A stretch of 64,000 nucleotides of DNA from Rhodocyclaceae bacterium (lineage in GTDB: Bacteria > Pseudomonadota > Gammaproteobacteria > Burkholderiales > Rhodocyclaceae): positions 1 through 64,000 of the forward strand of contig VMSX01000008.1 in assembly GCA_013791905.1 (NCBI GenBank), written 5' to 3'. A program made the position numbers and the translations under genes. Each line of letters begins with the position of its first letter. The stretch's first letter is position 1. Below, one piece after another: positions 1 through 64,000 of this stretch. The notes beneath the pieces were generated by a model. That model was not told where the DNA came from, searched no databases, and saw only the letters and a list, made by a program, of their open reading frames with translations.

Positions 1-467
1 AGAAAGCCGCGCCGAAGAAAGCTGCTGCGAAGCCGGCGGTCAAGAAAGCCGCGCCGAAGAAAGCTGCTGCGAAGCCGGCGGTCAAGAAAGCCGCGCCGAA
101 GAAAGCTGCTGCGAAGCCGGCGGTCAAGAAAGCCGCACCGAAGAAAGCTGCTGCGAAGCCGGCGGTCAAGAAAGCCGCGCCGAAGAAAGCTGCTGCGAAG
201 CCGGCTGTCAAGAAAGCCGCACCGAAGAAAGCTGCTGCGAAGCCGGCGGTCAAGAAAGCCGCACCGAAGAAAGCTGCTGCGAAGCCGGCGGTCAAGAAAG
301 CCGCAGTTGCTAAGCCGGCTGTCAAGAAGGCCGCGCCGAAGAAGGCTGCTGCCAAGCCAGTTGCTGCACCCGCTGCGGCCCCCTCAACTGCTGCTACTCC
401 CGGCCTCAAGTCGTCGCTCAATCCGGCTGCTGCCTGGCCGTTCCCTACTGGCTCGCGTCCGTCCTAA
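1..467 (+). CDS. Histone H1-like Lys/Ala/Pro-rich protein (5' partial)
   Basis: The reading frame is open from the window edge to a TAA at 465-467, so the start is missing. The visible protein is a tandem of the 14-residue unit KKAAPKKAAAKPAV, about seven near-identical copies, followed by a Pro/Ala-rich tail ending near TGSRPS. Very basic, low-complexity C-terminal tails of this kind are typical of bacterial H1-like / AlgP-type DNA-binding proteins, which bind DNA non-specifically and compact or regulate the chromosome. The N-terminal part, if any, lies outside the window, so the exact family is uncertain. A strong terminator follows at once. Copy number in such arrays usually varies between strains. 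Confidence 0.8.
   Translation, partial: KAAPKKAAAKPAVKKAAPKKAAAKPAVKKAAPKKAAAKPAVKKAAPKKAAAKPAVKKAAPKKAAAKPAVKKAAPKKAAAKPAVKKAAPKKAAAKPAVKKAAVAKPAVKKAAPKKAAAKPVAAPAAAPSTAATPGLKSSLNPAAAWPFPTGSRPS
3..300 (+). repeat. 42-bp coding tandem repeat array
   Basis: Successive units are spaced exactly 42 bp apart: the GTC codon recurs at 39, 81, 123, 165, 207, 249 and 291. Units differ by only a few synonymous changes (for example gcg/gca). The period is 14 codons, so loss or gain of whole units keeps the reading frame. Confidence 0.95.
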
Positions 468-489
468 ACCGGGTAGCGTTCAGTCGGTC

Positions 490-527
490 AAGGCTGGTGG
501 CTGTCATGTGCAGCCACCAGCCTTTTT
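490..527 (+). terminator. Rho-independent terminator of the histone-like gene
   Basis: A perfect 14-bp stem (490-503 with 511-524) with a 7-nt loop is followed by a run of T. It lies 22 bp after the TAA. Confidence 0.92.
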
Positions 528-603
528 CAATTTCTGCAGGACGGCACAACTGGAGCGGTAATTACCTGCCCTGAAGCTTTGCCTATCTTGCTTCTCCCAG
601 CGG

Positions 604-1761
604 TTATCCCCTGAAATAGTGTTCCATGCGCGCTAACCCTGCAGCAAGTTTCTCGACACCAACCGTGTAGGCAAAGCGCATGTGCGATGCGGGCGCGTTG
701 TCGCCAAAGTCCAATCCCGGAGTTGCCGCCACGCCGGCCTGCTCGATGAGCTTCTCAGCCAGTGCCTGGCTGTTTCTGTCCAGTTCGCTGCTGTCGGCGT
801 AAATGTAAAAGGCCCCTTGAGGCTCGCTGCCGATACGAAAACCCAATTTGCGCAAACCCGGTAACAATAGATCGCGACGGGCGCGAAATTCGTCGCGCCG
901 TGCTTCCAAAATGGCGATGGTTTCCGGGGCGAAGGCGGCCAGTGCGGCATGCTGCGCCGGTGCCGAGGGCGCGATGAACAAATTCTGCGCCAGCTTTTCG
1001 ATGTCGCGTACCAGGTGTGGCGGTGCCACCAGCCAGCCGAGCCGCCAGCCGGTCATGCCAAAGTATTTTGAAAAGCTGTTGATGACAATGATGTCTTCCG
1101 ATATCGACAACGCAGTGGCAGCATCGACACCGTAGGTCAGGCCGTGGTAGATCTCGTCGACGATCAAGGCGCCGCCGCGCGCGCGCACCGTCTGCCAGAG
1201 CCGTGCCAACTCGGTTGGTTCGATCATGGTGCCGGTCGGGTTGTTGGGCGAAGCAACCAGCAAGCCGCGGGTTTTCGCCGTCCAGCCAGCGCCGACTTTT
1301 TCGACCGTGGGCTGGAAGCCGGTAGCCGCCTCGACATTGAGTGGGCGCGGCACGCCTTCGAGCAGTCGCACGAAGTGGCGGTTGCACGGATAGCCGGGGT
1401 CGGCAAGCAGCCATTCGTCACCGGGGCTGATCAAGGCGCCCAGCGCAAGCAGTAGCGCACCCGAAGCCCCGGCGGTGACGACGATGCGTGCCGGATCGAC
1501 GGTAAGTCTGTAGCGCGTGGCATAGAAAGTGGCGATGGCTTCCCGTAATTGCGGCAGACCAAGCGCGTGGGTATAGAACACCTGACCGCCCGCAATGAAG
1601 CGTTGTGCCGCCTCGATGACAGGCTGCGGCGTCGGGAAATCGGGTTCGCCGACCTCCATGTGGATGATGTCGCGGCCCTGCGCTTCGAGTGCCTTCGCCC
1701 GCGCCATGAGCTCCATGACGTGGAAAGGTTCGATGCCGGCCATGCGTGAGGCTATCTTCAT
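604..1761 (-). CDS. PLP-dependent class I/II aminotransferase
   Basis: A 385-residue fold-type I aminotransferase that would transfer an amino group from an amino acid to a 2-oxo acid using pyridoxal phosphate. The PLP-lysine motif SFSKYFGMTGWRLGW, the SPNNPTG motif and the early GEPDFPTP motif are all present. The chosen start (ATG at 1761) has a GGAG seven bases upstream; the open frame extends about 33 codons further upstream without support. A family A 24-bp repeat (1276-1299) lies in the coding sequence and encodes the residues KVGAGWTA just before the SPNNPTG motif. Substrate preference cannot be read from the sequence. It lies downstream of pckG, separated by a hairpin. Confidence 0.93.
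   Translation of the reverse strand: MKIASRMAGIEPFHVMELMARAKALEAQGRDIIHMEVGEPDFPTPQPVIEAAQRFIAGGQVFYTHALGLPQLREAIATFYATRYRLTVDPARIVVTAGASGALLLALGALISPGDEWLLADPGYPCNRHFVRLLEGVPRPLNVEAATGFQPTVEKVGAGWTAKTRGLLVASPNNPTGTMIEPTELARLWQTVRARGGALIVDEIYHGLTYGVDAATALSISEDIIVINSFSKYFGMTGWRLGWLVAPPHLVRDIEKLAQNLFIAPSAPAQHAALAAFAPETIAILEARRDEFRARRDLLLPGLRKLGFRIGSEPQGAFYIYADSSELDRNSQALAEKLIEQAGVAATPGLDFGDNAPASHMRFAYTVGVEKLAAGLARMEHYFRG
1276..1299 (-). repeat. Family A repeat inside the aminotransferase gene
   Basis: A 24-bp copy with one mismatch to consensus. On the minus strand it reads in the frame giving KVGAGWTA. Length around it fits the usual family pattern (a WT..TR..LVASPNNPTG block), so it seems to replace rather than lengthen the protein. 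Confidence 0.85.
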
Positions 1762-1780
1762 GTGCACGCTCCAAAGAAAA

Positions 1781-1806
1781 CGGCCGCCCCGTGCGTGGGG
1801 CGGCCG
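1781..1806 (-). terminator. Hairpin between pckG and the aminotransferase gene
   Basis: A perfect 10-bp GC stem (1781-1790 with 1797-1806) is followed on the minus strand by TTTTCTTT. It is probably the terminator of pckG, and lies in the leader of the aminotransferase gene, about 20 bp before its ATG. Attenuation is a possible alternative role. Confidence 0.7.
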
Positions 1807-1820
1807 CAATATTTTAGCCG

Positions 1821-1838
1821 GCGTTCCGTCAGCGCCGA
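1821..1838 (-). repeat. Degenerate family A repeat (intergenic)
   Basis: Matches the CAGCGCCGAC half well and the other half poorly. It lies between pckG and the aminotransferase gene. Confidence 0.45.
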
Positions 1839-1894
1839 CCGAAGGCAAAAAAACAGTCACCTCCCCGCAAGGTCGGGAGGGGCGGGCCTTTTAA

Positions 1895-3736
<1,842 letters not shown>

Positions 3737-3776
3737 TTGTTGTAGCTCCACTAAGGGGCGGCGCGTCCGGCACCAC

Positions 3777-3823
3777 AAGCCGGCGTGACCGCAGGAAATC
3801 CCCGTGGGACTGGCGGAACGGCG
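3777..3823. repeat. Extended family A repeat (module 1) between pckG and maeB
   Basis: Read on the plus strand: an AAGCCGGCG arm, then a 24-nt module beginning TGACCGCAGG and ending GGGA, then CTGGCGGAACGGCG. The same module at the same internal position occurs at 23249-23309 and 19418-19486. Confidence 0.8.
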
Positions 3824-3849
3824 CGGCAATCTGCGAGGTTGCGCATTTT

Positions 3850-3864
3850 GCCATACGGTATGGC
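3850..3864. promoter_or_regulatory. Palindromic operator candidate upstream of pckG and maeB
   Basis: A perfect 7-1-7 palindrome, GCCATAC-G-GTATGGC, lies midway in the divergent pckG/maeB intergenic region. Its size suits a dimeric repressor, possibly of GntR type, but the regulator is unknown. Confidence 0.45.
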
Positions 3865-3957
3865 GAAAGCCGTATTTACAAGACTGTTTCCGTGACTAAT
3901 CGCGCCTATCGCTACTACAATGACCAGACTCACTACTTAAGAGTTGGAGAAGCCGAA

Positions 3958-6243
3958 ATGGATGAAACCCTGCGCCGTGCCGCACTTGAGTACCATCGCC
4001 TGCCGCGCCCCGGCAAGATTTCCGTGACGCCGATCAAGTCATTGGCCACCCAGTCCGATCTGTCGCTTGCCTATTCGCCCGGCGTTGCCGCGGCCTGCGA
4101 GGAGATCGAGCGCGATCCGGCCACCGCCGCCCTGTACACCTCGCGCAGCAATTTGGTGGCGGTCATCACCAATGGCACTGCCGTGCTGGGTCTGGGCGAT
4201 ATCGGCCCACTCGCCGGCAAACCGGTGATGGAAGGCAAGGGTGTTTTGTTCAAGAAATTTGCCGGCATCGATGTGTTCGACATCGAGATTGCCGAGCACG
4301 ACGCCGACAAGCTGGTTGACATCATCGCTTCGCTGGAGCCGACCTTCGGCGGCATCAACCTCGAAGACATCAAGGCGCCGGAATGCTTCGTCGTCGAACG
4401 CAAGCTGCGCGAGCGCCTGCGTATCCCGGTATTCCACGACGACCAGCATGGCACGGCGATCATCTCCGCCGCCGCTGTGCTGAACGGAATGCGCGTTGTC
4501 GACAAGAACATTGGCGAGGTCAAGCTGGTTTGTTCCGGGGCCGGCGCTGCCGCCATTGCCTGCCTTGATCTATTGGTGAGCCTGGGGATTGATCGCAACA
4601 AGGTGTTCGTCTGCGACAGCAAGGGCGTGATCCATAGCGGACGCGACAAACTTGATGAGTCGAAGGCGCGTTACTCGCAGGTTACCGAGGCGCGCACGCT
4701 GGCCGATGTGATGCCGGGTGCCGATATCTTCCTCGGCCTGTCCACCGGCGGCGTGCTGAAGAAGGAAATGGTCGCCGGCATGGCCAAAAACCCGCTGATC
4801 CTGGCGATGGCCAATCCCGATCCGGAAATCCTGCCCGAGGACGCCCTTGCCGTACGGCCCGACTGCATCATCGGCACGGGCCGCTCGGACTATCCGAATC
4901 AAGTCAACAACGTGCTGTGCTTCCCCTTCATGTTCCGTGGCGCGCTCGATGTCGGTGCAACGACGATCAATGAGCCCATGAAAATTGCGGCGGTGAAGGC
5001 CATTGCCGATCTGGCCCACGCCGAGCAGTCGGACGTGGTGGCCGCGGCTTATGGCAATGCCAACCTGAGTTTTGGCCGCGACTATCTGATTCCGAAACCC
5101 TTCGATCCGCGGCTGATTCTCACGGTGGCGCCAGCGGTGGCGCAAGCGGCGATGGATTCGGGGGTGGCGACGCGCCGCATCGAGGACATGGACGCGTATC
5201 GCCAGCAGCTCAACGAGTTCGTCTATCACTCGGGCTTCGTCATGAAGCCGGTGTTTTCCGCAGCCAAATTGCAGCCGGCGCGCATTGTCTTTTGCGAGGG
5301 CGAGGACGAGCGCATGCTGCGCGCTGCACAAGTCGTCGTCGATGAGGGGCTGGCCAAGCCGATTTTGATCGGTCGGCCGGAAGTCGTCGACATGCACATC
5401 GCCCGCCAGGGCCTGCGCATTCGTGCCGGCGAACACTTCGAACTGATCAATCCCGATTCCGACCCGCGCTACAAGGAGCTCTGGCAGGACTATTACGAAC
5501 TGACCTGTCGCAAGGGCATCGGCATCGAGTATGCCAAGCGCGAAATGCGCCGCCGCACCACCCTGATTGGCGCCATGCTGGTGCGTCACAACTACGCCGA
5601 TGGCATGTTGTGTGGCACCTTTGGCAAACATTCTCTGCATTTGCCGTATATCGCCGAAACCATCGGCCGGCGTCCGGGAATCGACAATTTCTATGCAATG
5701 AACATGCTGATTCTGCCGAATCGCACCTTGTTCATTGGCGACACCTACGTCAATTACGACCCGACCGCCGCCCAAGTCGCCGAAATGGCCCAACTGGCTG
5801 CCGATGAGGTGTTGCGCTTCGGCATTGTCCCCAAAGTGGCTTTGCTGTCACATTCGAGTTTCGGCAACGAGGAAACGCCGACGGCACGCAAGATGCGTGC
5901 GGCACTGGCCCTGTTGCGCGCGCAGGCTCCCGACCTCGAGGTTGATGGCGAGATGCACGGCGATGCCGCGCTTGACCCCGACATCCGCCGCCTGGTCTTT
6001 CCCCATGCCAATCTGTCCGGCCCGGCCAACCTGCTCATCATGCCCACGCTCGACGCCGCCAACATCGCCTTCAATCTCCTGAAAACGGCGGCTGGCGACG
6101 GCCTCACGGTAGGACCGTTGCTGCTCGGCGCGGCGCGCCCGGTGCATATCCTGACGCCGACCGCGACCGTGCGGCGCATCGTCAACATGACGGCGCTGTT
6201 GTCGGTCGAGGTAGCCCATGGACATGGCAGTCCCACGGGATAA
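3958..6243 (+). CDS. maeB: NADP-dependent malic enzyme with C-terminal phosphotransacetylase-like domain
   Basis: A 761-residue hybrid malic enzyme that decarboxylates malate to pyruvate and reduces NADP. The N-terminal malic domain (about residues 15-150, with [15 protein letters not shown]), the dinucleotide-binding domain ([13 protein letters not shown] near 185) and a C-terminal phosphate acetyl/butyryl-transferase-like domain (about 430-755) give the MaeB architecture, where the last domain is regulatory rather than catalytic. The start at 3958 has a GGAG nine bases upstream; the frame extends to 3892 without support. It is divergent from pckG, so the pair can balance malate, oxaloacetate, pyruvate and PEP. 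Confidence 0.95.
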
Positions 6244-6414
6244 AACCCTGACCGAAAACATGGGCGATATTGAGAAAATGGTGTAGGATTGGCGTGTAAT
6301 TACTTAATATAAATGGGTTAAGTTCGTTATACATTTAAGCGGACCTGACGCTTCCGGTGCGCGCTGAGCTGTTAAACTTGCGCCCGAGAATTTATTCGCT
6401 ATTGCTCCTTACCC

Positions 6415-7392
6415 ATGAAATCGATACCCAAAAACTTGCTAGCTTTGCTGCTAATGGCCTCCCTGGCCTTTGGTGCACTGAGTTCGGCGTCTGCCGCCAC
6501 CCCGGGAAAAAAGCCGGATGCCAGCAAGAAATCTGCCAAGCCCGCGCCGCGCGCCGTCAAGAAGGCCAAGCCCGCACCTACCAAGGTACGGACTGCCGCA
6601 GCACCTGTCGCTGGACAAAGCGATGCTGTGATGCCGAAACTCGCTTCCGCGGTTGTGGTCGTGATCGACCAGGCCAGCGGTGACATTCTTTATGAAAAAA
6701 ACGCTGACGCCATTGTGCCGATTGCTTCGATCACCAAGCTGATGACGGCGATGGTGGCACTGGATGCTCAGCCCAATCTGGATGAAATCCTGACGATCAG
6801 CAAAGACGATATCGACCTCCTGAAGGGCACCCACTCGCGGTTGTCGGTTGGTACCCAACTGACCCGCGAAGAGATGTTGAGGCTGGCACTGATGTCATCC
6901 GAAAATCGCGCCTCATCAGCGCTGTCGCGCCACTACCCGGACGGACGCGAGGCCTTTATTGCCGCCATGAACCGCAAGGCGCGGGCGCTTGGCCTCGCCG
7001 ATACACACTTTTCCGATCCGACTGGATTGACTGCGGCGAATGTTTCCAGCGCCCGCGACCTCGTTAAAATGGTCGACGCTGCCCATCAATATCCGTTGAT
7101 CCGCGAATTCTCCACCCTTGAGGAACATCAGGTGGCAGTGAAGGGGCGAGCACAGACCTTCCGCAATACCAATACGCTAGTGAAGAGCGATGCATGGCAA
7201 ATCGGGCTGTCGAAGACCGGTTACATCAGCGAGGCGGGCAAGTGCCTGGTCATGCAGACCTGGCTGAATAACAAGCCGACCATCATCGTGCTGCTCGATT
7301 CCTGGGGCAAACTGACCCGGGTGGGTGACGCCAATCGCATCAAGCGCTGGATCGAAAGTCTGGCCAGCAGCCACGGTTCAATCAAAGGGTAA
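6415..7392 (+). CDS. pbpG: D-alanyl-D-alanine endopeptidase (PBP7/8 type)
   Basis: A 325-residue serine peptidase of the S11 family acting on peptidoglycan cross-links in the periplasm. It has a signal peptide (about residues 1-27, ending SASA), a Lys/Ala/Pro-rich linker, then the three penicillin-binding motifs: SITK (active-site Ser), SEN in SSENRAS, and KTG in SKTGYIS. Length matches PbpG. No clear Shine-Dalgarno precedes the ATG. The basic linker resembles in composition the tails of the H1-like protein and the PPK2 in this window. Confidence 0.93.
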   Translation: MKSIPKNLLALLLMASLAFGALSSASAATPGKKPDASKKSAKPAPRAVKKAKPAPTKVRTAAAPVAGQSDAVMPKLASAVVVVIDQASGDILYEKNADAIVPIASITKLMTAMVALDAQPNLDEILTISKDDIDLLKGTHSRLSVGTQLTREEMLRLALMSSENRASSALSRHYPDGREAFIAAMNRKARALGLADTHFSDPTGLTAANVSSARDLVKMVDAAHQYPLIREFSTLEEHQVAVKGRAQTFRNTNTLVKSDAWQIGLSKTGYISEAGKCLVMQTWLNNKPTIIVLLDSWGKLTRVGDANRIKRWIESLASSHGSIKG

Positions 7393-7401
7393 TCCCTCTG
7401 G

Positions 7402-7425
7402 CGCCGTCTCGCCAGCGCCGACTTT
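7402..7425. repeat. Family A repeat (intergenic, pbpG-lutA)
   Basis: A 24-bp copy with one mismatch, 9 bp after the pbpG stop. The consensus lies on the minus strand. Confidence 0.85.
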
Positions 7426-7545
7426 GCTCGTGCCGAAGCATAGGTTCGGGCGAAGATCTGTGCCAAAATGCGCACGGTCCGTCGGCTGGGCCAGATCCAA
7501 AATCCCACATCAATTCCCGTTTGCCAAGATGGAGAACCCCGCAAC

Positions 7546-8271
7546 ATGCGTGTCGCCCTGTTTGTGACCTGCTTGGTCGACCTGATGCGTCCGCGCATCG
7601 GTTTTGCCGCCATCGAACTGCTGGAAGCCGCCGGCTGCGATGTGACCGTGCCCGCCAGCCAGACCTGCTGCGGTCAGCCGGCCTGGAATAGCGGGGATCG
7701 GGCGGCTGCAGCGGCGCTGGCCAAAAAAGTCATTACGGAATTTGATGGTTCAGAGTATGTCGTCGCGCCGTCCGGTTCCTGTGCCGACCAGATCCGCAAT
7801 GAGTATCCGGCCATTCTCGCCGCTGATCCCGAGTGGCATGCGCGCGCCCTTGAACTGTCCAGCCGGGTTTACGAACTCACCGACTTCCTGGTGAATGTCG
7901 CCCACCTCGAGAGCCTGCCGGGCAATTTCACCGGCAGCGTCACCTATCACGATTCCTGTACCGGCCTGCGCAGCATGGGCATCAAGGAACAGCCGCGTGC
8001 CCTGCTGGCCAAGGCGCCGGGTGTCGAACTGAAAGAGATGGTTGCGGCAGATGAGTGTTGTGGTTTCGGCGGCACATTTTCAGTCAAGTTCGGCGAGGTT
8101 TCCGCGGCAATCGCCGCAAAGAAGTGTGGCAATGCCTGCGCCTCCGGTGCGGACGCCATCGTCGGTGGCGATCTCGGCTGTCTGCTCAATATCGAGGGCA
8201 AGCTGCGTCGCATGGGTAACGAAGAGACGCAGGTCATGCACATCGCCGAAGTGCTGACCGCGAAAAAGTAG
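7546..8271 (+). CDS. lutA: Lactate utilisation protein LutA ((Fe-S)-binding, CCG domains)
   Basis: A 241-residue cytosolic subunit of the LutABC L-lactate oxidising complex. Two cysteine-rich CCG blocks are visible: TCCGQPAWNSG near residue 44 and DECCGFGGTFSVKF near 167, as in LutA/YkgE and HdrB-like proteins. The start at 7546 has a GGAG upstream; the 7468 frame extension has none. It is followed after 8 bp by lutB and then lutC, a complete operon. Confidence 0.94.
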   Translation: MRVALFVTCLVDLMRPRIGFAAIELLEAAGCDVTVPASQTCCGQPAWNSGDRAAAAALAKKVITEFDGSEYVVAPSGSCADQIRNEYPAILAADPEWHARALELSSRVYELTDFLVNVAHLESLPGNFTGSVTYHDSCTGLRSMGIKEQPRALLAKAPGVELKEMVAADECCGFGGTFSVKFGEVSAAIAAKKCGNACASGADAIVGGDLGCLLNIEGKLRRMGNEETQVMHIAEVLTAKK

Positions 8272-8279
8272 ATAGCGCC

Positions 8280-9689
8280 ATGGAAAGCCGCTCCCGCCAC
8301 TTCAAGGCCAATGCCGCCGCATCGCTGGCCAATCCGGTGCTGCAAGCCAACCTCAAGACCGCCAAGGGCAAGTTTGTCGACAAGCGCGCCATTTCCATCA
8401 AGGAAATTGATGATTTTGAGGGCTCGCGCGAGGCGGCCAAAAATATCCGCAACCGCGTGCTGGAAAACCTCGATCTCTGGCTCGAGAAGTTCGAAGAAAA
8501 CGCCACAGCGCGTGGTGCCACCGTACTGTGGGCGAAGGACGGCGAAGAGATCTGTCGGCACGTCGCCGAAATCGGGCTTCGCCACGGCGTTAAGAAAGCC
8601 GCCAAGTCGAAGTCGATGCTGTCCGAAGAGGCCGGCCTCAATCTGGCGCTCACGGCAGCCGGCATCCGGCCGATCGAAACCGATCTCGGCGAATACATCC
8701 TGCAGATCAATGACAACGAGCCGCCATCGCACATCATTGCGCCGGTAGTGCACAAAAGTCTCGACGAAATCGCCGATCTGTTCCACCAAGTGCACAAGAC
8801 GCCGCGCAAAACCGAGATTCCGGCGCTGACGCGCGAGGCACGCGAGGTGCTGCGCGAGCACTTCCTGACCGCCGACATGGGCATTTCCGGCGGGAATTTC
8901 CTCGTTGCCGAGACTGGCTCGGTGGCTTTGGTCACCAACGAGGGCAACGGCCGCATGGTAACGACCCTGCCGCACGTGCATGTGGTCATCACCGGCATCG
9001 AGAAGGTGGTGCCGACGCTCGAGGATCTGTCGCTGCTGATGCGCCTGTTGCCGCGCTCGGCCACCGGCCAGTCGATCTCCAACTATGTGTCAGTGCTTAC
9101 TGGCGTCAAGACGCCTGCAGAGCTTGATGGTCCGGAACATCTTTATTTCATCCTCGTCGACAACGGCCGTGCCGATGTCGTGGGTTCCGAATTTCAGGAC
9201 ATGCTGCGCTGCATCCGTTGTGGTGCCTGCATGAACCATTGCCCGGTCTACCAGACCATCGGCGGTCACGCCTATGGCTGGGTTTACCCCGGCCCGATGG
9301 GTTCTGTGCTGACTCCTCTATATACCGGTCTGGAAAATGCGATCGACCTGCCGCAAGCCGCCACACTCTGTAATCAGTGTGGCGTGGTCTGTCCGGTCAT
9401 GATCCCGCTGCCCGAATTGCTGCGCAAACTGCGCGAAAAGCAGGTTGAAAAACACCTGCGGCCCTGGTTTGAACGTATTGCCCTGAAAACCTGGGCCTGG
9501 GTGGCGGGTAACCCTCCGCTGTATGCGCTGGGTTCCTGGCTGGGGGTGCGCTATCTCAAGTGGCTGGCTGGCGGCCGCGACCGCATCCCCGTGCTGGGTG
9601 TCGCCCCCGGCTGGACCCTGGGCCGCGACTTCCCGGCACCTGAAGGAAAGACCTTTCGTGAACTGTATGCGAAAAAGAAGGGGCGCTAG
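8280..9689 (+). CDS. lutB: Lactate utilisation iron-sulfur protein LutB
   Basis: A 469-residue protein with an N-terminal LUD domain and a C-terminal ferredoxin-like region. The cluster ligands CIRCGACMNHCP (about residue 305) and CNQCGVVCP (about 361) predict two 4Fe-4S centres. In Bacillus, LutABC oxidises L-lactate to pyruvate; the same role is likely here. It is followed with no gap by lutC (TAG then ATG). Confidence 0.95.
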   Translation: MESRSRHFKANAAASLANPVLQANLKTAKGKFVDKRAISIKEIDDFEGSREAAKNIRNRVLENLDLWLEKFEENATARGATVLWAKDGEEICRHVAEIGLRHGVKKAAKSKSMLSEEAGLNLALTAAGIRPIETDLGEYILQINDNEPPSHIIAPVVHKSLDEIADLFHQVHKTPRKTEIPALTREAREVLREHFLTADMGISGGNFLVAETGSVALVTNEGNGRMVTTLPHVHVVITGIEKVVPTLEDLSLLMRLLPRSATGQSISNYVSVLTGVKTPAELDGPEHLYFILVDNGRADVVGSEFQDMLRCIRCGACMNHCPVYQTIGGHAYGWVYPGPMGSVLTPLYTGLENAIDLPQAATLCNQCGVVCPVMIPLPELLRKLREKQVEKHLRPWFERIALKTWAWVAGNPPLYALGSWLGVRYLKWLAGGRDRIPVLGVAPGWTLGRDFPAPEGKTFRELYAKKKGR

Positions 9690-10352
9690 ATGAACAGCAG
9701 GGAAGACATCCTCGGGCGGGTACGTGCCGCCCTCGGCCGTGACGCCGTCAATACCGTTGCCGTGCGGCAGGATATCGATGCCGTCCTCGCCGCCCGTGTG
9801 CAAGGGCCGCGTCCGGCCATGCCGACGGATCTGGCCGCCCTGACTGCCCGGTTTGCAGAAAAATCGGCCGTACAGTCGAGCACCATCGACCGGGTAGCCA
9901 ACCTGGCCGACGCGCCGGCGGCAGTTGCCCGCTACCTGAAGGGGCTGGACTTGTCTCTCGCTGCCGTGATCTGGCCAAGCCTGGCCGCTCTGGATTGGCG
10001 TGCCGCCGGCCTCGCGGTCGAAGCCCGTGGCGCGGTGGATAGCGATATGGTCGGCATCACGGGTTGTTTTTGCGCCATTGCCGAAACCGGCACGCTGATG
10101 GCGTGTTCGGCTCCCGATCACCCTGCCACGGTCAGTCTTTTACCCGAGACCCATATAGCGCTGGTGCCGATGAGCCGCATCGTTCCCGGCATGGAAGATG
10201 CGTGGGCGCTGGCCCGTGCCGAACTGGGCAGCCTGCCGCGGGCGGTCAATTTCATCTCCGGCCCTTCGCGTACCGGCGATATCGAACAGACCATCGTGCT
10301 CGGCGCGCATGGACCGTATCGCGTTCATCTGGTGATCATCGAGGGCGAATAA
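9690..10352 (+). CDS. lutC: Lactate utilisation protein LutC (LUD domain)
   Basis: A 220-residue LUD-domain protein, third member of the lut operon, starting at the base after the lutB stop. The conserved block ITGCFCAIAETGTLM and the C-terminal SGPSRTGDIEQTIVLGAHGP motif are typical of LutC. Its exact biochemical role in the complex is not settled in the family. Two family B elements follow its stop codon. Confidence 0.94.
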   Translation: MNSREDILGRVRAALGRDAVNTVAVRQDIDAVLAARVQGPRPAMPTDLAALTARFAEKSAVQSSTIDRVANLADAPAAVARYLKGLDLSLAAVIWPSLAALDWRAAGLAVEARGAVDSDMVGITGCFCAIAETGTLMACSAPDHPATVSLLPETHIALVPMSRIVPGMEDAWALARAELGSLPRAVNFISGPSRTGDIEQTIVLGAHGPYRVHLVIIEGE

Positions 10353-10355
10353 TTC

Positions 10356-10447
10356 TTCCTCCGCCGGGCCGCCCCAAGGAGGAACAGCCAAAATAAGGAG
10401 CGGGCAGCGCCCGCGAACATCAATCACCCCCTTCTTCGAGAAGGGGG
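10356..10447 (+). repeat. Family B element, copy 1
   Basis: The terminal hairpin has a 7-bp stem TTCCTCC/GGAGGAA (10356-10362 with 10378-10384) around the invariant 15-nt loop GCCGGGCCGCCCCAA. Downstream come a GCGGGC/GCCCGC hairpin and a 9-bp stem (10427-10435 with 10439-10447). Confidence 0.85.
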
Positions 10448-10470
10448 ACGGGGGGATGAGGATCATAGTC

Positions 10471-10560
10471 CCTCCGCCGGGCCGCCCCAAGGAGGAACAG
10501 CCAGTACATGGAGTGGGCCGGGCCCGCGAACAACCGTCACCCCCTGCTTCGAGAAGCGGG
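10471..10560 (+). repeat. Family B element, copy 2 (tandem with copy 1)
   Basis: A 5-bp stem CCTCC/GGAGG (10471-10475 with 10491-10495) surrounds the same 15-nt loop. The same order of secondary hairpins follows, with changed bases that still pair (CCCTGCTTC against GAAGCGGG, one mismatch). Confidence 0.85.
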
Positions 10561-10666
10561 ATGCGGCCCTGCCGCACAAAGTGAGCGTGGGGGACAATTC
10601 TTGTCATCCTGACGCGGGGATACTGCGTTATTGCATCCAGAACCACATATATCGGAGGCAAATAAC

Positions 10667-11044
10667 ATGTACGCCCGCATCAATTTCGTCAGCCCTGGCT
10701 CACCGGAAAAGTACTCTTGGGTTATCAATACCGAGTGTGAAACCATTGATCAGTGGCAGCATGCGCATCCCGAAGCAGAAGATCTCGTCGTTACGCCGCT
10801 GAGCGAAAGCGAAGGTCTGGAGGCGCTGTTCTCGCAGAAGTGTCTTTATCATGACGTGTTTTTCGAGCACTCGGTCAGTCCCGATGTGCGCGAGAGTGGT
10901 CGTGCCGAGTTGATGGAGATTCTCGAACTGGCCGGTCGTCTGGTTCGGGGGCGTGCCAGCGAATTGTGGAATCGCTGCATAGATTTCCGTTTTCGCGATG
11001 ACGTGATCGTCAAGGGCGAGTACCAGCATCGCCTACACGCCTAA
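10667..11044 (+). CDS. Hypothetical protein, 125 residues
   Basis: Not recognised. The start at 10667 has a strong GGAGG nine bases upstream, which argues for a real gene; the frame is open from 10631. The product is acidic and soluble-looking, with no signal peptide or membrane segment. It begins MYARINFVSPG and contains a WVINTECETIDQW segment. It stands alone between the lut operon and a convergent antiporter gene. Confidence 0.7.
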   Translation: MYARINFVSPGSPEKYSWVINTECETIDQWQHAHPEAEDLVVTPLSESEGLEALFSQKCLYHDVFFEHSVSPDVRESGRAELMEILELAGRLVRGRASELWNRCIDFRFRDDVIVKGEYQHRLHA

Positions 11045-11146
11045 AACAGGCTGTTATTCGGGGTTGAAAAACCCGACTGGCGCTGCCCCGGCGTCAGTGC
11101 CGGTACCCTGTCAATTAAAGCAAGTGGGGCGGGGTAAGTAAGAAGT

Positions 11147-12874
11147 CTAGGGTTTACCCTTTTCTTCATCGGCATAGTACTCGCGCAAGGATGCATAGCG
11201 CTGGACACGCGCCGCGCGCACATGGCTTAGCGCACGTTCCATCGGTACGCCGACCTGGGTGAGGATTTCGGCAGCGATCATCAGGCTGCCTTCCAGCACT
11301 TCGGGAATCACCTCGGTGGCCCCGGCAGCCTTCAGATGCGCCACTGCGGTTTCATCAGGCACTCGTACCACAATGGGAATGTCGGGCCGGCTTTCGCGTA
11401 CCTTGCGCACCACGCGTTCGGCCGAATGCACGTCCGGGTAGGCCACCACCAAGGCGCTGGCGCGTGCGATGCCGGCTGCCAGCAAGACCTCGGTGCGGTC
11501 GGCGCTGCCGAATACCAGTTTTCCACCGGCCGGTACCACACGTTTCAGTTGCTGAGGATCGACGTCGAGGGCGAGGAACGGGATGTTTTCGTCGGCGAGA
11601 AACTCGGCAATCCGGCCGCCGGTGCGACCATAACCACAGATGATGACGTGACCCTCGGTGCCAAAGCTGGCGACCGCGATATCGTGGATCGCCTTGGCCT
11701 TGTGCGCCCAGTTGCCATGAGCCATTTGGCCCGACAGGCGCGCTGCCCGCTCAATCAGGAACGGAGCGATGAACATCGAGATCAGGATTGCCGCCAGCGT
11801 GACCTGGAAGGCATCGGTCCCCACCAGCTTGAGTTCGTGGGCCAGGCCCAGCAGTACCAGTCCGAATTCCCCGCCCTGGGCGAGCTGCGCCGAGGTGCGC
11901 AAGCCGACGTCGGGGGGACTCTTTGCCGCCGTGGCGATCAGCATGACCACCAATCCCTTGCCGGCTATCAACAGCAGCACGGCAAGTGCCAGACGGTGGA
12001 TATTCTCGAAAACGAAACCCAGGTTGAGCATCATGCCAACTGTGACAAAGAACAGTCCGAGCAGAATGTCCCGGAAAGGGCGGATGTCAGCCTCGACCTG
12101 GTGTCGATAGATCGTCTCGGAAATCAGCATGCCGCCGACGAAAGCGCCCAGTGCCAGTGACAGGCCGGTGTACTCGGTGGCGTAGGCCAGCCCGACCACC
12201 AGCCAGAGTGTCGCCAGCACGAACAGTTCTTCCGAGCGCTGATGCGCCACCGCGTCGTAGAGGCGCTTGATCCAGTGCTGGCCCACCCAGATCAGGATGC
12301 TCAGCACCACGATGGCCTGCGCGAGGGCGATGGCCAGGGAACGCGGCAGTTCATCGGCCGATTGCGCCAAGGCGGGGAGGAGGATCAGGCAGGGCACCAC
12401 GGCGATGTCCTGGAACAGCAGCACCCCCATGGTCTGGCGACCCGAGCGCGAGTGCAGTTCGAAACGCTCCGACAGCATCTTGGCGACGATGGCGGTGGAG
12501 GACATGGCTACCACGAGGCCGATAACCAAGCCAGTGCGCCATCCCTGATCATAGCCGAACAAGGTAATCAACGTCACCGCCCCGGCGGTAATGCCCATCT
12601 GGGCGGCGCCAAAGCCGAATACCAGCTGGCGCATCGTCCGCAGGCGTTGCAGGCTGAATTCGAGGCCGATCGAGAACATCAGAAACACGACCCCGAACTC
12701 GGCGATCGCCTCGACCTCGTGATTTTCTTCGAGGGCGGCCAGCCCGTGCGGCCCCAGCGCTATGCCGACGACCAGATAGGCCAGCATCGCCGGCAAGCGA
12801 AAGCGGCGCGCCAGGGTCAGCGCAACGACAACGGCCGTCAACAGAAGAAAGATCAGCAGGAGTGTTTGATGCAT
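11147..12874 (-). CDS. CPA2-type cation:proton antiporter with TrkA-N domain
   Basis: A 575-residue inner-membrane protein with about 12 N-terminal membrane segments (Na_H_exchanger family, with MSSTAIVAKML and GVLLFQDIAVVP motifs) and a C-terminal Rossmann TrkA-N domain (HVIICGYGRTGGRIAEFLA near residue 410). It resembles YbaL/KefB potassium or sodium/proton antiporters; the ion is not predictable. The start at MHQTLLL (12874) fits the family; an ATG nine bases upstream is equally possible, and neither has a clear ribosome-binding site. It lacks the C-terminal TrkA-C-like segment seen in the paralogue at 60363. Confidence 0.9.
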   Translation of the reverse strand: MHQTLLLIFLLLTAVVVALTLARRFRLPAMLAYLVVGIALGPHGLAALEENHEVEAIAEFGVVFLMFSIGLEFSLQRLRTMRQLVFGFGAAQMGITAGAVTLITLFGYDQGWRTGLVIGLVVAMSSTAIVAKMLSERFELHSRSGRQTMGVLLFQDIAVVPCLILLPALAQSADELPRSLAIALAQAIVVLSILIWVGQHWIKRLYDAVAHQRSEELFVLATLWLVVGLAYATEYTGLSLALGAFVGGMLISETIYRHQVEADIRPFRDILLGLFFVTVGMMLNLGFVFENIHRLALAVLLLIAGKGLVVMLIATAAKSPPDVGLRTSAQLAQGGEFGLVLLGLAHELKLVGTDAFQVTLAAILISMFIAPFLIERAARLSGQMAHGNWAHKAKAIHDIAVASFGTEGHVIICGYGRTGGRIAEFLADENIPFLALDVDPQQLKRVVPAGGKLVFGSADRTEVLLAAGIARASALVVAYPDVHSAERVVRKVRESRPDIPIVVRVPDETAVAHLKAAGATEVIPEVLEGSLMIAAEILTQVGVPMERALSHVRAARVQRYASLREYYADEEKGKP

Positions 12875-12996
12875 GCGCCGCATGATACCGGTGTGGCGTG
12901 GATGGCGTACATCGAAACGGATCTTGGTGTGTCGCGGGTCAGGTCGGGGAGGTTTTCCTTTCCTGAGAGAGTGGCCAAGGTGGTTACAATCCGCTG

Positions 12997-14319
12997 ATGA
13001 TCGAATCATTATCCCCGGAGCAAAAAAGACGCCGCCTGATCATTCTGGCCGTGGTCTCGGCCGCATATGTGCTGTCATTCTTCCAGCGCTTCGCGCCGGC
13101 CGGTATCGCCCAGGATCTGGCGGCGGCCTTCCAGACCTCGGCGGCTTCGCTCGGCGTGCTGGCGGCCACCTATTTTTACGTCTACACCATCATGCAGATA
13201 CCGACCGGCATTCTGGTCGATACGCTCGGACCGCGGCGCATCCTGCTGCTGGGCGGCATGGTCGCCGGTGGCGGCAGCCTGTTGTTCGGCATGGCTGAGA
13301 GTCTGGATGCCGCATTGCTCGGGCGTACCTTGGTGGGCCTGGGTGTTTCGGTGACGTTCATCGCCATGCTGAAGATTATCGCCGTCTGGTTTGAGGAACA
13401 TCGCTTTGCCACGGTCGTCGGGCTGGCCATGCTGGTCGGCAACCTGGGCTCGGTTCTGGCCGGTGCGCCGCTCTCCGCGCTGGCACAGGCTACCGGCTGG
13501 CGTGGTGTGTTTGTCGGGGTGGGCATCTTGTCGCTGACACTTGGCATCATGGCCTGGATCTGGGTGCGCGACCGGCCGCAAGCAGAAGGTGCCGCCGTTC
13601 CCGGCAACGTGACGGGCCCGTCTGACGCCGTCCCATCAGCGCCGACTTTTGACCGCACAGTGATACTTACCGGCTTGTTGCGCGTGGTGAAGAACCGCGC
13701 CACCTGGCCGACGGTATTCGTCAATTCCGGCTTGTCGGGCAGTTTTTTTGCCTTTGGCGGACTGTGGGCGACGCCCTTTCTGATACAGGGTATGGGCATG
13801 AGCCGCGCGACGGCCACCGCCCATTTGTCGCTGTATTTCGCCGGCTTCGCCGTCGGCTGCCTGCTCGTCGGCATGCTTTCCGACCGACTGCGGCGCCGGA
13901 AGCCGGTGATCCTCGTCAGCTCGCATATTTACGGTGCGATCTGGCTGGTGTGGCTGTCGGGCATGGCGCTGCCGCTCATCGCTACCTATACTCTATTTGG
14001 CTTGATGGGCTTGATGACGGCAAGTTTCACCCTCAGTTGGGCCTGTGCCAAGGAAGTAAATCCGCCGGCCTTGTCCGGCATGTCGACTTCGGTGACCAAT
14101 ATGGGCGGTTTTCTGATGGGGGCGCTGCTGCAGCCGGCGGTCGGCTGGATCATGGACCAGCGCTGGAGCGGCGCAATGGCCAATGGCGTAAGGCTTTACG
14201 CACCCGAGGATTACCGCTGGGGGCTGCTGTTGATCGCCTGCGCCGCCTGGGGTGGCGCGGCGGCGGCGTGGAAAATCAAGGAAACACACTGTCGCAATAT
14301 CTGGAAGGAAAAAGTATGA
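12997..14319 (+). CDS. MFS transporter
   Basis: A 440-residue major facilitator with about 12 membrane segments, and the GILVDTLGPRRILL and MLSDRLRRRKPVI cytoplasmic loop motifs at equivalent positions in the two halves. The substrate is unknown. The loop between the halves (about residues 200-220) contains a family A repeat, encoding AVPSAPTF. The stop codon overlaps the start of the CbiX-like gene (ATGA), so the two are probably co-translated; a porphyrin, metal or tetrapyrrole-related substrate is a speculation from that link only. Confidence 0.9.
   Translation: MIESLSPEQKRRRLIILAVVSAAYVLSFFQRFAPAGIAQDLAAAFQTSAASLGVLAATYFYVYTIMQIPTGILVDTLGPRRILLLGGMVAGGGSLLFGMAESLDAALLGRTLVGLGVSVTFIAMLKIIAVWFEEHRFATVVGLAMLVGNLGSVLAGAPLSALAQATGWRGVFVGVGILSLTLGIMAWIWVRDRPQAEGAAVPGNVTGPSDAVPSAPTFDRTVILTGLLRVVKNRATWPTVFVNSGLSGSFFAFGGLWATPFLIQGMGMSRATATAHLSLYFAGFAVGCLLVGMLSDRLRRRKPVILVSSHIYGAIWLVWLSGMALPLIATYTLFGLMGLMTASFTLSWACAKEVNPPALSGMSTSVTNMGGFLMGALLQPAVGWIMDQRWSGAMANGVRLYAPEDYRWGLLLIACAAWGGAAAAWKIKETHCRNIWKEKV
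13626..13649 (+). repeat. Family A repeat inside the MFS gene
   Basis: A 24-bp copy with two mismatches, consensus on the minus strand, falling in the central cytoplasmic loop where extra or changed residues are tolerated. Confidence 0.75.
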
Positions 14320-14678
14320 GAGGCATCATCCTGTTCGGCCATGGTGCCCGCAATCCGGAATACATCGAACCTTTCCGGCGCATCCGCGCGGTGGTGGAGG
14401 CGCGCCAACCGGAGGTGCCGGTGGAGATCGGCTTTCTTGAACTGACCCAGCCGCCGCTGGAGGCGAGTATCGAGTGCTTGGCTGCACGCGGGGTCGATGA
14501 AATCAGGGTGGTACCGATTTTTTTCGCGCCGGGACGGCATGTGCTCAAGGATCTGCCGGAACTGATTGCCAATGCGCTGGAGCGCTTCCCCGGCATCTGC
14601 ATCACTGTGGCGACTTGCGTCGGGGAAGTCGGGACGGTGATCGAGGCAATGGCGGAACACGCAATTCAGGCAGAGTAA
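14316..14678 (+). CDS. CbiX/SirB-like sirohydrochlorin chelatase (short form)
   Basis: A 120-residue single-domain class II chelatase like CbiX-short. It opens with ILFGHGARNPEY (metal-binding His) and carries the second His in IFFAPGRHVLKDLP. Homologues insert Co or Fe into sirohydrochlorin for cobalamin or sirohaem synthesis; short forms act as homodimers. The ATG overlaps the MFS stop by four bases and has AAGGA upstream. Confidence 0.88.
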   Translation: MRGIILFGHGARNPEYIEPFRRIRAVVEARQPEVPVEIGFLELTQPPLEASIECLAARGVDEIRVVPIFFAPGRHVLKDLPELIANALERFPGICITVATCVGEVGTVIEAMAEHAIQAE

Positions 14679-14718
14679 GGCCTTGAAAAGGTTATATCAG
14701 AGCTTACTTATATACACT

Positions 14719-15756
14719 ATGAAAACCTCCCTCAACACCCCGAACCAGTACGGGCGATTCGTTTCGGCTGTACGGGCTGCCGCCGTGATCGGCATCACCG
14801 TGGCGTCATTGACACCTGCCCTGGCTGAGTCTGCGGCCACGCGCATCATTGAACTGCGTACGGTGCAACTTACCCTGCCCGCCGAGGCGGTTCTCGAGGC
14901 GACCCGGCAGGCCACGGTCGCCACGCAGGTGTCGGGGCGCATCGTCGAGGTGCTGGTCGAAGCCGGCCAACGCGTCAAGGCCGGACAGTTGTTGATGCGG
15001 ATAGACGCCCGCGAGGCGAATGAAACTGCCGCTGCCGCCCGCGCGCAACTGGTGCAGGCCGAAGCCAATTTCCAGCGCACCCGGGATCTCTTCAAGCAAA
15101 AATTCGTCAGCCAGGCAGCGCTCGACAAAGCCGAAGCCGACATTAAAACGGCGCGCGCCCAAGTCGCCGCCGCGGGCGCAGGGGTTTCGCATTCGACAGT
15201 GACCGCACCGATCGCCGGCATTGTTGCTGAACGCCATGCCGAACTGGGCGAACTGGCCGCTCCCGGCCGGCCATTGGTGACGCTGTTCGAGCCCAAGGGC
15301 TTGCGTGCCATCGCCAATATTCCGCAGTTCAGACTGAAGGAAGCGCAGCGTGCCACGAAGGCCAGGATCGAGTTTCCCGAAAGTCGGCGCTGGCTGGACG
15401 GCGCCCGCATCGAGATCCTGCCGACGGTGGATGCCAAAAGCCACACCGCGACTGCCCGGGTGTATTTGCCCGACGATGCAGAAGCCCTGCACGGCATCGT
15501 GCCGGGCATGGCGGCGCGCGTGCATTTCGTCATAGGCACGGTACAAAAACTTACCGTGCCGGCATCGGCCATCCTGCGGCGGGGCGAGATCAGCGCCGTC
15601 TATGTCGTCGGCAACGGTCCGGCCCGGCTGCGCCAGGTGCGCCTCGGCGAAGCCGTGGCCGATGGCGAGATCGAGGTGCTGTCCGGTCTCGCCACGGGTG
15701 AACAGGTGAGCCTCGATCCGGTCAAGACCGGCATTGAATTGAAACAAACTAAATAA
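14719..15756 (+). CDS. RND efflux periplasmic adaptor (membrane fusion protein)
   Basis: A 345-residue adaptor linking an RND pump to an outer-membrane channel. An N-terminal signal segment ends near LTPALA, then come the biotinyl-lipoyl-like half (ATQVSGRIVEVLVEAGQRVKAGQLLMRID), a short coiled-coil hairpin and beta-barrel domains. ATG 14719 gives a clean signal peptide; a TTG at 14683 is the upstream alternative. No strong ribosome-binding site is seen. A family A repeat lies at 15380-15403 (ESRRWLDGA). The permease gene follows after 5 bp. Confidence 0.9.
   Translation: MKTSLNTPNQYGRFVSAVRAAAVIGITVASLTPALAESAATRIIELRTVQLTLPAEAVLEATRQATVATQVSGRIVEVLVEAGQRVKAGQLLMRIDAREANETAAAARAQLVQAEANFQRTRDLFKQKFVSQAALDKAEADIKTARAQVAAAGAGVSHSTVTAPIAGIVAERHAELGELAAPGRPLVTLFEPKGLRAIANIPQFRLKEAQRATKARIEFPESRRWLDGARIEILPTVDAKSHTATARVYLPDDAEALHGIVPGMAARVHFVIGTVQKLTVPASAILRRGEISAVYVVGNGPARLRQVRLGEAVADGEIEVLSGLATGEQVSLDPVKTGIELKQTK
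15380..15403 (+). repeat. Family A repeat inside the RND adaptor gene
   Basis: A 24-bp copy with one mismatch, read in a different frame from the KVGAG copies, giving ESRRWLDGA. The residues fall in the beta-barrel region. Confidence 0.8.
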
Positions 15757-15761
15757 ATTAA

Positions 15762-18700
15762 ATGGGTATCTCTGGACGTATCGCGGAGTACTTCCTCCGC
15801 AACTCGCTGACGCCGCTGATCGCGCTGATTGCGTTGCTGCTGGGCGTGTTTGCCACGCTGGTCACGCCGCGCGAGGAAGAGCCACAGATCAACGTGACGA
15901 TGGCCAACGTCTTCATTCCGTTCCCCGGTGCGGCGGTGAAGGATGTCGAAAATCTCGTCACGCGCCCGGCCGAACAGGTGCTCTCGCGCATCGCCGGCAT
16001 CGAGCATGTCTATTCCGTGTCGCGGCCTGGCATGGCGGTGATCACCGTGCAATACAAGGTGGGCGAGGAGCCGATCCAGGCACTGGTGCGCCTCTACGAC
16101 ACCATCAATGCCCACAGCGACTGGGTTTCGCCGCATCTCGGCGTCGGTCAGCCGATCATCAAGCCGAAGGGCATCGACGACGTGCCAATCGTCTCGCTGA
16201 CCTTCTGGAGCGCCGACCAGCACAAGTCCGGCTTCGAAATGCAGCAGGTGGCTCGCGCAGTTGAAATCGAACTGAAGCGCATTCCCGGCACGCGCGATGT
16301 CGTCACCATTGGTGGTCCTGGCCATGTGGTACGTGTCCTGATGGACGCGCAACGCATGAATTCGCACGGCGTCACGGCCCAGGATCTGAAGGCGGCTTTG
16401 CAGGTATCCAACGCCTCGCAACCGGCGGGTAGTCTGGTCAGCGGCAACCGCGAACTGCTGGTGCAGACCGGCACCTACCTGGAATCCGCTGCCGACGTGA
16501 GGAAACTCGTGGTTGGCGTGCATGGCCAAAAACCGGTCTTCATGACCGATGTCGCCCAGGTAATCGACGGCCCGGACCAGCCTTCGCGCTATGTCTGGCA
16601 TGGTGCAAATAACACTGAGTATCCGGCGGTGACGCTGGCGGTATCGAAAAAACCCGGCGTGAATGCGGCCGATGTCGCCGCCGGCGTGATCGCGCGCATG
16701 GAAAGCCTCAAGGGCACGGTCATCCCGGAAGGGACCGAATTTACCGTGACGCGCAACTACGGCGAGACGGCAACCGACAAGGCACAGAAACTGATCGGCA
16801 AACTCGCCTTCGCCACCGCGTTCGTCGTGCTGCTGGTGCTGTTCGCGCTGGGCAAGCGTGAAGCGGTCATTGTCGGCGTGGCGGTGACGCTGACGCTGGC
16901 GGCGACCCTGTTTGCCTCCTGGGCCTGGGGCTTCACGCTCAACCGCGTGTCGCTGTTCGCGCTGATTTTCTCCATCGGCATCCTGGTAGACGACGCCATT
17001 GTCGTGGTGGAGAATATCCACCGCTGGCAAGCGCTCGAACCGACCAAGCCCCTCTGGCAGATCATCCCGCAGGCGGTTGACGAAGTCGGCGGACCGACGA
17101 TCCTGGCCACCTTCACCGTGATCGCCGCGCTGCTGCCGATGGCTTTCGTCAGCGGTTTGATGGGGCCGTACATGAGCCCGATTCCGATCAATGCCTCGAT
17201 GGGCATGTTCATCTCGCTGGCCATCGCGTTTGTCGTCACGCCCTGGCTGGCGCTGAAGATCATGAAGCCGACGACGCACGAGCATGCCGAGCCTGCCGGG
17301 GCGGGCAAGCTGGATCGTTTATTCCGGCGCACGCTGACACCGTTTCTCGATCCGCGCAACGGCCGCCGCGCGCGTGCACTGCTGTGGGGCGGCATTGTCT
17401 TGGCGATTCTCGCATCGGTGTCGCTCGGGGTTTTCAAACTTGTCGTGATGAAGATGTTGCCCTTCGACAACAAGAGCGAATTCCAGATCGTGCTCGACAT
17501 GCCGGTCGGCACGCCGCTCGAAGAGACCGCGCGCGTGCTGCGCGAGATGGCGGCCGAACTCGCATCGGTGCCCGAGATCAAGGATTACCAGGCCTACGCC
17601 GGCACGGCCAGCCCGATCAACTTCAACGGTCTGGTACGCCAGTATTACCTGCGCACCAATTCAGAAATGGGTGACATCCAGGTCAATCTGGTCGACAAGC
17701 ACCAGCGCGACCGCCAGAGCCACGCGATCGCCATCTCGGTGCGCGAGCGGGTCATGGCCGTCGCCGCCAAGAGCGGCGGCAACGCCAAGGTGGTCGAAGT
17801 GCCGCCCGGCCCGCCCGTGTTGTCGCCGATTGTCGCGGAAGTCTATGGTCCCGATTACGCCGGCCAGATCGCGGTGGCGAAGCGGGTGCGCGAGGCCTTC
17901 ACGGGCACGGCTGACATCCTCGGTGTCGATGACAGCGTCGACGCCGATAACGACAAGGTGGTGCTGCGCGTCAATCAGGCCAAGGCCGCTTTACTGGGCG
18001 TGGCGCAAAAGGACATCGTCGAGACGGTGCGCATGGGCCTCACCGGCGAGGATGTGACGCCGATGCATGACGGCGACGCGAAGTATGAAATCCCGGTGCG
18101 CATCACCCTGCCGGCCGAGCAGCAGGACAGCCTGGATTCGCTGTTGAACCTGAAGGTGCGCGCCCTGCCGGCCTATGGCGGCAACCTGGTGCCGATCTCA
18201 GAAGTGGTCGAGGCACGCCGTGCGCCACGCGAGAAGGTGGTTTATCACAAGGACCTGCTGCCCGTGGTGTATGTCGTCGGTGACATGGGTGGCCAACTCG
18301 ACTCGCCGCTGTACGGCATGTTCGATATCCGCGCCAAGCTGAAGGACCTGCCGCTGGAGCAAGGCGGCAAGCTGGGCGAATACTTCATTAAACAACCGCA
18401 GGACCCCTACGCCGGCTATGCCGTGAAGTGGGACGGCGAATGGCAGGTGACCTACGAGACCTTCCGCGACATGGGCTTGGCCTACGCCGTCGGCCTGATC
18501 CTGATCTACCTGCTGGTGGTGGCGCAGTTCAAGTCCTATCTCGTGCCGCTCATCATCATGGCGCCGATTCCGCTCACCATCATCGGCGTGATGCCCGGCC
18601 ATGCTCTGTTCGGCGCCCAATTCACCGCGACTTCGATGATCGGCATGATCGCGCTGGCCGGCATCATCGTGCGCAACTCGATCCTGCTGGTGGACTTCAT

Positions 18701-18962
18701 CAACCAGCAGGTCGGGGAGGGCATGGACTTTGCCGAGGCGGTCATCCAGGCCGCCGCCGTGCGCGCCAAGCCGATCGCGCTGACGGGGCTCGCCGCCATG
18801 CTCGGTGCGTTGTTCATCCTCGACGATCCAATCTTCTCGGGGCTGGCGCTGGCGTTGATTTTCGGCATCCTGGTATCCACCGTGCTGACGCTGGTGGTGA
18901 TCCCGGTGCTGTACTACGCGGCCATGAAAAATCGTATCAAGCCCGCACGCCAGGCCGACTGA
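15762..18962 (+). CDS. RND efflux permease
   Basis: A 1066-residue inner-membrane proton-driven pump of AcrB topology: a first membrane helix, a periplasmic domain (about 40-340), a helix bundle, a second periplasmic domain (about 570-870) and a final bundle. Helix 4 carries the paired aspartates (ILVDDAIVVVEN) needed for proton relay. Substrate is unpredictable; it is not the heavy-metal subfamily. It forms a pair with the adaptor; no TolC-type channel is encoded next to it, though the metal operon at 28 kb has one. Confidence 0.93.
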   Translation: MGISGRIAEYFLRNSLTPLIALIALLLGVFATLVTPREEEPQINVTMANVFIPFPGAAVKDVENLVTRPAEQVLSRIAGIEHVYSVSRPGMAVITVQYKVGEEPIQALVRLYDTINAHSDWVSPHLGVGQPIIKPKGIDDVPIVSLTFWSADQHKSGFEMQQVARAVEIELKRIPGTRDVVTIGGPGHVVRVLMDAQRMNSHGVTAQDLKAALQVSNASQPAGSLVSGNRELLVQTGTYLESAADVRKLVVGVHGQKPVFMTDVAQVIDGPDQPSRYVWHGANNTEYPAVTLAVSKKPGVNAADVAAGVIARMESLKGTVIPEGTEFTVTRNYGETATDKAQKLIGKLAFATAFVVLLVLFALGKREAVIVGVAVTLTLAATLFASWAWGFTLNRVSLFALIFSIGILVDDAIVVVENIHRWQALEPTKPLWQIIPQAVDEVGGPTILATFTVIAALLPMAFVSGLMGPYMSPIPINASMGMFISLAIAFVVTPWLALKIMKPTTHEHAEPAGAGKLDRLFRRTLTPFLDPRNGRRARALLWGGIVLAILASVSLGVFKLVVMKMLPFDNKSEFQIVLDMPVGTPLEETARVLREMAAELASVPEIKDYQAYAGTASPINFNGLVRQYYLRTNSEMGDIQVNLVDKHQRDRQSHAIAISVRERVMAVAAKSGGNAKVVEVPPGPPVLSPIVAEVYGPDYAGQIAVAKRVREAFTGTADILGVDDSVDADNDKVVLRVNQAKAALLGVAQKDIVETVRMGLTGEDVTPMHDGDAKYEIPVRITLPAEQQDSLDSLLNLKVRALPAYGGNLVPISEVVEARRAPREKVVYHKDLLPVVYVVGDMGGQLDSPLYGMFDIRAKLKDLPLEQGGKLGEYFIKQPQDPYAGYAVKWDGEWQVTYETFRDMGLAYAVGLILIYLLVVAQFKSYLVPLIIMAPIPLTIIGVMPGHALFGAQFTATSMIGMIALAGIIVRNSILLVDFINQQVGEGMDFAEAVIQAAAVRAKPIALTGLAAMLGALFILDDPIFSGLALALIFGILVSTVLTLVVIPVLYYAAMKNRIKPARQAD

Positions 18963-18981
18963 GCGCACCGCTCTCCTGTTG

Positions 18982-19005
18982 GCGCCGTCCCACTAATCCC
19001 GATTT
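18982..19005. repeat. Degenerate family A repeat (after RND permease)
   Basis: The CGCCGTCCC half is intact; the other half reads ATCCCGATTTT instead of GCGCCGACTTT. It lies in the 68-bp gap before the DUF2892 gene. Confidence 0.55.
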
Positions 19006-19030
19006 TCAACCTCAGACCAAGGAACTTTCC

Positions 19031-19273
19031 ATGACCGTCAATCGTATCGTCCGCATCGTCGCCGGATTTTTCATCATGCTTTCCCTCGCTCTCACTCACT
19101 TCACCGGACAAATCGACCTCACCACCATGAGCTGGCTGTGGTTCACCCTGTTCGTCGGTGCCAACCTGTTCCAGAGCGGCTTCACTACTTTCTGTCCGCT
19201 CGACAATATCCTCAAGAAACTTGGCGTATCCGAGACTCCGCCCGCCAACTGCAAAACCGGCGGCTGCGCCTGA
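19031..19273 (+). CDS. DUF2892 family inner-membrane protein
   Basis: An 80-residue protein with two membrane segments (about 5-22 and 30-50), an FTTFCPLD motif and a C-terminal NCKTGGCA, as in YgaP-like DUF2892 proteins often tied to rhodanese or sulfide functions. A ribosome-binding site (AAGGA) precedes the ATG. A close paralogue, broken by a small insertion, lies at 23335-23640. Confidence 0.9.
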   Translation: MTVNRIVRIVAGFFIMLSLALTHFTGQIDLTTMSWLWFTLFVGANLFQSGFTTFCPLDNILKKLGVSETPPANCKTGGCA

Positions 19274-19494
19274 AGAGCATTCTGTTCATCTCGATAGCCG
19301 ACTCCCCGGCCTATGCACGCATCCTGGTGGCGTTGGGCCGCAAAGGCGGATCGACCCGCGAGGAAGTCGCCCAGGCCGCGCATGTCGGCGTAACCACGCT
19401 GTCGGCGGGGCGACTATCGCCGTACCCGCTGCGGGGTACTTTGTCTCGCCAGTCCCGAAAAGGGGATTTCCTTCGGTCAGCCGACTGCTGTTGA
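19274..19494 (+). other. Possible decayed coding remnant after the DUF2892 gene
   Basis: About 150 bp after the DUF2892 stop read without a stop as ILFISIADSPAYARILVALG and then a KGGSTREEVAQAAHVGV-like stretch, which has a helix-rich, DNA-binding-like look but no start codon of its own. It runs into an extended family A repeat. It may be a gene fragment or chance. Confidence 0.3.
19418..19486. repeat. Extended family A repeat carrying both modules 1 and 2
   Basis: On the minus strand: an AGTCGGC arm, module 1 (27 nt, 19453-19479), CTGGCGAGA, module 2 (21 nt, 19423-19443, containing a GTACCC/GGGTAC hairpin), then CGGCG. It is the only copy in the window with both modules. Confidence 0.8.
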
Positions 19495-21141
19495 TTACAC
19501 CCTGAAGCGCGCCACGGATTGATCGAGCTCGGCGGCCAGTTTCTGCAGCTGCTCGGCCGCGGCGGTGGTCTGGCGTACGCTGGCACTGTTTTCCTCCGAC
19601 ATGGTGGCGATCTTCTCGACGCCACGGGCAATTTCCTGCGCGGCGCCGGCCTGCTCGTCAAGGGCGCTGCCAATATCATCGACCGCCGTGCGGACGTGCT
19701 GGGTGCTGGACTGGATGCCGATGATCGACTCGCCGGCCTGCTGGGCGAGCTTGACGCCGCCATCGACGCGGGCCACACCGCTTTCCATTTCCTGTGCGGC
19801 GCGGCGGGCGCCGGCCTGCACCTTGTCGATTACCGTAGCAATGGTGCGGGTCGATTCCGATGTGCGCTCGGCCAATTTTCTCACCTCGTCGGCGACGACC
19901 GCAAAGCCGCGCCCCTGCTCGCCGGCACGCGCTGCCTCGATAGCGGCATTCAGCGCCAGCAGGTTGGTCTGGTCGGCCACTTCACGGATGACGTTGATGA
20001 CCGAGGAAATCTCGTTCGAGTAGGTTTCCAGTTCGCGGATGGTGCCGGCTGCTTCATTGACGGCGGCGGCCACCTGGCGCATTTCTTCGGCCGCCGCATG
20101 CACCACCTGACCGCCGTCGCGTGACGCCTCGCCCGCGCCGGTGGCCACGTTCTTGGCCTCCTGCGCGTGGTCGCGCACTTGATCGAAAGACACCGACAAC
20201 TCCTCCACCGCCGCCGCCATTCCCGAAGCGGCTTCGCTTTGCGCCGCGGTCGCGGTCGCCGACTGGCGGGCCGCGCCGGTCAGATCCTGGGCAGCGCGGG
20301 AAAGCTCCTGGGCGCTTTTTTGTGAGGCACCGACCATGTTGCGCAGGCCTTCCTGCATGCGGGCAAAGGCAGCCAGCAGGCGACCGGCTTCATCTTTACC
20401 GCCAGCCGGCACGGGACGGGTCAGGTCGCCATTGGCAATCGCCTCGGCGATGGCGACCGAGGTATTGATCGGCCCGCTGATGGCGCGGGCGAGGTACAGG
20501 GTGAACATGCCGACGCCGGCCAGCCCGCCGAAAACGATGACAACGAACAACAGTATGCCGGTGCGGTGGGCTTGCTGCTGCGCCTCGAAGGTTTCCTTTG
20601 CATTGCGTATCTGATAATCCATCAAACTATCGAGCGCCGTCTGCGCCGCCAGGCCTTCGGTGCGCGTGGCCACCAGCACGGCAGAGAGCGTCGCGAATGA
20701 GTAATCCCCTCCCTTGATGCGGTCGAGCATGCCGGCGGCGGTTTCGACCCAGGCCTTGCGCTTGGTGGCGAAATCCGCCGCCAGTAGTTTTTCCTCCTCG
20801 GTGAGATAGGTGGCCATGTATTTGTCCCACAGCACGCCGATCTCGGCGCGCCGTTTCTTGAAATTCTCCAGATGCATGCCGACCGGATGGTCGTGCGCCG
20901 CCGCCATCGGTCCCGTGGGGTCGTGCTGCAGGGCCAGCAGGATCTCGCGTGTGTTGTTGCCGAGCAGTTCGCCGATCTTCGCCAGGTCCTTCATGGGCAT
21001 CGTGCGGTCCGCATACACGGTTTCGAGCGCCGCGACAGCGTCGCCGCCGATCTTCCAGCCAATGCCGGCGACGGCCAGCAGCAGCGCCGCGTTGACCAGC
21101 ATGAGGAGCATGAGGCGTTTGCCGATTGAAAGGTTGTTCAT
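19495..21141 (-). CDS. Methyl-accepting chemotaxis protein (4-helix-bundle sensor type)
   Basis: A 548-residue chemoreceptor with a first membrane helix (about 10-30), a periplasmic four-helix-bundle domain, a second helix near 195, HAMP, and a long cytoplasmic coiled coil with the signalling tip [21 protein letters not shown]. The ATG at 21141 overlaps the stop of the GGDEF-EAL gene (ATGA); the annotated frame could begin 20 codons earlier, but the overlap start is preferred. Translational coupling to a c-di-GMP enzyme suggests one sensory unit. Confidence 0.92.
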
Positions 21142-23162
21142 GTTGTATCCGTTTCTGGTGGGGGGGTGTTGGATGAAATGCCGACTAGGCGCTCGCGCCA
21201 AGCCTCGGCCGGCGCCGGTCGGCCAATGAGATAGCCTTGCAGGTAATCGCAGCCCTGCACGCTGGCAAGGACGTGCCGTTGCGCCGCCGTCTCGATGCCT
21301 TCGGCGACGACCTGGAGGCCGAGCGTATGCGCCAGTGCGACGGTGGCGGCGCAGATAGCGGCGTCGTTGGCGTCGGTTTCGACATCGCGCACGAAGGCGC
21401 GGTCGATCTTGAGCACGTGGATCGGCAGCAATTTCAGATAGGCGAGTGAGGAATAGCCCGTGCCGAAATCGTCGATGGCGAGCGTTACCCCCAGCGCGCG
21501 CAGGGCGCGCAGGCGCTCGATGCTCTGTTCCGGATTGTCCATCGCGACGGATTCGGTGACCTCGATCTCCAATTCACCAGGCTGGATGTTGTGCCGCGCG
21601 AGCACCTCTCCCACCTGCTCGACCAAGTTAGGAGCGCGCAGTTGGCGCGCGGAGAGATTGACGGCCATGCGTATCCCGGTAACCCCCTCTGCCTGCCAGG
21701 CGGCGAGCTGGCGGCAGGCGGTGTCGAGCACCCAAGCGCCGATGGGTTCGATCAGGCCGGATTCCTCGGCGATGGGAATGAAATCGTCCGGCGACACCAT
21801 GCCGCGCAGCGGATGGTGCCAGCGCAACAAGGCTTCGAAGCCGCGAATTTGCCCCCTGCGCGCCGCGACCTGTGGCTGGTAGTGCAGCTCCAACTGCCCG
21901 GCCGCGAGCGCGCCGCGCAGATCGGCTTCCAGTTCGAGCCGTGCCAGCGCGCGCGCGTTCATCTCGGCGTCAAAGAACTGAATATTGGCGCGACCTTGCT
22001 CCTTGGCGTGGTACATCGCGGCATCGGCGTTCTTGAGCAGCGTTGCACCGTCCGCGCCGTCGGCGGGAAACACGGCGATGCCGATGCTCACGCTCGAATG
22101 CAGCGTGCGCTCCTCGATCGCGTGGGGCGCGGAGAGCGCAGCGAGAATCTTGCCTGCCACGGGCAGGGCGTCCGTGGCGTCGTCCATACCCGTGAGCACG
22201 ACAACGAATTCGTCGCCGCCCAGGCGGGCGATGATGTCGGACTCGCGCACGCAGGCGCGCAGGCGCCGCGCCACATCTGTCAGCAACTTGTCGCCGACGG
22301 CATGCCCGAGCGTGTCGTTGACGATTTTGAAACGATCCAGGTCCAGCAGCAGTAGGGCGAGTGGCGCGCCGTCGCGGCGCGCTTCGGCCAATGCCCGATT
22401 GAACTGAATTTTCAGGCCGTGGCGGTTGAGTGTCTCGGTCAGGTCGTCGTTGAAGGCCAGATGGGTGAGGCGCGCTTCGGCGTCTTTCTGCGCCGATATA
22501 TCGGTGAAACTAGCGATGTAGCGGGCACCGGTGGCGGCATCCGGCACCACCGTGATGCGGGTCCATTTCGGGTAAGTGTGGCCGTCCTTGTGCCGGTCGT
22601 GCAGTTCGCCCTGCCAGTGACCTTGATGGTTCAAGGCAGACCACATCTCGCGGTAGGTCGCGGGCGGCGTCGTGCCGCTGGAGAGTATGCGCGGATCATG
22701 GCTGAGCACATCTTCCGGCGCATAGCCGGTGATGCGCGAGAATGCCGGATTGGCGGCGACGATGCGGTTGGCGGTGTCGGTGACGACGATCGCCTCGCCA
22801 CTGTGCTCGAAGATGCTGGCGTGCAGTTGCAACCTGGCGGCGGCGGCTTCGCTGCGGCGCGCCTGGCGGCCGGCCCAGCCAATGCCCGCCAGTCCAAGGA
22901 ACCAGAGCCCGCCGTGCGACAAGTACAAATTCATGCGTGTCGTTGAAAAGCCCAGGGCATGCGGTGCCAGTAACGAGGGCGATTGAACTTCCGTCGCCCA
23001 GTACGGCGCGCGTACCTCAAGCGCCCTAGCGTAATCCATGTCCAGAACATGTTGCTGATCGTTATGCAGACTCAAGGCCAGCGAAACGGTGACACCCAGC
23101 GTCCACGCCAGTATGGCGCCGACGATGATGCGCGACATTTGTTGTGAAGGTGGGATAACCAT
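21138..23162 (-). CDS. PAS-GGDEF-EAL c-di-GMP signalling protein
   Basis: A 674-residue membrane protein: a signal-anchor helix (about 10-32), a short periplasmic part, a second helix near 85-100, a PAS domain (about 115-225), a GGDEF domain with intact RLGGDEF and an RxxD inhibitory site five residues before it, and an EAL domain with EALLRW, NLSARQL, EVTES and DDFGTGYSS all intact. Both synthesis and breakdown of c-di-GMP are therefore possible. ATG 23162 is the longest start, 23138 an alternative. It is the first gene of a two-gene unit with the chemoreceptor. Confidence 0.93.
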
Positions 23163-23248
23163 AAATCCGACAATACTACAAGGTTATTGTGCGGGGATAA
23201 ATTGATTTTGGTCAATATTGCAATATTTTTTGCAGGCCGCTACTTCGT

Positions 23249-23309
23249 AAAAGTCGGCGCCGTTCCGCCAGTCCCGGAAAGGGGATTTCCTGCGGTCACG
23301 CCGACTTTT
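23249..23309. repeat. Extended family A repeat (module 1), inverted-arm form
   Basis: AAAAGTCGGCG at 23249-23259 and its reverse complement at 23299-23309 enclose a 27-nt module 1. The whole could fold as one large hairpin. It lies between the GGDEF-EAL gene and the broken DUF2892 copy. Confidence 0.85.
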
Positions 23310-23334
23310 GCCAACCTATGACAAGGAGATTCCC

Positions 23335-23640
23335 CTGACCGTCAATCGCATCGTCCGCACCATCGCCGGATTTTTAGTTACGGCCGCTGCGTTTAACGCC
23401 GATACGGCCGGCGTTAGCCTCCACTGAAACCACGGTTTCTTCATGCTATTGCTGGCCTTGGCTCATTTCGCCGGACAAATTGACCTCAGCACGATGAGCT
23501 TGCTGTGGTTCACCCTGTTCGTCGGCGCCAACCTGTTCCAGAGCGGCTTCACCACTTTTTGTCCGCTCGACACCATCCTCAAGAAGCTTGGCTTGCCGGA
23601 TGCCCCGCCGGCTGATTGCAAGACCGGCGGTTGCGCCTGA
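23335..23640 (+). pseudogene. DUF2892 paralogue disrupted by a 63-bp family C insertion
   Basis: It aligns along its whole length with the intact gene at 19031-19273. The usual ATG is CTG here. After the shared GCCGGATTTTT, 63 bp (23376-23438) are inserted; they keep the frame but bring in a TGA at 23425. The remaining 65-residue frame from ATG 23443 keeps one membrane segment and the NCKTGGCA-like end (DCKTGGCA). A ribosome-binding site (AAGGAG) is still present upstream. Translation restart at 23443 is possible but lacks its own site. Confidence 0.85.
23376..23438 (+). repeat. Family C hairpin repeat inserted in a DUF2892 gene
   Basis: A 63-bp insertion defined by comparison with the intact paralogue. 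It contains a perfect 8-bp stem TAACGCCG/CGGCGTTA (23394-23401 with 23409-23416) followed by GCCTCC. TTT occurs on both sides and may be a short target duplication. Confidence 0.8.
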
Positions 23641-23763
23641 AAAAAATCACCTTACGGATTGCGACGCTACTTGGTCAGGAATAAACTTAGCGACCCGCCA
23701 CGCCAGCAAGCGTGGCGCCGATACCAACAACTTGACCATTTCAGCAATCAAAGGGGGAGTTCC

Positions 23764-25107
23764 ATGAAATACCAGAAATTGGATAATTTTCTTAACTACG
23801 TCAAAGCCCGCGATCCGCATCAGCCGGAATTTCTTCAGGCGGTGCATGAGGTCATGGGCAGCGTGTGGAGCTTCATCGAAGCCAATCCGCGCTATGCCGA
23901 TGACGCGATCCTCGAGCGCCTCGTCGAGTCCGAGCGCGTCATCCAGTTCCGGGTTTCCTGGGTGGACGACAAGGGTCAGCCCCAAACCAATCGTGCCTTC
24001 CGCGTTCAGCATAACTCCGCCATCGGCCCGTTCAAGGGTGGGATGAGATTTCACCCCTCAGTCAATCTGTCGATCCTCAAGTTCCTGGCTTACGAGCAAA
24101 CCTTCAAGAACGCCCTGACGACGCTGCCGATGGGCGGCGGCAAGGGCGGTTCCGATTTCGATCCCAAGGGCAAGAGCCGTAATGAGGTGATGCGTTTCTG
24201 CCAGGCCCTGATTGTCGAGTTGCATCGCCATCTCGGCCCCGACACCGACGTGCCGGCCGGCGACATCGGCGTCGGCGGCCGCGAAGTCGGCTTCATGGCC
24301 GGCATGATGAAAAAACTCTCGAACAACGCTGCCTGCGTGTTTACCGGCCGCGGCCTGTCCTTTGGCGGCAGCCTGATCCGTCCCGAAGCGACCGGCTATG
24401 GCCTGGTCTATTTCGTCAAGGATATGCTGGCCCATCAGAAGAAGACGCTCGACGGCATGCGCGTTTCGGTCTCGGGTTCCGGCAACGTCGCGCAATATGC
24501 CATCGAAAAGGCGCTGGAATTCGGCGCGAAGGTGGTGACGGCTTCCGATTCCACTGGCACGGTGATTGACGAGGCGGGCTTCACCACCGAAAAGCTCGCC
24601 GCGCTGATGGACCTCAAGAACAACCAGTACGGGCGCATCGAAGAATATGCCAAGCGTTTCGGCCTGACGTTTGTTGCGGGCAAGAATCCTTGGAGCGTGC
24701 CGGTCGATGTCGCGCTGCCCTGCGCCACGCAGAACGAACTGGACATCAACGATGCCCGCACCCTGATCAAGAACGGCGTCAAGTGCGTCGCCGAGGGCGC
24801 GAACATGCCGACGACCTTTGACGCGACGGAAGCTTTTATCGCCGCCAAGGTTCTCTTCGGGCCAGGCAAGGCAGCCAACGCCGGCGGCGTCGCCACCTCC
24901 GGCCTGGAAATGGTGCAAAGCTCGCAACGGCTTTACTGGTCGCGTGACGAAGTCGATGCCCGCCTGAATGGCATCATGACCAACATTCACGAGAACTGCG
25001 TGCGCTATGGTGAGCAGGAGGGTGGTTTCGTGAATTACGTCAATGGCGCAAACACCGCCGGCTTCGTCAAGGTTGCCGATGCGATGATGGCGCAGGGAGT
25101 TTACTGA
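23764..25107 (+). CDS. gdhA: NADP-type glutamate dehydrogenase
   Basis: A 447-residue hexameric-type enzyme making glutamate from 2-oxoglutarate and ammonia. The substrate motif PMGGGKGGSDFDPKGKS with its catalytic lysine, the GPDTDVPAGDIGVGGRE block and the SGSGNVAQYA dinucleotide site are intact. The start at 23764 follows AAAGGGGGAG; the frame extends upstream without support. A family B element begins directly after the stop. Confidence 0.96.
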   Translation: MKYQKLDNFLNYVKARDPHQPEFLQAVHEVMGSVWSFIEANPRYADDAILERLVESERVIQFRVSWVDDKGQPQTNRAFRVQHNSAIGPFKGGMRFHPSVNLSILKFLAYEQTFKNALTTLPMGGGKGGSDFDPKGKSRNEVMRFCQALIVELHRHLGPDTDVPAGDIGVGGREVGFMAGMMKKLSNNAACVFTGRGLSFGGSLIRPEATGYGLVYFVKDMLAHQKKTLDGMRVSVSGSGNVAQYAIEKALEFGAKVVTASDSTGTVIDEAGFTTEKLAALMDLKNNQYGRIEEYAKRFGLTFVAGKNPWSVPVDVALPCATQNELDINDARTLIKNGVKCVAEGANMPTTFDATEAFIAAKVLFGPGKAANAGGVATSGLEMVQSSQRLYWSRDEVDARLNGIMTNIHENCVRYGEQEGGFVNYVNGANTAGFVKVADAMMAQGVY

Positions 25108-25254
25108 CCCACCCCCTCCCAACCTCCCCCTCGCGGGGGAGGTGACTGTTGCTCGCTGCGCTCGTGTATTACGGGGAGCCTCCGTTCATGCTGTTGAGCG
25201 GATTGCGGCTGGCGCCGCGTGTCGCCTCGCCTTGGGGCGGCCCGGCGGCGTGGC
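25108..25254 (-). repeat. Family B element, copy 3 (after gdhA)
   Basis: Starts at the gdhA stop. In order: C-rich lead, an 8-bp stem CCTCCCCC/GGGGGAGG (25123-25130 with 25135-25142), a CTCGCTGCGCTCG block, an ACGG..CCGT hairpin, a GCGGC/GCCGC hairpin, then CGCC/GGCG (25228-25231 with 25247-25250) around the 15-nt loop, with an outer GCC/GGC extension after one mismatch. It is closely similar over its length to the copy at 40414-40565. Confidence 0.88.
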
Positions 25255-25368
25255 TGCGGGTTTTCTCCCTTTCCTATTGGCGGGCGGCGGCGAGTCTGCG
25301 GGGTATTTGATGGGGTAGCATTGCATCCTCTCCGGTTTCTATCCACGTTGAAAGCAAGGAAAATACCC

Positions 25369-25974
25369 ATGACAACATCCGCGTTTGACCGTGCCATTGC
25401 TCTCTTTGATGCCGCCAATGCTGAAGATCCGCGCCAGGACCCTGGTGCAGACGGCAAGCCTGTGGCGCGCGAGCTGCTTTATTCACAGCGCATGAGCGAG
25501 ATGCTGGCGCGCTATGCGCCGGAGGCTGACGAGGCCGTCAAGCTGTCCGTGCGCGCGCAGCATATCCAGCGCTGGAAGACGCCGCGCGACAGTTTTCCGA
25601 TGACGCGTGAAGGTTATCTGCAATGGCGCACCGGGTTATACAAGTTTCACGCCGAAACGGCAGGCCGCCTGATGGAAGAAGCCGGTATCGACACGGCGAC
25701 CATCGACCGTGTCAAGCAGGCCGTGGGCAAGCGTGGCCTGAAGGTCAATCCGGATACCCAGATGCTTGAAGATGTCATCGATCTGGTCTTCATCGAGTAT
25801 TACATGCTCGGGTTTGCCGGCGAGCATCCCGATTATTCCGAGGACAAGTGGCTGGACATCATCCGCAAGACCTGGAAGAAAATGTCCGAACGCGCCCATG
25901 CCTTTGCCCTGTCCGGGCAGGTCAAGCTGCCCGAACCGCTGGTGCCGCTGATCACCAAGGCTGTCTCTGGCTAG
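25369..25974 (+). CDS. DUF4202 family protein
   Basis: A 201-residue soluble protein that I place in DUF4202 from its ELLYSQRMSEMLARYAPEA opening, the RAQHIQRWKTPRDSFPM block and the EDVIDLVFIEYY segment. No function is established. The conserved His/Asp pattern suggests a metal-dependent helical fold, which is inference. The start at 25369 follows CAAGGAAAA; the frame extends back into the family B element without support. Confidence 0.82.
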   Translation: MTTSAFDRAIALFDAANAEDPRQDPGADGKPVARELLYSQRMSEMLARYAPEADEAVKLSVRAQHIQRWKTPRDSFPMTREGYLQWRTGLYKFHAETAGRLMEEAGIDTATIDRVKQAVGKRGLKVNPDTQMLEDVIDLVFIEYYMLGFAGEHPDYSEDKWLDIIRKTWKKMSERAHAFALSGQVKLPEPLVPLITKAVSG

Positions 25975-26002
25975 TGTTGGCGGACATGCACAAGGAACTG
26001 CC

Positions 26003-26881
26003 ATGAATATCGGATTTATCGGACTCGGCCTGATGGGCCGTCCCCTGGCCCTGCATCTGGCACGCGCCGGCCATACCCTGCACCTCTGGGCACGGCGGCC
26101 GGCCTCGCTGGAGCCCTTCACGGACGTGGCTGCCCACGCGCATGTCTCGGCGGCTCAAGTTGCGCAGCACGCCGAAATCATCTTCATCATGGTTGCCGAC
26201 GCACCCGATGTGCGTGCGGTGGCGCTGGAGGATGACGGCATCGCGGCGGGGGCGCGGCCCGGCTTGATCATCGTCGACATGAGCACCATCAATCCCAATG
26301 CGGCACGCGAGATCGGCGCCGAGCTGGCTGCTAAGGGCATCGAATTTCTTGACGCGCCGGTGTCGGGGGGCGAGATCGGCGCGATCAATGCCGCGCTGAC
26401 CATCATGGTGGGCGGCAAGCCCGAAGTTTTTGAAAAAGTGAAGCCGCTCTTCGAGAAGATGGGCAAGTCGATCACCCTGATCGGCGACATTGGTGCAGGG
26501 CAGGTGGCCAAGGCCTGCAACCAGATTCTGACCGGTGTCGGCGTCGCCGCGGTGGCCGAGGCCTTCAATTTCGCGGCGAAAAGCGGTGTCGATCCGGCCC
26601 GGGTGCGCGAAGCCTTGCTGGGTGGCTTCGCCTATTCGAGAATCCTCGAAAATCATGGCCAGCGCATGCTCGACCGCAACTTCAAGCCCGGCTTCAAGGC
26701 CTGGATGCATCAGAAGGATTTGCGCATTGTCATGGAAGAGGCGCACCGCCTCGGCCTGATGCTGCCCGCGGCAGCGGCCACGGCACAACTCTTCAACGCC
26801 ATCGTTGGCAGCGGCATGGGCGAGGAAGATTCGGTTGCCGCGCTGAAATTGCTGGAGCGCATTAGCGCACCGGAACAATGA
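26003..26881 (+). CDS. NAD(P)-dependent beta-hydroxyacid dehydrogenase (GarR/GlxR-like), copy 1
   Basis: A 292-residue enzyme of the 3-hydroxyisobutyrate / 2-hydroxy-3-oxopropionate reductase family. It has the N-terminal dinucleotide motif GFIGLGLMGRPLA, the substrate-binding DAPVSGGEIGA and the catalytic lysine in GQVAKACNQ. Its end overlaps the start of a paralogue by four bases. Tartronate semialdehyde reduction in glyoxylate use is the likeliest role, but the substrate is inferred. Confidence 0.9.
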   Translation: MNIGFIGLGLMGRPLALHLARAGHTLHLWARRPASLEPFTDVAAHAHVSAAQVAQHAEIIFIMVADAPDVRAVALEDDGIAAGARPGLIIVDMSTINPNAAREIGAELAAKGIEFLDAPVSGGEIGAINAALTIMVGGKPEVFEKVKPLFEKMGKSITLIGDIGAGQVAKACNQILTGVGVAAVAEAFNFAAKSGVDPARVREALLGGFAYSRILENHGQRMLDRNFKPGFKAWMHQKDLRIVMEEAHRLGLMLPAAAATAQLFNAIVGSGMGEEDSVAALKLLERISAPEQ

Positions 26882-27750
26882 ACATCGGCTTCATCGGCCT
26901 CGGCGGCATGGGCCAACCGATGGCGGAACATCTGCTGGCCGCCGGCCACACGCTGACTGTCTGGGCACGCCGTCCCGCCAGCGCCGACTTTCTGCTGGAC
27001 AAGGGCGCACAGTGGGCGGAGACACCTGCTGCCGTTGCTCGGGCGAGCGAGATCGTCTGCACCAACGTCACCGGCAGCGCCGATGTCGAGGCACTCGCCG
27101 CGCAACTGATCACCACCTTGAAACCCGGCAGCTTGCATCTCGATTTCTCGACCATTGCACCGCAAGTGGCGCGCGAACTCGCGCTGCGCTACGCAGAAAA
27201 AGGCGTCGATTTTGTCGATGCGCCGGTTTCCGGCGGTACGTCGGGCGCGCGCGCGGCGACGCTGGCCATCATGTGGGGCGGCAAGGCGGCGCTGGCGGAA
27301 CGGCTCGCCCCGCTGTTCGCCTGCCTCGGCAAGACCATCGTGCATGCCGGCGAATCCGGTGCCGGGCAGGTGGCGAAGGCCTGCAACCAGTTGGTGATGG
27401 TGGCGGCCATCGAGGCGACCGCCGAGGCGGCGCGTCTGGCGGCGGCCGCGGGCGTCGATTTCAACAAGGTACGGCAGGCGCTGCAGGGTGGCTCGGCCGG
27501 ATCGCGCGTCCTTGAATTCTTTGGCGCCAAGATGGCGGCGCGTGATTTTGCCCCAGGCGTCGTGGCACGCCTGCACCACAAGGACTTTGTCATGGTGATG
27601 GCCGAGGCGACGCGCCAGAACATACCGCTGCCGGTCGGCGGCACGGTGATGCAACAACTCGACGGATTAATGGCGGCGGGCTGGGGAACCGAAGACACGT
27701 CGCGGCTGCTCTGCGTGCTTGAGCGGACCGCGCCTGCCCATCTGATATAG
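26878..27750 (+). CDS. NAD(P)-dependent beta-hydroxyacid dehydrogenase (GarR/GlxR-like), copy 2
   Basis: A 290-residue tandem paralogue of the preceding gene, with the same motifs: GFIGLGGMGQPMA, DAPVSGGTSGA and the catalytic Lys in GQVAKACNQ. It has clearly diverged in sequence, so this is an old duplication. At residues 30-38 a perfect family A repeat (26968-26991) encodes RRPASADF, while the paralogue has RRPASLEPF at the same place with no length change. Confidence 0.9.
   Translation: MNIGFIGLGGMGQPMAEHLLAAGHTLTVWARRPASADFLLDKGAQWAETPAAVARASEIVCTNVTGSADVEALAAQLITTLKPGSLHLDFSTIAPQVARELALRYAEKGVDFVDAPVSGGTSGARAATLAIMWGGKAALAERLAPLFACLGKTIVHAGESGAGQVAKACNQLVMVAAIEATAEAARLAAAAGVDFNKVRQALQGGSAGSRVLEFFGAKMAARDFAPGVVARLHHKDFVMVMAEATRQNIPLPVGGTVMQQLDGLMAAGWGTEDTSRLLCVLERTAPAHLI
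26968..26991 (+). repeat. Family A repeat (perfect) inside the second dehydrogenase gene
   Basis: An exact consensus copy, minus orientation. The neighbouring paralogue aligns through the site with no gap, so the 24 bp did not lengthen the protein. Confidence 0.88.
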
Positions 27751-27758
27751 TCCGGCCC

Positions 27759-28121
27759 ATGCGTTTTTTCCTGACCATCCTGCTCGCTGTCCTGATTCCG
27801 TTCAACGCGGCCTTCGCCGCTGTGACGGCGTTGCAGCATGCCGCGCATCCCGATCATCACGTCCATGTGCTTCTTCACGATCACGCTGGCGACGACACCG
27901 CCGGCAATGTCGGGCAGGACGGCGTCGCCGATCCTGCGGAGCAGGCGAGCGACCATCACCACTCGCATGTTCATCCGGTGTTCTCCTTGATACTGCCCAC
28001 CGCAGCAGGGCTGAACTTGCCGATCGTCACGGGCGTAGAGCCGCCTTGCAGCGCCGAAACCTTCAGTTCGGCCTTTCTGTCCCGCCTCGAACGTCCACCG
28101 AGAGCCGCGTCCGTCGTCTGA
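27759..28121 (+). CDS. CzcI-like His-rich periplasmic metal-resistance protein
   Basis: A 120-residue exported protein: a signal peptide (about 1-20), then a His/Asp-rich region (HAAHPDHHVHVLLHDHAGDD and SDHHHSHVHP) that could bind Zn, Co or Cd. Size, composition and position directly upstream of outer-membrane, adaptor and permease genes match CzcI, a small protein preceding czcCBA. Role in regulation or metal buffering is inferred. Confidence 0.75.
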   Translation: MRFFLTILLAVLIPFNAAFAAVTALQHAAHPDHHVHVLLHDHAGDDTAGNVGQDGVADPAEQASDHHHSHVHPVFSLILPTAAGLNLPIVTGVEPPCSAETFSSAFLSRLERPPRAASVV

Positions 28122-28224
28122 GTCGGCGGGACGCCTGATTTCCTTATAGCACCTTGCGCACGTACCCTTGACGGGGTTCGGCCGCGTCCCGTCGAAATCC
28201 CAACCTGTTCAAACGAGGATTTCG

Positions 28225-29448
28225 ATGTATCACCATCATTTTTCATGCGCCATGGTCACCATGGCCGCTCTGGTACTTGGCTTGTGTGCGGGATCGGCAC
28301 TGGCCGGTACAGGCATCACCGAAGCCGAGGCGCTACGTCTCGGCCTGTCGCGCCCGGAATTTTCCGATCTATTGCAGGCCCGTGTCGGCGAGGCCGAAGC
28401 GGATGCGCTGGCGGCCGGCACCTGGGCGAACCCCACGCTGGAACTGACGCGCGACAAGACTGGCGTCACGCGCGAGACTAGCTGGCAGTTGGCGCAGCCT
28501 CTCGACATTTCCGGGCGCCGTGGCTTGCGCGAGGACGCGGCACGCCACCGCATCCGCGCCACCGAGGCTGACAATCTGGCCCGGAAGAACGAGCGCACGG
28601 TCGAGCTGCGGCGCGCCTTTCATGATCTACTGCACCGGCAGGAAACACTGCGCGCCGTCGGCGAGTGGAGCGCGCGCTTCGCCGCAATCGGGAGTGTCGT
28701 AGACAAGCTCGCCCGTGCCGGCGAAGTGGCCGGTTATGACCGCCGCCGCCTGGTGCGCGAACAACGCAGCGCCGAAGCCAAGCTGGCCGAGACGAACGCC
28801 GACCTGGAGCGTGGTCGCGCCCGGCTGGCTGCGCTGATCGGCCGCGCTGTGGGTGAGGATATCAACGGTCGACTGCTGCCGGAACCGCCGCCGGCCATGC
28901 CCGCCTTGCAGGCTAGACTCGCCGCACGGCCCGACCTGACCGCGCTGGCGGCACGTGTCGATGCGGCCCAGGCTGACAACGCCGCCGCGCGGCGCAATCT
29001 GCCCGAGCTCACCGTCGGCATCGGCGGCAAGCGCGCGGACGATGGCACGGCGCGCGAAAACGGCAATCTGGTCATGCTCGCCTTCAACCTGCCGCTTTTC
29101 GACCGCCAGCAGGCGGGCGACCGGCGCAGCGCCGCGCAGGCCCAGGCGGCACGCGCCGAGTTGGGTCTCGCGCGCCAGCAGGCGGAAGGCGAACTCGCCG
29201 GTCTGCACCGGCAGCTCACGCAACTGATCGTCGCCGCCGAACGTTTCCGCGGCGCGGCCGTCGCCCCTTCAGCCGAGCTTGTACGCATCGCCGAAACCGC
29301 CTACCGCGCCGGCGAATCCACCATTCTCGAACTGCTCGATGCCTACAAGGGCGCGCTGGAAGCCGAAACCACGGCCCTGGCCCTCGAATGGAAAGCGCGC
29401 GAAGTCCGCATCGAACTTGACCAATTGACAGGAAATCACCCGCAATGA
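28225..29448 (+). CDS. Outer-membrane efflux protein (CzcC-like, TolC family)
   Basis: A 407-residue exported protein, signal peptide ending near SALA, then two long coiled-coil repeats typical of TolC/OEP channels, with FHDLLHRQETLRAV and the C-terminal YRAGESTILELLDAYKGALEAE block. It begins at an ATG with a GAGGA site; the frame extends to 28168. It overlaps the next gene by four bases (ATGA). It is the outer-membrane channel of the metal pump. Confidence 0.9.
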   Translation: MYHHHFSCAMVTMAALVLGLCAGSALAGTGITEAEALRLGLSRPEFSDLLQARVGEAEADALAAGTWANPTLELTRDKTGVTRETSWQLAQPLDISGRRGLREDAARHRIRATEADNLARKNERTVELRRAFHDLLHRQETLRAVGEWSARFAAIGSVVDKLARAGEVAGYDRRRLVREQRSAEAKLAETNADLERGRARLAALIGRAVGEDINGRLLPEPPPAMPALQARLAARPDLTALAARVDAAQADNAAARRNLPELTVGIGGKRADDGTARENGNLVMLAFNLPLFDRQQAGDRRSAAQAQAARAELGLARQQAEGELAGLHRQLTQLIVAAERFRGAAVAPSAELVRIAETAYRAGESTILELLDAYKGALEAETTALALEWKAREVRIELDQLTGNHPQ

Positions 29449-31004
29449 ACGCTCGATACTATTTCCCGCTGATCGCACTGGCCGCCGCGCTGTTGCTCGC
29501 CGGCTGCGGCGACAAGACGCCCGCAACGGCTGCCGCCGAGCATCACGACGACACTGGCGCAAAGATCACTCACTTCAGCGATAAAACCGAACTATTCGTC
29601 GAGTTCCCGACGCTGATCGTCGGCCAGACGGTGACCTTCGTCGCCCATTTCACTCAACTTGCCGACTTCAAGCCGCTGGTCCAAGGCAAGCTCGCCGTCC
29701 TGCTTTCCGGCGGCAACGCGCCCGACGAACGCTTCACGGTCGACGCGCCCTCGGTGCCGGGCATCTTCAAACCCGGAGTTACGCCCCAGGCGGCCGGCGA
29801 GCGCGAACTGACCCTGAGCGTCGAATCCGCACTCGGCACCCTGACGCACGAACTTGGCCCGGTCACGGTATATGCCGATGCCCAGGCCGCGGCGGCGGGT
29901 CACGGCGAACATGGTGACGATGACTCTGGCATTGCGTTCAGCAAGGAACAGCAATGGAAGATCGACTTCGCGACGGCGGCAGCGGTCAAGGGTGTTGCGC
30001 GCACCTCCGTCGCCGCGACCGCGACGATCAAGGCGCATCCTGATGGCGAAGCGCAACTGGCCGCCCCGGCTGCCGGCCTGCTGCGCGCCGCCGGAGCTTT
30101 TCCGCGCGTCGGCCAGGTGGTGAAAAAGGGGCAGGTGCTGGCCTGGCTGGCACCGCGTCTCGGCGGCGACACCGACCAGGCCACGTTGGAAGCCGGCGCC
30201 GGCAAGGCGCGCATCGCGCTGGAACAGGCGCGCCGCGACCGCGAACGCATGGAAGCGCTGTTCAAGGACGAGGCTGTTGCCGAAAAGCGCCTGCTCGAAG
30301 CGCGCGCCAACGAAGGCATGGCGCAGGCCGAAGCCGTTGCCGCGCAGGCGCGGGCCGGGCAGTTTGGCGACGGCGGTGGAAGCGGAGGAATAGCCATCCG
30401 CGCGCCCATTGATGGCGTCATCGCCGCTGTGTCGGTCGCCGCCGGCGCTTTTGTTGCCGAGGGCGCGCCGTTGTTCCATGTTGCCAACACCGCGCGGCTT
30501 TGGCTGGAGGCGCGCGTGCCGGAAAGCGACATTGGCCGACTCGGCTCACCAACCGGCGCAGCGTTCTCGGTGGATGGTTTCGCCCAGCCCTTCGTCATCG
30601 AACCGGGCAGGAACGGCAAGCTGATCGCCGTCGGTGGCGTGGTCGACGCAGTAACGCGCACCGTGCCGGCGATCTTCGAGTTTGCTAATCCCGTGGGCAA
30701 TGGTGGAACTGGCGGTGCCTTGCGGCTGGGCATGACGGCCAAGGCGCAGATTTTTTCCGGCGGCGACAAACCAGCCGTGCTGGTGCCGGCCGGTGCCGTG
30801 CAGGACGAGAGCGGCACGCAGGTCATCTATGTGCAAACCGGCGGCGAATCCTTTGAACGCCGCATCGTGCAGACGGGTGCCCGCGATGGCGCCCATATCG
30901 CCATTGTTGCCGGCATTGAAGCGGGGCAGCGCGTCGTCAGCCAGGGCGCTTACCTGATTCGCCTATCCACCTCGATGGCCGGTCCGTCCGGTCACGGTCA
31001 TTGA
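29445..31004 (+). CDS. Heavy-metal RND periplasmic adaptor (CzcB-like lipoprotein)
   Basis: A 519-residue adaptor with a lipobox (LLLAGC, Cys about 22) and a His/Asp-rich start (AAEHHDD and GHGEHGDDDSG), an extra N-terminal domain, then the barrel-sandwich hybrid and coiled-coil hairpin (GQVVKKGQVLAWL, ALEQARRDRERMEALFKDE). It is longer than drug-type adaptors, as usual for CzcB/CusB relatives. It ends in a His-tipped GPSGHGH. Confidence 0.92.
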   Translation: MNARYYFPLIALAAALLLAGCGDKTPATAAAEHHDDTGAKITHFSDKTELFVEFPTLIVGQTVTFVAHFTQLADFKPLVQGKLAVLLSGGNAPDERFTVDAPSVPGIFKPGVTPQAAGERELTLSVESALGTLTHELGPVTVYADAQAAAAGHGEHGDDDSGIAFSKEQQWKIDFATAAAVKGVARTSVAATATIKAHPDGEAQLAAPAAGLLRAAGAFPRVGQVVKKGQVLAWLAPRLGGDTDQATLEAGAGKARIALEQARRDRERMEALFKDEAVAEKRLLEARANEGMAQAEAVAAQARAGQFGDGGGSGGIAIRAPIDGVIAAVSVAAGAFVAEGAPLFHVANTARLWLEARVPESDIGRLGSPTGAAFSVDGFAQPFVIEPGRNGKLIAVGGVVDAVTRTVPAIFEFANPVGNGGTGGALRLGMTAKAQIFSGGDKPAVLVPAGAVQDESGTQVIYVQTGGESFERRIVQTGARDGAHIAIVAGIEAGQRVVSQGAYLIRLSTSMAGPSGHGH

Positions 31005-31017
31005 AAGAACATCGATC

Positions 31018-34000
31018 ATGATTGGAAAAATCATTCAATGGTCGTTGGGCAACCGCCTGTTCGTCGTGCTCGGCGCGCTGCTGCTGCTTGTCTGGGGCGG
31101 CCTCGAAACGACCCGTACGCCGGTCGACGTCTTTCCCGACCTCACCGCGCCCACCGTTACCGTCGTCACCGAAGCGGCGGGCATGGCGCCGGTCGACATG
31201 GAGGCCTTGGTCACTTTTCCCATAGAAACGGCATTGAACGGTGCGCCGGGCGTGCGCCGCGTGCGCTCCTCGACCAAGATCGGCCTGTCGGTGATTACCG
31301 TCGAATTCGCCTGGGGCACCGACGCCTATCTCGCGCGCCAGATCGTCGCCGAGAAGCTGCAACTGGCGAAGGCGTCATTGCCGCCTGGTATCGAGGCGCC
31401 GGTGATGGCGCCGGCCTCCTCGATCATGGGCGAGATCATGTTCATCGCCCTGACCTCTTCAATCCCCGGCGAGCACTCGACGGTGGCGCTCAAGAACACG
31501 GCCGACTACGTGCTGCGCAAGCGGCTACTGGCGGTGCCTGGCGTTGCCGAGGCCCTGCCGATCGGCGGCGACTTGCAGCAGTTTCAGGTAACGCTGAAAC
31601 CGGAACGACTGGCGGCCTACGGACTCACCATAGCTGAAGTGGTGAAGGCGGTCGAAGGCGCCAACCGCAACGCGGCGGCGGGTTTCTATGCCGAGAACGG
31701 TCAGGAATACCTGATACAGGGCATCGGCCGGGTGCGCACACCCGAGGATATAGCCGAGGCGGTGGTCGCGGTGAAGAACGGGCAGCCTGTGCTGATCCGC
31801 CACGTCGCCGACGTGGCGCTCGGCACCGCTGTCGTGCGCGGCATCGGCTCGACCAATGGCAAGCCGGCCGTCATCCTGGGCATCCAGCGTCAGCCCGCCG
31901 CCAATACGCTGGAACTGACGCGCGTGCTGGATCGCACGCTGGCCGACATCCAGGCTTCGTTGCCGGCCGGCATGAAGATCGAGACGCGGCTGTTCCGCCA
32001 GGCCGATTTCATCGAAATCTCGATTGCCAATCTGCTGGCGACCTTGCGCGACGGCGCCATCCTGATCGTCGCCATTGTCTTCGCCTTCCTGCTCTCGGTA
32101 CGTTCGACGGCGATCACCCTGATCGCGCTGCCCTTGTCCATCGTGGCGGCGATCCTGGCGATGAAGGCGTTCGGCGCGACGATCAACACCATGACGCTGG
32201 GCGGTATCGCCATCGCGCTGGGCGCGCTGGTCGACGACGCGATCATCGTCGTCGAGAACATCGTCCGCCGCTTGCGCGAGAACCACGACAAGGCGGAGGC
32301 GCAACGCGCATCGACCCTGCATGTGGTGTTTCTGGCGACGAAGGAAATCCAGGGCTCCATCGTTTTCGCCACGCTCATCATCATGCTCGTCTTTGTGCCG
32401 CTGTTCTTCCTGTCGGGCGTCGAGGGCCGGTTGATGGTGCCGCTGGGGCTGGCCTACGTCATCTCGCTGTTCGCCTCGCTGCTGGTGTCGATCATGGTGA
32501 CGCCGGTGCTCGCCTCGATGTTTCTCGGCCAGGCCAAAGAGGTGCGGACGCATAACGAACCGCGCTTCGTCGTCGGGCTGCGCGCCATTTACCGACGCCT
32601 GCTCGACGCCACGCTGACGCGCTGGAAGGCGATTTCCCTGTTCAGCGGTGGCCTGTTCATCGCCGCCCTGATCGGCCTCGGCGCGGCCGGGCAAGCCTTT
32701 CTGCCCGACTTCAACGAAGGGACGCTGACGGTCGGCGCTGAAACGATTCCCGGCACCGCGCTGGCCGAATCGAACAAACTGATGCAACGGGTCGAAGAAG
32801 TCCTGCTGACGCATCCCGAGGTGGTGGCGACTGCGCGCCGCACCGGGCGCTCGCCGCTCGATCCGCACGCGCTCGACGTGCATCAGTCGGAAATCGAGGT
32901 CTCGCTCAAAATGCGCGAACGCGGCAAGGCTGCATTCCTCGCCGTGTTGCGCGAGGACTTCGCCAGGTTGCCCGGCGTGCAGGTGGTGGTCGGCCAGCCG
33001 ATCTCGCACCGCATCGACCACATGCTGTCGGGCACGCGCGCCAACATCGCGGTGAAGATCTTCGGCGCCGACCTCGCCGAACTGCGCAAGCTGGCACAAG
33101 AGGTCAAGGGCGTCATGGAGACCGTGAAAGGGGCCGTCGATGTGCAGCCCGAACAGCAGACCGACATTCCTTTCCTCACCGTGAATTACCGGCGCGATGC
33201 GCTGGCGCGGCACGGTCTCTCGGCGGCCGAACTGTCGGAGAGTATCGAGGTGGCGTTCAACGGGCTGGTCGTGACCAAGATCGTGCAGGGGCAGGCGAGC
33301 TTCGATCTGGTCGTGCGTTACGACCCGGCGGTGAAGGACAATCTCGACACCATCCGCGCGACGCTGGTGACGACGCCGACCGGTGCGCGGCTACCGCTGT
33401 CGGCGCTGGCCGACATCCAGAACGATCGCGGGCCGTACTTCATCAACCGCGAGAACGTGCAGCGCAAAATCGTCGTGATGGCCAACGTCGCCGGCCGCGA
33501 CCTGAAAAGCGTGGTCGAGGAGATGCAGGTCAAAGTAGCGCGGGAAGTGCAGTTGCCCACCGGCTATCACATCGAGTTCGGCGGCCAGTTCGAGTCGGCG
33601 GCGGAGGCGTCGCGCACCCTCTTGCTGGTCGGTTCGGCGGTGGTGGTCGGCGTTTTCCTGCTGCTCTTCCTCGCCTTTCACTCGGTACGCGACGCCTTCC
33701 TGGTCATGCTCAACCTGCCGCTGTCGATCATCGGTGGCGTGGTCGGCGTGTATCTCGCCGGCGGCGTGGTGACCATCGCCTCGATCATCGGCTTCATCAC
33801 CCTGTTCGGCATCGCCACGCGCAACGGTGTAATGATGATTTCGCACATCCACCATCTGGTCGAGCACGACGAGGTCAAGGACGTCTATGAGGCGGTTAAA
33901 CGCGGCGCCGAAGAGCGGCTGATCCCGATCCTGATGACGGCGCTGGCGGCTGGACTGGCGCTTGTCCCGCTGGCGCTGTCGGGGGGGCAACCGGGGTCGG

Positions 34001-34128
34001 AAATCCAGGCGCCAATGGCGGTGGTGATTCTCTGCGGGCTAATTTCCTCGACCGTGCTCAACATGCTCGTCGTGCCGGCCCTTTACCTGCGCTTCGGCGC
34101 GGTGCGGCGCGTGCTGGAAATCCGTTAA
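31018..34128 (+). CDS. Heavy-metal efflux RND permease (CzcA/CusA-like)
   Basis: A 1036-residue proton-driven metal exporter of the HME-RND group: N-terminal TPVDVFPDLTAPTVTVVTEAAGM, two periplasmic domains, twelve membrane helices. Helix 4 reads LGALVDDAIIVVEN, which differs from the DFG...DGA pattern I recall for zinc-type CzcA, so Zn/Co/Cd specificity should not be assumed. It forms one operon with the three genes before it and probably the small protein after it. Confidence 0.92.
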   Translation: MIGKIIQWSLGNRLFVVLGALLLLVWGGLETTRTPVDVFPDLTAPTVTVVTEAAGMAPVDMEALVTFPIETALNGAPGVRRVRSSTKIGLSVITVEFAWGTDAYLARQIVAEKLQLAKASLPPGIEAPVMAPASSIMGEIMFIALTSSIPGEHSTVALKNTADYVLRKRLLAVPGVAEALPIGGDLQQFQVTLKPERLAAYGLTIAEVVKAVEGANRNAAAGFYAENGQEYLIQGIGRVRTPEDIAEAVVAVKNGQPVLIRHVADVALGTAVVRGIGSTNGKPAVILGIQRQPAANTLELTRVLDRTLADIQASLPAGMKIETRLFRQADFIEISIANLLATLRDGAILIVAIVFAFLLSVRSTAITLIALPLSIVAAILAMKAFGATINTMTLGGIAIALGALVDDAIIVVENIVRRLRENHDKAEAQRASTLHVVFLATKEIQGSIVFATLIIMLVFVPLFFLSGVEGRLMVPLGLAYVISLFASLLVSIMVTPVLASMFLGQAKEVRTHNEPRFVVGLRAIYRRLLDATLTRWKAISLFSGGLFIAALIGLGAAGQAFLPDFNEGTLTVGAETIPGTALAESNKLMQRVEEVLLTHPEVVATARRTGRSPLDPHALDVHQSEIEVSLKMRERGKAAFLAVLREDFARLPGVQVVVGQPISHRIDHMLSGTRANIAVKIFGADLAELRKLAQEVKGVMETVKGAVDVQPEQQTDIPFLTVNYRRDALARHGLSAAELSESIEVAFNGLVVTKIVQGQASFDLVVRYDPAVKDNLDTIRATLVTTPTGARLPLSALADIQNDRGPYFINRENVQRKIVVMANVAGRDLKSVVEEMQVKVAREVQLPTGYHIEFGGQFESAAEASRTLLLVGSAVVVGVFLLLFLAFHSVRDAFLVMLNLPLSIIGGVVGVYLAGGVVTIASIIGFITLFGIATRNGVMMISHIHHLVEHDEVKDVYEAVKRGAEERLIPILMTALAAGLALVPLALSGGQPGSEIQAPMAVVILCGLISSTVLNMLVVPALYLRFGAVRRVLEIR

Positions 34129-34165
34129 ATCTCACAACCCTGTGCCACTTTCAGGAGTCAACATC

Positions 34166-34546
34166 ATGAAAAAATCGCTACTCACCCTATTCTTTTCCGC
34201 TTGCCTGCTTTCGCCCGTTGCCTTCGCTGGTGGCGGCCATGCTCACGGCCCCAAGCACGGTGGCATCACGCGCGAAGTCGGCGATGTCACTTACGAACTG
34301 GTCGCCCGCGCCGAAATGCTGACGCTGTATGTCTTCGAGCGCGGCAAGCCGCTCGCCGCCGCCGGCGCGAAGGCGGAAGCCACTCTGCATGCCGGCAGCG
34401 GCAAAACGACGGCCATGCTCGTACCGGCGGGCGACAACCGGCTGGTTGCGCAAGGCAGTTTCAGAACGGGTGTCGGCGTGCGTGCCGAGGTCTTGGTAAG
34501 CCTGCCGGGAAGACCGGCAGCCAAGGTTAATTTCCGCTTGAAATAA
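34166..34546 (+). CDS. Small exported protein of the metal efflux operon
   Basis: A 126-residue protein with a signal peptide ending AFAGGGHAHGPKHGG, i.e. a His-rich mature N-terminus able to bind metal, and a beta-rich remainder. It begins 37 bp after the permease stop with a clear AGGAG site. Such proteins commonly end czc-like operons; its function is not established. Confidence 0.8.
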   Translation: MKKSLLTLFFSACLLSPVAFAGGGHAHGPKHGGITREVGDVTYELVARAEMLTLYVFERGKPLAAAGAKAEATLHAGSGKTTAMLVPAGDNRLVAQGSFRTGVGVRAEVLVSLPGRPAAKVNFRLK

Positions 34547-34591
34547 GGCCGCTTGCGACCGGCAGGCTCATGTATCGCCGGGCGGTCATTG

Positions 34592-34615
34592 AAAGTCGGC
34601 GCTGGCGGGACGGCG
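34592..34615 (+). repeat. Family A repeat (perfect, intergenic)
   Basis: An exact copy on the plus strand in the 104-bp gap between the convergent metal-operon and CorC-like genes. Twelve flanking bases outside the repeat differ from those of the perfect copy at 55589. Confidence 0.9.
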
Positions 34616-34650
34616 CTAGCCGGCTCTCCGCCTACCCGGGGCCGGCGATG

Positions 34651-35988
34651 TTACCCATTGCCGGTGGGGGCTGGGCCCTCGCCCTCCCGCGGCGCGGTTT
34701 CCGCTGCTTCCGGCAGACGGCTTGCCAATACCTTGTCGACGCGCTTGCCATCCAGATCGACAACTTCAAGCCGCCATTTTTCCCATGTAGTGGTGTCGCC
34801 GGTCTGCGGTAGATGTTCGAGCAGCCACATCATGAGTCCGCTCAAGGTGTGATAGCGGCCCTTGTCCTCCTCCGGCACCTCTTTAAGTTCCAGCTTGTCC
34901 TTTAATTCCTGTATTGGAATCAGCCCGTCAAGCAGCCACGAACCGTCTTCACGCTGTACGGCCCAGGCATCTTCCTGATTGTGCGGCTTGAACTCCCCGG
35001 TCACGGCTTCCAGGACATCCTGCAACGTCACCAGTCCCAGCACTTCGCCATATTCATCCACCACCAGGACCATCTGGGTGCCCGATGCGCGAAAGTGGCC
35101 CAGCAAATCCATGCCGGTCAAGGTTTCCGGGACGAATACCGCTGGTTGTACCTGTGCGGCAAGGTCGGTCGCTTCCCCCTTGAGCATCTGATTGAGCAAT
35201 TGTTTGGCATTGACCATGCCGAGCACGTCATGCAGACCACTCCGACAGACCGGGAAACGCGAGTGATCGGATGCGGAAATCCTTTGCATGTTCTCTTCCT
35301 GGGGCCGGGAGACATCCAGATAGACGATATGGGCCCGCGGAATCATCAGCGAGGCAATCTGGCGATCATCGAGCCGGAAGACGTTGCGTACCATCTCGCG
35401 TTCCCGTTGCTCGATCACCCCGGATTCCGATCCTTCCTCGATCATGGCGTGAATTTCCTCCTCGGTGAGGCCTTGCCCTGCCAGTTCACGTTGCCCCATC
35501 AAGCTCAGCAGCGTCTCGGTGGATATCGATAGCAGCCACACGAACGGCCGCGTAAAAAGCGCCAGGAACTGCATCGGTCTTGCCACCAGGCGGGCGATGC
35601 TCACGGGATTGAACTGAGCGATGCGCTTGGGAACCAGTTCGCCGATCACGATGGTGATATAGGTGATGACAGTGACCACCAAACCCGTCGCGACGATGCT
35701 GCTGAGTCCTTCATCCATGCCCATCCCCTGTAGCCAGGCGGCGAATGGCCCGGCCAGAACGGCTTCGCCGACAATCCCGTTGAGGATGCCGATCGAGGTA
35801 ATACCGATCTGCACGGTGGAGAGGAAGCGCGTCGGTTCGTCATGTAGCTTGAGCGCGACAGCGGCAGCGCCGTCGCCATCTTCGGCAAGCTTGGCCAGTC
35901 GGTTGCGCCGCGCGGTGACCAGGGCGATCTCCGACATGGCAAAAGCGCCGTTCAGAAAAATAAGGGCGATCAAGAACAGAATTTCCAT
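34651..35988 (-). CDS. HlyC/CorC (CNNM) family transporter-like protein
   Basis: A 445-residue inner-membrane protein: a DUF21 (CNNM) membrane domain with four segments in the first 190 residues, a CBS pair (about 215-335, with VYLDVSRPQEENMQRI and LVVDEYGEVLGLVTLQDVLEAV) and a C-terminal CorC_HlyC domain. Relatives take part in Mg/Co efflux or ion homeostasis. The start at 35988 has GGAG upstream. Confidence 0.92.
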   Translation of the reverse strand: MEILFLIALIFLNGAFAMSEIALVTARRNRLAKLAEDGDGAAAVALKLHDEPTRFLSTVQIGITSIGILNGIVGEAVLAGPFAAWLQGMGMDEGLSSIVATGLVVTVITYITIVIGELVPKRIAQFNPVSIARLVARPMQFLALFTRPFVWLLSISTETLLSLMGQRELAGQGLTEEEIHAMIEEGSESGVIEQREREMVRNVFRLDDRQIASLMIPRAHIVYLDVSRPQEENMQRISASDHSRFPVCRSGLHDVLGMVNAKQLLNQMLKGEATDLAAQVQPAVFVPETLTGMDLLGHFRASGTQMVLVVDEYGEVLGLVTLQDVLEAVTGEFKPHNQEDAWAVQREDGSWLLDGLIPIQELKDKLELKEVPEEDKGRYHTLSGLMMWLLEHLPQTGDTTTWEKWRLEVVDLDGKRVDKVLASRLPEAAETAPREGEGPAPTGNG

Positions 35989-36322
35989 GGTGTGCTCCAG
36001 AAGGCATCCAATATCGTGGCATCCGCGCAAGCGAACAGAATCGTAGCGGGATCAGTTGCTGACCGGCGCGGGAGCATTGTTAGCGCTAAACGTGGAAAAA
36101 ATCGTGAAACACCATGCGGTCTCGTCATGCCGGCGCAGGCCGGTATCCAGAAGAATAACCACTGGATTCCGGGGTAAGCCCGGAAAAACGGGTTTCATCA
36201 TCAGGGGTGGCGGATGTCGCCAGGAAAGTTAGACGCCACATCATAAAGTAGTCACATAAATTGCGCGCAAAGACGGAGCTGATAGTTTAGAGTTCCGGCT
36301 CTCCACCGGATGACCCATCGAT
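35989..36322. other. 334-bp divergent intergenic region
   Basis: Contains a REP-like palindrome (36124-36172) and presumably the promoters of the CorC-like and aminotransferase genes. The TTAGCGCTAA palindrome near 36081 is a possible short operator. No ORF is credible. Confidence 0.6.
36124..36172. repeat. REP-like palindromic sequence
   Basis: GTCATGCCGGCGCAGGCCGG followed by TATCCAG, an 11-nt spacer and CTGGATTCC. It matches a general REP type (GTCAT..CCGGCGCAGGCCGG..ATCCAG) common in intergenic regions of many Proteobacteria. Confidence 0.75.
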
Positions 36323-37483
36323 ATGAACCCCTTACCTTCTCGACTGCCGAACGTTGGTACAACCATTTTTACCGTCATGTCGCGCCTTGCCAACGAACAT
36401 GGGGCGATCAACCTGTCGCAGGGCTTTCCCGATTTTTCGCCGCCGCCCCTGTTGCTGGAACGCGTTGCGCATCACATGGCGTCCGGCGCCAACCAGTATC
36501 CGCCCATGGCGGGTGCGCTGCCGCTGCGCGAGGCCATCGCCGAAAAGCTTGAAGCCTGCTACGGTGCGCAGTACGACGTCGAGAGCGAGATCACCGTCAC
36601 GGCCGGCGCCACCCAGGCGCTGTTTACCGCCATCACCGCTTGCGTGCGACCGGGCGACGAGGTCATCGTTTTTGCGCCGGTGTACGACAGCTATCTGCCG
36701 TCGATTGCCCTGCAGGGCGGCACGGCGCGCGTCATCAATCTGCTGCCGCCAGCGTTTCGCCCGGACTGGAAAGAGGTGGCCGCCGCCATCGGCCCGCGCA
36801 CGCGCATGATCATCCTGAACACGCCGCACAATCCCAGCGGCACGGTGTGGACGGCGGACGACATGCGGCAATTGGCGGCGCTGGTGCGCGATACCGACAT
36901 CGTGCTGCTGGGCGACGAGGTGTATGAGCACATTGTCTTCGCCGACAGCCCGACCGGCGGACGCCACGAGAGCCTGGCGAGCTACCCGGAACTGCGCGAG
37001 CGCAGCTTTGTCGTGTCGAGCTTCGGCAAGACCTTTCACATTACCGGCTGGAAGATCGCCTATTGTGCGGCGCCTGCCGCGCTGATGGCCGAGTTCCGCA
37101 AGGCGCACCAGTTCATCGTGTTCACCGTCCATCATCCGTCGCAACTGGCGCTCGCCGATTTTCTGCGCGCCGATCCGGGCTTCGCGGCCGGCCTGGCGAC
37201 GTTCTATCAGGCCAAACGCGATTTCTTCAGGAAACAACTGGAAGGCTCGCGTTTCGACCTGTTGCCCAGCGACGGCACCTATTTCCAGTTGGCGCGCTAC
37301 GACAGGATCAACAAAATGCCCGACGGCGAATTCGCGCGCTGGTTGACTATCGAGAAAGGCGTCGCCGTTATCCCGGTTTCCGCCTTCATGCCCGATGGCA
37401 GCGACCATGGGCTGATCCGTTTCTGCTTCGCCAAGCACGAATCGACATTGGCGGCGGCGGGCGAGAAGCTTCGGGCGGTATAA
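36323..37483 (+). CDS. PLP-dependent aminotransferase (YbdL/methionine aminotransferase-like)
   Basis: A 386-residue fold-type I aminotransferase. The opening INLSQGFPDFSPP, the NTPHNPSGTVW motif and the PLP-lysine block SSFGKTFHITGWKIAYC are those of the YbdL/KAT group, which prefer methionine, glutamine and aromatic substrates. Divergent from the CorC-like gene. The start ATG lies in a region with no strong ribosome-binding site. Confidence 0.9.
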   Translation: MNPLPSRLPNVGTTIFTVMSRLANEHGAINLSQGFPDFSPPPLLLERVAHHMASGANQYPPMAGALPLREAIAEKLEACYGAQYDVESEITVTAGATQALFTAITACVRPGDEVIVFAPVYDSYLPSIALQGGTARVINLLPPAFRPDWKEVAAAIGPRTRMIILNTPHNPSGTVWTADDMRQLAALVRDTDIVLLGDEVYEHIVFADSPTGGRHESLASYPELRERSFVVSSFGKTFHITGWKIAYCAAPAALMAEFRKAHQFIVFTVHHPSQLALADFLRADPGFAAGLATFYQAKRDFFRKQLEGSRFDLLPSDGTYFQLARYDRINKMPDGEFARWLTIEKGVAVIPVSAFMPDGSDHGLIRFCFAKHESTLAAAGEKLRAV

Positions 37484-37495
37484 ACGGCCACTTGG

Positions 37496-37519
37496 CGCCG
37501 TCCTGCCAGCGCCGACTTT
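37496..37519. repeat. Family A repeat (after the aminotransferase)
   Basis: A 24-bp copy with one mismatch, minus orientation, 12 bp after the stop codon. Confidence 0.85.
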
Positions 37520-37529
37520 TTGATTCCGG

Positions 37530-37580
37530 TTGCTACGCTTAACCTCGGTGCTGCCGAAGTTAGCCTCCGCCGAAAGCCGG
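37530..37580 (+). repeat. Family C hairpin repeat, second copy
   Basis: Shares GCT-CG-TTAAC on the left and GTTAGCCTCC-C-GAAA on the right with the insertion at 23376-23438. The stem bases differ (TAACCTCGG against CCGAAGTTA, one mismatch) but still pair. It lies between two family A copies. Confidence 0.65.
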
Positions 37581-37599
37581 TGCGAGCGGTTTTTCTCTT

Positions 37600-37622
37600 G
37601 CCGTCCTCCCAACGCCGGCTTT
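37600..37622. repeat. Family A repeat (degenerate)
   Basis: GCCGTCCTCCCAACGCCGGC then TTT; four differences from consensus. Its end touches the porin stop codon at 37623. Confidence 0.6.
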
Positions 37623-38957
37623 TCAGAGCAGGATCTCGAGCCGCACGCCTGCAATGCGCGCGTTCTGCGCGTCAGCATCACCGCCGGGATGCCGAATCCA
37701 TTGCAGGTTTGGCTGAATGCTCAGCCACGGGGTGAGGGCGGCGCGGTAGGTGAGCTCGAGCGCGGTTTCGTTGCGTGCGGTGATGTTGCCGTGGTCGCGC
37801 CACTGCGCCGCGCGGAACTTCGCGGCCAGGCGTGCTTCCGTCCAGGCCAGCGCGAGGATGTCGTCGGTGCGGGCGGCGAACAGACCGCGCACGCTGACGC
37901 CCAGGTTGAGTTGTGCGCTGAGCGGGGTCGAGTCGCCATCGGTGAAGGCATAGCGGGCGAAGCCGGTGAGATATCGCCCCGGTTCGGTGCCGATGCCGAA
38001 CAGGCTGCGCTCGCCGAGCAGATAGCCGCCCCAGGACGGTTTCTTGAGTGGATTGCCGGCGCCATCGGTCTGCAACTGGTCAGCCACCTTGTTGCTGTAG
38101 CGCCATAGGCCAGCAGCATATTTGCCATGGCCCTCGTATTTTTCGTGCGCCCTGAGTTCCGGTGTTTGCAGCATGCGCGTCGGGCCGGTCGGTTCGAACA
38201 CATGACCGTATTCGATGGGCGTCCAGCCGACTTCGGCAATGGCGAAACTGCCGTCGCCCTTGTCGAAACGAATATGCGTACCCTTGGGCTGCTGCGGATC
38301 GCCCGGGATGCCGTCGAGAATTGCACTCATGGCGTAGAGCGTACGGTCGGGCGCCTGCCATTTGAGGCGCAGACCGAACGCGGAATTGTTGAAGATCGAC
38401 GGGCCGCGCGTCAGCACCAGATCGGCCGGCGGGCCATAGGCGGGGTGCAGCAGCACACTGGCCGATTCCATTACTGAAAACTCCGAGTCGATCGGATACA
38501 GGCCCGCCAGCAGCGACCATTGCTCCTCCATGTAGGTCTGTTGCACCCAGGCATGGAAGATGCGCGTCGTGGGAACGGTAACTTCGATGTTTGATACGCC
38601 CATCAGGCTGCCGAGGTGGCGCGCGTTGATGCCGGTGCCACGATTGTCGAGCACATGCAGGTAGGCGGACGCACCCGGCAAGCCCAGGAGGTGGTCGAGG
38701 TCGGCGCGCAGCTTGAGGTCGAGGTTGCCGATGCTGGCGCTGCCATGGCCGATACCGCCGGCCAGGTTTCTCAGATAGTCGAGTTTGTAGCCAGCTTCGA
38801 CCGATAGCCCCTGCTTGAACAGCGCGGTACGCTGCCCGCCCGGGTCGCCGATGGCGGTGTTGCGTGCGTAGTCGGGTGTCGATTCTTCATCCGCTGCGTG
38901 TGCCGCTGCCGTGGCGGCCAGGACGACGGCACAGGTGATTGAACGCATGAAACGCAT
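37623..38957 (-). CDS. Carbohydrate porin, OprB family
   Basis: A 444-residue outer-membrane beta-barrel with a signal peptide (about 1-21, ending AHA). The pattern of repeated amphipathic strands, the TYMEEQWSLLAGLYPIDSEFSVMESA segment and the final IRHPGGDADAQNARIAGVRLEILL end fit the OprB carbohydrate-selective porins. GGAGG lies six bases before the ATG. Two adjacent Fur boxes sit 16-52 bp upstream, unexpected for a sugar porin, so the substrate may instead be linked to iron or manganese acquisition. Confidence 0.85.
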   Translation of the reverse strand: MRFMRSITCAVVLAATAAAHAADEESTPDYARNTAIGDPGGQRTALFKQGLSVEAGYKLDYLRNLAGGIGHGSASIGNLDLKLRADLDHLLGLPGASAYLHVLDNRGTGINARHLGSLMGVSNIEVTVPTTRIFHAWVQQTYMEEQWSLLAGLYPIDSEFSVMESASVLLHPAYGPPADLVLTRGPSIFNNSAFGLRLKWQAPDRTLYAMSAILDGIPGDPQQPKGTHIRFDKGDGSFAIAEVGWTPIEYGHVFEPTGPTRMLQTPELRAHEKYEGHGKYAAGLWRYSNKVADQLQTDGAGNPLKKPSWGGYLLGERSLFGIGTEPGRYLTGFARYAFTDGDSTPLSAQLNLGVSVRGLFAARTDDILALAWTEARLAAKFRAAQWRDHGNITARNETALELTYRAALTPWLSIQPNLQWIRHPGGDADAQNARIAGVRLEILL

Positions 38958-38972
38958 GGCAAACCTCCAAGA

Positions 38973-39009
38973 TGAGAACCGTTCTCATATTAAATGATAA
39001 TGATTCTCA
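38973..39009. promoter_or_regulatory. Two tandem Fur boxes upstream of the porin gene
   Basis: TGAGAAC-C-GTTCTCA (38973-38987, a perfect palindrome) and TGATAAT-G-ATTCTCA (38995-39009, 13 of 14 positions match the 7-1-7 Fur consensus TGATAAT-N-ATTATCA). Their centres are 22 bp apart, about two helical turns, so two Fur dimers could bind side by side. Confidence 0.82.
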
Positions 39010-39052
39010 TCGTAAAGAAGTTATTAATGGCGATATCGGACTGGCGGTGGCG

Positions 39053-40219
39053 CTACGGCGCGTAGCCGTCGGTCAGCGTCAGCATGAAGGCGACGATGTC
39101 GTCGATCTCCTGATTGGTCAGCCCAAGGCGTCCCATTTCATCCTTGTTCAGGTTGCGCACGATCTCCGGTCGTGGCCAGCAGCCGCGCCTGAGCGCTCCG
39201 GCTTCGCTCAAGTCGCCCCCTTTGCAGGCCGGACGTACGTCGCGGTCGTTGTAGAACGCCACCGTGCCACGCAGGGTCTTGAAGTAGCCGTTGTGCATGT
39301 AGGGTGCGGTCAGCGCGATGTTGCGCAGCGTCGGCACCTTGAACTTGCCGTCCTCGGCGCGCTGCTTGACGAAACCGCCCAGCCCTTTGTCCACGAACTT
39401 CCGTCCCTGCGGATTGTGTGTTTTGCTCTGACGATAGAAGGGATTGTCGGGATTGCGTGGTACGCCGATGTTGTCGTAGGTGAAGTCGGTAAAGAGCGGC
39501 AGGTCGCCGTTCGGCTGGCGCTGGTTGGGGTGACAGGCGGCGCAGTTGCCCTTCTTCTCGTCATTGAAAAGCTGCAGCCCACGCAGTTCCTGTGGCGCGA
39601 GACGCGCCCGGCCCTGCAAGAAAGCATCGTATTTTGAACTGAACGGCGCGAGTTCGGCAGTCCGCTCGTAGGCCGCAATGGCCGCGGCGATGCGCTCGAA
39701 GGCCGGTTCCACGGCGGCGAGCGCACCCGGACCGTAAATGTCGTCGAACTGCGTCGCATAAGCCGTGCGGCGCACCTTCTCCACCACTGCACGCTGGTTC
39801 GGGTTGGCCATTTCCAGGGGGTTCACGAACGGGCCCTTGGCCTGCTCCTCCAGTGTCGCGGCGCGGCCGTCCCAGAACTGGCCGCCGACGTAATGCTCTT
39901 CCGTCTTGTCGAAATGGAAGGGCGGCGAGAAGGCCATGTACATCGCGGATGGTGTGTTGCGGTTGCCGAAACGTTCGCGGTGCACGCCCTTCGATGTCGG
40001 CTTGGTCGTGTCTGGGTCAGCGAAGGCGGTGGCCGGGTCGTGGCAACTGGCGCAGGCCTGACCAATCGGTTCGGACAGGGTCGGATCGAAAAACAACAGG
40101 CGGCCGAGGGCCGCCTGCCGATCCGGCAACGCCTGCTCTGATGCTGCGGCGATCAACGCGGTAGCCATCAGCCCGCACGTCAGCATGGCCAGCAGGACTT
40201 GGTGTCGTCGTTTTGTCAA
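39053..40219 (-). CDS. Di-haem cytochrome c peroxidase family protein
   Basis: A 388-residue periplasmic protein with a signal peptide (about 1-25) and two haem-binding motifs, CASCH (near 57) and CAACH (near 230), as in CcpA/MauG proteins. The methionine and aromatic spacing suggests a reductive peroxidase, but MauG-like oxidation is not excluded. The start codon is TTG with a GAGG site six bases upstream. It is followed, across the Fur-box region, by the porin gene on the same strand. Confidence 0.9.
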   Translation of the reverse strand: MTKRRHQVLLAMLTCGLMATALIAAASEQALPDRQAALGRLLFFDPTLSEPIGQACASCHDPATAFADPDTTKPTSKGVHRERFGNRNTPSAMYMAFSPPFHFDKTEEHYVGGQFWDGRAATLEEQAKGPFVNPLEMANPNQRAVVEKVRRTAYATQFDDIYGPGALAAVEPAFERIAAAIAAYERTAELAPFSSKYDAFLQGRARLAPQELRGLQLFNDEKKGNCAACHPNQRQPNGDLPLFTDFTYDNIGVPRNPDNPFYRQSKTHNPQGRKFVDKGLGGFVKQRAEDGKFKVPTLRNIALTAPYMHNGYFKTLRGTVAFYNDRDVRPACKGGDLSEAGALRRGCWPRPEIVRNLNKDEMGRLGLTNQEIDDIVAFMLTLTDGYAP

Positions 40220-40293
40220 TTAACAAACCTCAATATGGCAGCCCCATGGGGAAGGACCGAGCCTTGATTTTATACGTACCGCCTTTACTCAGC

Positions 40294-40315
40294 AGTCTCG
40301 CCGCCGGGCCGCCCT
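40294..40315 (+). repeat. Family B element, truncated copy
   Basis: The left arm AGTCTCGCC and the first 12 nt of the loop are the same as in the full copy 120 bp further on; the right arm is missing and different GC-rich sequence follows. Confidence 0.7.
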
Positions 40316-40413
40316 TCTCCCGCTTTGCGGGTAAAGGGCTCTCTTTGATGGCACCCCCCTTTCCCCCGGCCCCTTTCCCGCCAGGGGAAAGGGGAGAAAA
40401 GCACATCTCAACA

Positions 40414-40565
40414 GTCTCGCCGCCGGGCCGCCCCAAGGCGAGACGGCACGCGGCGAAGCCGCAAACCGCGCCCAAGCATGAACGGGGGCACCCCGTAATA
40501 AAACGAGCGCAGCGAGTCAACAGTCACCTCCCCCGCGAGGGGGAGGCTGGGAGGGGGCGGGCATT
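40414..40565 (+). repeat. Family B element, copy 4 (after the MCP gene)
   Basis: Perfect 8-bp stem GTCTCGCC/GGCGAGAC (40414-40421 with 40437-40444) around the 15-nt loop. Then follow a GCGGC/GCCGC hairpin, an ACGGGG/CCCCGT hairpin, an ACGAGCGCAGCGAG block and an 8-bp stem CCTCCCCC/GGGGGAGG (40527-40534 with 40539-40546). The far end lies at the stop codon of the minus-strand MCP gene. Confidence 0.9.
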
Positions 40566-40566
40566 T

Positions 40567-42198
40567 CTATGTCTTGAAGCGTCCCGCAATCGCCTCGAGG
40601 CTCTGTGCCAGCTGCTCCAGCGATTTGGCATCATTGGCAATTTGCTCTACCGAGTGACTGTTGGTTTCGGTCATCTGGGCAATCTTTTCAACGTTCGCAG
40701 CAATATCGGTGCTCGCGGAACGCTGCTCTTGTAGCGCGACGTTGATCTCCTGCACATCGCGCGACATGCGGTCGGAGCTTTGCTCGATGGCCTGCATTGA
40801 GCCGAAGGCGCGGTCAGACAGGCTGACCCCCTGCGCAACCTGCACCTGCCCTTGCTCCATCATCTTGACGGCATCGGTCGCGCTTGTGCGGATCGAGTTG
40901 ATCATGACGGTGATTTCCTGCGTCGATTGCGCAGTACGTTCCGCCAGCTTTCTGACTTCGTCGGCCACGACGGCAAAGCCGCGCCCCTGCTCGCCGGCGC
41001 GCGCCGCCTCGATGGCCGCGTTGAGCGCCAGCAGATTGGTCTGATCGGCAATTTCGCGGATGGTATTGACGATATTCGAAATGTTCGCTGACTCGGTGCC
41101 GAGAACTTGAATAACGCCGGTGGTCTTGTCTACGTGTGCTGCGATACGGCGAATCTCCTCGGTGGCGGAGCGCACCTCCGAGCCACCGCGCCGGGCCGCC
41201 TCGCCCGCCTCCCTGACACCGTTGTTAACATTGCTGGCATTCCCGGCAACCTCTCCCAGGCTGACCGTCAACTCTTCGACGGATGCCGCCATGCTCGAAG
41301 CGGACTCGCTTTGCTGCCGGCTGCCGGAGGCTACTGCGCTGGAGGCTGACGACAGATGTTTCGCCGCGGCCAGCATCGCGTTGGCGCTGGAATGAACGGA
41401 TGCGGCCATTTCGCGCAAGCCGGTCTGCATTGTCGCCATGGCTGCGGCCAGACTGTCACGGTCGCCGGGTTTGAGCGCAAACTGGTGCGTCAGATCGCCA
41501 GCGGCGATGCCCTTGGCAATCCGTGCCGCCTCACCGGGTTCGCAGCCCAGCAGGCCAGAGATGTTGCGGCCGAGCAGGAAGGCGATTCCGCCACCCACCA
41601 GCAGGGCCAGCGCGAGCATGGCGCTCAGCAGCCATATGGCGGATGAGTAGGCTGAGCCAATTCCCGCACCCGCTTCGGCAGAGGCTTTCTCCTGATAGTC
41701 GCGCAGGGCGTTGATGGCGTCGAAATAGGCCTTCTGCCGTGCAGCCATCTCCCCTGTCAGGAGTTCCTTGGCAAGCCCCGTTTCACCTTCCTTGATGAGT
41801 TTGAGAAATTTGTCCTGTGCCAAGCCGAAGGCCTGACGGTTTTCTATGATTCTCCCCAATAGCTCTTTGGCACCGGGAGTTTTGACTGTATCTTCGAGCG
41901 TATCGATGATGTCGCTGATGGCCATGCGTGATGTCATCAGGTTTATTGTTTCCTGCGCCACCTTGGACGAGTCGTCCTCCAGCAGGATGTTGTAGGAGGC
42001 GCGCACGACGGCGTTGATCTCGGTGACAGCTTCGCCCAACTGGATGACTTTGGGCAGGCGATCTCCAGTCACGACTTGGCTCGCCTGGTTAACCACGGCC
42101 AGCCGGTTAATCGCCACCAGCACGGTAACCAGCATGATCACCAGCACAAGGCCGAAGCCTGCCGTGATCTTCATGCCAACTTTCAGGTTGCTGAACAT
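40567..42198 (-). CDS. Methyl-accepting chemotaxis protein
   Basis: A 543-residue chemoreceptor: membrane helix 1 (about 10-32), a periplasmic four-helix sensor domain of about 150 residues, helix 2 (about 190-212), HAMP, and a cytoplasmic signalling region with [27 protein letters not shown] intact. GGAG lies nine bases before the ATG. It lies downstream of a PstS-like binding-protein gene on the same strand but behind a terminator-like hairpin. Ligand unknown. Confidence 0.93.
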
Positions 42199-42249
42199 CG
42201 GGTTCGCTCCATTACACAGTATCCATCAGAATCGGGAAGCAAAGGGAAG

Positions 42250-42271
42250 GCGGCCGTCAGACGACGGCCGC
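42250..42271 (-). terminator. Terminator after the PstS-like gene
   Basis: A perfect 9-bp stem GCGGCCGTC/GACGGCCGC with a 4-nt loop is followed on the minus strand by a T-rich TTCCCTTTGC tract. Confidence 0.75.
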
Positions 42272-42286
42272 CCTCAGGGACAAACA

Positions 42287-43045
42287 TTACTTCTTGAGGA
42301 ACGCGGTGACCTTGGCTGCATCGCCAGTGGGTTCACCGATGGTCACCAGACCGAGCGGACGGATCATGGCGGTGGTCTTGATCGCCTTGGCTTCGCCTGC
42401 GTTGGTTTTCATGTGCGTATCGGCCGCCATGCCGAAGCCGCCCTTGTCCTTGGAAACCAGGACAATGGTGTCTTTCGGGGAAGTGGACTCCTTGGCGGTT
42501 TTCACGTAGTCCGCACCACCCATGATGGCTCTCTTGAAGAATTGGCCTGGAGCGAGGGAAGGTTCGGTGGTGATGACCTGGATCGGCAGATCGGGGCCGC
42601 CGACATCCTTCCAGTTGACAACTTTGCCAGTGGCGATGTCCTTGGCTTGGTCCTTGGTCAGCGAGGCAATCGGGTTGCTTTTGTGCACGATGACCACCAG
42701 TTCATCCGTGCCGATCTTGGTGAAGAACATGTTGTCCGGCACCTTGACTTCGCGGCCGGCAGCCTCGGCAGCCTTTTTCGCAGCCTTGATCGATTCGCCC
42801 AGCGTGTCGCCCACGGCGGCCACACCCACCTTGCCTTCGAGCAACTCGAGCATGCCCTTGCCGGTACCGTTGCCGTTGAATTTGATGTCCACCCCGGTAG
42901 CTTTCTTGATGGCGGCGAGGCCCGGTTCAATCACCTCACTGTAGGGCGTGGTACCGCCCGAAATATTCAGGGTTTGGGCCCAGGCCGGAGCGGCGATGAC
43001 TGCGGATATCAACAGAGCAATAGCGATGGAATTACGTGCATTCAT
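42287..43045 (-). CDS. PstS-like phosphate/anion-binding periplasmic protein
   Basis: A 252-residue exported binding protein, signal peptide ending APAWA. The start of the mature protein (LNISGGTTPYSEVIEP), the FNGNGTGKGMLELLEGKVGVAAVGD block and the ATGKVVNWKDVGG segment place it with the PstS/SphX-like PBP fold. No pstC, pstA or pstB gene is nearby, so it is an orphan: it may feed a distant ABC importer or present ligand to a receptor. AAGGAG precedes the ATG. Confidence 0.85.
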   Translation of the reverse strand: MNARNSIAIALLISAVIAAPAWAQTLNISGGTTPYSEVIEPGLAAIKKATGVDIKFNGNGTGKGMLELLEGKVGVAAVGDTLGESIKAAKKAAEAAGREVKVPDNMFFTKIGTDELVVIVHKSNPIASLTKDQAKDIATGKVVNWKDVGGPDLPIQVITTEPSLAPGQFFKRAIMGGADYVKTAKESTSPKDTIVLVSKDKGGFGMAADTHMKTNAGEAKAIKTTAMIRPLGLVTIGEPTGDAAKVTAFLKK

Positions 43046-43182
43046 GATATCTCCTTGGTATTAAACGGCACTTCAAGAGGTTTAGGAGACCCCGCTACAG
43101 GTGACAGGTGTGAGTCTCCCATTTATTGATTAGGTTGTGGCCAAAAAGTGCCGGGACTGGTGGTGGAGTGTGTGCCAAGCAA

Positions 43183-44847
<1,665 letters not shown>

Positions 44848-44884
44848 GGTTTGGTACTTTGAGTCGGAAAGGACGGATTATCCG

Positions 44885-45148
44885 TCAGCCGGGCTCGATA
44901 GTGGCGATCAACGCGTTTTCGCTCACTGTATCGCCTTCGCTCACAAATACCTCGACAATGCATCCGGCATGCGGCGAGCCAATATCGAGCGCCACCTTGC
45001 CGGTTTCGAGGGTGATCAGGTTGTCGTCGTGACGCAGAATGTCGCCGGGTTTGACATGCACTTCCAGTACCAGCACATCGCTCTGGCCGCAGTTGCCGCA
45101 ACTTTCCCAACATTCAGGGAACCGCGGCAAGCGTACCTCCACGGCCAT
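44885..45148 (-). CDS. Stand-alone lipoyl/biotinyl-domain protein with Cys cluster
   Basis: An 87-residue single barrel-sandwich domain. VKPGDILRHDDNLITLETGKVALDIGSPHAGCIVEVFVSEGDTV is a lipoyl-domain pattern with the modifiable lysine in ETGKVAL. The N-terminal part has ECWESCGNCG, three closely spaced cysteines that are not part of a normal lipoyl domain. Its ATG overlaps the stop of the HPt-HD gene (ATGA). The partner enzyme is unknown; no dehydrogenase complex gene is nearby. Confidence 0.78.
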   Translation of the reverse strand: MAVEVRLPRFPECWESCGNCGQSDVLVLEVHVKPGDILRHDDNLITLETGKVALDIGSPHAGCIVEVFVSEGDTVSENALIATIEPG

Positions 45149-46245
45149 CAGTGTTCGACCATCCTGCGGATCACGGCATTGAACGGGGCGATCCATTCGC
45201 TGGCGAACTGGTTGTCGCAGGCATTGATTTCGGCGATGGCGCGCACCAGCGAGCGGGTCTGGCCGCGGTGGCTGTGCTTGAGCGTGACCGCCTCGAAGGC
45301 ATCGACGATGGCCAGGATCTTTGCGCCCGGGCAAATCGCCGTGGCGAGCATGCCGGCCGGGTAGCCGCCGCCGTCAGGCATTTCGTGGTGCTGGGCAACC
45401 ATTTCGCTGGCGGCTGCCCAGTCGCGCATGCGTTCGAGCAGGCCGGCGGCGTGGCCGGGATGCTCGCGCAACTGGCGTTTGTCTTCGTCGGTGAGCTTGC
45501 CGACCTTGAGCCACACCGATTCGGGGGTGAACATCATGCCCACGTCGTGCATGTAGACGGCGGCTTCGAGCTGGCTGGCATCCACCGGGTTGCCGGCAAC
45601 GGCATTGGTGTCCAGCGCCAGACGCAGGAGGCGGTCGGTGCGGCCCTTGAACAGCGGCGAGCGCGTTTCGAGTTGGAGTGCCAGACTGCGGAAAAAACGC
45701 AGGTCGACGGCCAGGTCGGCCGGTGCAGCGTGCGTAGCGACCGTCAGAGCTTCGCTACCCGCCTGCACCGGTTTGAACCCGGTCACGGCCTCGATGGTGC
45801 GGGCAGCGCGGGCAGCGATTTCGTCACCGTGTGCCGTGGCCATGCCCTCCATCCCGCTCACCAATTCCGGCAGCTTCAGATGCGCTATCGCGCGTCCGGT
45901 ATTGAGTGCCTCGACGGTCAGTTCGAGTCGATCGAGCGCCAGCAGTACCACTTCTGCCAGCAGCGCGGAAAACACCACCTCGCCATCGCGGCAACGCGAC
46001 AGCAAGCTTTCAATGGGATGGCAGATCAACACGCCGACCTCCACCTTGCAGATGGCCGCGTCGCCTTTGATGGTGTGCAGGGAGCGGAACAGGCTGGCGA
46101 TCAGGGCGCGATCGGTGGGCGACCGGCGCAGTGCGGCAATGTCGTTCTCGATGCCGGGCGCCAGGTCTTCCAGGTCTTCGATGAATTCCTGCAGACTTTC
46201 GCGGTCGCTTACGACCGGTTGCAACAGGGCGAGCAGATCGGCCAT
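45148..46245 (-). CDS. HPt-like and HD-GYP-like signalling protein
   Basis: A 365-residue soluble protein. Residues 1-110 look like a histidine phosphotransfer domain with the phospho-His in SLHTIKGDAA. Residues 195-365 are an HD-GYP-like domain: MHDVGMM, EHPGHAAGLLER and HHEMPDGGGYP. HD-GYP enzymes hydrolyse c-di-GMP; the HDIGK lysine is replaced (HDVGMM) and GTGYP reads GGGYP, so activity is uncertain. An HPt fused to an HD-GYP output is an uncommon order, linking phosphorelay to c-di-GMP. Confidence 0.8.
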   Translation of the reverse strand: MADLLALLQPVVSDRESLQEFIEDLEDLAPGIENDIAALRRSPTDRALIASLFRSLHTIKGDAAICKVEVGVLICHPIESLLSRCRDGEVVFSALLAEVVLLALDRLELTVEALNTGRAIAHLKLPELVSGMEGMATAHGDEIAARAARTIEAVTGFKPVQAGSEALTVATHAAPADLAVDLRFFRSLALQLETRSPLFKGRTDRLLRLALDTNAVAGNPVDASQLEAAVYMHDVGMMFTPESVWLKVGKLTDEDKRQLREHPGHAAGLLERMRDWAAASEMVAQHHEMPDGGGYPAGMLATAICPGAKILAIVDAFEAVTLKHSHRGQTRSLVRAIAEINACDNQFASEWIAPFNAVIRRMVEH

Positions 46246-46259
46246 GTGGGTTTCTCGAT

Positions 46260-47459
46260 TTACAGAATGGGGATGTCCAGATCTTCGCCTTGTTCGTAGA
46301 CGACGTTGGCGCGGCCGACGATGAGCGGGTCGAGCGGGCCGATGCGGTCGGTGTCTTTGTTGGCGTAGGGCAGGCGATGCAGGATGTAGCGCAGGGCATT
46401 CAGCCGCGCGCGCTTCTTACAGTCGGACTTGATTACGGTCCAGGGCGCATCGGCGGTGTCCGCGTGGAAGAACATCGCTTCCTTGGCCTTGGTGTAGCTG
46501 TCCCACTTGTCGAGCGAGGCGAGGTCGATCGGCGAAAGTTTCCATTGCTTGAGCGGGTGCACACGGCGTTCCTTGAAGCGGCGGCGCTGCTCCTCGCGTG
46601 ACACCGAAAACCAGAATTTGATGAGGTGCGCGCCGTTTCTCACCATCATGCGTTCGAATTCCGGCGCCTGGCGCATGAATTCCTGGTATTCGGCATCAGT
46701 GCAAAAACCCATGACGCGCTCGACACCGGCACGGTTGTACCAGGAACGGTCGAACAGCACGATTTCGCCCGCCGTTGGCAGATGCTGCACATAGCGCTGG
46801 AAATACCACTGGCCGCGTTCCACCTCCGAAGGTTTCTCCAAGGCGACGACACGCGCGCCGCGCGGGTTGAGATGCTCCATGAAACGCTTGATGGTGCCGC
46901 CTTTGCCGGCAGCATCGCGGCCTTCGAAGAGGATCACCACGCGCTGGCCGGTTTCCTTGACCCAGGCCTGCAATTTGAGCAACTCGACCTGCAGGCGATA
47001 TTTATGGCGCTCATAACTGTTCCGCGTCATCAGGTTCTTGTAGGGATAGCCACCCGTGCGCCAGTCGGCCGTCAGTTCGTGGTCGGGATTGGCCGCGTTT
47101 TTGTCGGCGGCCAGCTTCTGTTCCTTGAGCAGCGTGCGCAGCAGGCGGCGCGTCTCTTGTGTGCTGATACCTGAAACGATGTCGCGGATCGCGGCCAGAC
47201 GGGCTTCCTGCGCAGCATCAACCGCCTGACCTACGGCAAATGTTTCGATCCTGCCGGCAGAACTGATCGGACCGATATCGCCGGCAGTCGCCGGACGAGG
47301 TGCTTTGGCCGAACGGTGTGGTGCGCTGGCCTTGGCCACTGGTTTGACCACAGCTTTGGCGGCTGCCTTGGCGGGCAGCTTTACCGGGATTTTCGCGGCC
47401 GGTCTGGCGCGCGGCTTGGCTGATGATCGGGCGGCGGTTTTGGCGGACTGGGCAGGCAT
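46260..47459 (-). CDS. ppk2: Polyphosphate kinase 2
   Basis: A 399-residue PPK2-family enzyme using polyphosphate to phosphorylate nucleoside diphosphates or monophosphates. The core has Walker A FEGRDAAGKGGTIKRF (near 175), Walker B-type VLFDRSWYNRAGVE and the lid region with RRFKERRVHPLKQWKLSP. The first 65 residues are a Lys/Ala/Pro-rich tail (AKPRARPAAKIPVKLPAKAA) resembling the H1-like protein at the window start, absent from most PPK2 proteins. An AGGAAA site precedes ATG 47459; the frame extends upstream without support. Confidence 0.92.
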   Translation of the reverse strand: MPAQSAKTAARSSAKPRARPAAKIPVKLPAKAAAKAVVKPVAKASAPHRSAKAPRPATAGDIGPISSAGRIETFAVGQAVDAAQEARLAAIRDIVSGISTQETRRLLRTLLKEQKLAADKNAANPDHELTADWRTGGYPYKNLMTRNSYERHKYRLQVELLKLQAWVKETGQRVVILFEGRDAAGKGGTIKRFMEHLNPRGARVVALEKPSEVERGQWYFQRYVQHLPTAGEIVLFDRSWYNRAGVERVMGFCTDAEYQEFMRQAPEFERMMVRNGAHLIKFWFSVSREEQRRRFKERRVHPLKQWKLSPIDLASLDKWDSYTKAKEAMFFHADTADAPWTVIKSDCKKRARLNALRYILHRLPYANKDTDRIGPLDPLIVGRANVVYEQGEDLDIPIL

Positions 47460-47467
47460 GGCGTTTC

Positions 47468-47728
47468 CTATGAAAACAGGTCGTCGAGTGGATTGCGCTT
47501 GGCCGCGCCAGCCGCGCTGACGTGGCGCGGGTGCAGTTCTTCCTCGATATTGTCGCGGTAATAGCTCCACGGTGCGGTGGAAGATGACAGGCGCCGCCAC
47601 ATTTCGGGTGTGAAGTTGTCGTATTCCAGCAGCGTGCCGTCGTCCATCTGCACGCGCAGCCGGCGCGTTTTCGCGTCGAAGCCGATGGCCCGCAGCCGCC
47701 CGGAGTTGATTTTCTGCATGTCCATCAT
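47468..47728 (-). CDS. KTSC-domain small protein
   Basis: An 86-residue protein with the INSGRLRAIGFDAKTRRLRVQM and LLEYDNFTPEMWRRL pattern of the KTSC domain, found alone or near lysyl-tRNA synthetase and RNA-related proteins; function unknown. Its ATG overlaps the stop of the upstream small gene (ATGA). The ppk2 ATG lies 9 bp after its stop. Confidence 0.8.
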   Translation of the reverse strand: MMDMQKINSGRLRAIGFDAKTRRLRVQMDDGTLLEYDNFTPEMWRRLSSSTAPWSYYRDNIEEELHPRHVSAAGAAKRNPLDDLFS

Positions 47729-47940
47729 GGATGCAGCGCCGAGTCATCGGTGTTGCTTGCGTCGACCGCAGCTGTTTCGGCGCGGGCCTGCTTCGCGCGC
47801 AGCCGGGCATTCTTGTCTTCGTCTGCGAAAACGAAGCGTCCCGCCAGCACGCAACCCTTCATGCCGGGATCGCAAGGCAGGTTGTTGATCTTGCCGCAGC
47901 TGTCATTGACTTCGTGAGGACAACCCCAGCCGCCGGACAT
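47725..47940 (-). CDS. Small conserved-looking Cys protein, 71 residues
   Basis: Not recognised by function. Four cysteines occur in the first 30 residues (GWGCPHEVNDSCGKINNLPC and GMKGCVLAG), a likely metal site, followed by an Arg/Ala-rich tail. It starts within the glnS stop (TAATG) and its stop overlaps the KTSC gene start, so it is embedded in the glnS operon. Confidence 0.75.
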   Translation of the reverse strand: MSGGWGCPHEVNDSCGKINNLPCDPGMKGCVLAGRFVFADEDKNARLRAKQARAETAAVDASNTDDSALHP

Positions 47941-49721
47941 TATTTTGCCTTGCTCCAGGAGTCTTTCAGCGTGACTGCCCGATTGAACACCGGCGCACCC
48001 GACCGGGAGTCGACGCGATCGGCGACGAAATAGCCGTGGCGCTCGAACTGGAAGCGCTCCTCGGCTACGGCATCCTTCAGGGAGGGTTCGAGTTGGGCGC
48101 TGATGACGGTCTTCGAGTCCGGGTTGAGGTCAGCGATGAAATCGCGGCCACCACTGCCGGGCGCTTCGACGGCAAACAGCCGGTCGTAGAGCCTGACTTC
48201 GGCCGTGTAAGCGTGGCGTGCCGACAGCCAGTGGATGTTGCCCTTGACCTTGTAAGTGTCGGCGCCCGGCGTGCCGGACTTCGAATCAGCGAAGTAGTTG
48301 CAATGTACGGCGACGACGTTGCCGTCGGCATCCTTGTCGCAACCGGTGCATTCGACGACGAAGCCGTAACGCAGGCGCACCTTGTTGCCCGGAAACAGCC
48401 GGAAGTAGCCCTTGGGCGGAGTTTCGGCGAAGTCCTCGCGCTCGATCCAGAGTTCGCCGGAGAACGGCACGGGGCGTTTGCCCAAGTCCGGCTGTTGCGG
48501 GTGGTTGGGCGCTTCACAGCCTTCTTCCTGCCCCGGCGGATAGTTGTCGATGATGAGCTTGAGCGGGTCGAGCACGGCGATGCGGCGCGGCGCGGTTTCG
48601 TTGAGATGGTCGCGCATGCAGCCTTCGAGCACGCTCATGTCGATCCACGCATCCGACTTGGCGACGCCGATCATCTCGGCAAACTGACGGAAGCCTTCGG
48701 GCGTGAAACCACGGCGGCGCGCACCGCTCAGGGTCGGCAAGCGCGGGTCGTCCCAGCCGTCGACATGCTTTTCGTCGACCAACTGGATCAGCTTGCGCTT
48801 CGACAGCACGACGTAGCTGAGGTTGAGCCGCGCGAACTCCGTTTGCTGGGGCAGTGGCGTATTGACGCAGCCGAGTTCGGCCAGCCGCTGCAGTAGCCAG
48901 TCGTAGAGCGGCCGCTGATCGGCGAATTCGAGCGTGCACAGCGAGTGCGTGATGTTTTCCAGCGCGTCCTCGATGGGATGCGCGTAGGCATACATCGGAT
49001 AGATGCACCAGGTGTTGCCGGTATTGTGGTGCTCGGCATGGCGAATGCGGTAGATGGTCGGATCGCGCAGGTTGATGTTGCCGGAGCTCATGTCGATCTT
49101 TGCCCGCAGCACATGGGCGCCGTCCGGAAACTCGCCGGCCTTCATGCGCCGGAAGAGATCGAGGTTTTCGGCGGGCGTGCGATCGCGGTAGGGCGAATTT
49201 TTTCCCGCTTCGGTCAGCGTGCCGCGGCTGGCGCGCATTGCATCGGCCGACTGCGACTCGACATAGGCATGGCCGGCCTCGATCAGTTTTTCGGCGAACT
49301 CGTACATCCACTGGAAATAGTTCGAAGCGAAGTACTGGTTTTCACCCCAGGCCCAACCCAGCCAATGCACGGCGTCGATGATGGCATCGACGTATTCCTG
49401 CTCTTCCTTCTCCGGATTGGTGTCGTCGAAGCGCAGGTGGCAGGCGCCGCCGTAGTCCTGCGCCAGGCCGAAATTCAGGCAGATCGACTTGGCGTGGCCG
49501 AAATGCAGGTAGCCATTGGGCTCCGGGGGGAAGCGGGTACGGATTTTCGCAATGTCCGCCGTACCCGCTGCGGGGCATTTCATCCCGCCAGAGCCGACTT
49601 TCTGCTGGAGCGCCGGACCGGGCTGGCCCGACCAGGTGCGGCTGGCGTATTTGCCGGCGGCCAGGTCGGCCTCGATGATGTTGCGAATGAAATTGGAGAC
49701 TTTGCTGTCTGAATCGGCCAT
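47940..49721 (-). CDS. glnS: Glutaminyl-tRNA synthetase with an N-terminal insertion
   Basis: A 593-residue class I synthetase charging tRNA-Gln. FPPEPNGYLHFGHAKS carries the HIGH-type signature and VVLSKRKL the KMSKS-type one; the C-terminal anticodon-binding barrels are intact. Between ADLAAGKYAS and RTRFPPEPNG, where E. coli GlnS has about five residues, there are about 37, of which some 15 (KVGSGGMKCPAAGTA) are coded by an extended family A repeat at 49557-49601. The start ATG at 49721 gives the expected MADSDSKVSNFIRNII. It heads an overlapping operon ending in ppk2. Confidence 0.93.
   Translation of the reverse strand: MADSDSKVSNFIRNIIEADLAAGKYASRTWSGQPGPALQQKVGSGGMKCPAAGTADIAKIRTRFPPEPNGYLHFGHAKSICLNFGLAQDYGGACHLRFDDTNPEKEEQEYVDAIIDAVHWLGWAWGENQYFASNYFQWMYEFAEKLIEAGHAYVESQSADAMRASRGTLTEAGKNSPYRDRTPAENLDLFRRMKAGEFPDGAHVLRAKIDMSSGNINLRDPTIYRIRHAEHHNTGNTWCIYPMYAYAHPIEDALENITHSLCTLEFADQRPLYDWLLQRLAELGCVNTPLPQQTEFARLNLSYVVLSKRKLIQLVDEKHVDGWDDPRLPTLSGARRRGFTPEGFRQFAEMIGVAKSDAWIDMSVLEGCMRDHLNETAPRRIAVLDPLKLIIDNYPPGQEEGCEAPNHPQQPDLGKRPVPFSGELWIEREDFAETPPKGYFRLFPGNKVRLRYGFVVECTGCDKDADGNVVAVHCNYFADSKSGTPGADTYKVKGNIHWLSARHAYTAEVRLYDRLFAVEAPGSGGRDFIADLNPDSKTVISAQLEPSLKDAVAEERFQFERHGYFVADRVDSRSGAPVFNRAVTLKDSWSKAK
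49557..49601 (-). repeat. Extended family A repeat (module 2) inside glnS
   Basis: On the minus strand: AAAGTCGGCTCTGGCGGGA, then a 21-nt module 2 containing CCCCGCAGCGGG, then CGGCG. Its length of 45 nt keeps the reading frame. Confidence 0.85.
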
Positions 49722-49781
49722 GTTCTGCAAGGGACTGAGCGAAAAGCAGGATTCTACCGTCGCGACGTAGAATGCGGCCGT

Positions 49782-50165
49782 ATGAATATGCTTGCATTTC
49801 TCGCCATCGGCATCGGTGCGATGCTGGGTGCTTGGCTGCGTTACGGCCTTGGCCTCTGGCTCAATCCGACCTTCACCAGCATGCCGCTCGGCACGCTGAC
49901 CGCCAACCTGATCGGCGGTTATCTGGTCGGCGCGGCGATTGCGGTGTTTCACTTCAATGTCGACATTTCGCCCGAGTTCAAGTTGTTCTTCATCACCGGC
50001 TTCCTCGGCGCACTCACCACCTTTTCCACCTTTTCCGCCGAAGTAGTCGCAATGTTGCAGCGCGCCGAATACGGCTGGGCCGCCGGCACTGCCTCGCTGC
50101 ACCTGTTCGGCTCGCTGCTGATGACCGGTTTGGGCATCGTCACCATCCACAAATTGGCGCAATGA
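49782..50165 (+). CDS. crcB: Fluoride ion channel CrcB/Fluc
   Basis: A 127-residue four-helix membrane protein exporting fluoride as a dual-topology dimer. GAMLGAWLRYGLG at the start, the TLTANLIGGYLVG block with the channel Asn, and GFLGALTTFSTFS (Phe-box and Na site) are characteristic. It is divergent from glnS with only 60 bp between them, and its stop overlaps the hrpA ATG. No fluoride riboswitch could be recognised in the 60 bp. Confidence 0.94.
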   Translation: MNMLAFLAIGIGAMLGAWLRYGLGLWLNPTFTSMPLGTLTANLIGGYLVGAAIAVFHFNVDISPEFKLFFITGFLGALTTFSTFSAEVVAMLQRAEYGWAAGTASLHLFGSLLMTGLGIVTIHKLAQ

Positions 50166-53100
50166 AATTCGACGTTGAGGCCCGCCGGGCGGCGCGTCCG
50201 GCGATCAGCTATGACGATGCGCTGCCGGTCAGCGCGCTACGCGCCGAGATCGCGGTGGCGATCCGCAAGCATCAAGTCGTCGTCATCTGTGGCGAAACCG
50301 GTTCGGGCAAGACGACGCAGTTGCCGAAAATTTGCCTCGAAATCGGCCGCGGCCTGACCGGCCTGATCGGCCACACCCAGCCACGGCGCATCGCCGCGCG
50401 CGCCACTGCCAGCCGCATCGCGCAGGAACTTAAATCAGAACTGGGCCGCTACGTCGGCTACAAGATTCGCTTCACCGACCGCACCTCGGGCGAGAGCTAC
50501 ATCAAGCTGATGACCGATGGCATCCTGCTGGCGGAAACGCAGCACGATCCACTGCTGCGCCAGTACGACACCATCCTGATCGACGAGGCGCACGAACGCT
50601 CGCTCAACATCGATTTCCTGCTTGGCTATCTAAAGTCGGTGCTGGCGCGACGGCGTGACTTGAAGGTGATCGTCACCTCGGCGACGCTGGATGCGGAGCG
50701 TTTCAGCAAACACTTTGACAACGCGCCGGTGATCGAAGTGTCAGGCCGGCTGTATCCGATCGAGACACGCTACCGACCTTTCGATGAAAAGAAAGACAGC
50801 GACCTGAATGACGCCATCGTGGCTGCAGTCAGCGAGGCGTATCGCGAAGGGCCGGGCGATGTGCTGGTGTTTCTCCCAGGCGAGCGCGAGATCCGCGAGG
50901 CGGCAGAGGCATTGCGCAAACATCACCCCCCAGGCCTGGAAGTGCTGCCGCTGTTCGCCCGTCAGTCGGCGCAGGAACAGGCGCGGGTATTTGCCGGCCA
51001 TCAGGGGCGGCGGGTGATTCTGGCGACCAACGTCGCAGAAACCTCACTCACCGTGCCGGGCATTCGTTATGTGATCGATTCCGGGGTGGCGCGCGTCAAG
51101 CGTTACTCGCATCGCAACAAGGTCGAGCAATTGCAGGTCGAGGCAATCTCGCGCGCCTCGGCCAATCAGCGCGCCGGCCGCTGCGGGCGCGTGGCGGCCG
51201 GCGTCTGTTTCCGCCTTTACGCCGAAGACGATTTCAACAAGCGCGCGGCTTACACCGAACCGGAGATTCTGCGTTCATCGCTGGCCGGCGTGATCCTGCG
51301 CATGAAATCGTTGCACCTCGGCGCTGTGGAGGATTTTCCATTTCTGGAAGCGCCGCTGCCGCGCATGATCGCCGATGGCTACACCCTGCTGGCCGAATTG
51401 GGTGCCCTTGACGAGACCAGCAAGGAGCTGACCGCCGTTGGCAAGGAGTTGGCGAAGCTGCCGCTCGATCCGAAGATCGGCCGCATGATCCTCGCCGCGC
51501 GCGAGCACGGCTGTCTCGGGGAGGTGCTGATCATCGCCGCCGCGCTTGGCACCCAGGACCCGCGCGACCGACCGCAGGAACAGGCCGCAGCGGCCGACCA
51601 GGCGCATGCCAAATGGAAGGACGAGAAATCCGAGTTCCTTTCCTACCTGAAGCTGTGGGCTGCTGCCGATGAAGTCTGGAAGCAGGAGAGTTCGAACAAG
51701 CAGCGCCAGTGGTGCCGGCAGAACTTCATCAACTGGCTGCGTTTGCGCGAATGGCGCGAAGTCCATGGCCAGTTGCTGACCGTGTGCCACGAACACGCAT
51801 GGCAAGAGAATCAACTTCCGGCCAGCTACGAGGCCATCCACAAGGCGCTGCTGACGGGCTTGCTCGGCCACCTCGGCTTGAAAAACGAGGAAGACCAGAA
51901 TTATCTGGGCGCGCGTGGCATCAAATTTTTCATCCATCCCGGCTCGGCGCTGGTGAAAAAGGCCGGGCGCTGGATCGTCGCCGCCGAACTGGTCGAGACC
52001 TCGCGCCTGTTCGCCCGCTGTGTGGCGAAGATCGAACCCGCGTGGCTGGAGCAGGTCGGCGCGCACCTGATTCGCCGCCATGTCTTTGAGCCGCACTGGG
52101 GAAAATCCGCCGGGCAGGTCGTCGCCTGGGAGCGCATCACCCTGCACGGCCTGCTGCTGCATGCCAAGCGCCGCGTCAGCTTCGGCAAAACGAGCGATGA
52201 AGTGCCGCTGGCGCGCGAGCTGCTGATTCGCGGTGCGCTGGTGAATGGCGAAGTGGGCGAGGACTGGGTGCGCAAATGGCGCTTCCTGCAGCACAACCAG
52301 AAACTCAAGGCGGAGATCGAAAAACTCGAACACAAGTCGCGGCGTCCCGATGTGCTGGTCGATGACGAACTGGTGTACGCCTTCTTCGATGCCGCCGTGC
52401 CGGCCGGCATCAACACGCTGGCAGCCTTTGACAAATGGCGGCGTGAAGCAGAGCGTGAAACCCCCCGGCTGCTCTGCCTCGAAAAAGACCAATTGATGCG
52501 CCACGAGGCGGCCGGCATCACCACCGACGCCTTTCCGCACACGCTCGAACATCGCGGCCAGACCTATCAGCTTGCCTATCACCACGACCCCGGCGCGTCC
52601 GACGACGGCGTGACGCTGGCGCTGCCGCTGGTGGCGCTCAATCAGGTGCCGGCAACGCGCCTCGAATGGCTGGTGCCCGGCCTGCTCAAGGAAAAAATCA
52701 TTGCGCTGCTCAAGACCTTGCCGCAGAAATATCGCCATCGCGTGCAGCCGCTCGATGCCTTTGCCGAGCAGTTTTGTGCGGCAGCAGAAGCTGGCGAGCC
52801 GTATGGCGATGAACCGCTGGTGCTGGCCCTGACGCGCAGCATCGAGGAGAAGATTGCGTTGAAACTTCCCCTCGACAGTCTGCGGCCCGGCGAACTGCGG
52901 CCGCATCTGTTCATGAACTTCCGGCTGCTGGACGAGCACGGCGGCACGCTGGCCATGTCGCGCAATCTCGCCGAGTTGCGCGCTCAGCATGGCGATCGCG
53001 TGACGCAGGCGTTTACCCGTGCCGATGTTCCGGTTGTCAGCAACGTAAAAGTCGGCGCTGGCGAGACGGCGTGGACCTTCGGTGCATTGCCCGAACTGCT

Positions 53101-53911
53101 GGAAATCGAAGTGGCGGGGCGGCCGGTGGTCGGCTTCCCGGCCCTGGTGGATGAAGGCAATGGTGTTCGCCTGACCGCCTACGACACGGAGGACAAGGCC
53201 GGAAGCGAACATCGCAAGGGTCTGGCACGTTTGTTTTCCCTGCAACTGGCGGCGCAGGTCAAGGCCATCGAGAAGTTGCCGGACCTGCGGAACATGGCCA
53301 TGCAGTTCCTGCCGCTGGGCACCGAGAAGGAATTGCAGGAGCAGTTGATCGCCGCCACGCTGGATCGCACCTGCCTGATGGAGCCGTTGCCGGCGGACGA
53401 AGCGGCATTCACAGCACGCCGCGATGCGGCGAAGGGGCGCATGCTGCTGGTGGCCCAGGAAATCGTGCGGCTGGTCGGGGTGATCCTGTCTGAGCATGCG
53501 ACACTGCTGAAGAAGCTGGCTGCTGCACAGAAAACCTTTCCGCAGGCCTGTGCCGACATCAAGGTGCAACTCGATGACCTGCTGCAGAAACGCTTCATCA
53601 TCGCCACGCCCTTCGAACGACTGCAATCTTTTCCGCGCTACCTGAAGGCGATCGGTCTGCGGCTCGACAAGGCGAAGAACGATGCGGCGCGAGATGCCAG
53701 GCTGATGGCCGACTGGCAGGCGCTGGCGCAGACATGGACGCGCGAGCGCAGCGCCATGCGCAAGGCCAACCTAAGCGACCCGTTTCTGGAAGAATATCGC
53801 TGGCTGCTGGAAGAGTTGCGCGTCGCGCTGTTCGCCCAGGAACTGAAGACGCCGAGTCCGGTGTCGCTGAAACGTTTGCAGAAAATGTGGGAAGGGAGGG
53901 CGAGATCATGA
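50162..53911 (+). CDS. hrpA: ATP-dependent RNA helicase HrpA
   Basis: A 1249-residue DEAH-box helicase acting on mRNA and stalled ribosomes. Walker A GETGSGKTTQLPK (about 45), DEAH in LIDEAHERSLN (about 140), SATLDAERF, the helicase C motif RAGRCGR, HA2 and OB regions, then the long DUF3418 C-terminus typical of HrpA. Two family A repeats lie inside: KSVLARRRDLK next to motif III (50632) and NVKVGAGETAW in the C-terminal part (53047). ATGA overlaps join it to crcB and the EI24 gene. Confidence 0.95.
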   Translation: MKFDVEARRAARPAISYDDALPVSALRAEIAVAIRKHQVVVICGETGSGKTTQLPKICLEIGRGLTGLIGHTQPRRIAARATASRIAQELKSELGRYVGYKIRFTDRTSGESYIKLMTDGILLAETQHDPLLRQYDTILIDEAHERSLNIDFLLGYLKSVLARRRDLKVIVTSATLDAERFSKHFDNAPVIEVSGRLYPIETRYRPFDEKKDSDLNDAIVAAVSEAYREGPGDVLVFLPGEREIREAAEALRKHHPPGLEVLPLFARQSAQEQARVFAGHQGRRVILATNVAETSLTVPGIRYVIDSGVARVKRYSHRNKVEQLQVEAISRASANQRAGRCGRVAAGVCFRLYAEDDFNKRAAYTEPEILRSSLAGVILRMKSLHLGAVEDFPFLEAPLPRMIADGYTLLAELGALDETSKELTAVGKELAKLPLDPKIGRMILAAREHGCLGEVLIIAAALGTQDPRDRPQEQAAAADQAHAKWKDEKSEFLSYLKLWAAADEVWKQESSNKQRQWCRQNFINWLRLREWREVHGQLLTVCHEHAWQENQLPASYEAIHKALLTGLLGHLGLKNEEDQNYLGARGIKFFIHPGSALVKKAGRWIVAAELVETSRLFARCVAKIEPAWLEQVGAHLIRRHVFEPHWGKSAGQVVAWERITLHGLLLHAKRRVSFGKTSDEVPLARELLIRGALVNGEVGEDWVRKWRFLQHNQKLKAEIEKLEHKSRRPDVLVDDELVYAFFDAAVPAGINTLAAFDKWRREAERETPRLLCLEKDQLMRHEAAGITTDAFPHTLEHRGQTYQLAYHHDPGASDDGVTLALPLVALNQVPATRLEWLVPGLLKEKIIALLKTLPQKYRHRVQPLDAFAEQFCAAAEAGEPYGDEPLVLALTRSIEEKIALKLPLDSLRPGELRPHLFMNFRLLDEHGGTLAMSRNLAELRAQHGDRVTQAFTRADVPVVSNVKVGAGETAWTFGALPELLEIEVAGRPVVGFPALVDEGNGVRLTAYDTEDKAGSEHRKGLARLFSLQLAAQVKAIEKLPDLRNMAMQFLPLGTEKELQEQLIAATLDRTCLMEPLPADEAAFTARRDAAKGRMLLVAQEIVRLVGVILSEHATLLKKLAAAQKTFPQACADIKVQLDDLLQKRFIIATPFERLQSFPRYLKAIGLRLDKAKNDAARDARLMADWQALAQTWTRERSAMRKANLSDPFLEEYRWLLEELRVALFAQELKTPSPVSLKRLQKMWEGRARS
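50632..50655 (+). repeat. Family A repeat inside hrpA (helicase core)
   Basis: Two mismatches to consensus over 24 bp. It codes for KSVLARRR in the YLK.LL.RR.DLK segment that is conserved in HrpA, with no length change. Confidence 0.75.
53047..53071 (+). repeat. Family A repeat inside hrpA (C-terminal part)
   Basis: One mismatch; codes for KVGAGETA just before the W(T/S)FG.LPE block of DUF3418. Confidence 0.85.
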
Positions 53912-54630
53912 CCGCCACGGATAGCCTGCCGCAAATCGTGCTGCGTGCAGCGCGCGACCTGTTGCGGCCCGAGATGCTCTTGCATGCGCTGTGGCCACCG
54001 CTGGTTGCGCTGGCGCTCTGGTCGGGCGTGGCTTATTTTGCCTGGATACCCGTTTCCGAGTGGGTCGTCACGCAGTTGCCCGAGTGGTCATGGCTGACCT
54101 GGATGGGGGCCTGGCTCGCGCACATCGCCGTGTTGTTCGTCTTTGCGCCGCTGGTGTATTTCACTGCCTTGTTGCTGGTGGCGGTGTTTGCCCTGCCGCG
54201 CATGATGGCGATTGTCGCGGCGCGCGACTACCCGGATGTCTCGCGCCAGGGCTCGGTCAGCGCAGCGCTGTGGGGCAGCCTGGCCAACACCTTGGTGGCG
54301 GGAGCGATCTTTATTGTCGGCTGGCTCGTGACCTTGCCCTTGCTGTTGATTCCCGGCGCGGTGCTGGTCCTGCCGATTTTCTGGGCGGCGTGGCTCAACC
54401 AGCGGGCTTTCCGCTTCGATGCCCTTGCCGAGCATGCGCTGCCCGCCGAACGTACAACGCTGATCCGGCGCGAAAAGGGCAAGCTGTATCTGGCCGGACT
54501 GGTCAGCGCGCTGCTGGCGCACGTGCCGTTGCTCAACTTGTTTTCGCTGACCTTCACCGCCCTCTTATTTGTTCACCTGTGCCTCGCCTCGCTGCGGCGT
54601 TTGCGGAGCGAGAATGGAATAACTGTATGA
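53908..54630 (+). CDS. EI24 domain (CysZ-like) membrane protein
   Basis: A 240-residue inner-membrane protein with about five hydrophobic segments and the RDYPDVSRQGS and LLLIPGAVLVLPIFWAAWLNQRAFRFDALAEHA blocks of the EI24/CysZ family. CysZ imports sulfate; this branch, next to hrpA and a CinA-like gene, has no assigned substrate. GGGAGG precedes the ATG, which overlaps the hrpA stop. Confidence 0.88.
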   Translation: MTATDSLPQIVLRAARDLLRPEMLLHALWPPLVALALWSGVAYFAWIPVSEWVVTQLPEWSWLTWMGAWLAHIAVLFVFAPLVYFTALLLVAVFALPRMMAIVAARDYPDVSRQGSVSAALWGSLANTLVAGAIFIVGWLVTLPLLLIPGAVLVLPIFWAAWLNQRAFRFDALAEHALPAERTTLIRREKGKLYLAGLVSALLAHVPLLNLFSLTFTALLFVHLCLASLRRLRSENGITV

Positions 54631-55403
54631 GAACCTACGGCGCGATCATCATTGGTGACGAGATCATGCGCGGCAAGCGGCAGGACAAGCATTTTGCCAA
54701 ACTGATCGAGATCTTCGCCACACCGGAGCGAGGCCTGCGCCTGTCATGGGTTCAGTATCTGGGCGACGAACGGCCGCGCCTGGTCGAAGTGCTGAGTCGC
54801 ACGCTGGCGTCGGGCGATGTCGTGTTCTGTTTTGGCGGCATCGGCGTCACGCCCGATGACCATACGCGCCAGGCTGCGGCCCTCGCCGCCGGCGTGCCGC
54901 TCGAACTCAATGCTGATGCGGAGCGTGAGATCCGCGCGCGCATGGCCGAGATCGGCCAGCAAGTCACCCCGGCGCGGCTCGAACTCGGTACGGTGCCGCA
55001 GGGCAGCCGCATCATCCCCAATCCCTTCAACCGCATCCCCGGCTTTTCATTGGGCGACCACCATTTCCTGCCCGGCTTTCCGCAAATGTCCTGGCCGATG
55101 GCCGAGTGGGTGCTCGATACCTATTACCGCGATGATTTTGGCCAGTTGCCGGAAGCCGAGGCATCGATTCTGGTCTGGGAGGGGCTGGAAGGCCTGATGC
55201 TCGACCTGATGCACCAGGTTGAAGCCGACTTCACCGGTCTCACGGTATTCAGCCTGCCGACACTGGGCAGTGAAAGCGTCCGGCATCACGTCGAACTGGG
55301 TGTGCGCGGCAACCCGGCGCAGGTGGTCCTGGCGATCGAGGTACTCAAGCGCGGCGTAACGCAACTCGGCTACAGCTTCGACGCTAACTTTCATGATGCG
55401 TAG
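54627..55403 (+). CDS. CinA-like / MoCF-biosynthesis (molybdopterin-binding) domain protein
   Basis: A 258-residue protein with the MoaB/MogA-type domain that opens CinA: GAIIIGDEIMRGKRQDKHFAKL near the start, FCFGGIGVTPDDHTRQA (the GG.G.T.DD.T motif) and LPGFPQMSWPM. It lacks the CinA C-terminal amidase domain. The ATG overlaps the EI24 gene stop. Competence or NMN deamidation roles of CinA cannot be assumed for this short form. Confidence 0.88.
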   Translation: MRTYGAIIIGDEIMRGKRQDKHFAKLIEIFATPERGLRLSWVQYLGDERPRLVEVLSRTLASGDVVFCFGGIGVTPDDHTRQAAALAAGVPLELNADAEREIRARMAEIGQQVTPARLELGTVPQGSRIIPNPFNRIPGFSLGDHHFLPGFPQMSWPMAEWVLDTYYRDDFGQLPEAEASILVWEGLEGLMLDLMHQVEADFTGLTVFSLPTLGSESVRHHVELGVRGNPAQVVLAIEVLKRGVTQLGYSFDANFHDA

Positions 55404-55424
55404 GCTATGCCCCCGATCATGAAA

Positions 55425-55569
55425 TACGCCCGCCCCCCTTCGCCCCCCGCGCGGGGGGTTCCAAAGGGCTCGCTGACGCTCGTCTGTCACGGGGCGCTCT
55501 TCCCAGCACGAGTGCGGATTGCGGCTGCGCCGCGTACCGCGTTTGCTTGGGGCGGCCCGGCGCAAACGC
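55425..55569 (-). repeat. Family B element, copy 5 (after the CinA-like gene)
   Basis: A CCCCCC/GGGGGG hairpin near 55443-55458, then a CTCGCTGACGCTCG block, a GCGGC/GCCGC hairpin, and a perfect 8-bp stem GCGTTTGC/GCAAACGC (55539-55546 with 55562-55569) around the 15-nt loop in reverse complement. Confidence 0.88.
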
Positions 55570-55588
55570 TGAGTTTTTCACGTTAATG

Positions 55589-55612
55589 AAAGTCGGCGCT
55601 GGCGGGACGGCG
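55589..55612 (+). repeat. Family A repeat (perfect, intergenic)
   Basis: An exact copy on the plus strand between the family B element and the phasin terminator. Confidence 0.9.
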
Positions 55613-55628
55613 CTTTCAGAGCAAGGGC

Positions 55629-55660
55629 AAAAAAAAAGCCCCGACCGAAGGTCGGGGCTT
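55629..55660 (-). terminator. Phasin gene terminator (probably bidirectional)
   Basis: A perfect 11-bp stem AAGCCCCGACC/GGTCGGGGCTT with a GAA loop (55636-55646 with 55650-55660) is followed on the minus strand by nine T. A second small hairpin, GGTTCC/GGAACC, lies at 55665-55681. Confidence 0.92.
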
Positions 55661-55715
55661 AAACGGTTCCATTGCGGAACCGGAGGAGGAGACAATACTG
55701 TTACTTGATCAGAGC

Positions 55716-56276
55716 TCAGGCAGCCTTCTTGGCTTTGGGAGCAGCGGCGCCCACGGCCTTGACGGTTGCGCTGGTTGCGGCTGCAACGTTCGCTTCGGTC
55801 ATTTCGGCAACCTGCTTGGCAGCCTTGTTCATGGTTTCGTAAGCGGAGTTGGCAGCGGCGATGGCGGACTTGACAGCGGCGACAGCGACGTCGGAGCCGG
55901 CGGGCGCGCCTTTGACGGCATTGTCCAGCGCGGAGCTGACATTCTTGTTCATCTCGACATACTGGCTGTCGAGAATCTTGGTGAACTCGCCTTGTGACTG
56001 GGTGGCGATTTCATAGACGCTGCGCGAATAGGCAACGGCTTTTTCGAACATCGGCTGAGCCAGGGCGGTTTGCATGCCCATCAGGTCTTGCACGTCACGC
56101 ACGGCCATCATCGACTTGGCGTTATTCACGGTGTCTTCCAGCAGCATGCGGGCGGCGTTCAGGTTCAGGGCGGCAAGGCGCTCGGCGCTGGCAAACGCGG
56201 TGTTGGCGATGGTCAGCAAGGTTTCGACGTTGGCTTTGTTGGCGCCGGCGAGTTGCTCGGGGGTCGTGTTGTACAT
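55716..56276 (-). CDS. phaP: Phasin family protein
   Basis: A 186-residue amphipathic helical protein that coats polyhydroxyalkanoate granules. It starts MYNTTPEQLAGANKANVETLLTIAN, the typical phasin_2 opening, contains the ALAQPMFEKAVAYSRSVYEIA block and ends in an Ala/Lys-rich tail. AGGAG lies six bases before the ATG. The upstream region has several TTGCA/TGCAA motifs that could bind the PHA regulator PhaR. No PHA synthase is in the window. Confidence 0.93.
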   Translation of the reverse strand: MYNTTPEQLAGANKANVETLLTIANTAFASAERLAALNLNAARMLLEDTVNNAKSMMAVRDVQDLMGMQTALAQPMFEKAVAYSRSVYEIATQSQGEFTKILDSQYVEMNKNVSSALDNAVKGAPAGSDVAVAAVKSAIAAANSAYETMNKAAKQVAEMTEANVAAATSATVKAVGAAAPKAKKAA

Positions 56277-56632
56277 GGCGATCTCCTAAATTGAATTGAA
56301 AGTGCGTTAAAAATCGTAGTTCGATTCAGCGATTTGGTCTTCTTTTCGCATCTTGAAGGTTTCAACCTCCATTCGATACGATATGTTGCAGTGCAGCATT
56401 GACCAAATTATAGGTGGGGAAACGCCGAAGTCAAGCGATTTATTGTGCAATGCAACAAAAACTTTCGTTTTAGGATGTTTATATCAGTAAATCAATTAGT
56501 TACTTTATATGATCGGCCCTGAATAGCCGGGTGTTTCGGCTATTATCCACCGATTATGTTGCATTGCAAGCATTGCGCAATAGGTGTGTACGGCCAGTGT
56601 TGTTTCCGTACTTGGCGGCCGGAGGCCGACGC
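56277..56632. other. 356-bp AT-rich intergenic region (phasin promoter side)
   Basis: Much more AT-rich than its surroundings. It holds the phasin promoter region with TTGCA-type motifs and the downstream end of the enoyl-CoA hydratase gene. No credible ORF. Confidence 0.6.
56385..56585. promoter_or_regulatory. Cluster of TTGCA/TGCAA motifs upstream of phasin
   Basis: GTTGCAGTGCAGC (about 56386), GTGCAATGCAACA (about 56445) and GTTGCATTGCAAGCATTGCGCAA (about 56558-56580, split here only as a description) are related inverted TGCA-rich sites. PhaR repressors of PHA producers bind TGCA-rich sites near phaP; assignment is inference. Confidence 0.45.
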
Positions 56633-57409
56633 TCAGCGGTTCTTGAAGGCGGCGGGGCGCTTTTCGATGAAGGCGGCCATGCCTTCCTTCTGGTCTTCAA
56701 GGGCAAAGTTGGCATGGAAACTGCGCCGTTCGAACAAGAGGCCTTCGGCCAACGGGGATTCATAGGCACGGTTCACGGCTTCCTTGACCATCATGGCGAC
56801 GGGCAGAGAATAGCCGGCGATGACCGCGGCCGTTGCCAGCGCTTCATCAAGCAGCTTTTCCGTGGGCACGACGCGAGCGACCAAGCCGCTACGCTCGGCC
56901 TCGGCAGCATCCATTAGTCGACCAGTCAGGCACATTTCCATCGCCTTGGCCTTGCCGATGGCGCGCGGCAGGCGCTGGGTGCCGCCAAAGCCGGGCAGGA
57001 TGCCGAGCTTGATTTCGGGTTGGCCGAAGCGGGCGTTCTCGGCGGCGATGATGAAGTCGCACATCATCGCCAGTTCGCATCCGCCACCCAAGGCGAAGCC
57101 CGCCACGGCCGCGATGACCGGCTTGCGGCAGTGGGCGAGACGCTCCCAGTTGCGGCTGATGAAGTTTGCGCGGTAAGTGTCGATGTAGCTCGAGTCTTTC
57201 ATCGCCGCGATATCGGCGCCGGCAGCGAATGCTTTTACAGAACCGGTTATGACGATGCAGCCAATGCCGTCATCGGCCTCGAAGGCGTCAAGCGCGGTGG
57301 CGACCTCATCCATCAAGCCGTCGTTGAGCGCATTCATCGCCTGGGGGCGGTTCAGCGTGATTAGCCCGACGCGGTCGCGTACTTCGACAATGATGTATTG
57401 AGTGGGCAT
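56633..57409 (-). CDS. Enoyl-CoA hydratase (crotonase family)
   Basis: A 258-residue soluble enzyme hydrating trans-2-enoyl-CoA. AAGADIAAM forms the oxyanion-hole segment, and both catalytic glutamates are present, in [13 protein letters not shown] and [20 protein letters not shown]. Length and motifs match short-chain PaaF/FadB-like hydratases. Its neighbourhood to phasin suggests a link to beta-oxidation or PHA monomer supply, but the two are separately transcribed. Confidence 0.93.
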
Positions 57410-57420
57410 GTAATCTGTGC

Positions 57421-57978
57421 TCAGCGGGGCGTGGATGGAGCAGCGCCGGTTTTGGCATTCTTGGGTTGAATGATGGCCGTTACGCGCCCCTGCTCGCTGC
57501 TTTGGCTGGCGCCGGGGACGGCGGTCACGAGATATTGCTCGGTCTTGCCGTCGTATGAAATGTAGTGGCCACGCACCTCGTCCACGCCGCTCTTGATATA
57601 GGCGCGGGTAAAGAATTCGGCTTTTTCGGCGCGCGAGTCGTATTCGATCCGCTCGGACTCGCCGTCCACATATTCATCCTTGCCCTCGCGCTTTTGACGG
57701 AAGCGGGCCAGACCGTTACTGCCGCCGGTGGCGACACCTTTCTGGAATCCCTCGGCATCCTGCGTGACGACAAGTTTGGCGGTGCGGATGACCAGTGTGC
57801 CTTGTGTCAAAACGACATTGCCCTCGAACACATGAACGCGTTTGACATCGTCGACCGTGACACGCGACGCTTCCAGATGAACGGGCTTTTCTCGGTCGGC
57901 GCGTTCGGCAAGAGCGGCGCCAGAACCGAGGACGGTGCAGGCGAATAAAACAAGCAAGGAACGCGCAGTTGTGGTCAT
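57421..57978 (-). CDS. lptA: LPS transport periplasmic protein LptA
   Basis: A 185-residue exported beta-jellyroll protein of the LPS bridge between inner and outer membrane. Signal peptide to about 25 (GAALA); then [41 protein letters not shown], the OstA-like core. The ATG at 57978 lies one base after the lptC stop. It ends the kdsD-kdsC-lptC-lptA cluster; lptB is not in the window in this direction. Confidence 0.93.
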
Positions 57979-57979
57979 G

Positions 57980-58660
57980 TCAGCGATTAGATTCAGGTTT
58001 GGATTTAGGTTTTGGCTTGGGCTTGGGCTTGGGTTTTGATTCAGGCTTCTCTGCTGCCGGGAGTTGCGTGGCAGCGGAAGTCCTTCCGGTAGCACGATGA
58101 AATATGCCATAAACGGGGCCTTCAAGGACGTAAATGGACGTTTTGTTGTCGGCGCTCAGTCCACCTCCACTGATGTTTGAGCGCCCCTGCTCGATGGTGA
58201 CCGGGACGTCGCTGGTGGCAAGCTCATCGTCGGGAAAGGCGTCGAGACGTGCTGTAGTCAGCACGGAATCCGGATTGCCGCCCAGCCCATTTCGCCTCAC
58301 GCGCACATCGTCGATCAACTGCACATGCTTGCCCTCGCCGTCGAGGCGAGCTTCGCGGGCAGTGATGAGTGTGGGTGGCTGGCGGTGAAAAGTCAGATGC
58401 GGCGAACCGATGACGGTGCTGTCATCATCCGGATAGTGGCGCATGATTTCGGCACGCAAGGTGTGCTGTAAAGCGCCCTCCGGGTCGAAGCGGCGTACCT
58501 CGAAATTTTCGATGATGTAATCCGGATCGTGGCGCGATTTGCCGTCGTCAGTGATGGCTAGCGGGCGCGCGGCCTGCTCAAGCCAGAAGGTCATGCCGGC
58601 CAGCAGGCCGACAATGATCAATGGGAAGAGGGTGGCTGTTGGGTTGAAACGAGATGGCAT
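57980..58660 (-). CDS. lptC: LPS export protein LptC with a Lys-Pro repeat tail
   Basis: A 226-residue single-pass inner-membrane protein (anchor about 10-27) that passes LPS from LptBFG to LptA. YIIENFEVRRFDPEGALQHTLRAEIMRHYPDDD and the following strands match LptC. The last 20 residues are a low-complexity ESKPKPKPKPKPKSKPE tail encoded by a hexanucleotide-type repeat, not part of the usual fold, and close to the LptA start. Confidence 0.92.
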   Translation of the reverse strand: MPSRFNPTATLFPLIIVGLLAGMTFWLEQAARPLAITDDGKSRHDPDYIIENFEVRRFDPEGALQHTLRAEIMRHYPDDDSTVIGSPHLTFHRQPPTLITAREARLDGEGKHVQLIDDVRVRRNGLGGNPDSVLTTARLDAFPDDELATSDVPVTIEQGRSNISGGGLSADNKTSIYVLEGPVYGIFHRATGRTSAATQLPAAEKPESKPKPKPKPKPKSKPESNR

Positions 58661-58672
58661 ATTGTTTGCGGG

Positions 58673-59197
58673 TCAGTCCGCAAGATACGGCGCCATCACG
58701 CGCTCCCAGTTGCCTTGGGTGCGCAAAATCAATTCACAAACTTCGCGGACCGCGCCAGCGCCGGCCGGCGCGCGCGCGACATAATCGGCGTGCTGCCGCA
58801 CCAGCGCGTGGGCATCCGGCACGCAGGCGGCAAAGCCGCAGGCGCGCAACAGGGGCAGATCGATCAAGTCGTCGCCCATGTAACCGCACTGGGTGAAATC
58901 CAGATTTTCCTGTGCCAGCAATTCCGCCATCGCCGTGCGCTTGTCTTCGATGCCCTGGCGGACCAGTTCAATGCCGAGGTTGGCGGCGCGGCGCGTGACG
59001 ATGGGCGAATCGCGCCCGGTGATGATGGCGATCCTGACCCCCGACTTTGCCAGCAACTTGATGCCCAGGCCGTCACGGCTGAAAAAAGCCTTGCAGAAAT
59101 CACCTTCAGGGCCGAAATACAGGCGACCGTCGGTCATGACCCCGTCGACGTCGAAGCCCATCAAACGAATATTGGCCGCTTTTTCGAGCAAGTTCAT
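58673..59197 (-). CDS. kdsC: 3-deoxy-D-manno-octulosonate 8-phosphate phosphatase KdsC
   Basis: A 174-residue HAD-family phosphatase releasing Kdo from Kdo-8-P. GFDVDGVMTDG carries the nucleophile Asp, IITGRDSP the second motif, and GYMGDDLIDLPLL the metal-binding Asp pair. ATG 59197 is inside the stem of a family B element; an in-frame GTG at 59233 would add MAHIALGRPGGD from the element itself. Neither start has a strong ribosome-binding site. Confidence 0.94.
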   Translation of the reverse strand: MNLLEKAANIRLMGFDVDGVMTDGRLYFGPEGDFCKAFFSRDGLGIKLLAKSGVRIAIITGRDSPIVTRRAANLGIELVRQGIEDKRTAMAELLAQENLDFTQCGYMGDDLIDLPLLRACGFAACVPDAHALVRQHADYVARAPAGAGAVREVCELILRTQGNWERVMAPYLAD

Positions 59198-59279
59198 ATC
59201 GCCGCCGGGCCGCCCCAAGGCGATATGCGCCACCCTGCGGGGGGCAGCGAGCCGGGGTTGCGAGCGTGGGGGGCCATTT
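59195..59279 (+). repeat. Family B element, copy 6 (spans the kdsD-kdsC junction)
   Basis: Perfect 9-bp stem CATATCGCC/GGCGATATG (59195-59203 with 59219-59227) around the 15-nt loop, then a CCCTGCGGGGG hairpin and GC-rich sequence ending at the kdsD stop. The outermost CAT is the complement of the kdsC ATG. Confidence 0.88.
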
Positions 59280-60290
59280 TCATACCACCTGGGCGCGGAA
59301 AAGATCGTGCATGTTGAGCGCGCCGATCAGTTGCCCGGCTTCGTCGGTGACCAATAACTGGTTCAGCTTGAGGCGCTCCATCATCTCGACGGCCTCGACG
59401 GCGAGGCGGTCAGGCGGAATGGTACGCGGGTTGTGGCTCATGATCTCGCCTACCGGGACCTGGCGTAGATCGCCGAGCTTCTGCAGGGCGCGGCGCAGAT
59501 CGCCATCGGTGAAGATGCCGGTCAGCCTGCCGGCGGTGTCGAGTACCGCGGTCATACCCATGCCGCCGCGTGAGATGGCGCTGAGCGCGGTCGGCACGTC
59601 AGTCGATTCATTGACTACGGCAACACGCGTGGCGGGCTGCATCACGTCGCGGACATGGGTTAACAGCTTGCGGCCCAGCGCGCCGCCGGGGTGTGAGCGG
59701 GCAAAATCGGTGGCCGAGAAGCCGCGCGCATCGAGTAAAGCGACGGCCAGCGCATCACCGAGTGCCAGCGCCACCGTAGTGCTGGCGGTGGGCGCCAGGT
59801 TGAGCGGGCAGGCCTCTTCGTCAACGTGGGCGTCAAGATGGATGTCGGCCTCGCGGGCCAGCGAAGAAGCGGGGTTGCCGGTCATGGCGATCAAATGGCC
59901 GCCCTGGCGTTTCACCAGCGGAACAATGGTCAGCAGCTCAATATTCTCGCCGGAATTCGAAAGGGCGATCAGCACGTCATCGCGGGTGATCATGCCCAGA
60001 TCGCCATGCACGGCTTCGCCCGCATGGACAAAATAGGCCGGGGTGCCCGTGCTGGCCATGGTGGCGGCAATCTTGCGGGCAATGTGGCCCGACTTGCCGA
60101 TGCCGCTGACGATGACGCGGCCCTGGCTGGCGAGAATGAGTGATACCGCTGCAGTGAACGCCTCACCCAGGCGTGCGGAAATCTTCAGCACGGCATCGGC
60201 CTCGATGGCGAGCACGCGACGCGCGAGGGCAATGGTGCGTTCTGCTGCAGGAGTGGTTGTCATTGGGCGGGATGGTCCGAACTCGCGCAT
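59280..60290 (-). CDS. kdsD: Arabinose-5-phosphate isomerase KdsD
   Basis: A 336-residue enzyme making arabinose-5-phosphate from ribulose-5-phosphate, the first step to Kdo. A SIS domain (VSGIGKSGHIARKIAATMASTGTPAYFVHAGEA, with SNSGEN) is followed by two CBS domains (about 210-336). The ATG at 60290 is the longest start; MTTTPAAER at 60263 is an alternative. It is divergent from a KefB-like antiporter, as often seen in Betaproteobacteria, and upstream of kdsC, lptC and lptA. Confidence 0.94.
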   Translation of the reverse strand: MREFGPSRPMTTTPAAERTIALARRVLAIEADAVLKISARLGEAFTAAVSLILASQGRVIVSGIGKSGHIARKIAATMASTGTPAYFVHAGEAVHGDLGMITRDDVLIALSNSGENIELLTIVPLVKRQGGHLIAMTGNPASSLAREADIHLDAHVDEEACPLNLAPTASTTVALALGDALAVALLDARGFSATDFARSHPGGALGRKLLTHVRDVMQPATRVAVVNESTDVPTALSAISRGGMGMTAVLDTAGRLTGIFTDGDLRRALQKLGDLRQVPVGEIMSHNPRTIPPDRLAVEAVEMMERLKLNQLLVTDEAGQLIGALNMHDLFRAQVV

Positions 60291-60362
60291 GTTGCACGAT
60301 TGGGCGGTTATGATTGGGGCAAATTATAGCAACCCGCCCCAGACAAGACTGATCCGCCAACC

Positions 60363-62327
60363 ATGTCCCTTTATCTGATTCTGCTGTTGCTGGGCGCTGC
60401 CGTCATGGCGGTGGCCGTTTGTCGCAGTATCGGCTTGCCGCCCATTCTGGGCTATCTGTTGGTTGGGGCCCTGGCCGGACCGCATGCCTTCGCCGTGCTG
60501 CCCGACATTGAAAGCGCCCACCGGCTTGCGGAATTCGGCGTGGTATTCCTGATGTTTACCATCGGCCTTGAATTCTCGCTGCCGCGCCTGTTTGCCATGC
60601 AGCGCATCGTGTTTGGCCTTGGTCTGGCGCAGGTGCTGCTGACCTTCATGGCGGTCGGAGCGGGGGCCATGATCTGGGGTGTGCCGTGGCAGGCCAGCGT
60701 GGCCCTCGGCGGCGCGATCGCCATGTCATCGACGGCGATCCTTTCCAAACTGCTCGCCGAGCGGCGCGAACTGGATGCGCCGCACGGCCGCGAGGTGATG
60801 GGCGTGCTGCTGTTCCAGGACATTGCCGTGGTGCCGTTGCTGGTGCTAATCCCGGCGCTGACGCAGCCGGTTAATGTGCTTGCCGGTGCGCTGGGCTGGG
60901 CGCTGGTGAAGGCTGTCGTCCTGTTGGCGCTGGTGCTGTTCGTCGGCCAGCGGCTGATGCATGCCTGGTTCGGTCTGGTGGCGCGCCGCAAGTCACCCGA
61001 ATTGTTCATGCTCAACGTGCTGCTGGTGACGCTCGGCTTCGCCACCGTCACCGAGCTGGCCGGCCTGTCGCCGGCACTTGGCGCATTCATCGCCGGCATG
61101 CTGATCTCGGAGACCGAATACCGTTATCAGGTCGAGGAAGACATCAAGCCGTTCCGCGACGTGCTGCTTGGCCTGTTTTTCATTTCCACCGGCATGCTGC
61201 TCGATGCGGCGGCGATCTGGCACGATCTGGCGGGCGTGCTGGCGCTGCTGGTGTTGCTGTTGCTCGCCAAGCTGGCCATCGTCGGTGGCGTGTCACGCGT
61301 GATGGGCAGCAGCGCAGGTACGGCATTGCGCTCGGGTCTGTGGCTGTGTGCCGGTGGTGAATTCGGTTTCGTGCTGCTGGTGCTCGCCACCGACAACGGC
61401 CTGGTTGATCGCAACCTGGTCCAGCCGGTGCTGGCGGCGCTGGTGCTGTCGATGATCATTGCGCCACTGATCGTCATGTATGCCGACCGCATCGTAATGC
61501 GCCTGGTCGCCTCGGAATGGATGATGCGCTCGATGCAGATCACCCAGATCGCGGCACGCACCGTGGCGACCGAAAAGCACGCCATTCTGTGCGGTTATGG
61601 CAAGACGGGCCAGCATCTGGCGCGCTTCCTGGAATCCGAGCAGATCGGCTTCATGGCGCTCGATCTCGACCCGGACCGGGTGCGCGAGGCAGCCAACGCC
61701 GGCGAACCGGTCGCCTGGGGCGACTGCACGCGGCGCGAAAATCTGCAGGCGGCGGGTATCGCCAGGGCGCGGGTATTGATCGTGACCTTTGCCGACATCG
61801 AGACGACGTTGCGTCTCGTGCAGCGCGTGCGCGAACTGCGCCCCGACCTGCCCATCGTGGCCCGTTCGCGCGAGGAAGAGGATGCCGAAAAGTTGTTCGA
61901 GGCCGGCGTGGCGGAGGTCGTGCCCGAGGCGCTCGAATCCTCGGTAATGCTCGCCACCCATGCCCTGGCGCTGGTCGGCGTGCCGATGCACCGTGTCATC
62001 CGTCGCCTGCGCGAATTGCGCGAGCAACACTATGCGCTGCTGCGCGGCTTTTTCCATGGGGCGACCGATGCCGGCGAACACCTGAGCGACGCCGAGCAGC
62101 TCCGCCTGCATGCCGTCACGCTGGATGCGGATGCCTGGGCAGTCGGACGCAGCCTGGATGAAGTGGCGCTGGCAAAAGTCGGCGCTGGCGTGACGGCGGT
62201 AAGAAGGCGATCGCAACCGAAGGTGGCTGTCGCGGGCGATACGCTGCTGCAAGTGGGCGACGTGGTGGTATTGCAAGGCGGCGCGACGGCGGTGGCGGCG
62301 AGCGAAGAGCGTTTGCTGCGAGGGTAG
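60363..62327 (+). CDS. KefB-like CPA2 monovalent cation:proton antiporter
   Basis: A 654-residue inner-membrane antiporter: about 12 membrane segments (FGVVFLMFTIGLEFSLPRL, AMSSTAILSKLLAERRE, GVLLFQDIAVVPLL), a TrkA-N Rossmann domain (HAILCGYGKTGQHLARFLE, about 405) and a C-terminal TrkA-C-like domain (about 570-650). KefB/KefC relatives are potassium effluxers gated by glutathione adducts; ion and gating here are inferred. A family A repeat codes for KVGAGVTA in the TrkA-C part. Confidence 0.93.
   Translation: MSLYLILLLLGAAVMAVAVCRSIGLPPILGYLLVGALAGPHAFAVLPDIESAHRLAEFGVVFLMFTIGLEFSLPRLFAMQRIVFGLGLAQVLLTFMAVGAGAMIWGVPWQASVALGGAIAMSSTAILSKLLAERRELDAPHGREVMGVLLFQDIAVVPLLVLIPALTQPVNVLAGALGWALVKAVVLLALVLFVGQRLMHAWFGLVARRKSPELFMLNVLLVTLGFATVTELAGLSPALGAFIAGMLISETEYRYQVEEDIKPFRDVLLGLFFISTGMLLDAAAIWHDLAGVLALLVLLLLAKLAIVGGVSRVMGSSAGTALRSGLWLCAGGEFGFVLLVLATDNGLVDRNLVQPVLAALVLSMIIAPLIVMYADRIVMRLVASEWMMRSMQITQIAARTVATEKHAILCGYGKTGQHLARFLESEQIGFMALDLDPDRVREAANAGEPVAWGDCTRRENLQAAGIARARVLIVTFADIETTLRLVQRVRELRPDLPIVARSREEEDAEKLFEAGVAEVVPEALESSVMLATHALALVGVPMHRVIRRLRELREQHYALLRGFFHGATDAGEHLSDAEQLRLHAVTLDADAWAVGRSLDEVALAKVGAGVTAVRRRSQPKVAVAGDTLLQVGDVVVLQGGATAVAASEERLLRG
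62175..62198 (+). repeat. Family A repeat inside the KefB-like gene
   Basis: One mismatch; codes for KVGAGVTA within the SL.E..L...G..VTAVRRR block of TrkA-C domains, apparently without extra residues. Confidence 0.85.
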
Positions 62328-62331
62328 GCTA

Positions 62332-62367
62332 AAAAAACAAAGCCCGCCGAAGCGGGCTTTGAAAGTG
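62332..62367. terminator. Bidirectional terminator between antiporter and prepilin genes
   Basis: AAAGCCCGC/GCGGGCTTT with a CGAA loop (62339-62347 with 62352-62360), flanked on one side by seven A (T on the other strand). It serves two convergent genes. Confidence 0.85.
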
Positions 62368-62379
62368 CTCGTTAAAGTT

Positions 62380-63078
62380 TCAAAGACCCATGCAAACAAT
62401 AAACGAAGTCGAATCATCCACTGCGGCCGTTGCCAAGGCGGCACCCCCACGAGCGTGATTCATTGCCACGACACGGACGGATCCGGTGGCCGTATTGCCA
62501 TCATCGAGCATGGTATCGAGTTGCTTGGCAAACTTGCCGAGAATGCCTTGCGAACACACCAAGTAAGTTGGGGTGAGCGCGGCAATGACCGGAGCAGCAT
62601 TCGCGCCGATATAAGCACCGCCTACCGCTGCAGAACCGGCTTCAATGCCGATCAAGCCACCATCTGCATTCTTGGGACGGTATTCGGGGTCGGTAATTGT
62701 CGTCGGGCCGGCAGCGAAGCCCGCCATTCGGACGTGCTGCCAGAACATGAGGGTTTCAGTCGTTGCAGCGTTCGCAAGAGCGGCGTCCCAAGTACCGTTA
62801 ATCACGCCGTTCCCGGGAACACATGTATTGGCTGTCGCGGTGCAGTTTGTGGCACCAGTAATTGCCGTTGCTGCCGAGGCATGGTCTCCCGGCAAGGCTT
62901 TGAACTTGTCCTGATAACCGTAAATGAATAGCGGAACATTGCGAAAATCCTGAGCGAAGTTCTTCACCTTCGCACTGTTGATCAACTCCTGCCCTTTCAG
63001 CACGCCGCCCAGCAACAGGCCGATGATGACCAGCACGATGGCGATTTCGACAAGAGTGAAACCGGATTGTTTGTTCAT
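62380..63078 (-). CDS. Type IV prepilin-like protein
   Basis: A 232-residue protein with a class III signal: MNKQSG then FTLVEIAIVLVIIGLLLGGVL, with cleavage expected after Gly and Glu at position 5 of the mature part. The remainder is Ala/Thr/Gly-rich with three cysteine pairs (TNCTATANTC near 83 and VCSQG, IVCMG). It could be a type IV pilin, minor pilin or type II secretion pseudopilin; no assembly genes are adjacent. GGAG lies ten bases before the ATG. Confidence 0.88.
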   Translation of the reverse strand: MNKQSGFTLVEIAIVLVIIGLLLGGVLKGQELINSAKVKNFAQDFRNVPLFIYGYQDKFKALPGDHASAATAITGATNCTATANTCVPGNGVINGTWDAALANAATTETLMFWQHVRMAGFAAGPTTITDPEYRPKNADGGLIGIEAGSAAVGGAYIGANAAPVIAALTPTYLVCSQGILGKFAKQLDTMLDDGNTATGSVRVVAMNHARGGAALATAAVDDSTSFIVCMGL

Positions 63079-63421
63079 TTGAGTACTCCGACTAAAGTGA
63101 TAAGTGATGCTACCTAGTAAAGCATCATTCGTGCCAAAAGGTATGCTGAATATAGTATGGTTGGAAGGTGGGATAGACGGTAGATTGCGGGGTAAATGCG
63201 TGACTGTTTGGTGATCCCGGCTTGAATCGATGAGGTTGTGTCAGGAATTGGACGATATAGCCTGTCAATAAATCGACACCTTGTCGTCATTCCGTCAGGT
63301 ATTGCATGCTTGAATGGGGTGCTCGGGCTAGAATCGCGACAGCTACGAGTGGCCAAAGCCCTGCAGGGAGAATTCAGCTGGCCGGACAGACACGTAATGT
63401 GAAAGCCTGAGCGATAAGACC
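63079..63421. other. 343-bp divergent intergenic region
   Basis: Promoter region for the prepilin and for the following membrane protein. It contains a TGATGCT/AGCATCA inverted repeat (63105-63111 with 63121-63127) in the prepilin leader and a TAGAAT box near 63329. No ORF is credible. Confidence 0.5.
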
Positions 63422-64000
63422 ATGCCCGTCTTGCCCCATATCTCGTTTGCCGCCCGCCGCCGCTGGCTTTTTCTCGGTTTTCTGCTTGTGCTGCATCTGG
63501 TGTTCCTGCTGGGGCCGATAACTCCTCTGGGAAAGGTCTTGTTCCTTTCCCACATCGGTCTGGGTTTGCTCTGGCAGCCCTTTGTTCAGCCCCGGCGGCG
63601 TCTGGGAATCTGGGGCACGATTGCCGTATTGATTTGCGCCGGGCTGGCGACCTATTTTCTCAATTGGGGAGTGCTGGCGATCTGGGCGATGCTGCTGGCG
63701 GGCGTGGTTGGCGGCAAGGTGTTCCTGTTTCCTGACCGCGGCGAACGCCTGTTTCACCTCATCGCCTTGGGCTACCTGGCAACAGCGGTCCTTGCGCTGA
63801 TATTGCCGCAGGCACTGGCCGCCACCAGCCTCGCCGAACCCTTGCTGATCAATCTGGTGCTGTTCTTGGCACCAGTTGCGTTTTTCATCATGGCGCTACT
63901 GCCGCTGGGGCAGGTCAGGCAGGAGCGTGCCGAGGTCGTTGACTTCATCTATGGCATGTTCGTTTTCCTGCTGCTGGCGGTGATCGTGCTGGGCAGCTTG
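63422..64000 (+). CDS. Multi-pass membrane protein (3' partial)
   Basis: A frame open from ATG 63422 to the window edge, 193 residues. It starts MPVLPHISFAARRRWLFLGF and has about six hydrophobic segments with short charged loops (QPRRRLGIW, FPDRGERL, GQVRQERAEVV). Its look, membrane sensor-like with a basic N-terminus, would suit the input domain of a sensor histidine kinase or similar regulator, but the catalytic part is beyond the window, so this is a guess. Confidence 0.75.
   Translation, partial: MPVLPHISFAARRRWLFLGFLLVLHLVFLLGPITPLGKVLFLSHIGLGLLWQPFVQPRRRLGIWGTIAVLICAGLATYFLNWGVLAIWAMLLAGVVGGKVFLFPDRGERLFHLIALGYLATAVLALILPQALAATSLAEPLLINLVLFLAPVAFFIMALLPLGQVRQERAEVVDFIYGMFVFLLLAVIVLGSL

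Follow-up and report, generated by a model that had tools for sequence, protein, structure and literature searches.

A 24-nt repeat within the glutaminyl-tRNA synthetase gene of a Rhodocyclaceae bacterium as a candidate uptake-sequence-like site

A 64,000-nt stretch of contig VMSX01000008.1 from a Rhodocyclaceae bacterium, referred to here as the window, contains a glnS gene with a translated genomic repeat near its 5' end. The locus raises the question of where this repeat came from, and whether it is responsible for the length of the protein segment in which it lies. Rickettsia palindromic elements (RPEs) are in-frame repeat insertions that add residues to proteins, and the initial annotation had proposed an insertion of this type as the cause of an enlarged segment in an essential enzyme.

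The GlnRS linker and its repeat

The glnS product was matched to known glutaminyl-tRNA synthetase (GlnRS) structures in the PDB, with 5bnz_A as the top match (E=8.8e-208) and the E. coli enzyme, 1gsg, at E=1.5e-203. The linker between DLAAGK and TRFPPEPNG, which had been put at about 37 residues against about five in E. coli, was found by alignment to have 37 and 5, with one of the five E. coli residues sitting between two aligned pieces and absent from the displayed alignment. It was likewise borne out that a repeat is translated in frame just ahead of the HIGH-motif strand of this essential enzyme: GlnRS residues 41-55 (KVGSGGMKCPAAGTA; 45 nt, 49557..49601) are the conceptual translation of a repeat core together with a hairpin module, module 2. 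Of the location first given for it (49557-49660), the lower end stands and the upper end is slightly off, as the repeat copy stops at 49601. The copy comprises a 24-nt core, with one mismatch to its genomic consensus, that is broken after 19 nt by the 21-nt module. An assembly error is unlikely at this site because the combination of core and module recurs elsewhere in the genome (e.g., C4:156858, 193291 and 329595) and because the frame is kept.

Most of the additional length is accounted for without the repeat. Of the 32 residues by which the window linker exceeds that of E. coli, 22 belong to the usual long betaproteobacterial linker and 10 are particular to the window, seven of these being encoded by the 21-nt module and three being DIA. 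Measured from NFIR to RT, the segment has 53 residues in the window, 21 in E. coli and 43 in the ordinary long form. The linker was surveyed in 117 fetched glnS loci (106 distinct sequences), a set skewed towards long linkers because the loci were retrieved through their similarity to the N-terminus of the window GlnRS, and linkers with more than six mismatches to the motif were classed as motif-free. Among 78 distinct motif-free linkers, from records titled Accumulibacter, Dechloromonas, Azonexus, Alcaligenaceae and others, 72 had exactly 43 residues and the other six had 21-27. The same N-terminal search listed 49 family genomes (counted by hand) that match the window GlnRS from residue 55 onward only. 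In 20 motif-free genera of the family, picked for contig size, the linker had 43 residues in 13 and 22 residues in seven. Two linker lengths are therefore usual in the family sample, and the 53 residues of the window lie outside both. These counts do not support the repeat as the cause of the enlarged segment: relatives with the same long linker and no repeat, which the initial annotation had named as the refuting observation, are largely what was found in both the long-enriched set and the 20 genera.

Of 28 motif-bearing linkers, five of which were admitted at exactly the six-mismatch limit and are weak cases, 15 had 43 residues, one had 40 and 12 were longer (46-56). All 12 linkers of more than 43 residues carry the motif at six or fewer mismatches, and no motif-free linker that was read exceeds 43. 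The peptide encoded by the module is present in none of the other GlnRS linkers printed. The 21-nt module is therefore a genuine in-frame insertion in GlnRS and, as an in-frame block absent from relatives, is RPE-like. An AlphaFold2 model has pLDDT values below 50 at residues 43-52 and of about 90 at residues 21-40, which supports placement of the module in a loop predicted to be disordered; the low pLDDT fits tolerance of the insertion, not a function for it.

The glnS genes of three genomes of the same genus (G019, G080 and G126; loci L142, L143 and L144) encode the short linker, with 21 residues from NFIR to RT. In the GlnRS tree the window groups with Sulfurisoma-like sequences and not with these three, with a support of 94, just under the program's strong mark of 95. 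Either loss in the sister genomes or a transferred glnS would be a possible account of this pattern. A further short linker is encoded by L093, elsewhere in the tree, and loss may thus have occurred more than once, or glnS may have been transferred. In four other glnS genes (L038, L064, L069 and L070), roughly 14 residues (IRVDTVPGASARVH) are added in frame ahead of NFIRH, and the added segment contains the inverted repeat GTACCCG...CGGGTAC. A mobile repeat was ruled out for this hairpin, as it is single-copy at one or fewer mismatches in all four carrier genomes; at three mismatches, one additional place is found in each of G069 and G001. The essential gene thus seems to contain an insertion that was either inherited or transferred.

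A genome-wide 24-nt motif and its hairpin modules

The motif consensus, AAAGTCGGCGCTGGCGGGACGGCG, was derived from 80 sites at five or fewer mismatches in 464 kb of the window's own genome. Its edges are sharp and its flanks unconserved, except that A is preferred one base upstream, and there is a soft spot at positions 16-18. It holds about 38 bits by column sum, a value inflated by the choice of sites with five or fewer mismatches. All six of its frames are open, KVGAGGTA being one of the encoded peptides. The whole 3.64-Mb genome has 514 copies, at three or fewer mismatches with three positions degenerate, whereas the reversed pattern has one. The mismatch histogram in the 464 kb is bimodal (16, 24, 22, 5, 6, 7 and 3 sites at zero to six mismatches); the reversed control gave no sites up to five mismatches and two at six. 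Module 2 with its end was found at 57 places at three or fewer mismatches, compared with none for its control. The two control comparisons and the bimodal histogram exclude chance resemblance. A structured RNA was also considered and dropped, as Rfam gave no match at the repeat element and the fold z-scores of six repeat forms (-0.7 to +1.0) indicated no unusual fold. The copies in the window are listed in Table 1.

Table 1. Positions of the GlnRS features and motif copies in the window
Feature	Coordinates	Strand	Remarks
glnS, glutaminyl-tRNA synthetase, 593 aa	47940..49721	-	ORF; ATG at 49721, stop at 47940
GlnRS N-terminal linker, residues 25-61	49539..49649	-	between DLAAGK and TRFPPEPNG
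Motif in GlnRS, 5' part	49583..49601	-	AAAGTCGGCTCTGGCGGGA (KVGSGG.)
Hairpin module 2 in GlnRS, 21 nt	49562..49582	-	TGAAATGCCCCGCAGCGGGTA; within motif, in frame, 7 codons
Motif in GlnRS, 3' part	49557..49561	-	CGGCG
Motif, 1 mismatch	1276..1299	-	in CDS (KVGAGWTA); common to G080, G019, G126
Motif, 1 mismatch	7402..7425	-	in ORF
Motif, 2 mismatches	13626..13649	-	in CDS (DAVPSAPTF)
Motif, 1 mismatch	15380..15403	+	in CDS (ESRRWLDGA)
Long form with both hairpin modules	19418..19486	-	5' end degraded
Long form, motif with hairpin insert	23258..23308	-	TGACCGCAGGAAATCCC...GGGA
Motif, perfect	26968..26991	-	in CDS (RRPASADF); G080 ortholog without motif, equal length
Motif, weaker, 4 mismatches	27282..27305	+	in CDS of the 26968 copy (GKAALAERL)
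Motif, perfect	34592..34615	+	no conserved CDS found there
Motif, 1 mismatch	37496..37519	-	in ORF
Motif, 2 mismatches	50632..50655	+	in hrpA conserved segment, frame KSVLARRR; motif-free orthologs equal length
Motif, 1 mismatch	53048..53071	+	in hrpA variable linker (KVGAGETA)
Motif, perfect	55589..55612	+	no conserved CDS found there
Motif, 1 mismatch	62175..62198	+	in CDS (KVGAGVTA)

The spacing of 61 copies in 400 kb was more even than random (CV 0.73 vs 0.98, P=0.006). With genes called by a simple home-made model, 40 of the 61 lay within a CDS and 21 between genes, where their density was threefold higher. Orientations are mixed along these 400 kb, the motif is not palindromic, and strand counts are near-equal (e.g., 292/281, 204/233 and 265/261). 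The motif occurs 150-823 times in 16 of the 150 genomes in a family sample, including that of the window, 60 times in one and at most 32 times in the other 133; as the dialect of the window was used, these figures undercount carriers of other dialects (G149, G114 and G010; see below). In an order sample of 110 genomes, counts were high only in the window's genome and G019, and none of the others exceeded six. In G019, a single genome, no copies were found in the parts read of two smaller plasmid-like contigs (100 of 149 kb and 60 of 103 kb; G+C 0.56-0.57 vs 0.64), which we take to resemble conjugative plasmids, compared with 16 copies in 80 kb of the largest contig. Three genomes that are otherwise motif-poor have clustered copies (G192:C3 24-31 kb, 4/6; G055:C50 1.7-13 kb, 4/6; G056:C104 13-20 kb, 5/24), as if DNA had been imported there from carriers.

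Two kinds of insert occur within motif sites. One, of about 27 nt, follows AAAGTCGGCG and has a conserved CCC/GGG stem around a variable loop; the other is the 21-nt module 2, whose loop has two main variants. In the 464 kb, 12 examples of each were listed, two of the ~27-nt inserts having a degraded 5' end; the scan for this insert demanded ACTGG behind the stem. The window's genome has 80 copies of the 27-nt insert and 57 of the 21-nt module, and 27 other genomes have at most 17 and 10, respectively. One 27-nt insert lies in frame within an ORF that is presumably TrpC. The modules are mobile-element-like, and RPE-like insertion is the best reading for them.

Other repeated sequences were also observed. 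A second abundant repeat (TTGGGGCGGCCC / GGGCCGCCCCAA) has 26 copies in 464 kb, in the window and its own contig C4, and a sequence related to it is present as a tandem copy at 10358-10561. A 42-bp tandem array of seven copies (AGAAAGCCGCGCCGAAGAAAGCTGC...) at positions 1-304 is consistent with an Ala/Lys/Pro-rich protein tail. Adjoining the motif copy at 55589 is an sRNA-like hairpin with a T-run (55630-55694), which falls below the Rfam thresholds (Betaproteobacteria toxic sRNA, ncS54).

Orthologous sites and dialects

The window and genomes G126, G080, G019, G101 and G010 are syntenic in the region compared. Of 82 motif copies (four or fewer mismatches) in the syntenic regions, 65 are inside ORFs that reach 100 bits or more in cross-genome matches, three are in weak ORFs and 14 in none. 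Comparison with orthologs gave 64 trusted cases in which the motif is shared and 41 in which it is absent; a further 14 shared and 52 absent cases were untrusted and were set aside. In 23 of the 41 trusted absent comparisons there was no net length change; the change was negative for 12 and positive for six, with one at +7 residues and none at +8. These comparisons are small in number, are not independent of each other and all come from a single syntenic region, and by our reading 22 absent comparisons fall at 11 distinct sites. Replacement in place is exemplified by one motif-bearing 15-residue segment that faces RVQGKVGARETALGW in its ortholog, by YLRQLLPKRPDL against YLKSVLARRRDL in HrpA, and by AIITGRDSPIVTRRAANLGI against AIITGRKSALVERRAENLGI. 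These alignments suggest that the 24-mer at orthologous sites mostly arose without length change.

Ungapped orthologous blocks were bimodal, with 43 at five or fewer mismatches, three at six and 22 at eight or more. An orthologous site is thus either motif-like or unrelated, with few intermediates, and stepwise point mutation was not seen in these blocks. Where the motif is absent from the ortholog, 47% of positions differ inside the site and 29% in the flanks; where it is shared, 10% differ inside and 21% in the flanks. At the third bases of codons for the same residue in shared sites, 20 of 259 (7.7%) differ inside, compared with 261 of 784 (33%) in the flanks (p=4e-18), a contrast inflated by the choice of sites as motif-like and by the counting of comparisons in both directions. 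By our reading, mismatches to the motif tend to preserve residues needed by the protein.

The motif differs between genomes in the manner of dialects. Consensuses from samples end in ACGGCG in the window's genome and G126, and in ACGGCA in G080 and G019. More divergent forms were found in G045 (AAAGTCGACGCTGGCGAGACGGCA), G149 (AAAGTCAGTCGTGGCGGTACGCCG) and G114 (AAAGTCAGCCGTGGCGACACGCCG); the dialect consensuses (g1, g45, g66 and g11) were drawn from samples of 32-464 kb, in which motif density was 0.15-0.39 per kb. The dialects share two ends, AAAGTC and ACGSC, and the interior blocks change. The GlnRS site of G149 has two mismatches to its own dialect and seven to that of the window, the glnS contig not being part of the G149 sample; the site of G114 has two and six, its sample having included the glnS contig. 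The GlnRS site of G045 (L141) fits its own dialect poorly, with seven mismatches compared with nine to that of the window. G010 has no copies of the window's dialect and has a 24-nt dialect of its own (AAAGTCAGTCCC...), of which 40 kb contain six anchored sites. Neither the GlnRS linker nor the hrpA position 50632, for which G010 served as an outgroup, is among the listed places of this dialect. One own-dialect copy in G010 (L192/L193; ~24736, reverse) is apparently in the same hrpA linker that carries KVGAGETA in the window. When 11-20 kb of each of 20 further genera were scanned with the anchored pattern, none of the 20 gave an exact match, and no dialect of the anchored shape is present there at comparable density.

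Competing explanations and the uptake-sequence reading

That the GlnRS segment is nothing special, merely an ordinary betaproteobacterial linker with a chance likeness to a repeat, is scarcely credible. The linker is long in most of the motif-free relatives read, and for 22 of the 32 extra residues this account is true; however, the match levels of core and module were never reached by controls, and in G149 and G114 the GlnRS site follows the genome's own dialect. That a RAYT (Y1) transposase moved the motif as a REP-type element is also very improbable. REP/RAYT elements are short, abundant and partly intergenic, the motif is likewise short, high-copy and partly intergenic, and the window's genome has one Y1_Tnp match. 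Most motif copies are nevertheless in genes (40/61), the repeat is without unusual fold, and Y1_Tnp (PF01797) gave no match in six genomes with 203-682 copies (G019, G080, G126, G101, G038 and G064, some of them drafts, G038 being 85% complete), yet is present in motif-poor G087, G119 and G028. This distribution refutes the REP/RAYT origin, unless an undetected enzyme acts.

The initial annotation's own reading, an RPE-like mobile element that jumps into genes in frame and so enlarged GlnRS, is unlikely, although somewhat less so than the two preceding accounts. Its strength lies in the modules, which are hairpins amplified in the window's genome, sit within motif sites and are in frame both in GlnRS and in the ORF recognised as TrpC; the parallel with RPEs holds for the 21-nt module, which adds seven in-frame residues. 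For the 24-nt core it does not hold. No length difference of +8 residues was seen at trusted sites, 23 of 41 comparisons had no net length change, 15 of 28 motif-bearing GlnRS linkers stay at 43 residues, the flanks are not conserved, the core is absent from the sampled plasmid-like contigs, and most of the excess in the GlnRS linker is ancestral. A transposed or RPE-type block was accordingly rejected for the core, and the RPE-like reading of it is mostly refuted; unlike RPEs, the core shows no block insertion, and the modules, of 21 and ~27 nt, were seen inside the 24-mer. The main rival to the uptake reading is a possible, if rather doubtful, one: that the 24-mer is bound by a chromosome-organising, recombination (Chi-like) or methylation system and is maintained by selection, with no role in uptake. 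An origin without length change, even spacing, preference for the chromosome and strong conservation would follow from a chromosome-organising site too. Against it stand the hundreds of sites on both strands, the mixed orientation along 400 kb, the lack of a palindrome, the interior blocks altered between dialects and the length of 24 nt, which is long for such sites; none of these is decisive.

The best explanation is that the motif is an uptake-sequence-like word in a third bacterial family, the Rhodocyclaceae. It was judged best on a combination of features: the word is short, its sites arose with no change in length, it is conserved as DNA, it is evenly spaced and favours the chromosome, and it has dialects. 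On this reading, the 24-nt motif spread over the genome, of which the GlnRS repeat is one site, probably works in the way of DNA uptake sequences (DUS) or uptake signal sequences (USS), with natural transformation as the selecting process. DNA carrying a self-recognition word, which a pilin-type receptor might read, would be preferentially taken up and recombined, and the word would accumulate on the chromosome. New sites would arise in situ, both between genes and within protein segments able to accommodate the peptides they encode. The GlnRS linker would be one such segment: the ancestral 43-residue NFIR-to-RT stretch reads KVGAG(D/G)TA, its length unchanged in many carriers, and the window's site would additionally hold an in-frame 21-nt module of the kind found inside 24-mers, a kind that may move by targeting the motif. 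ComEC was found in 27 of 28 genomes, in carriers and motif-poor relatives alike, and is not specific to the motif. Several points weigh against the uptake reading. With 24 nt and ~38 bits, the motif exceeds DUS in length and uniformity. A length difference is present in 18 of the 41 trusted comparisons, orthologous sites show few intermediates, and the plasmid-like contigs of G019 are lower in G+C. The GlnRS site of G045 fits its own dialect poorly, and hairpin modules resemble mobile elements and are not known to belong to uptake sequences.

The papers cited here describe uptake sequences for Neisseriaceae and Pasteurellaceae only (PMC3630211, PMC12616744), and search listings of the literature returned nothing relevant on the motif or on uptake sequences in Rhodocyclales. 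As with the 24-mer, DUS of Neisseriaceae have many chromosomal copies on both strands and dialects, which follow phylogeny (PMC3630211). In section 9 of PMC2397512, orthologous DUS sites are DUS-like or unrelated, often facing gaps, which is read there as an origin by recombination rather than single point mutations; DUS are also scarce in acquired DNA (PMC2397512). They differ from the 24-mer in length (up to about 13 nt), in host family and in the part conserved between dialects, a central CTG rather than two ends. USS of Pasteurellaceae, as far as PMC12616744 describes them, are short motifs with dialects, discontinuous, up to 32 nt long and present at 200-800 per Mb; a 9-nt core with AT-rich regions contrasts with the contiguous G+C-rich 24-mer and its soft spot of 2-3 nt. 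The density of the 24-mer lies below that of Hin-USS and overlaps that of Apl-USS (PMC12616744). An ICE with an attachment site seemingly adapted to integrate at DUS motifs (PMC7371117) parallels the hairpin modules inside 24-mers.

For the fuller proposal the balance is about even: part of the Rhodocyclaceae may have a third, independent DNA uptake language, an unusually long word of 24 nt whose ends are fixed (AAAGTC...ACGSC) and whose interior differs by genus, placed in loops of essential proteins that tolerate it (GlnRS, HrpA) and parasitised by 21-27 nt hairpin modules that land there. If so, it would be a third case with dialects, biased DNA uptake would have arisen repeatedly, and the word would serve as a natural marker of gene flow within these bacteria. 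It would also shape essential proteins, GlnRS linkers of more than 43 residues occurring, in the set read, only where the word is present.
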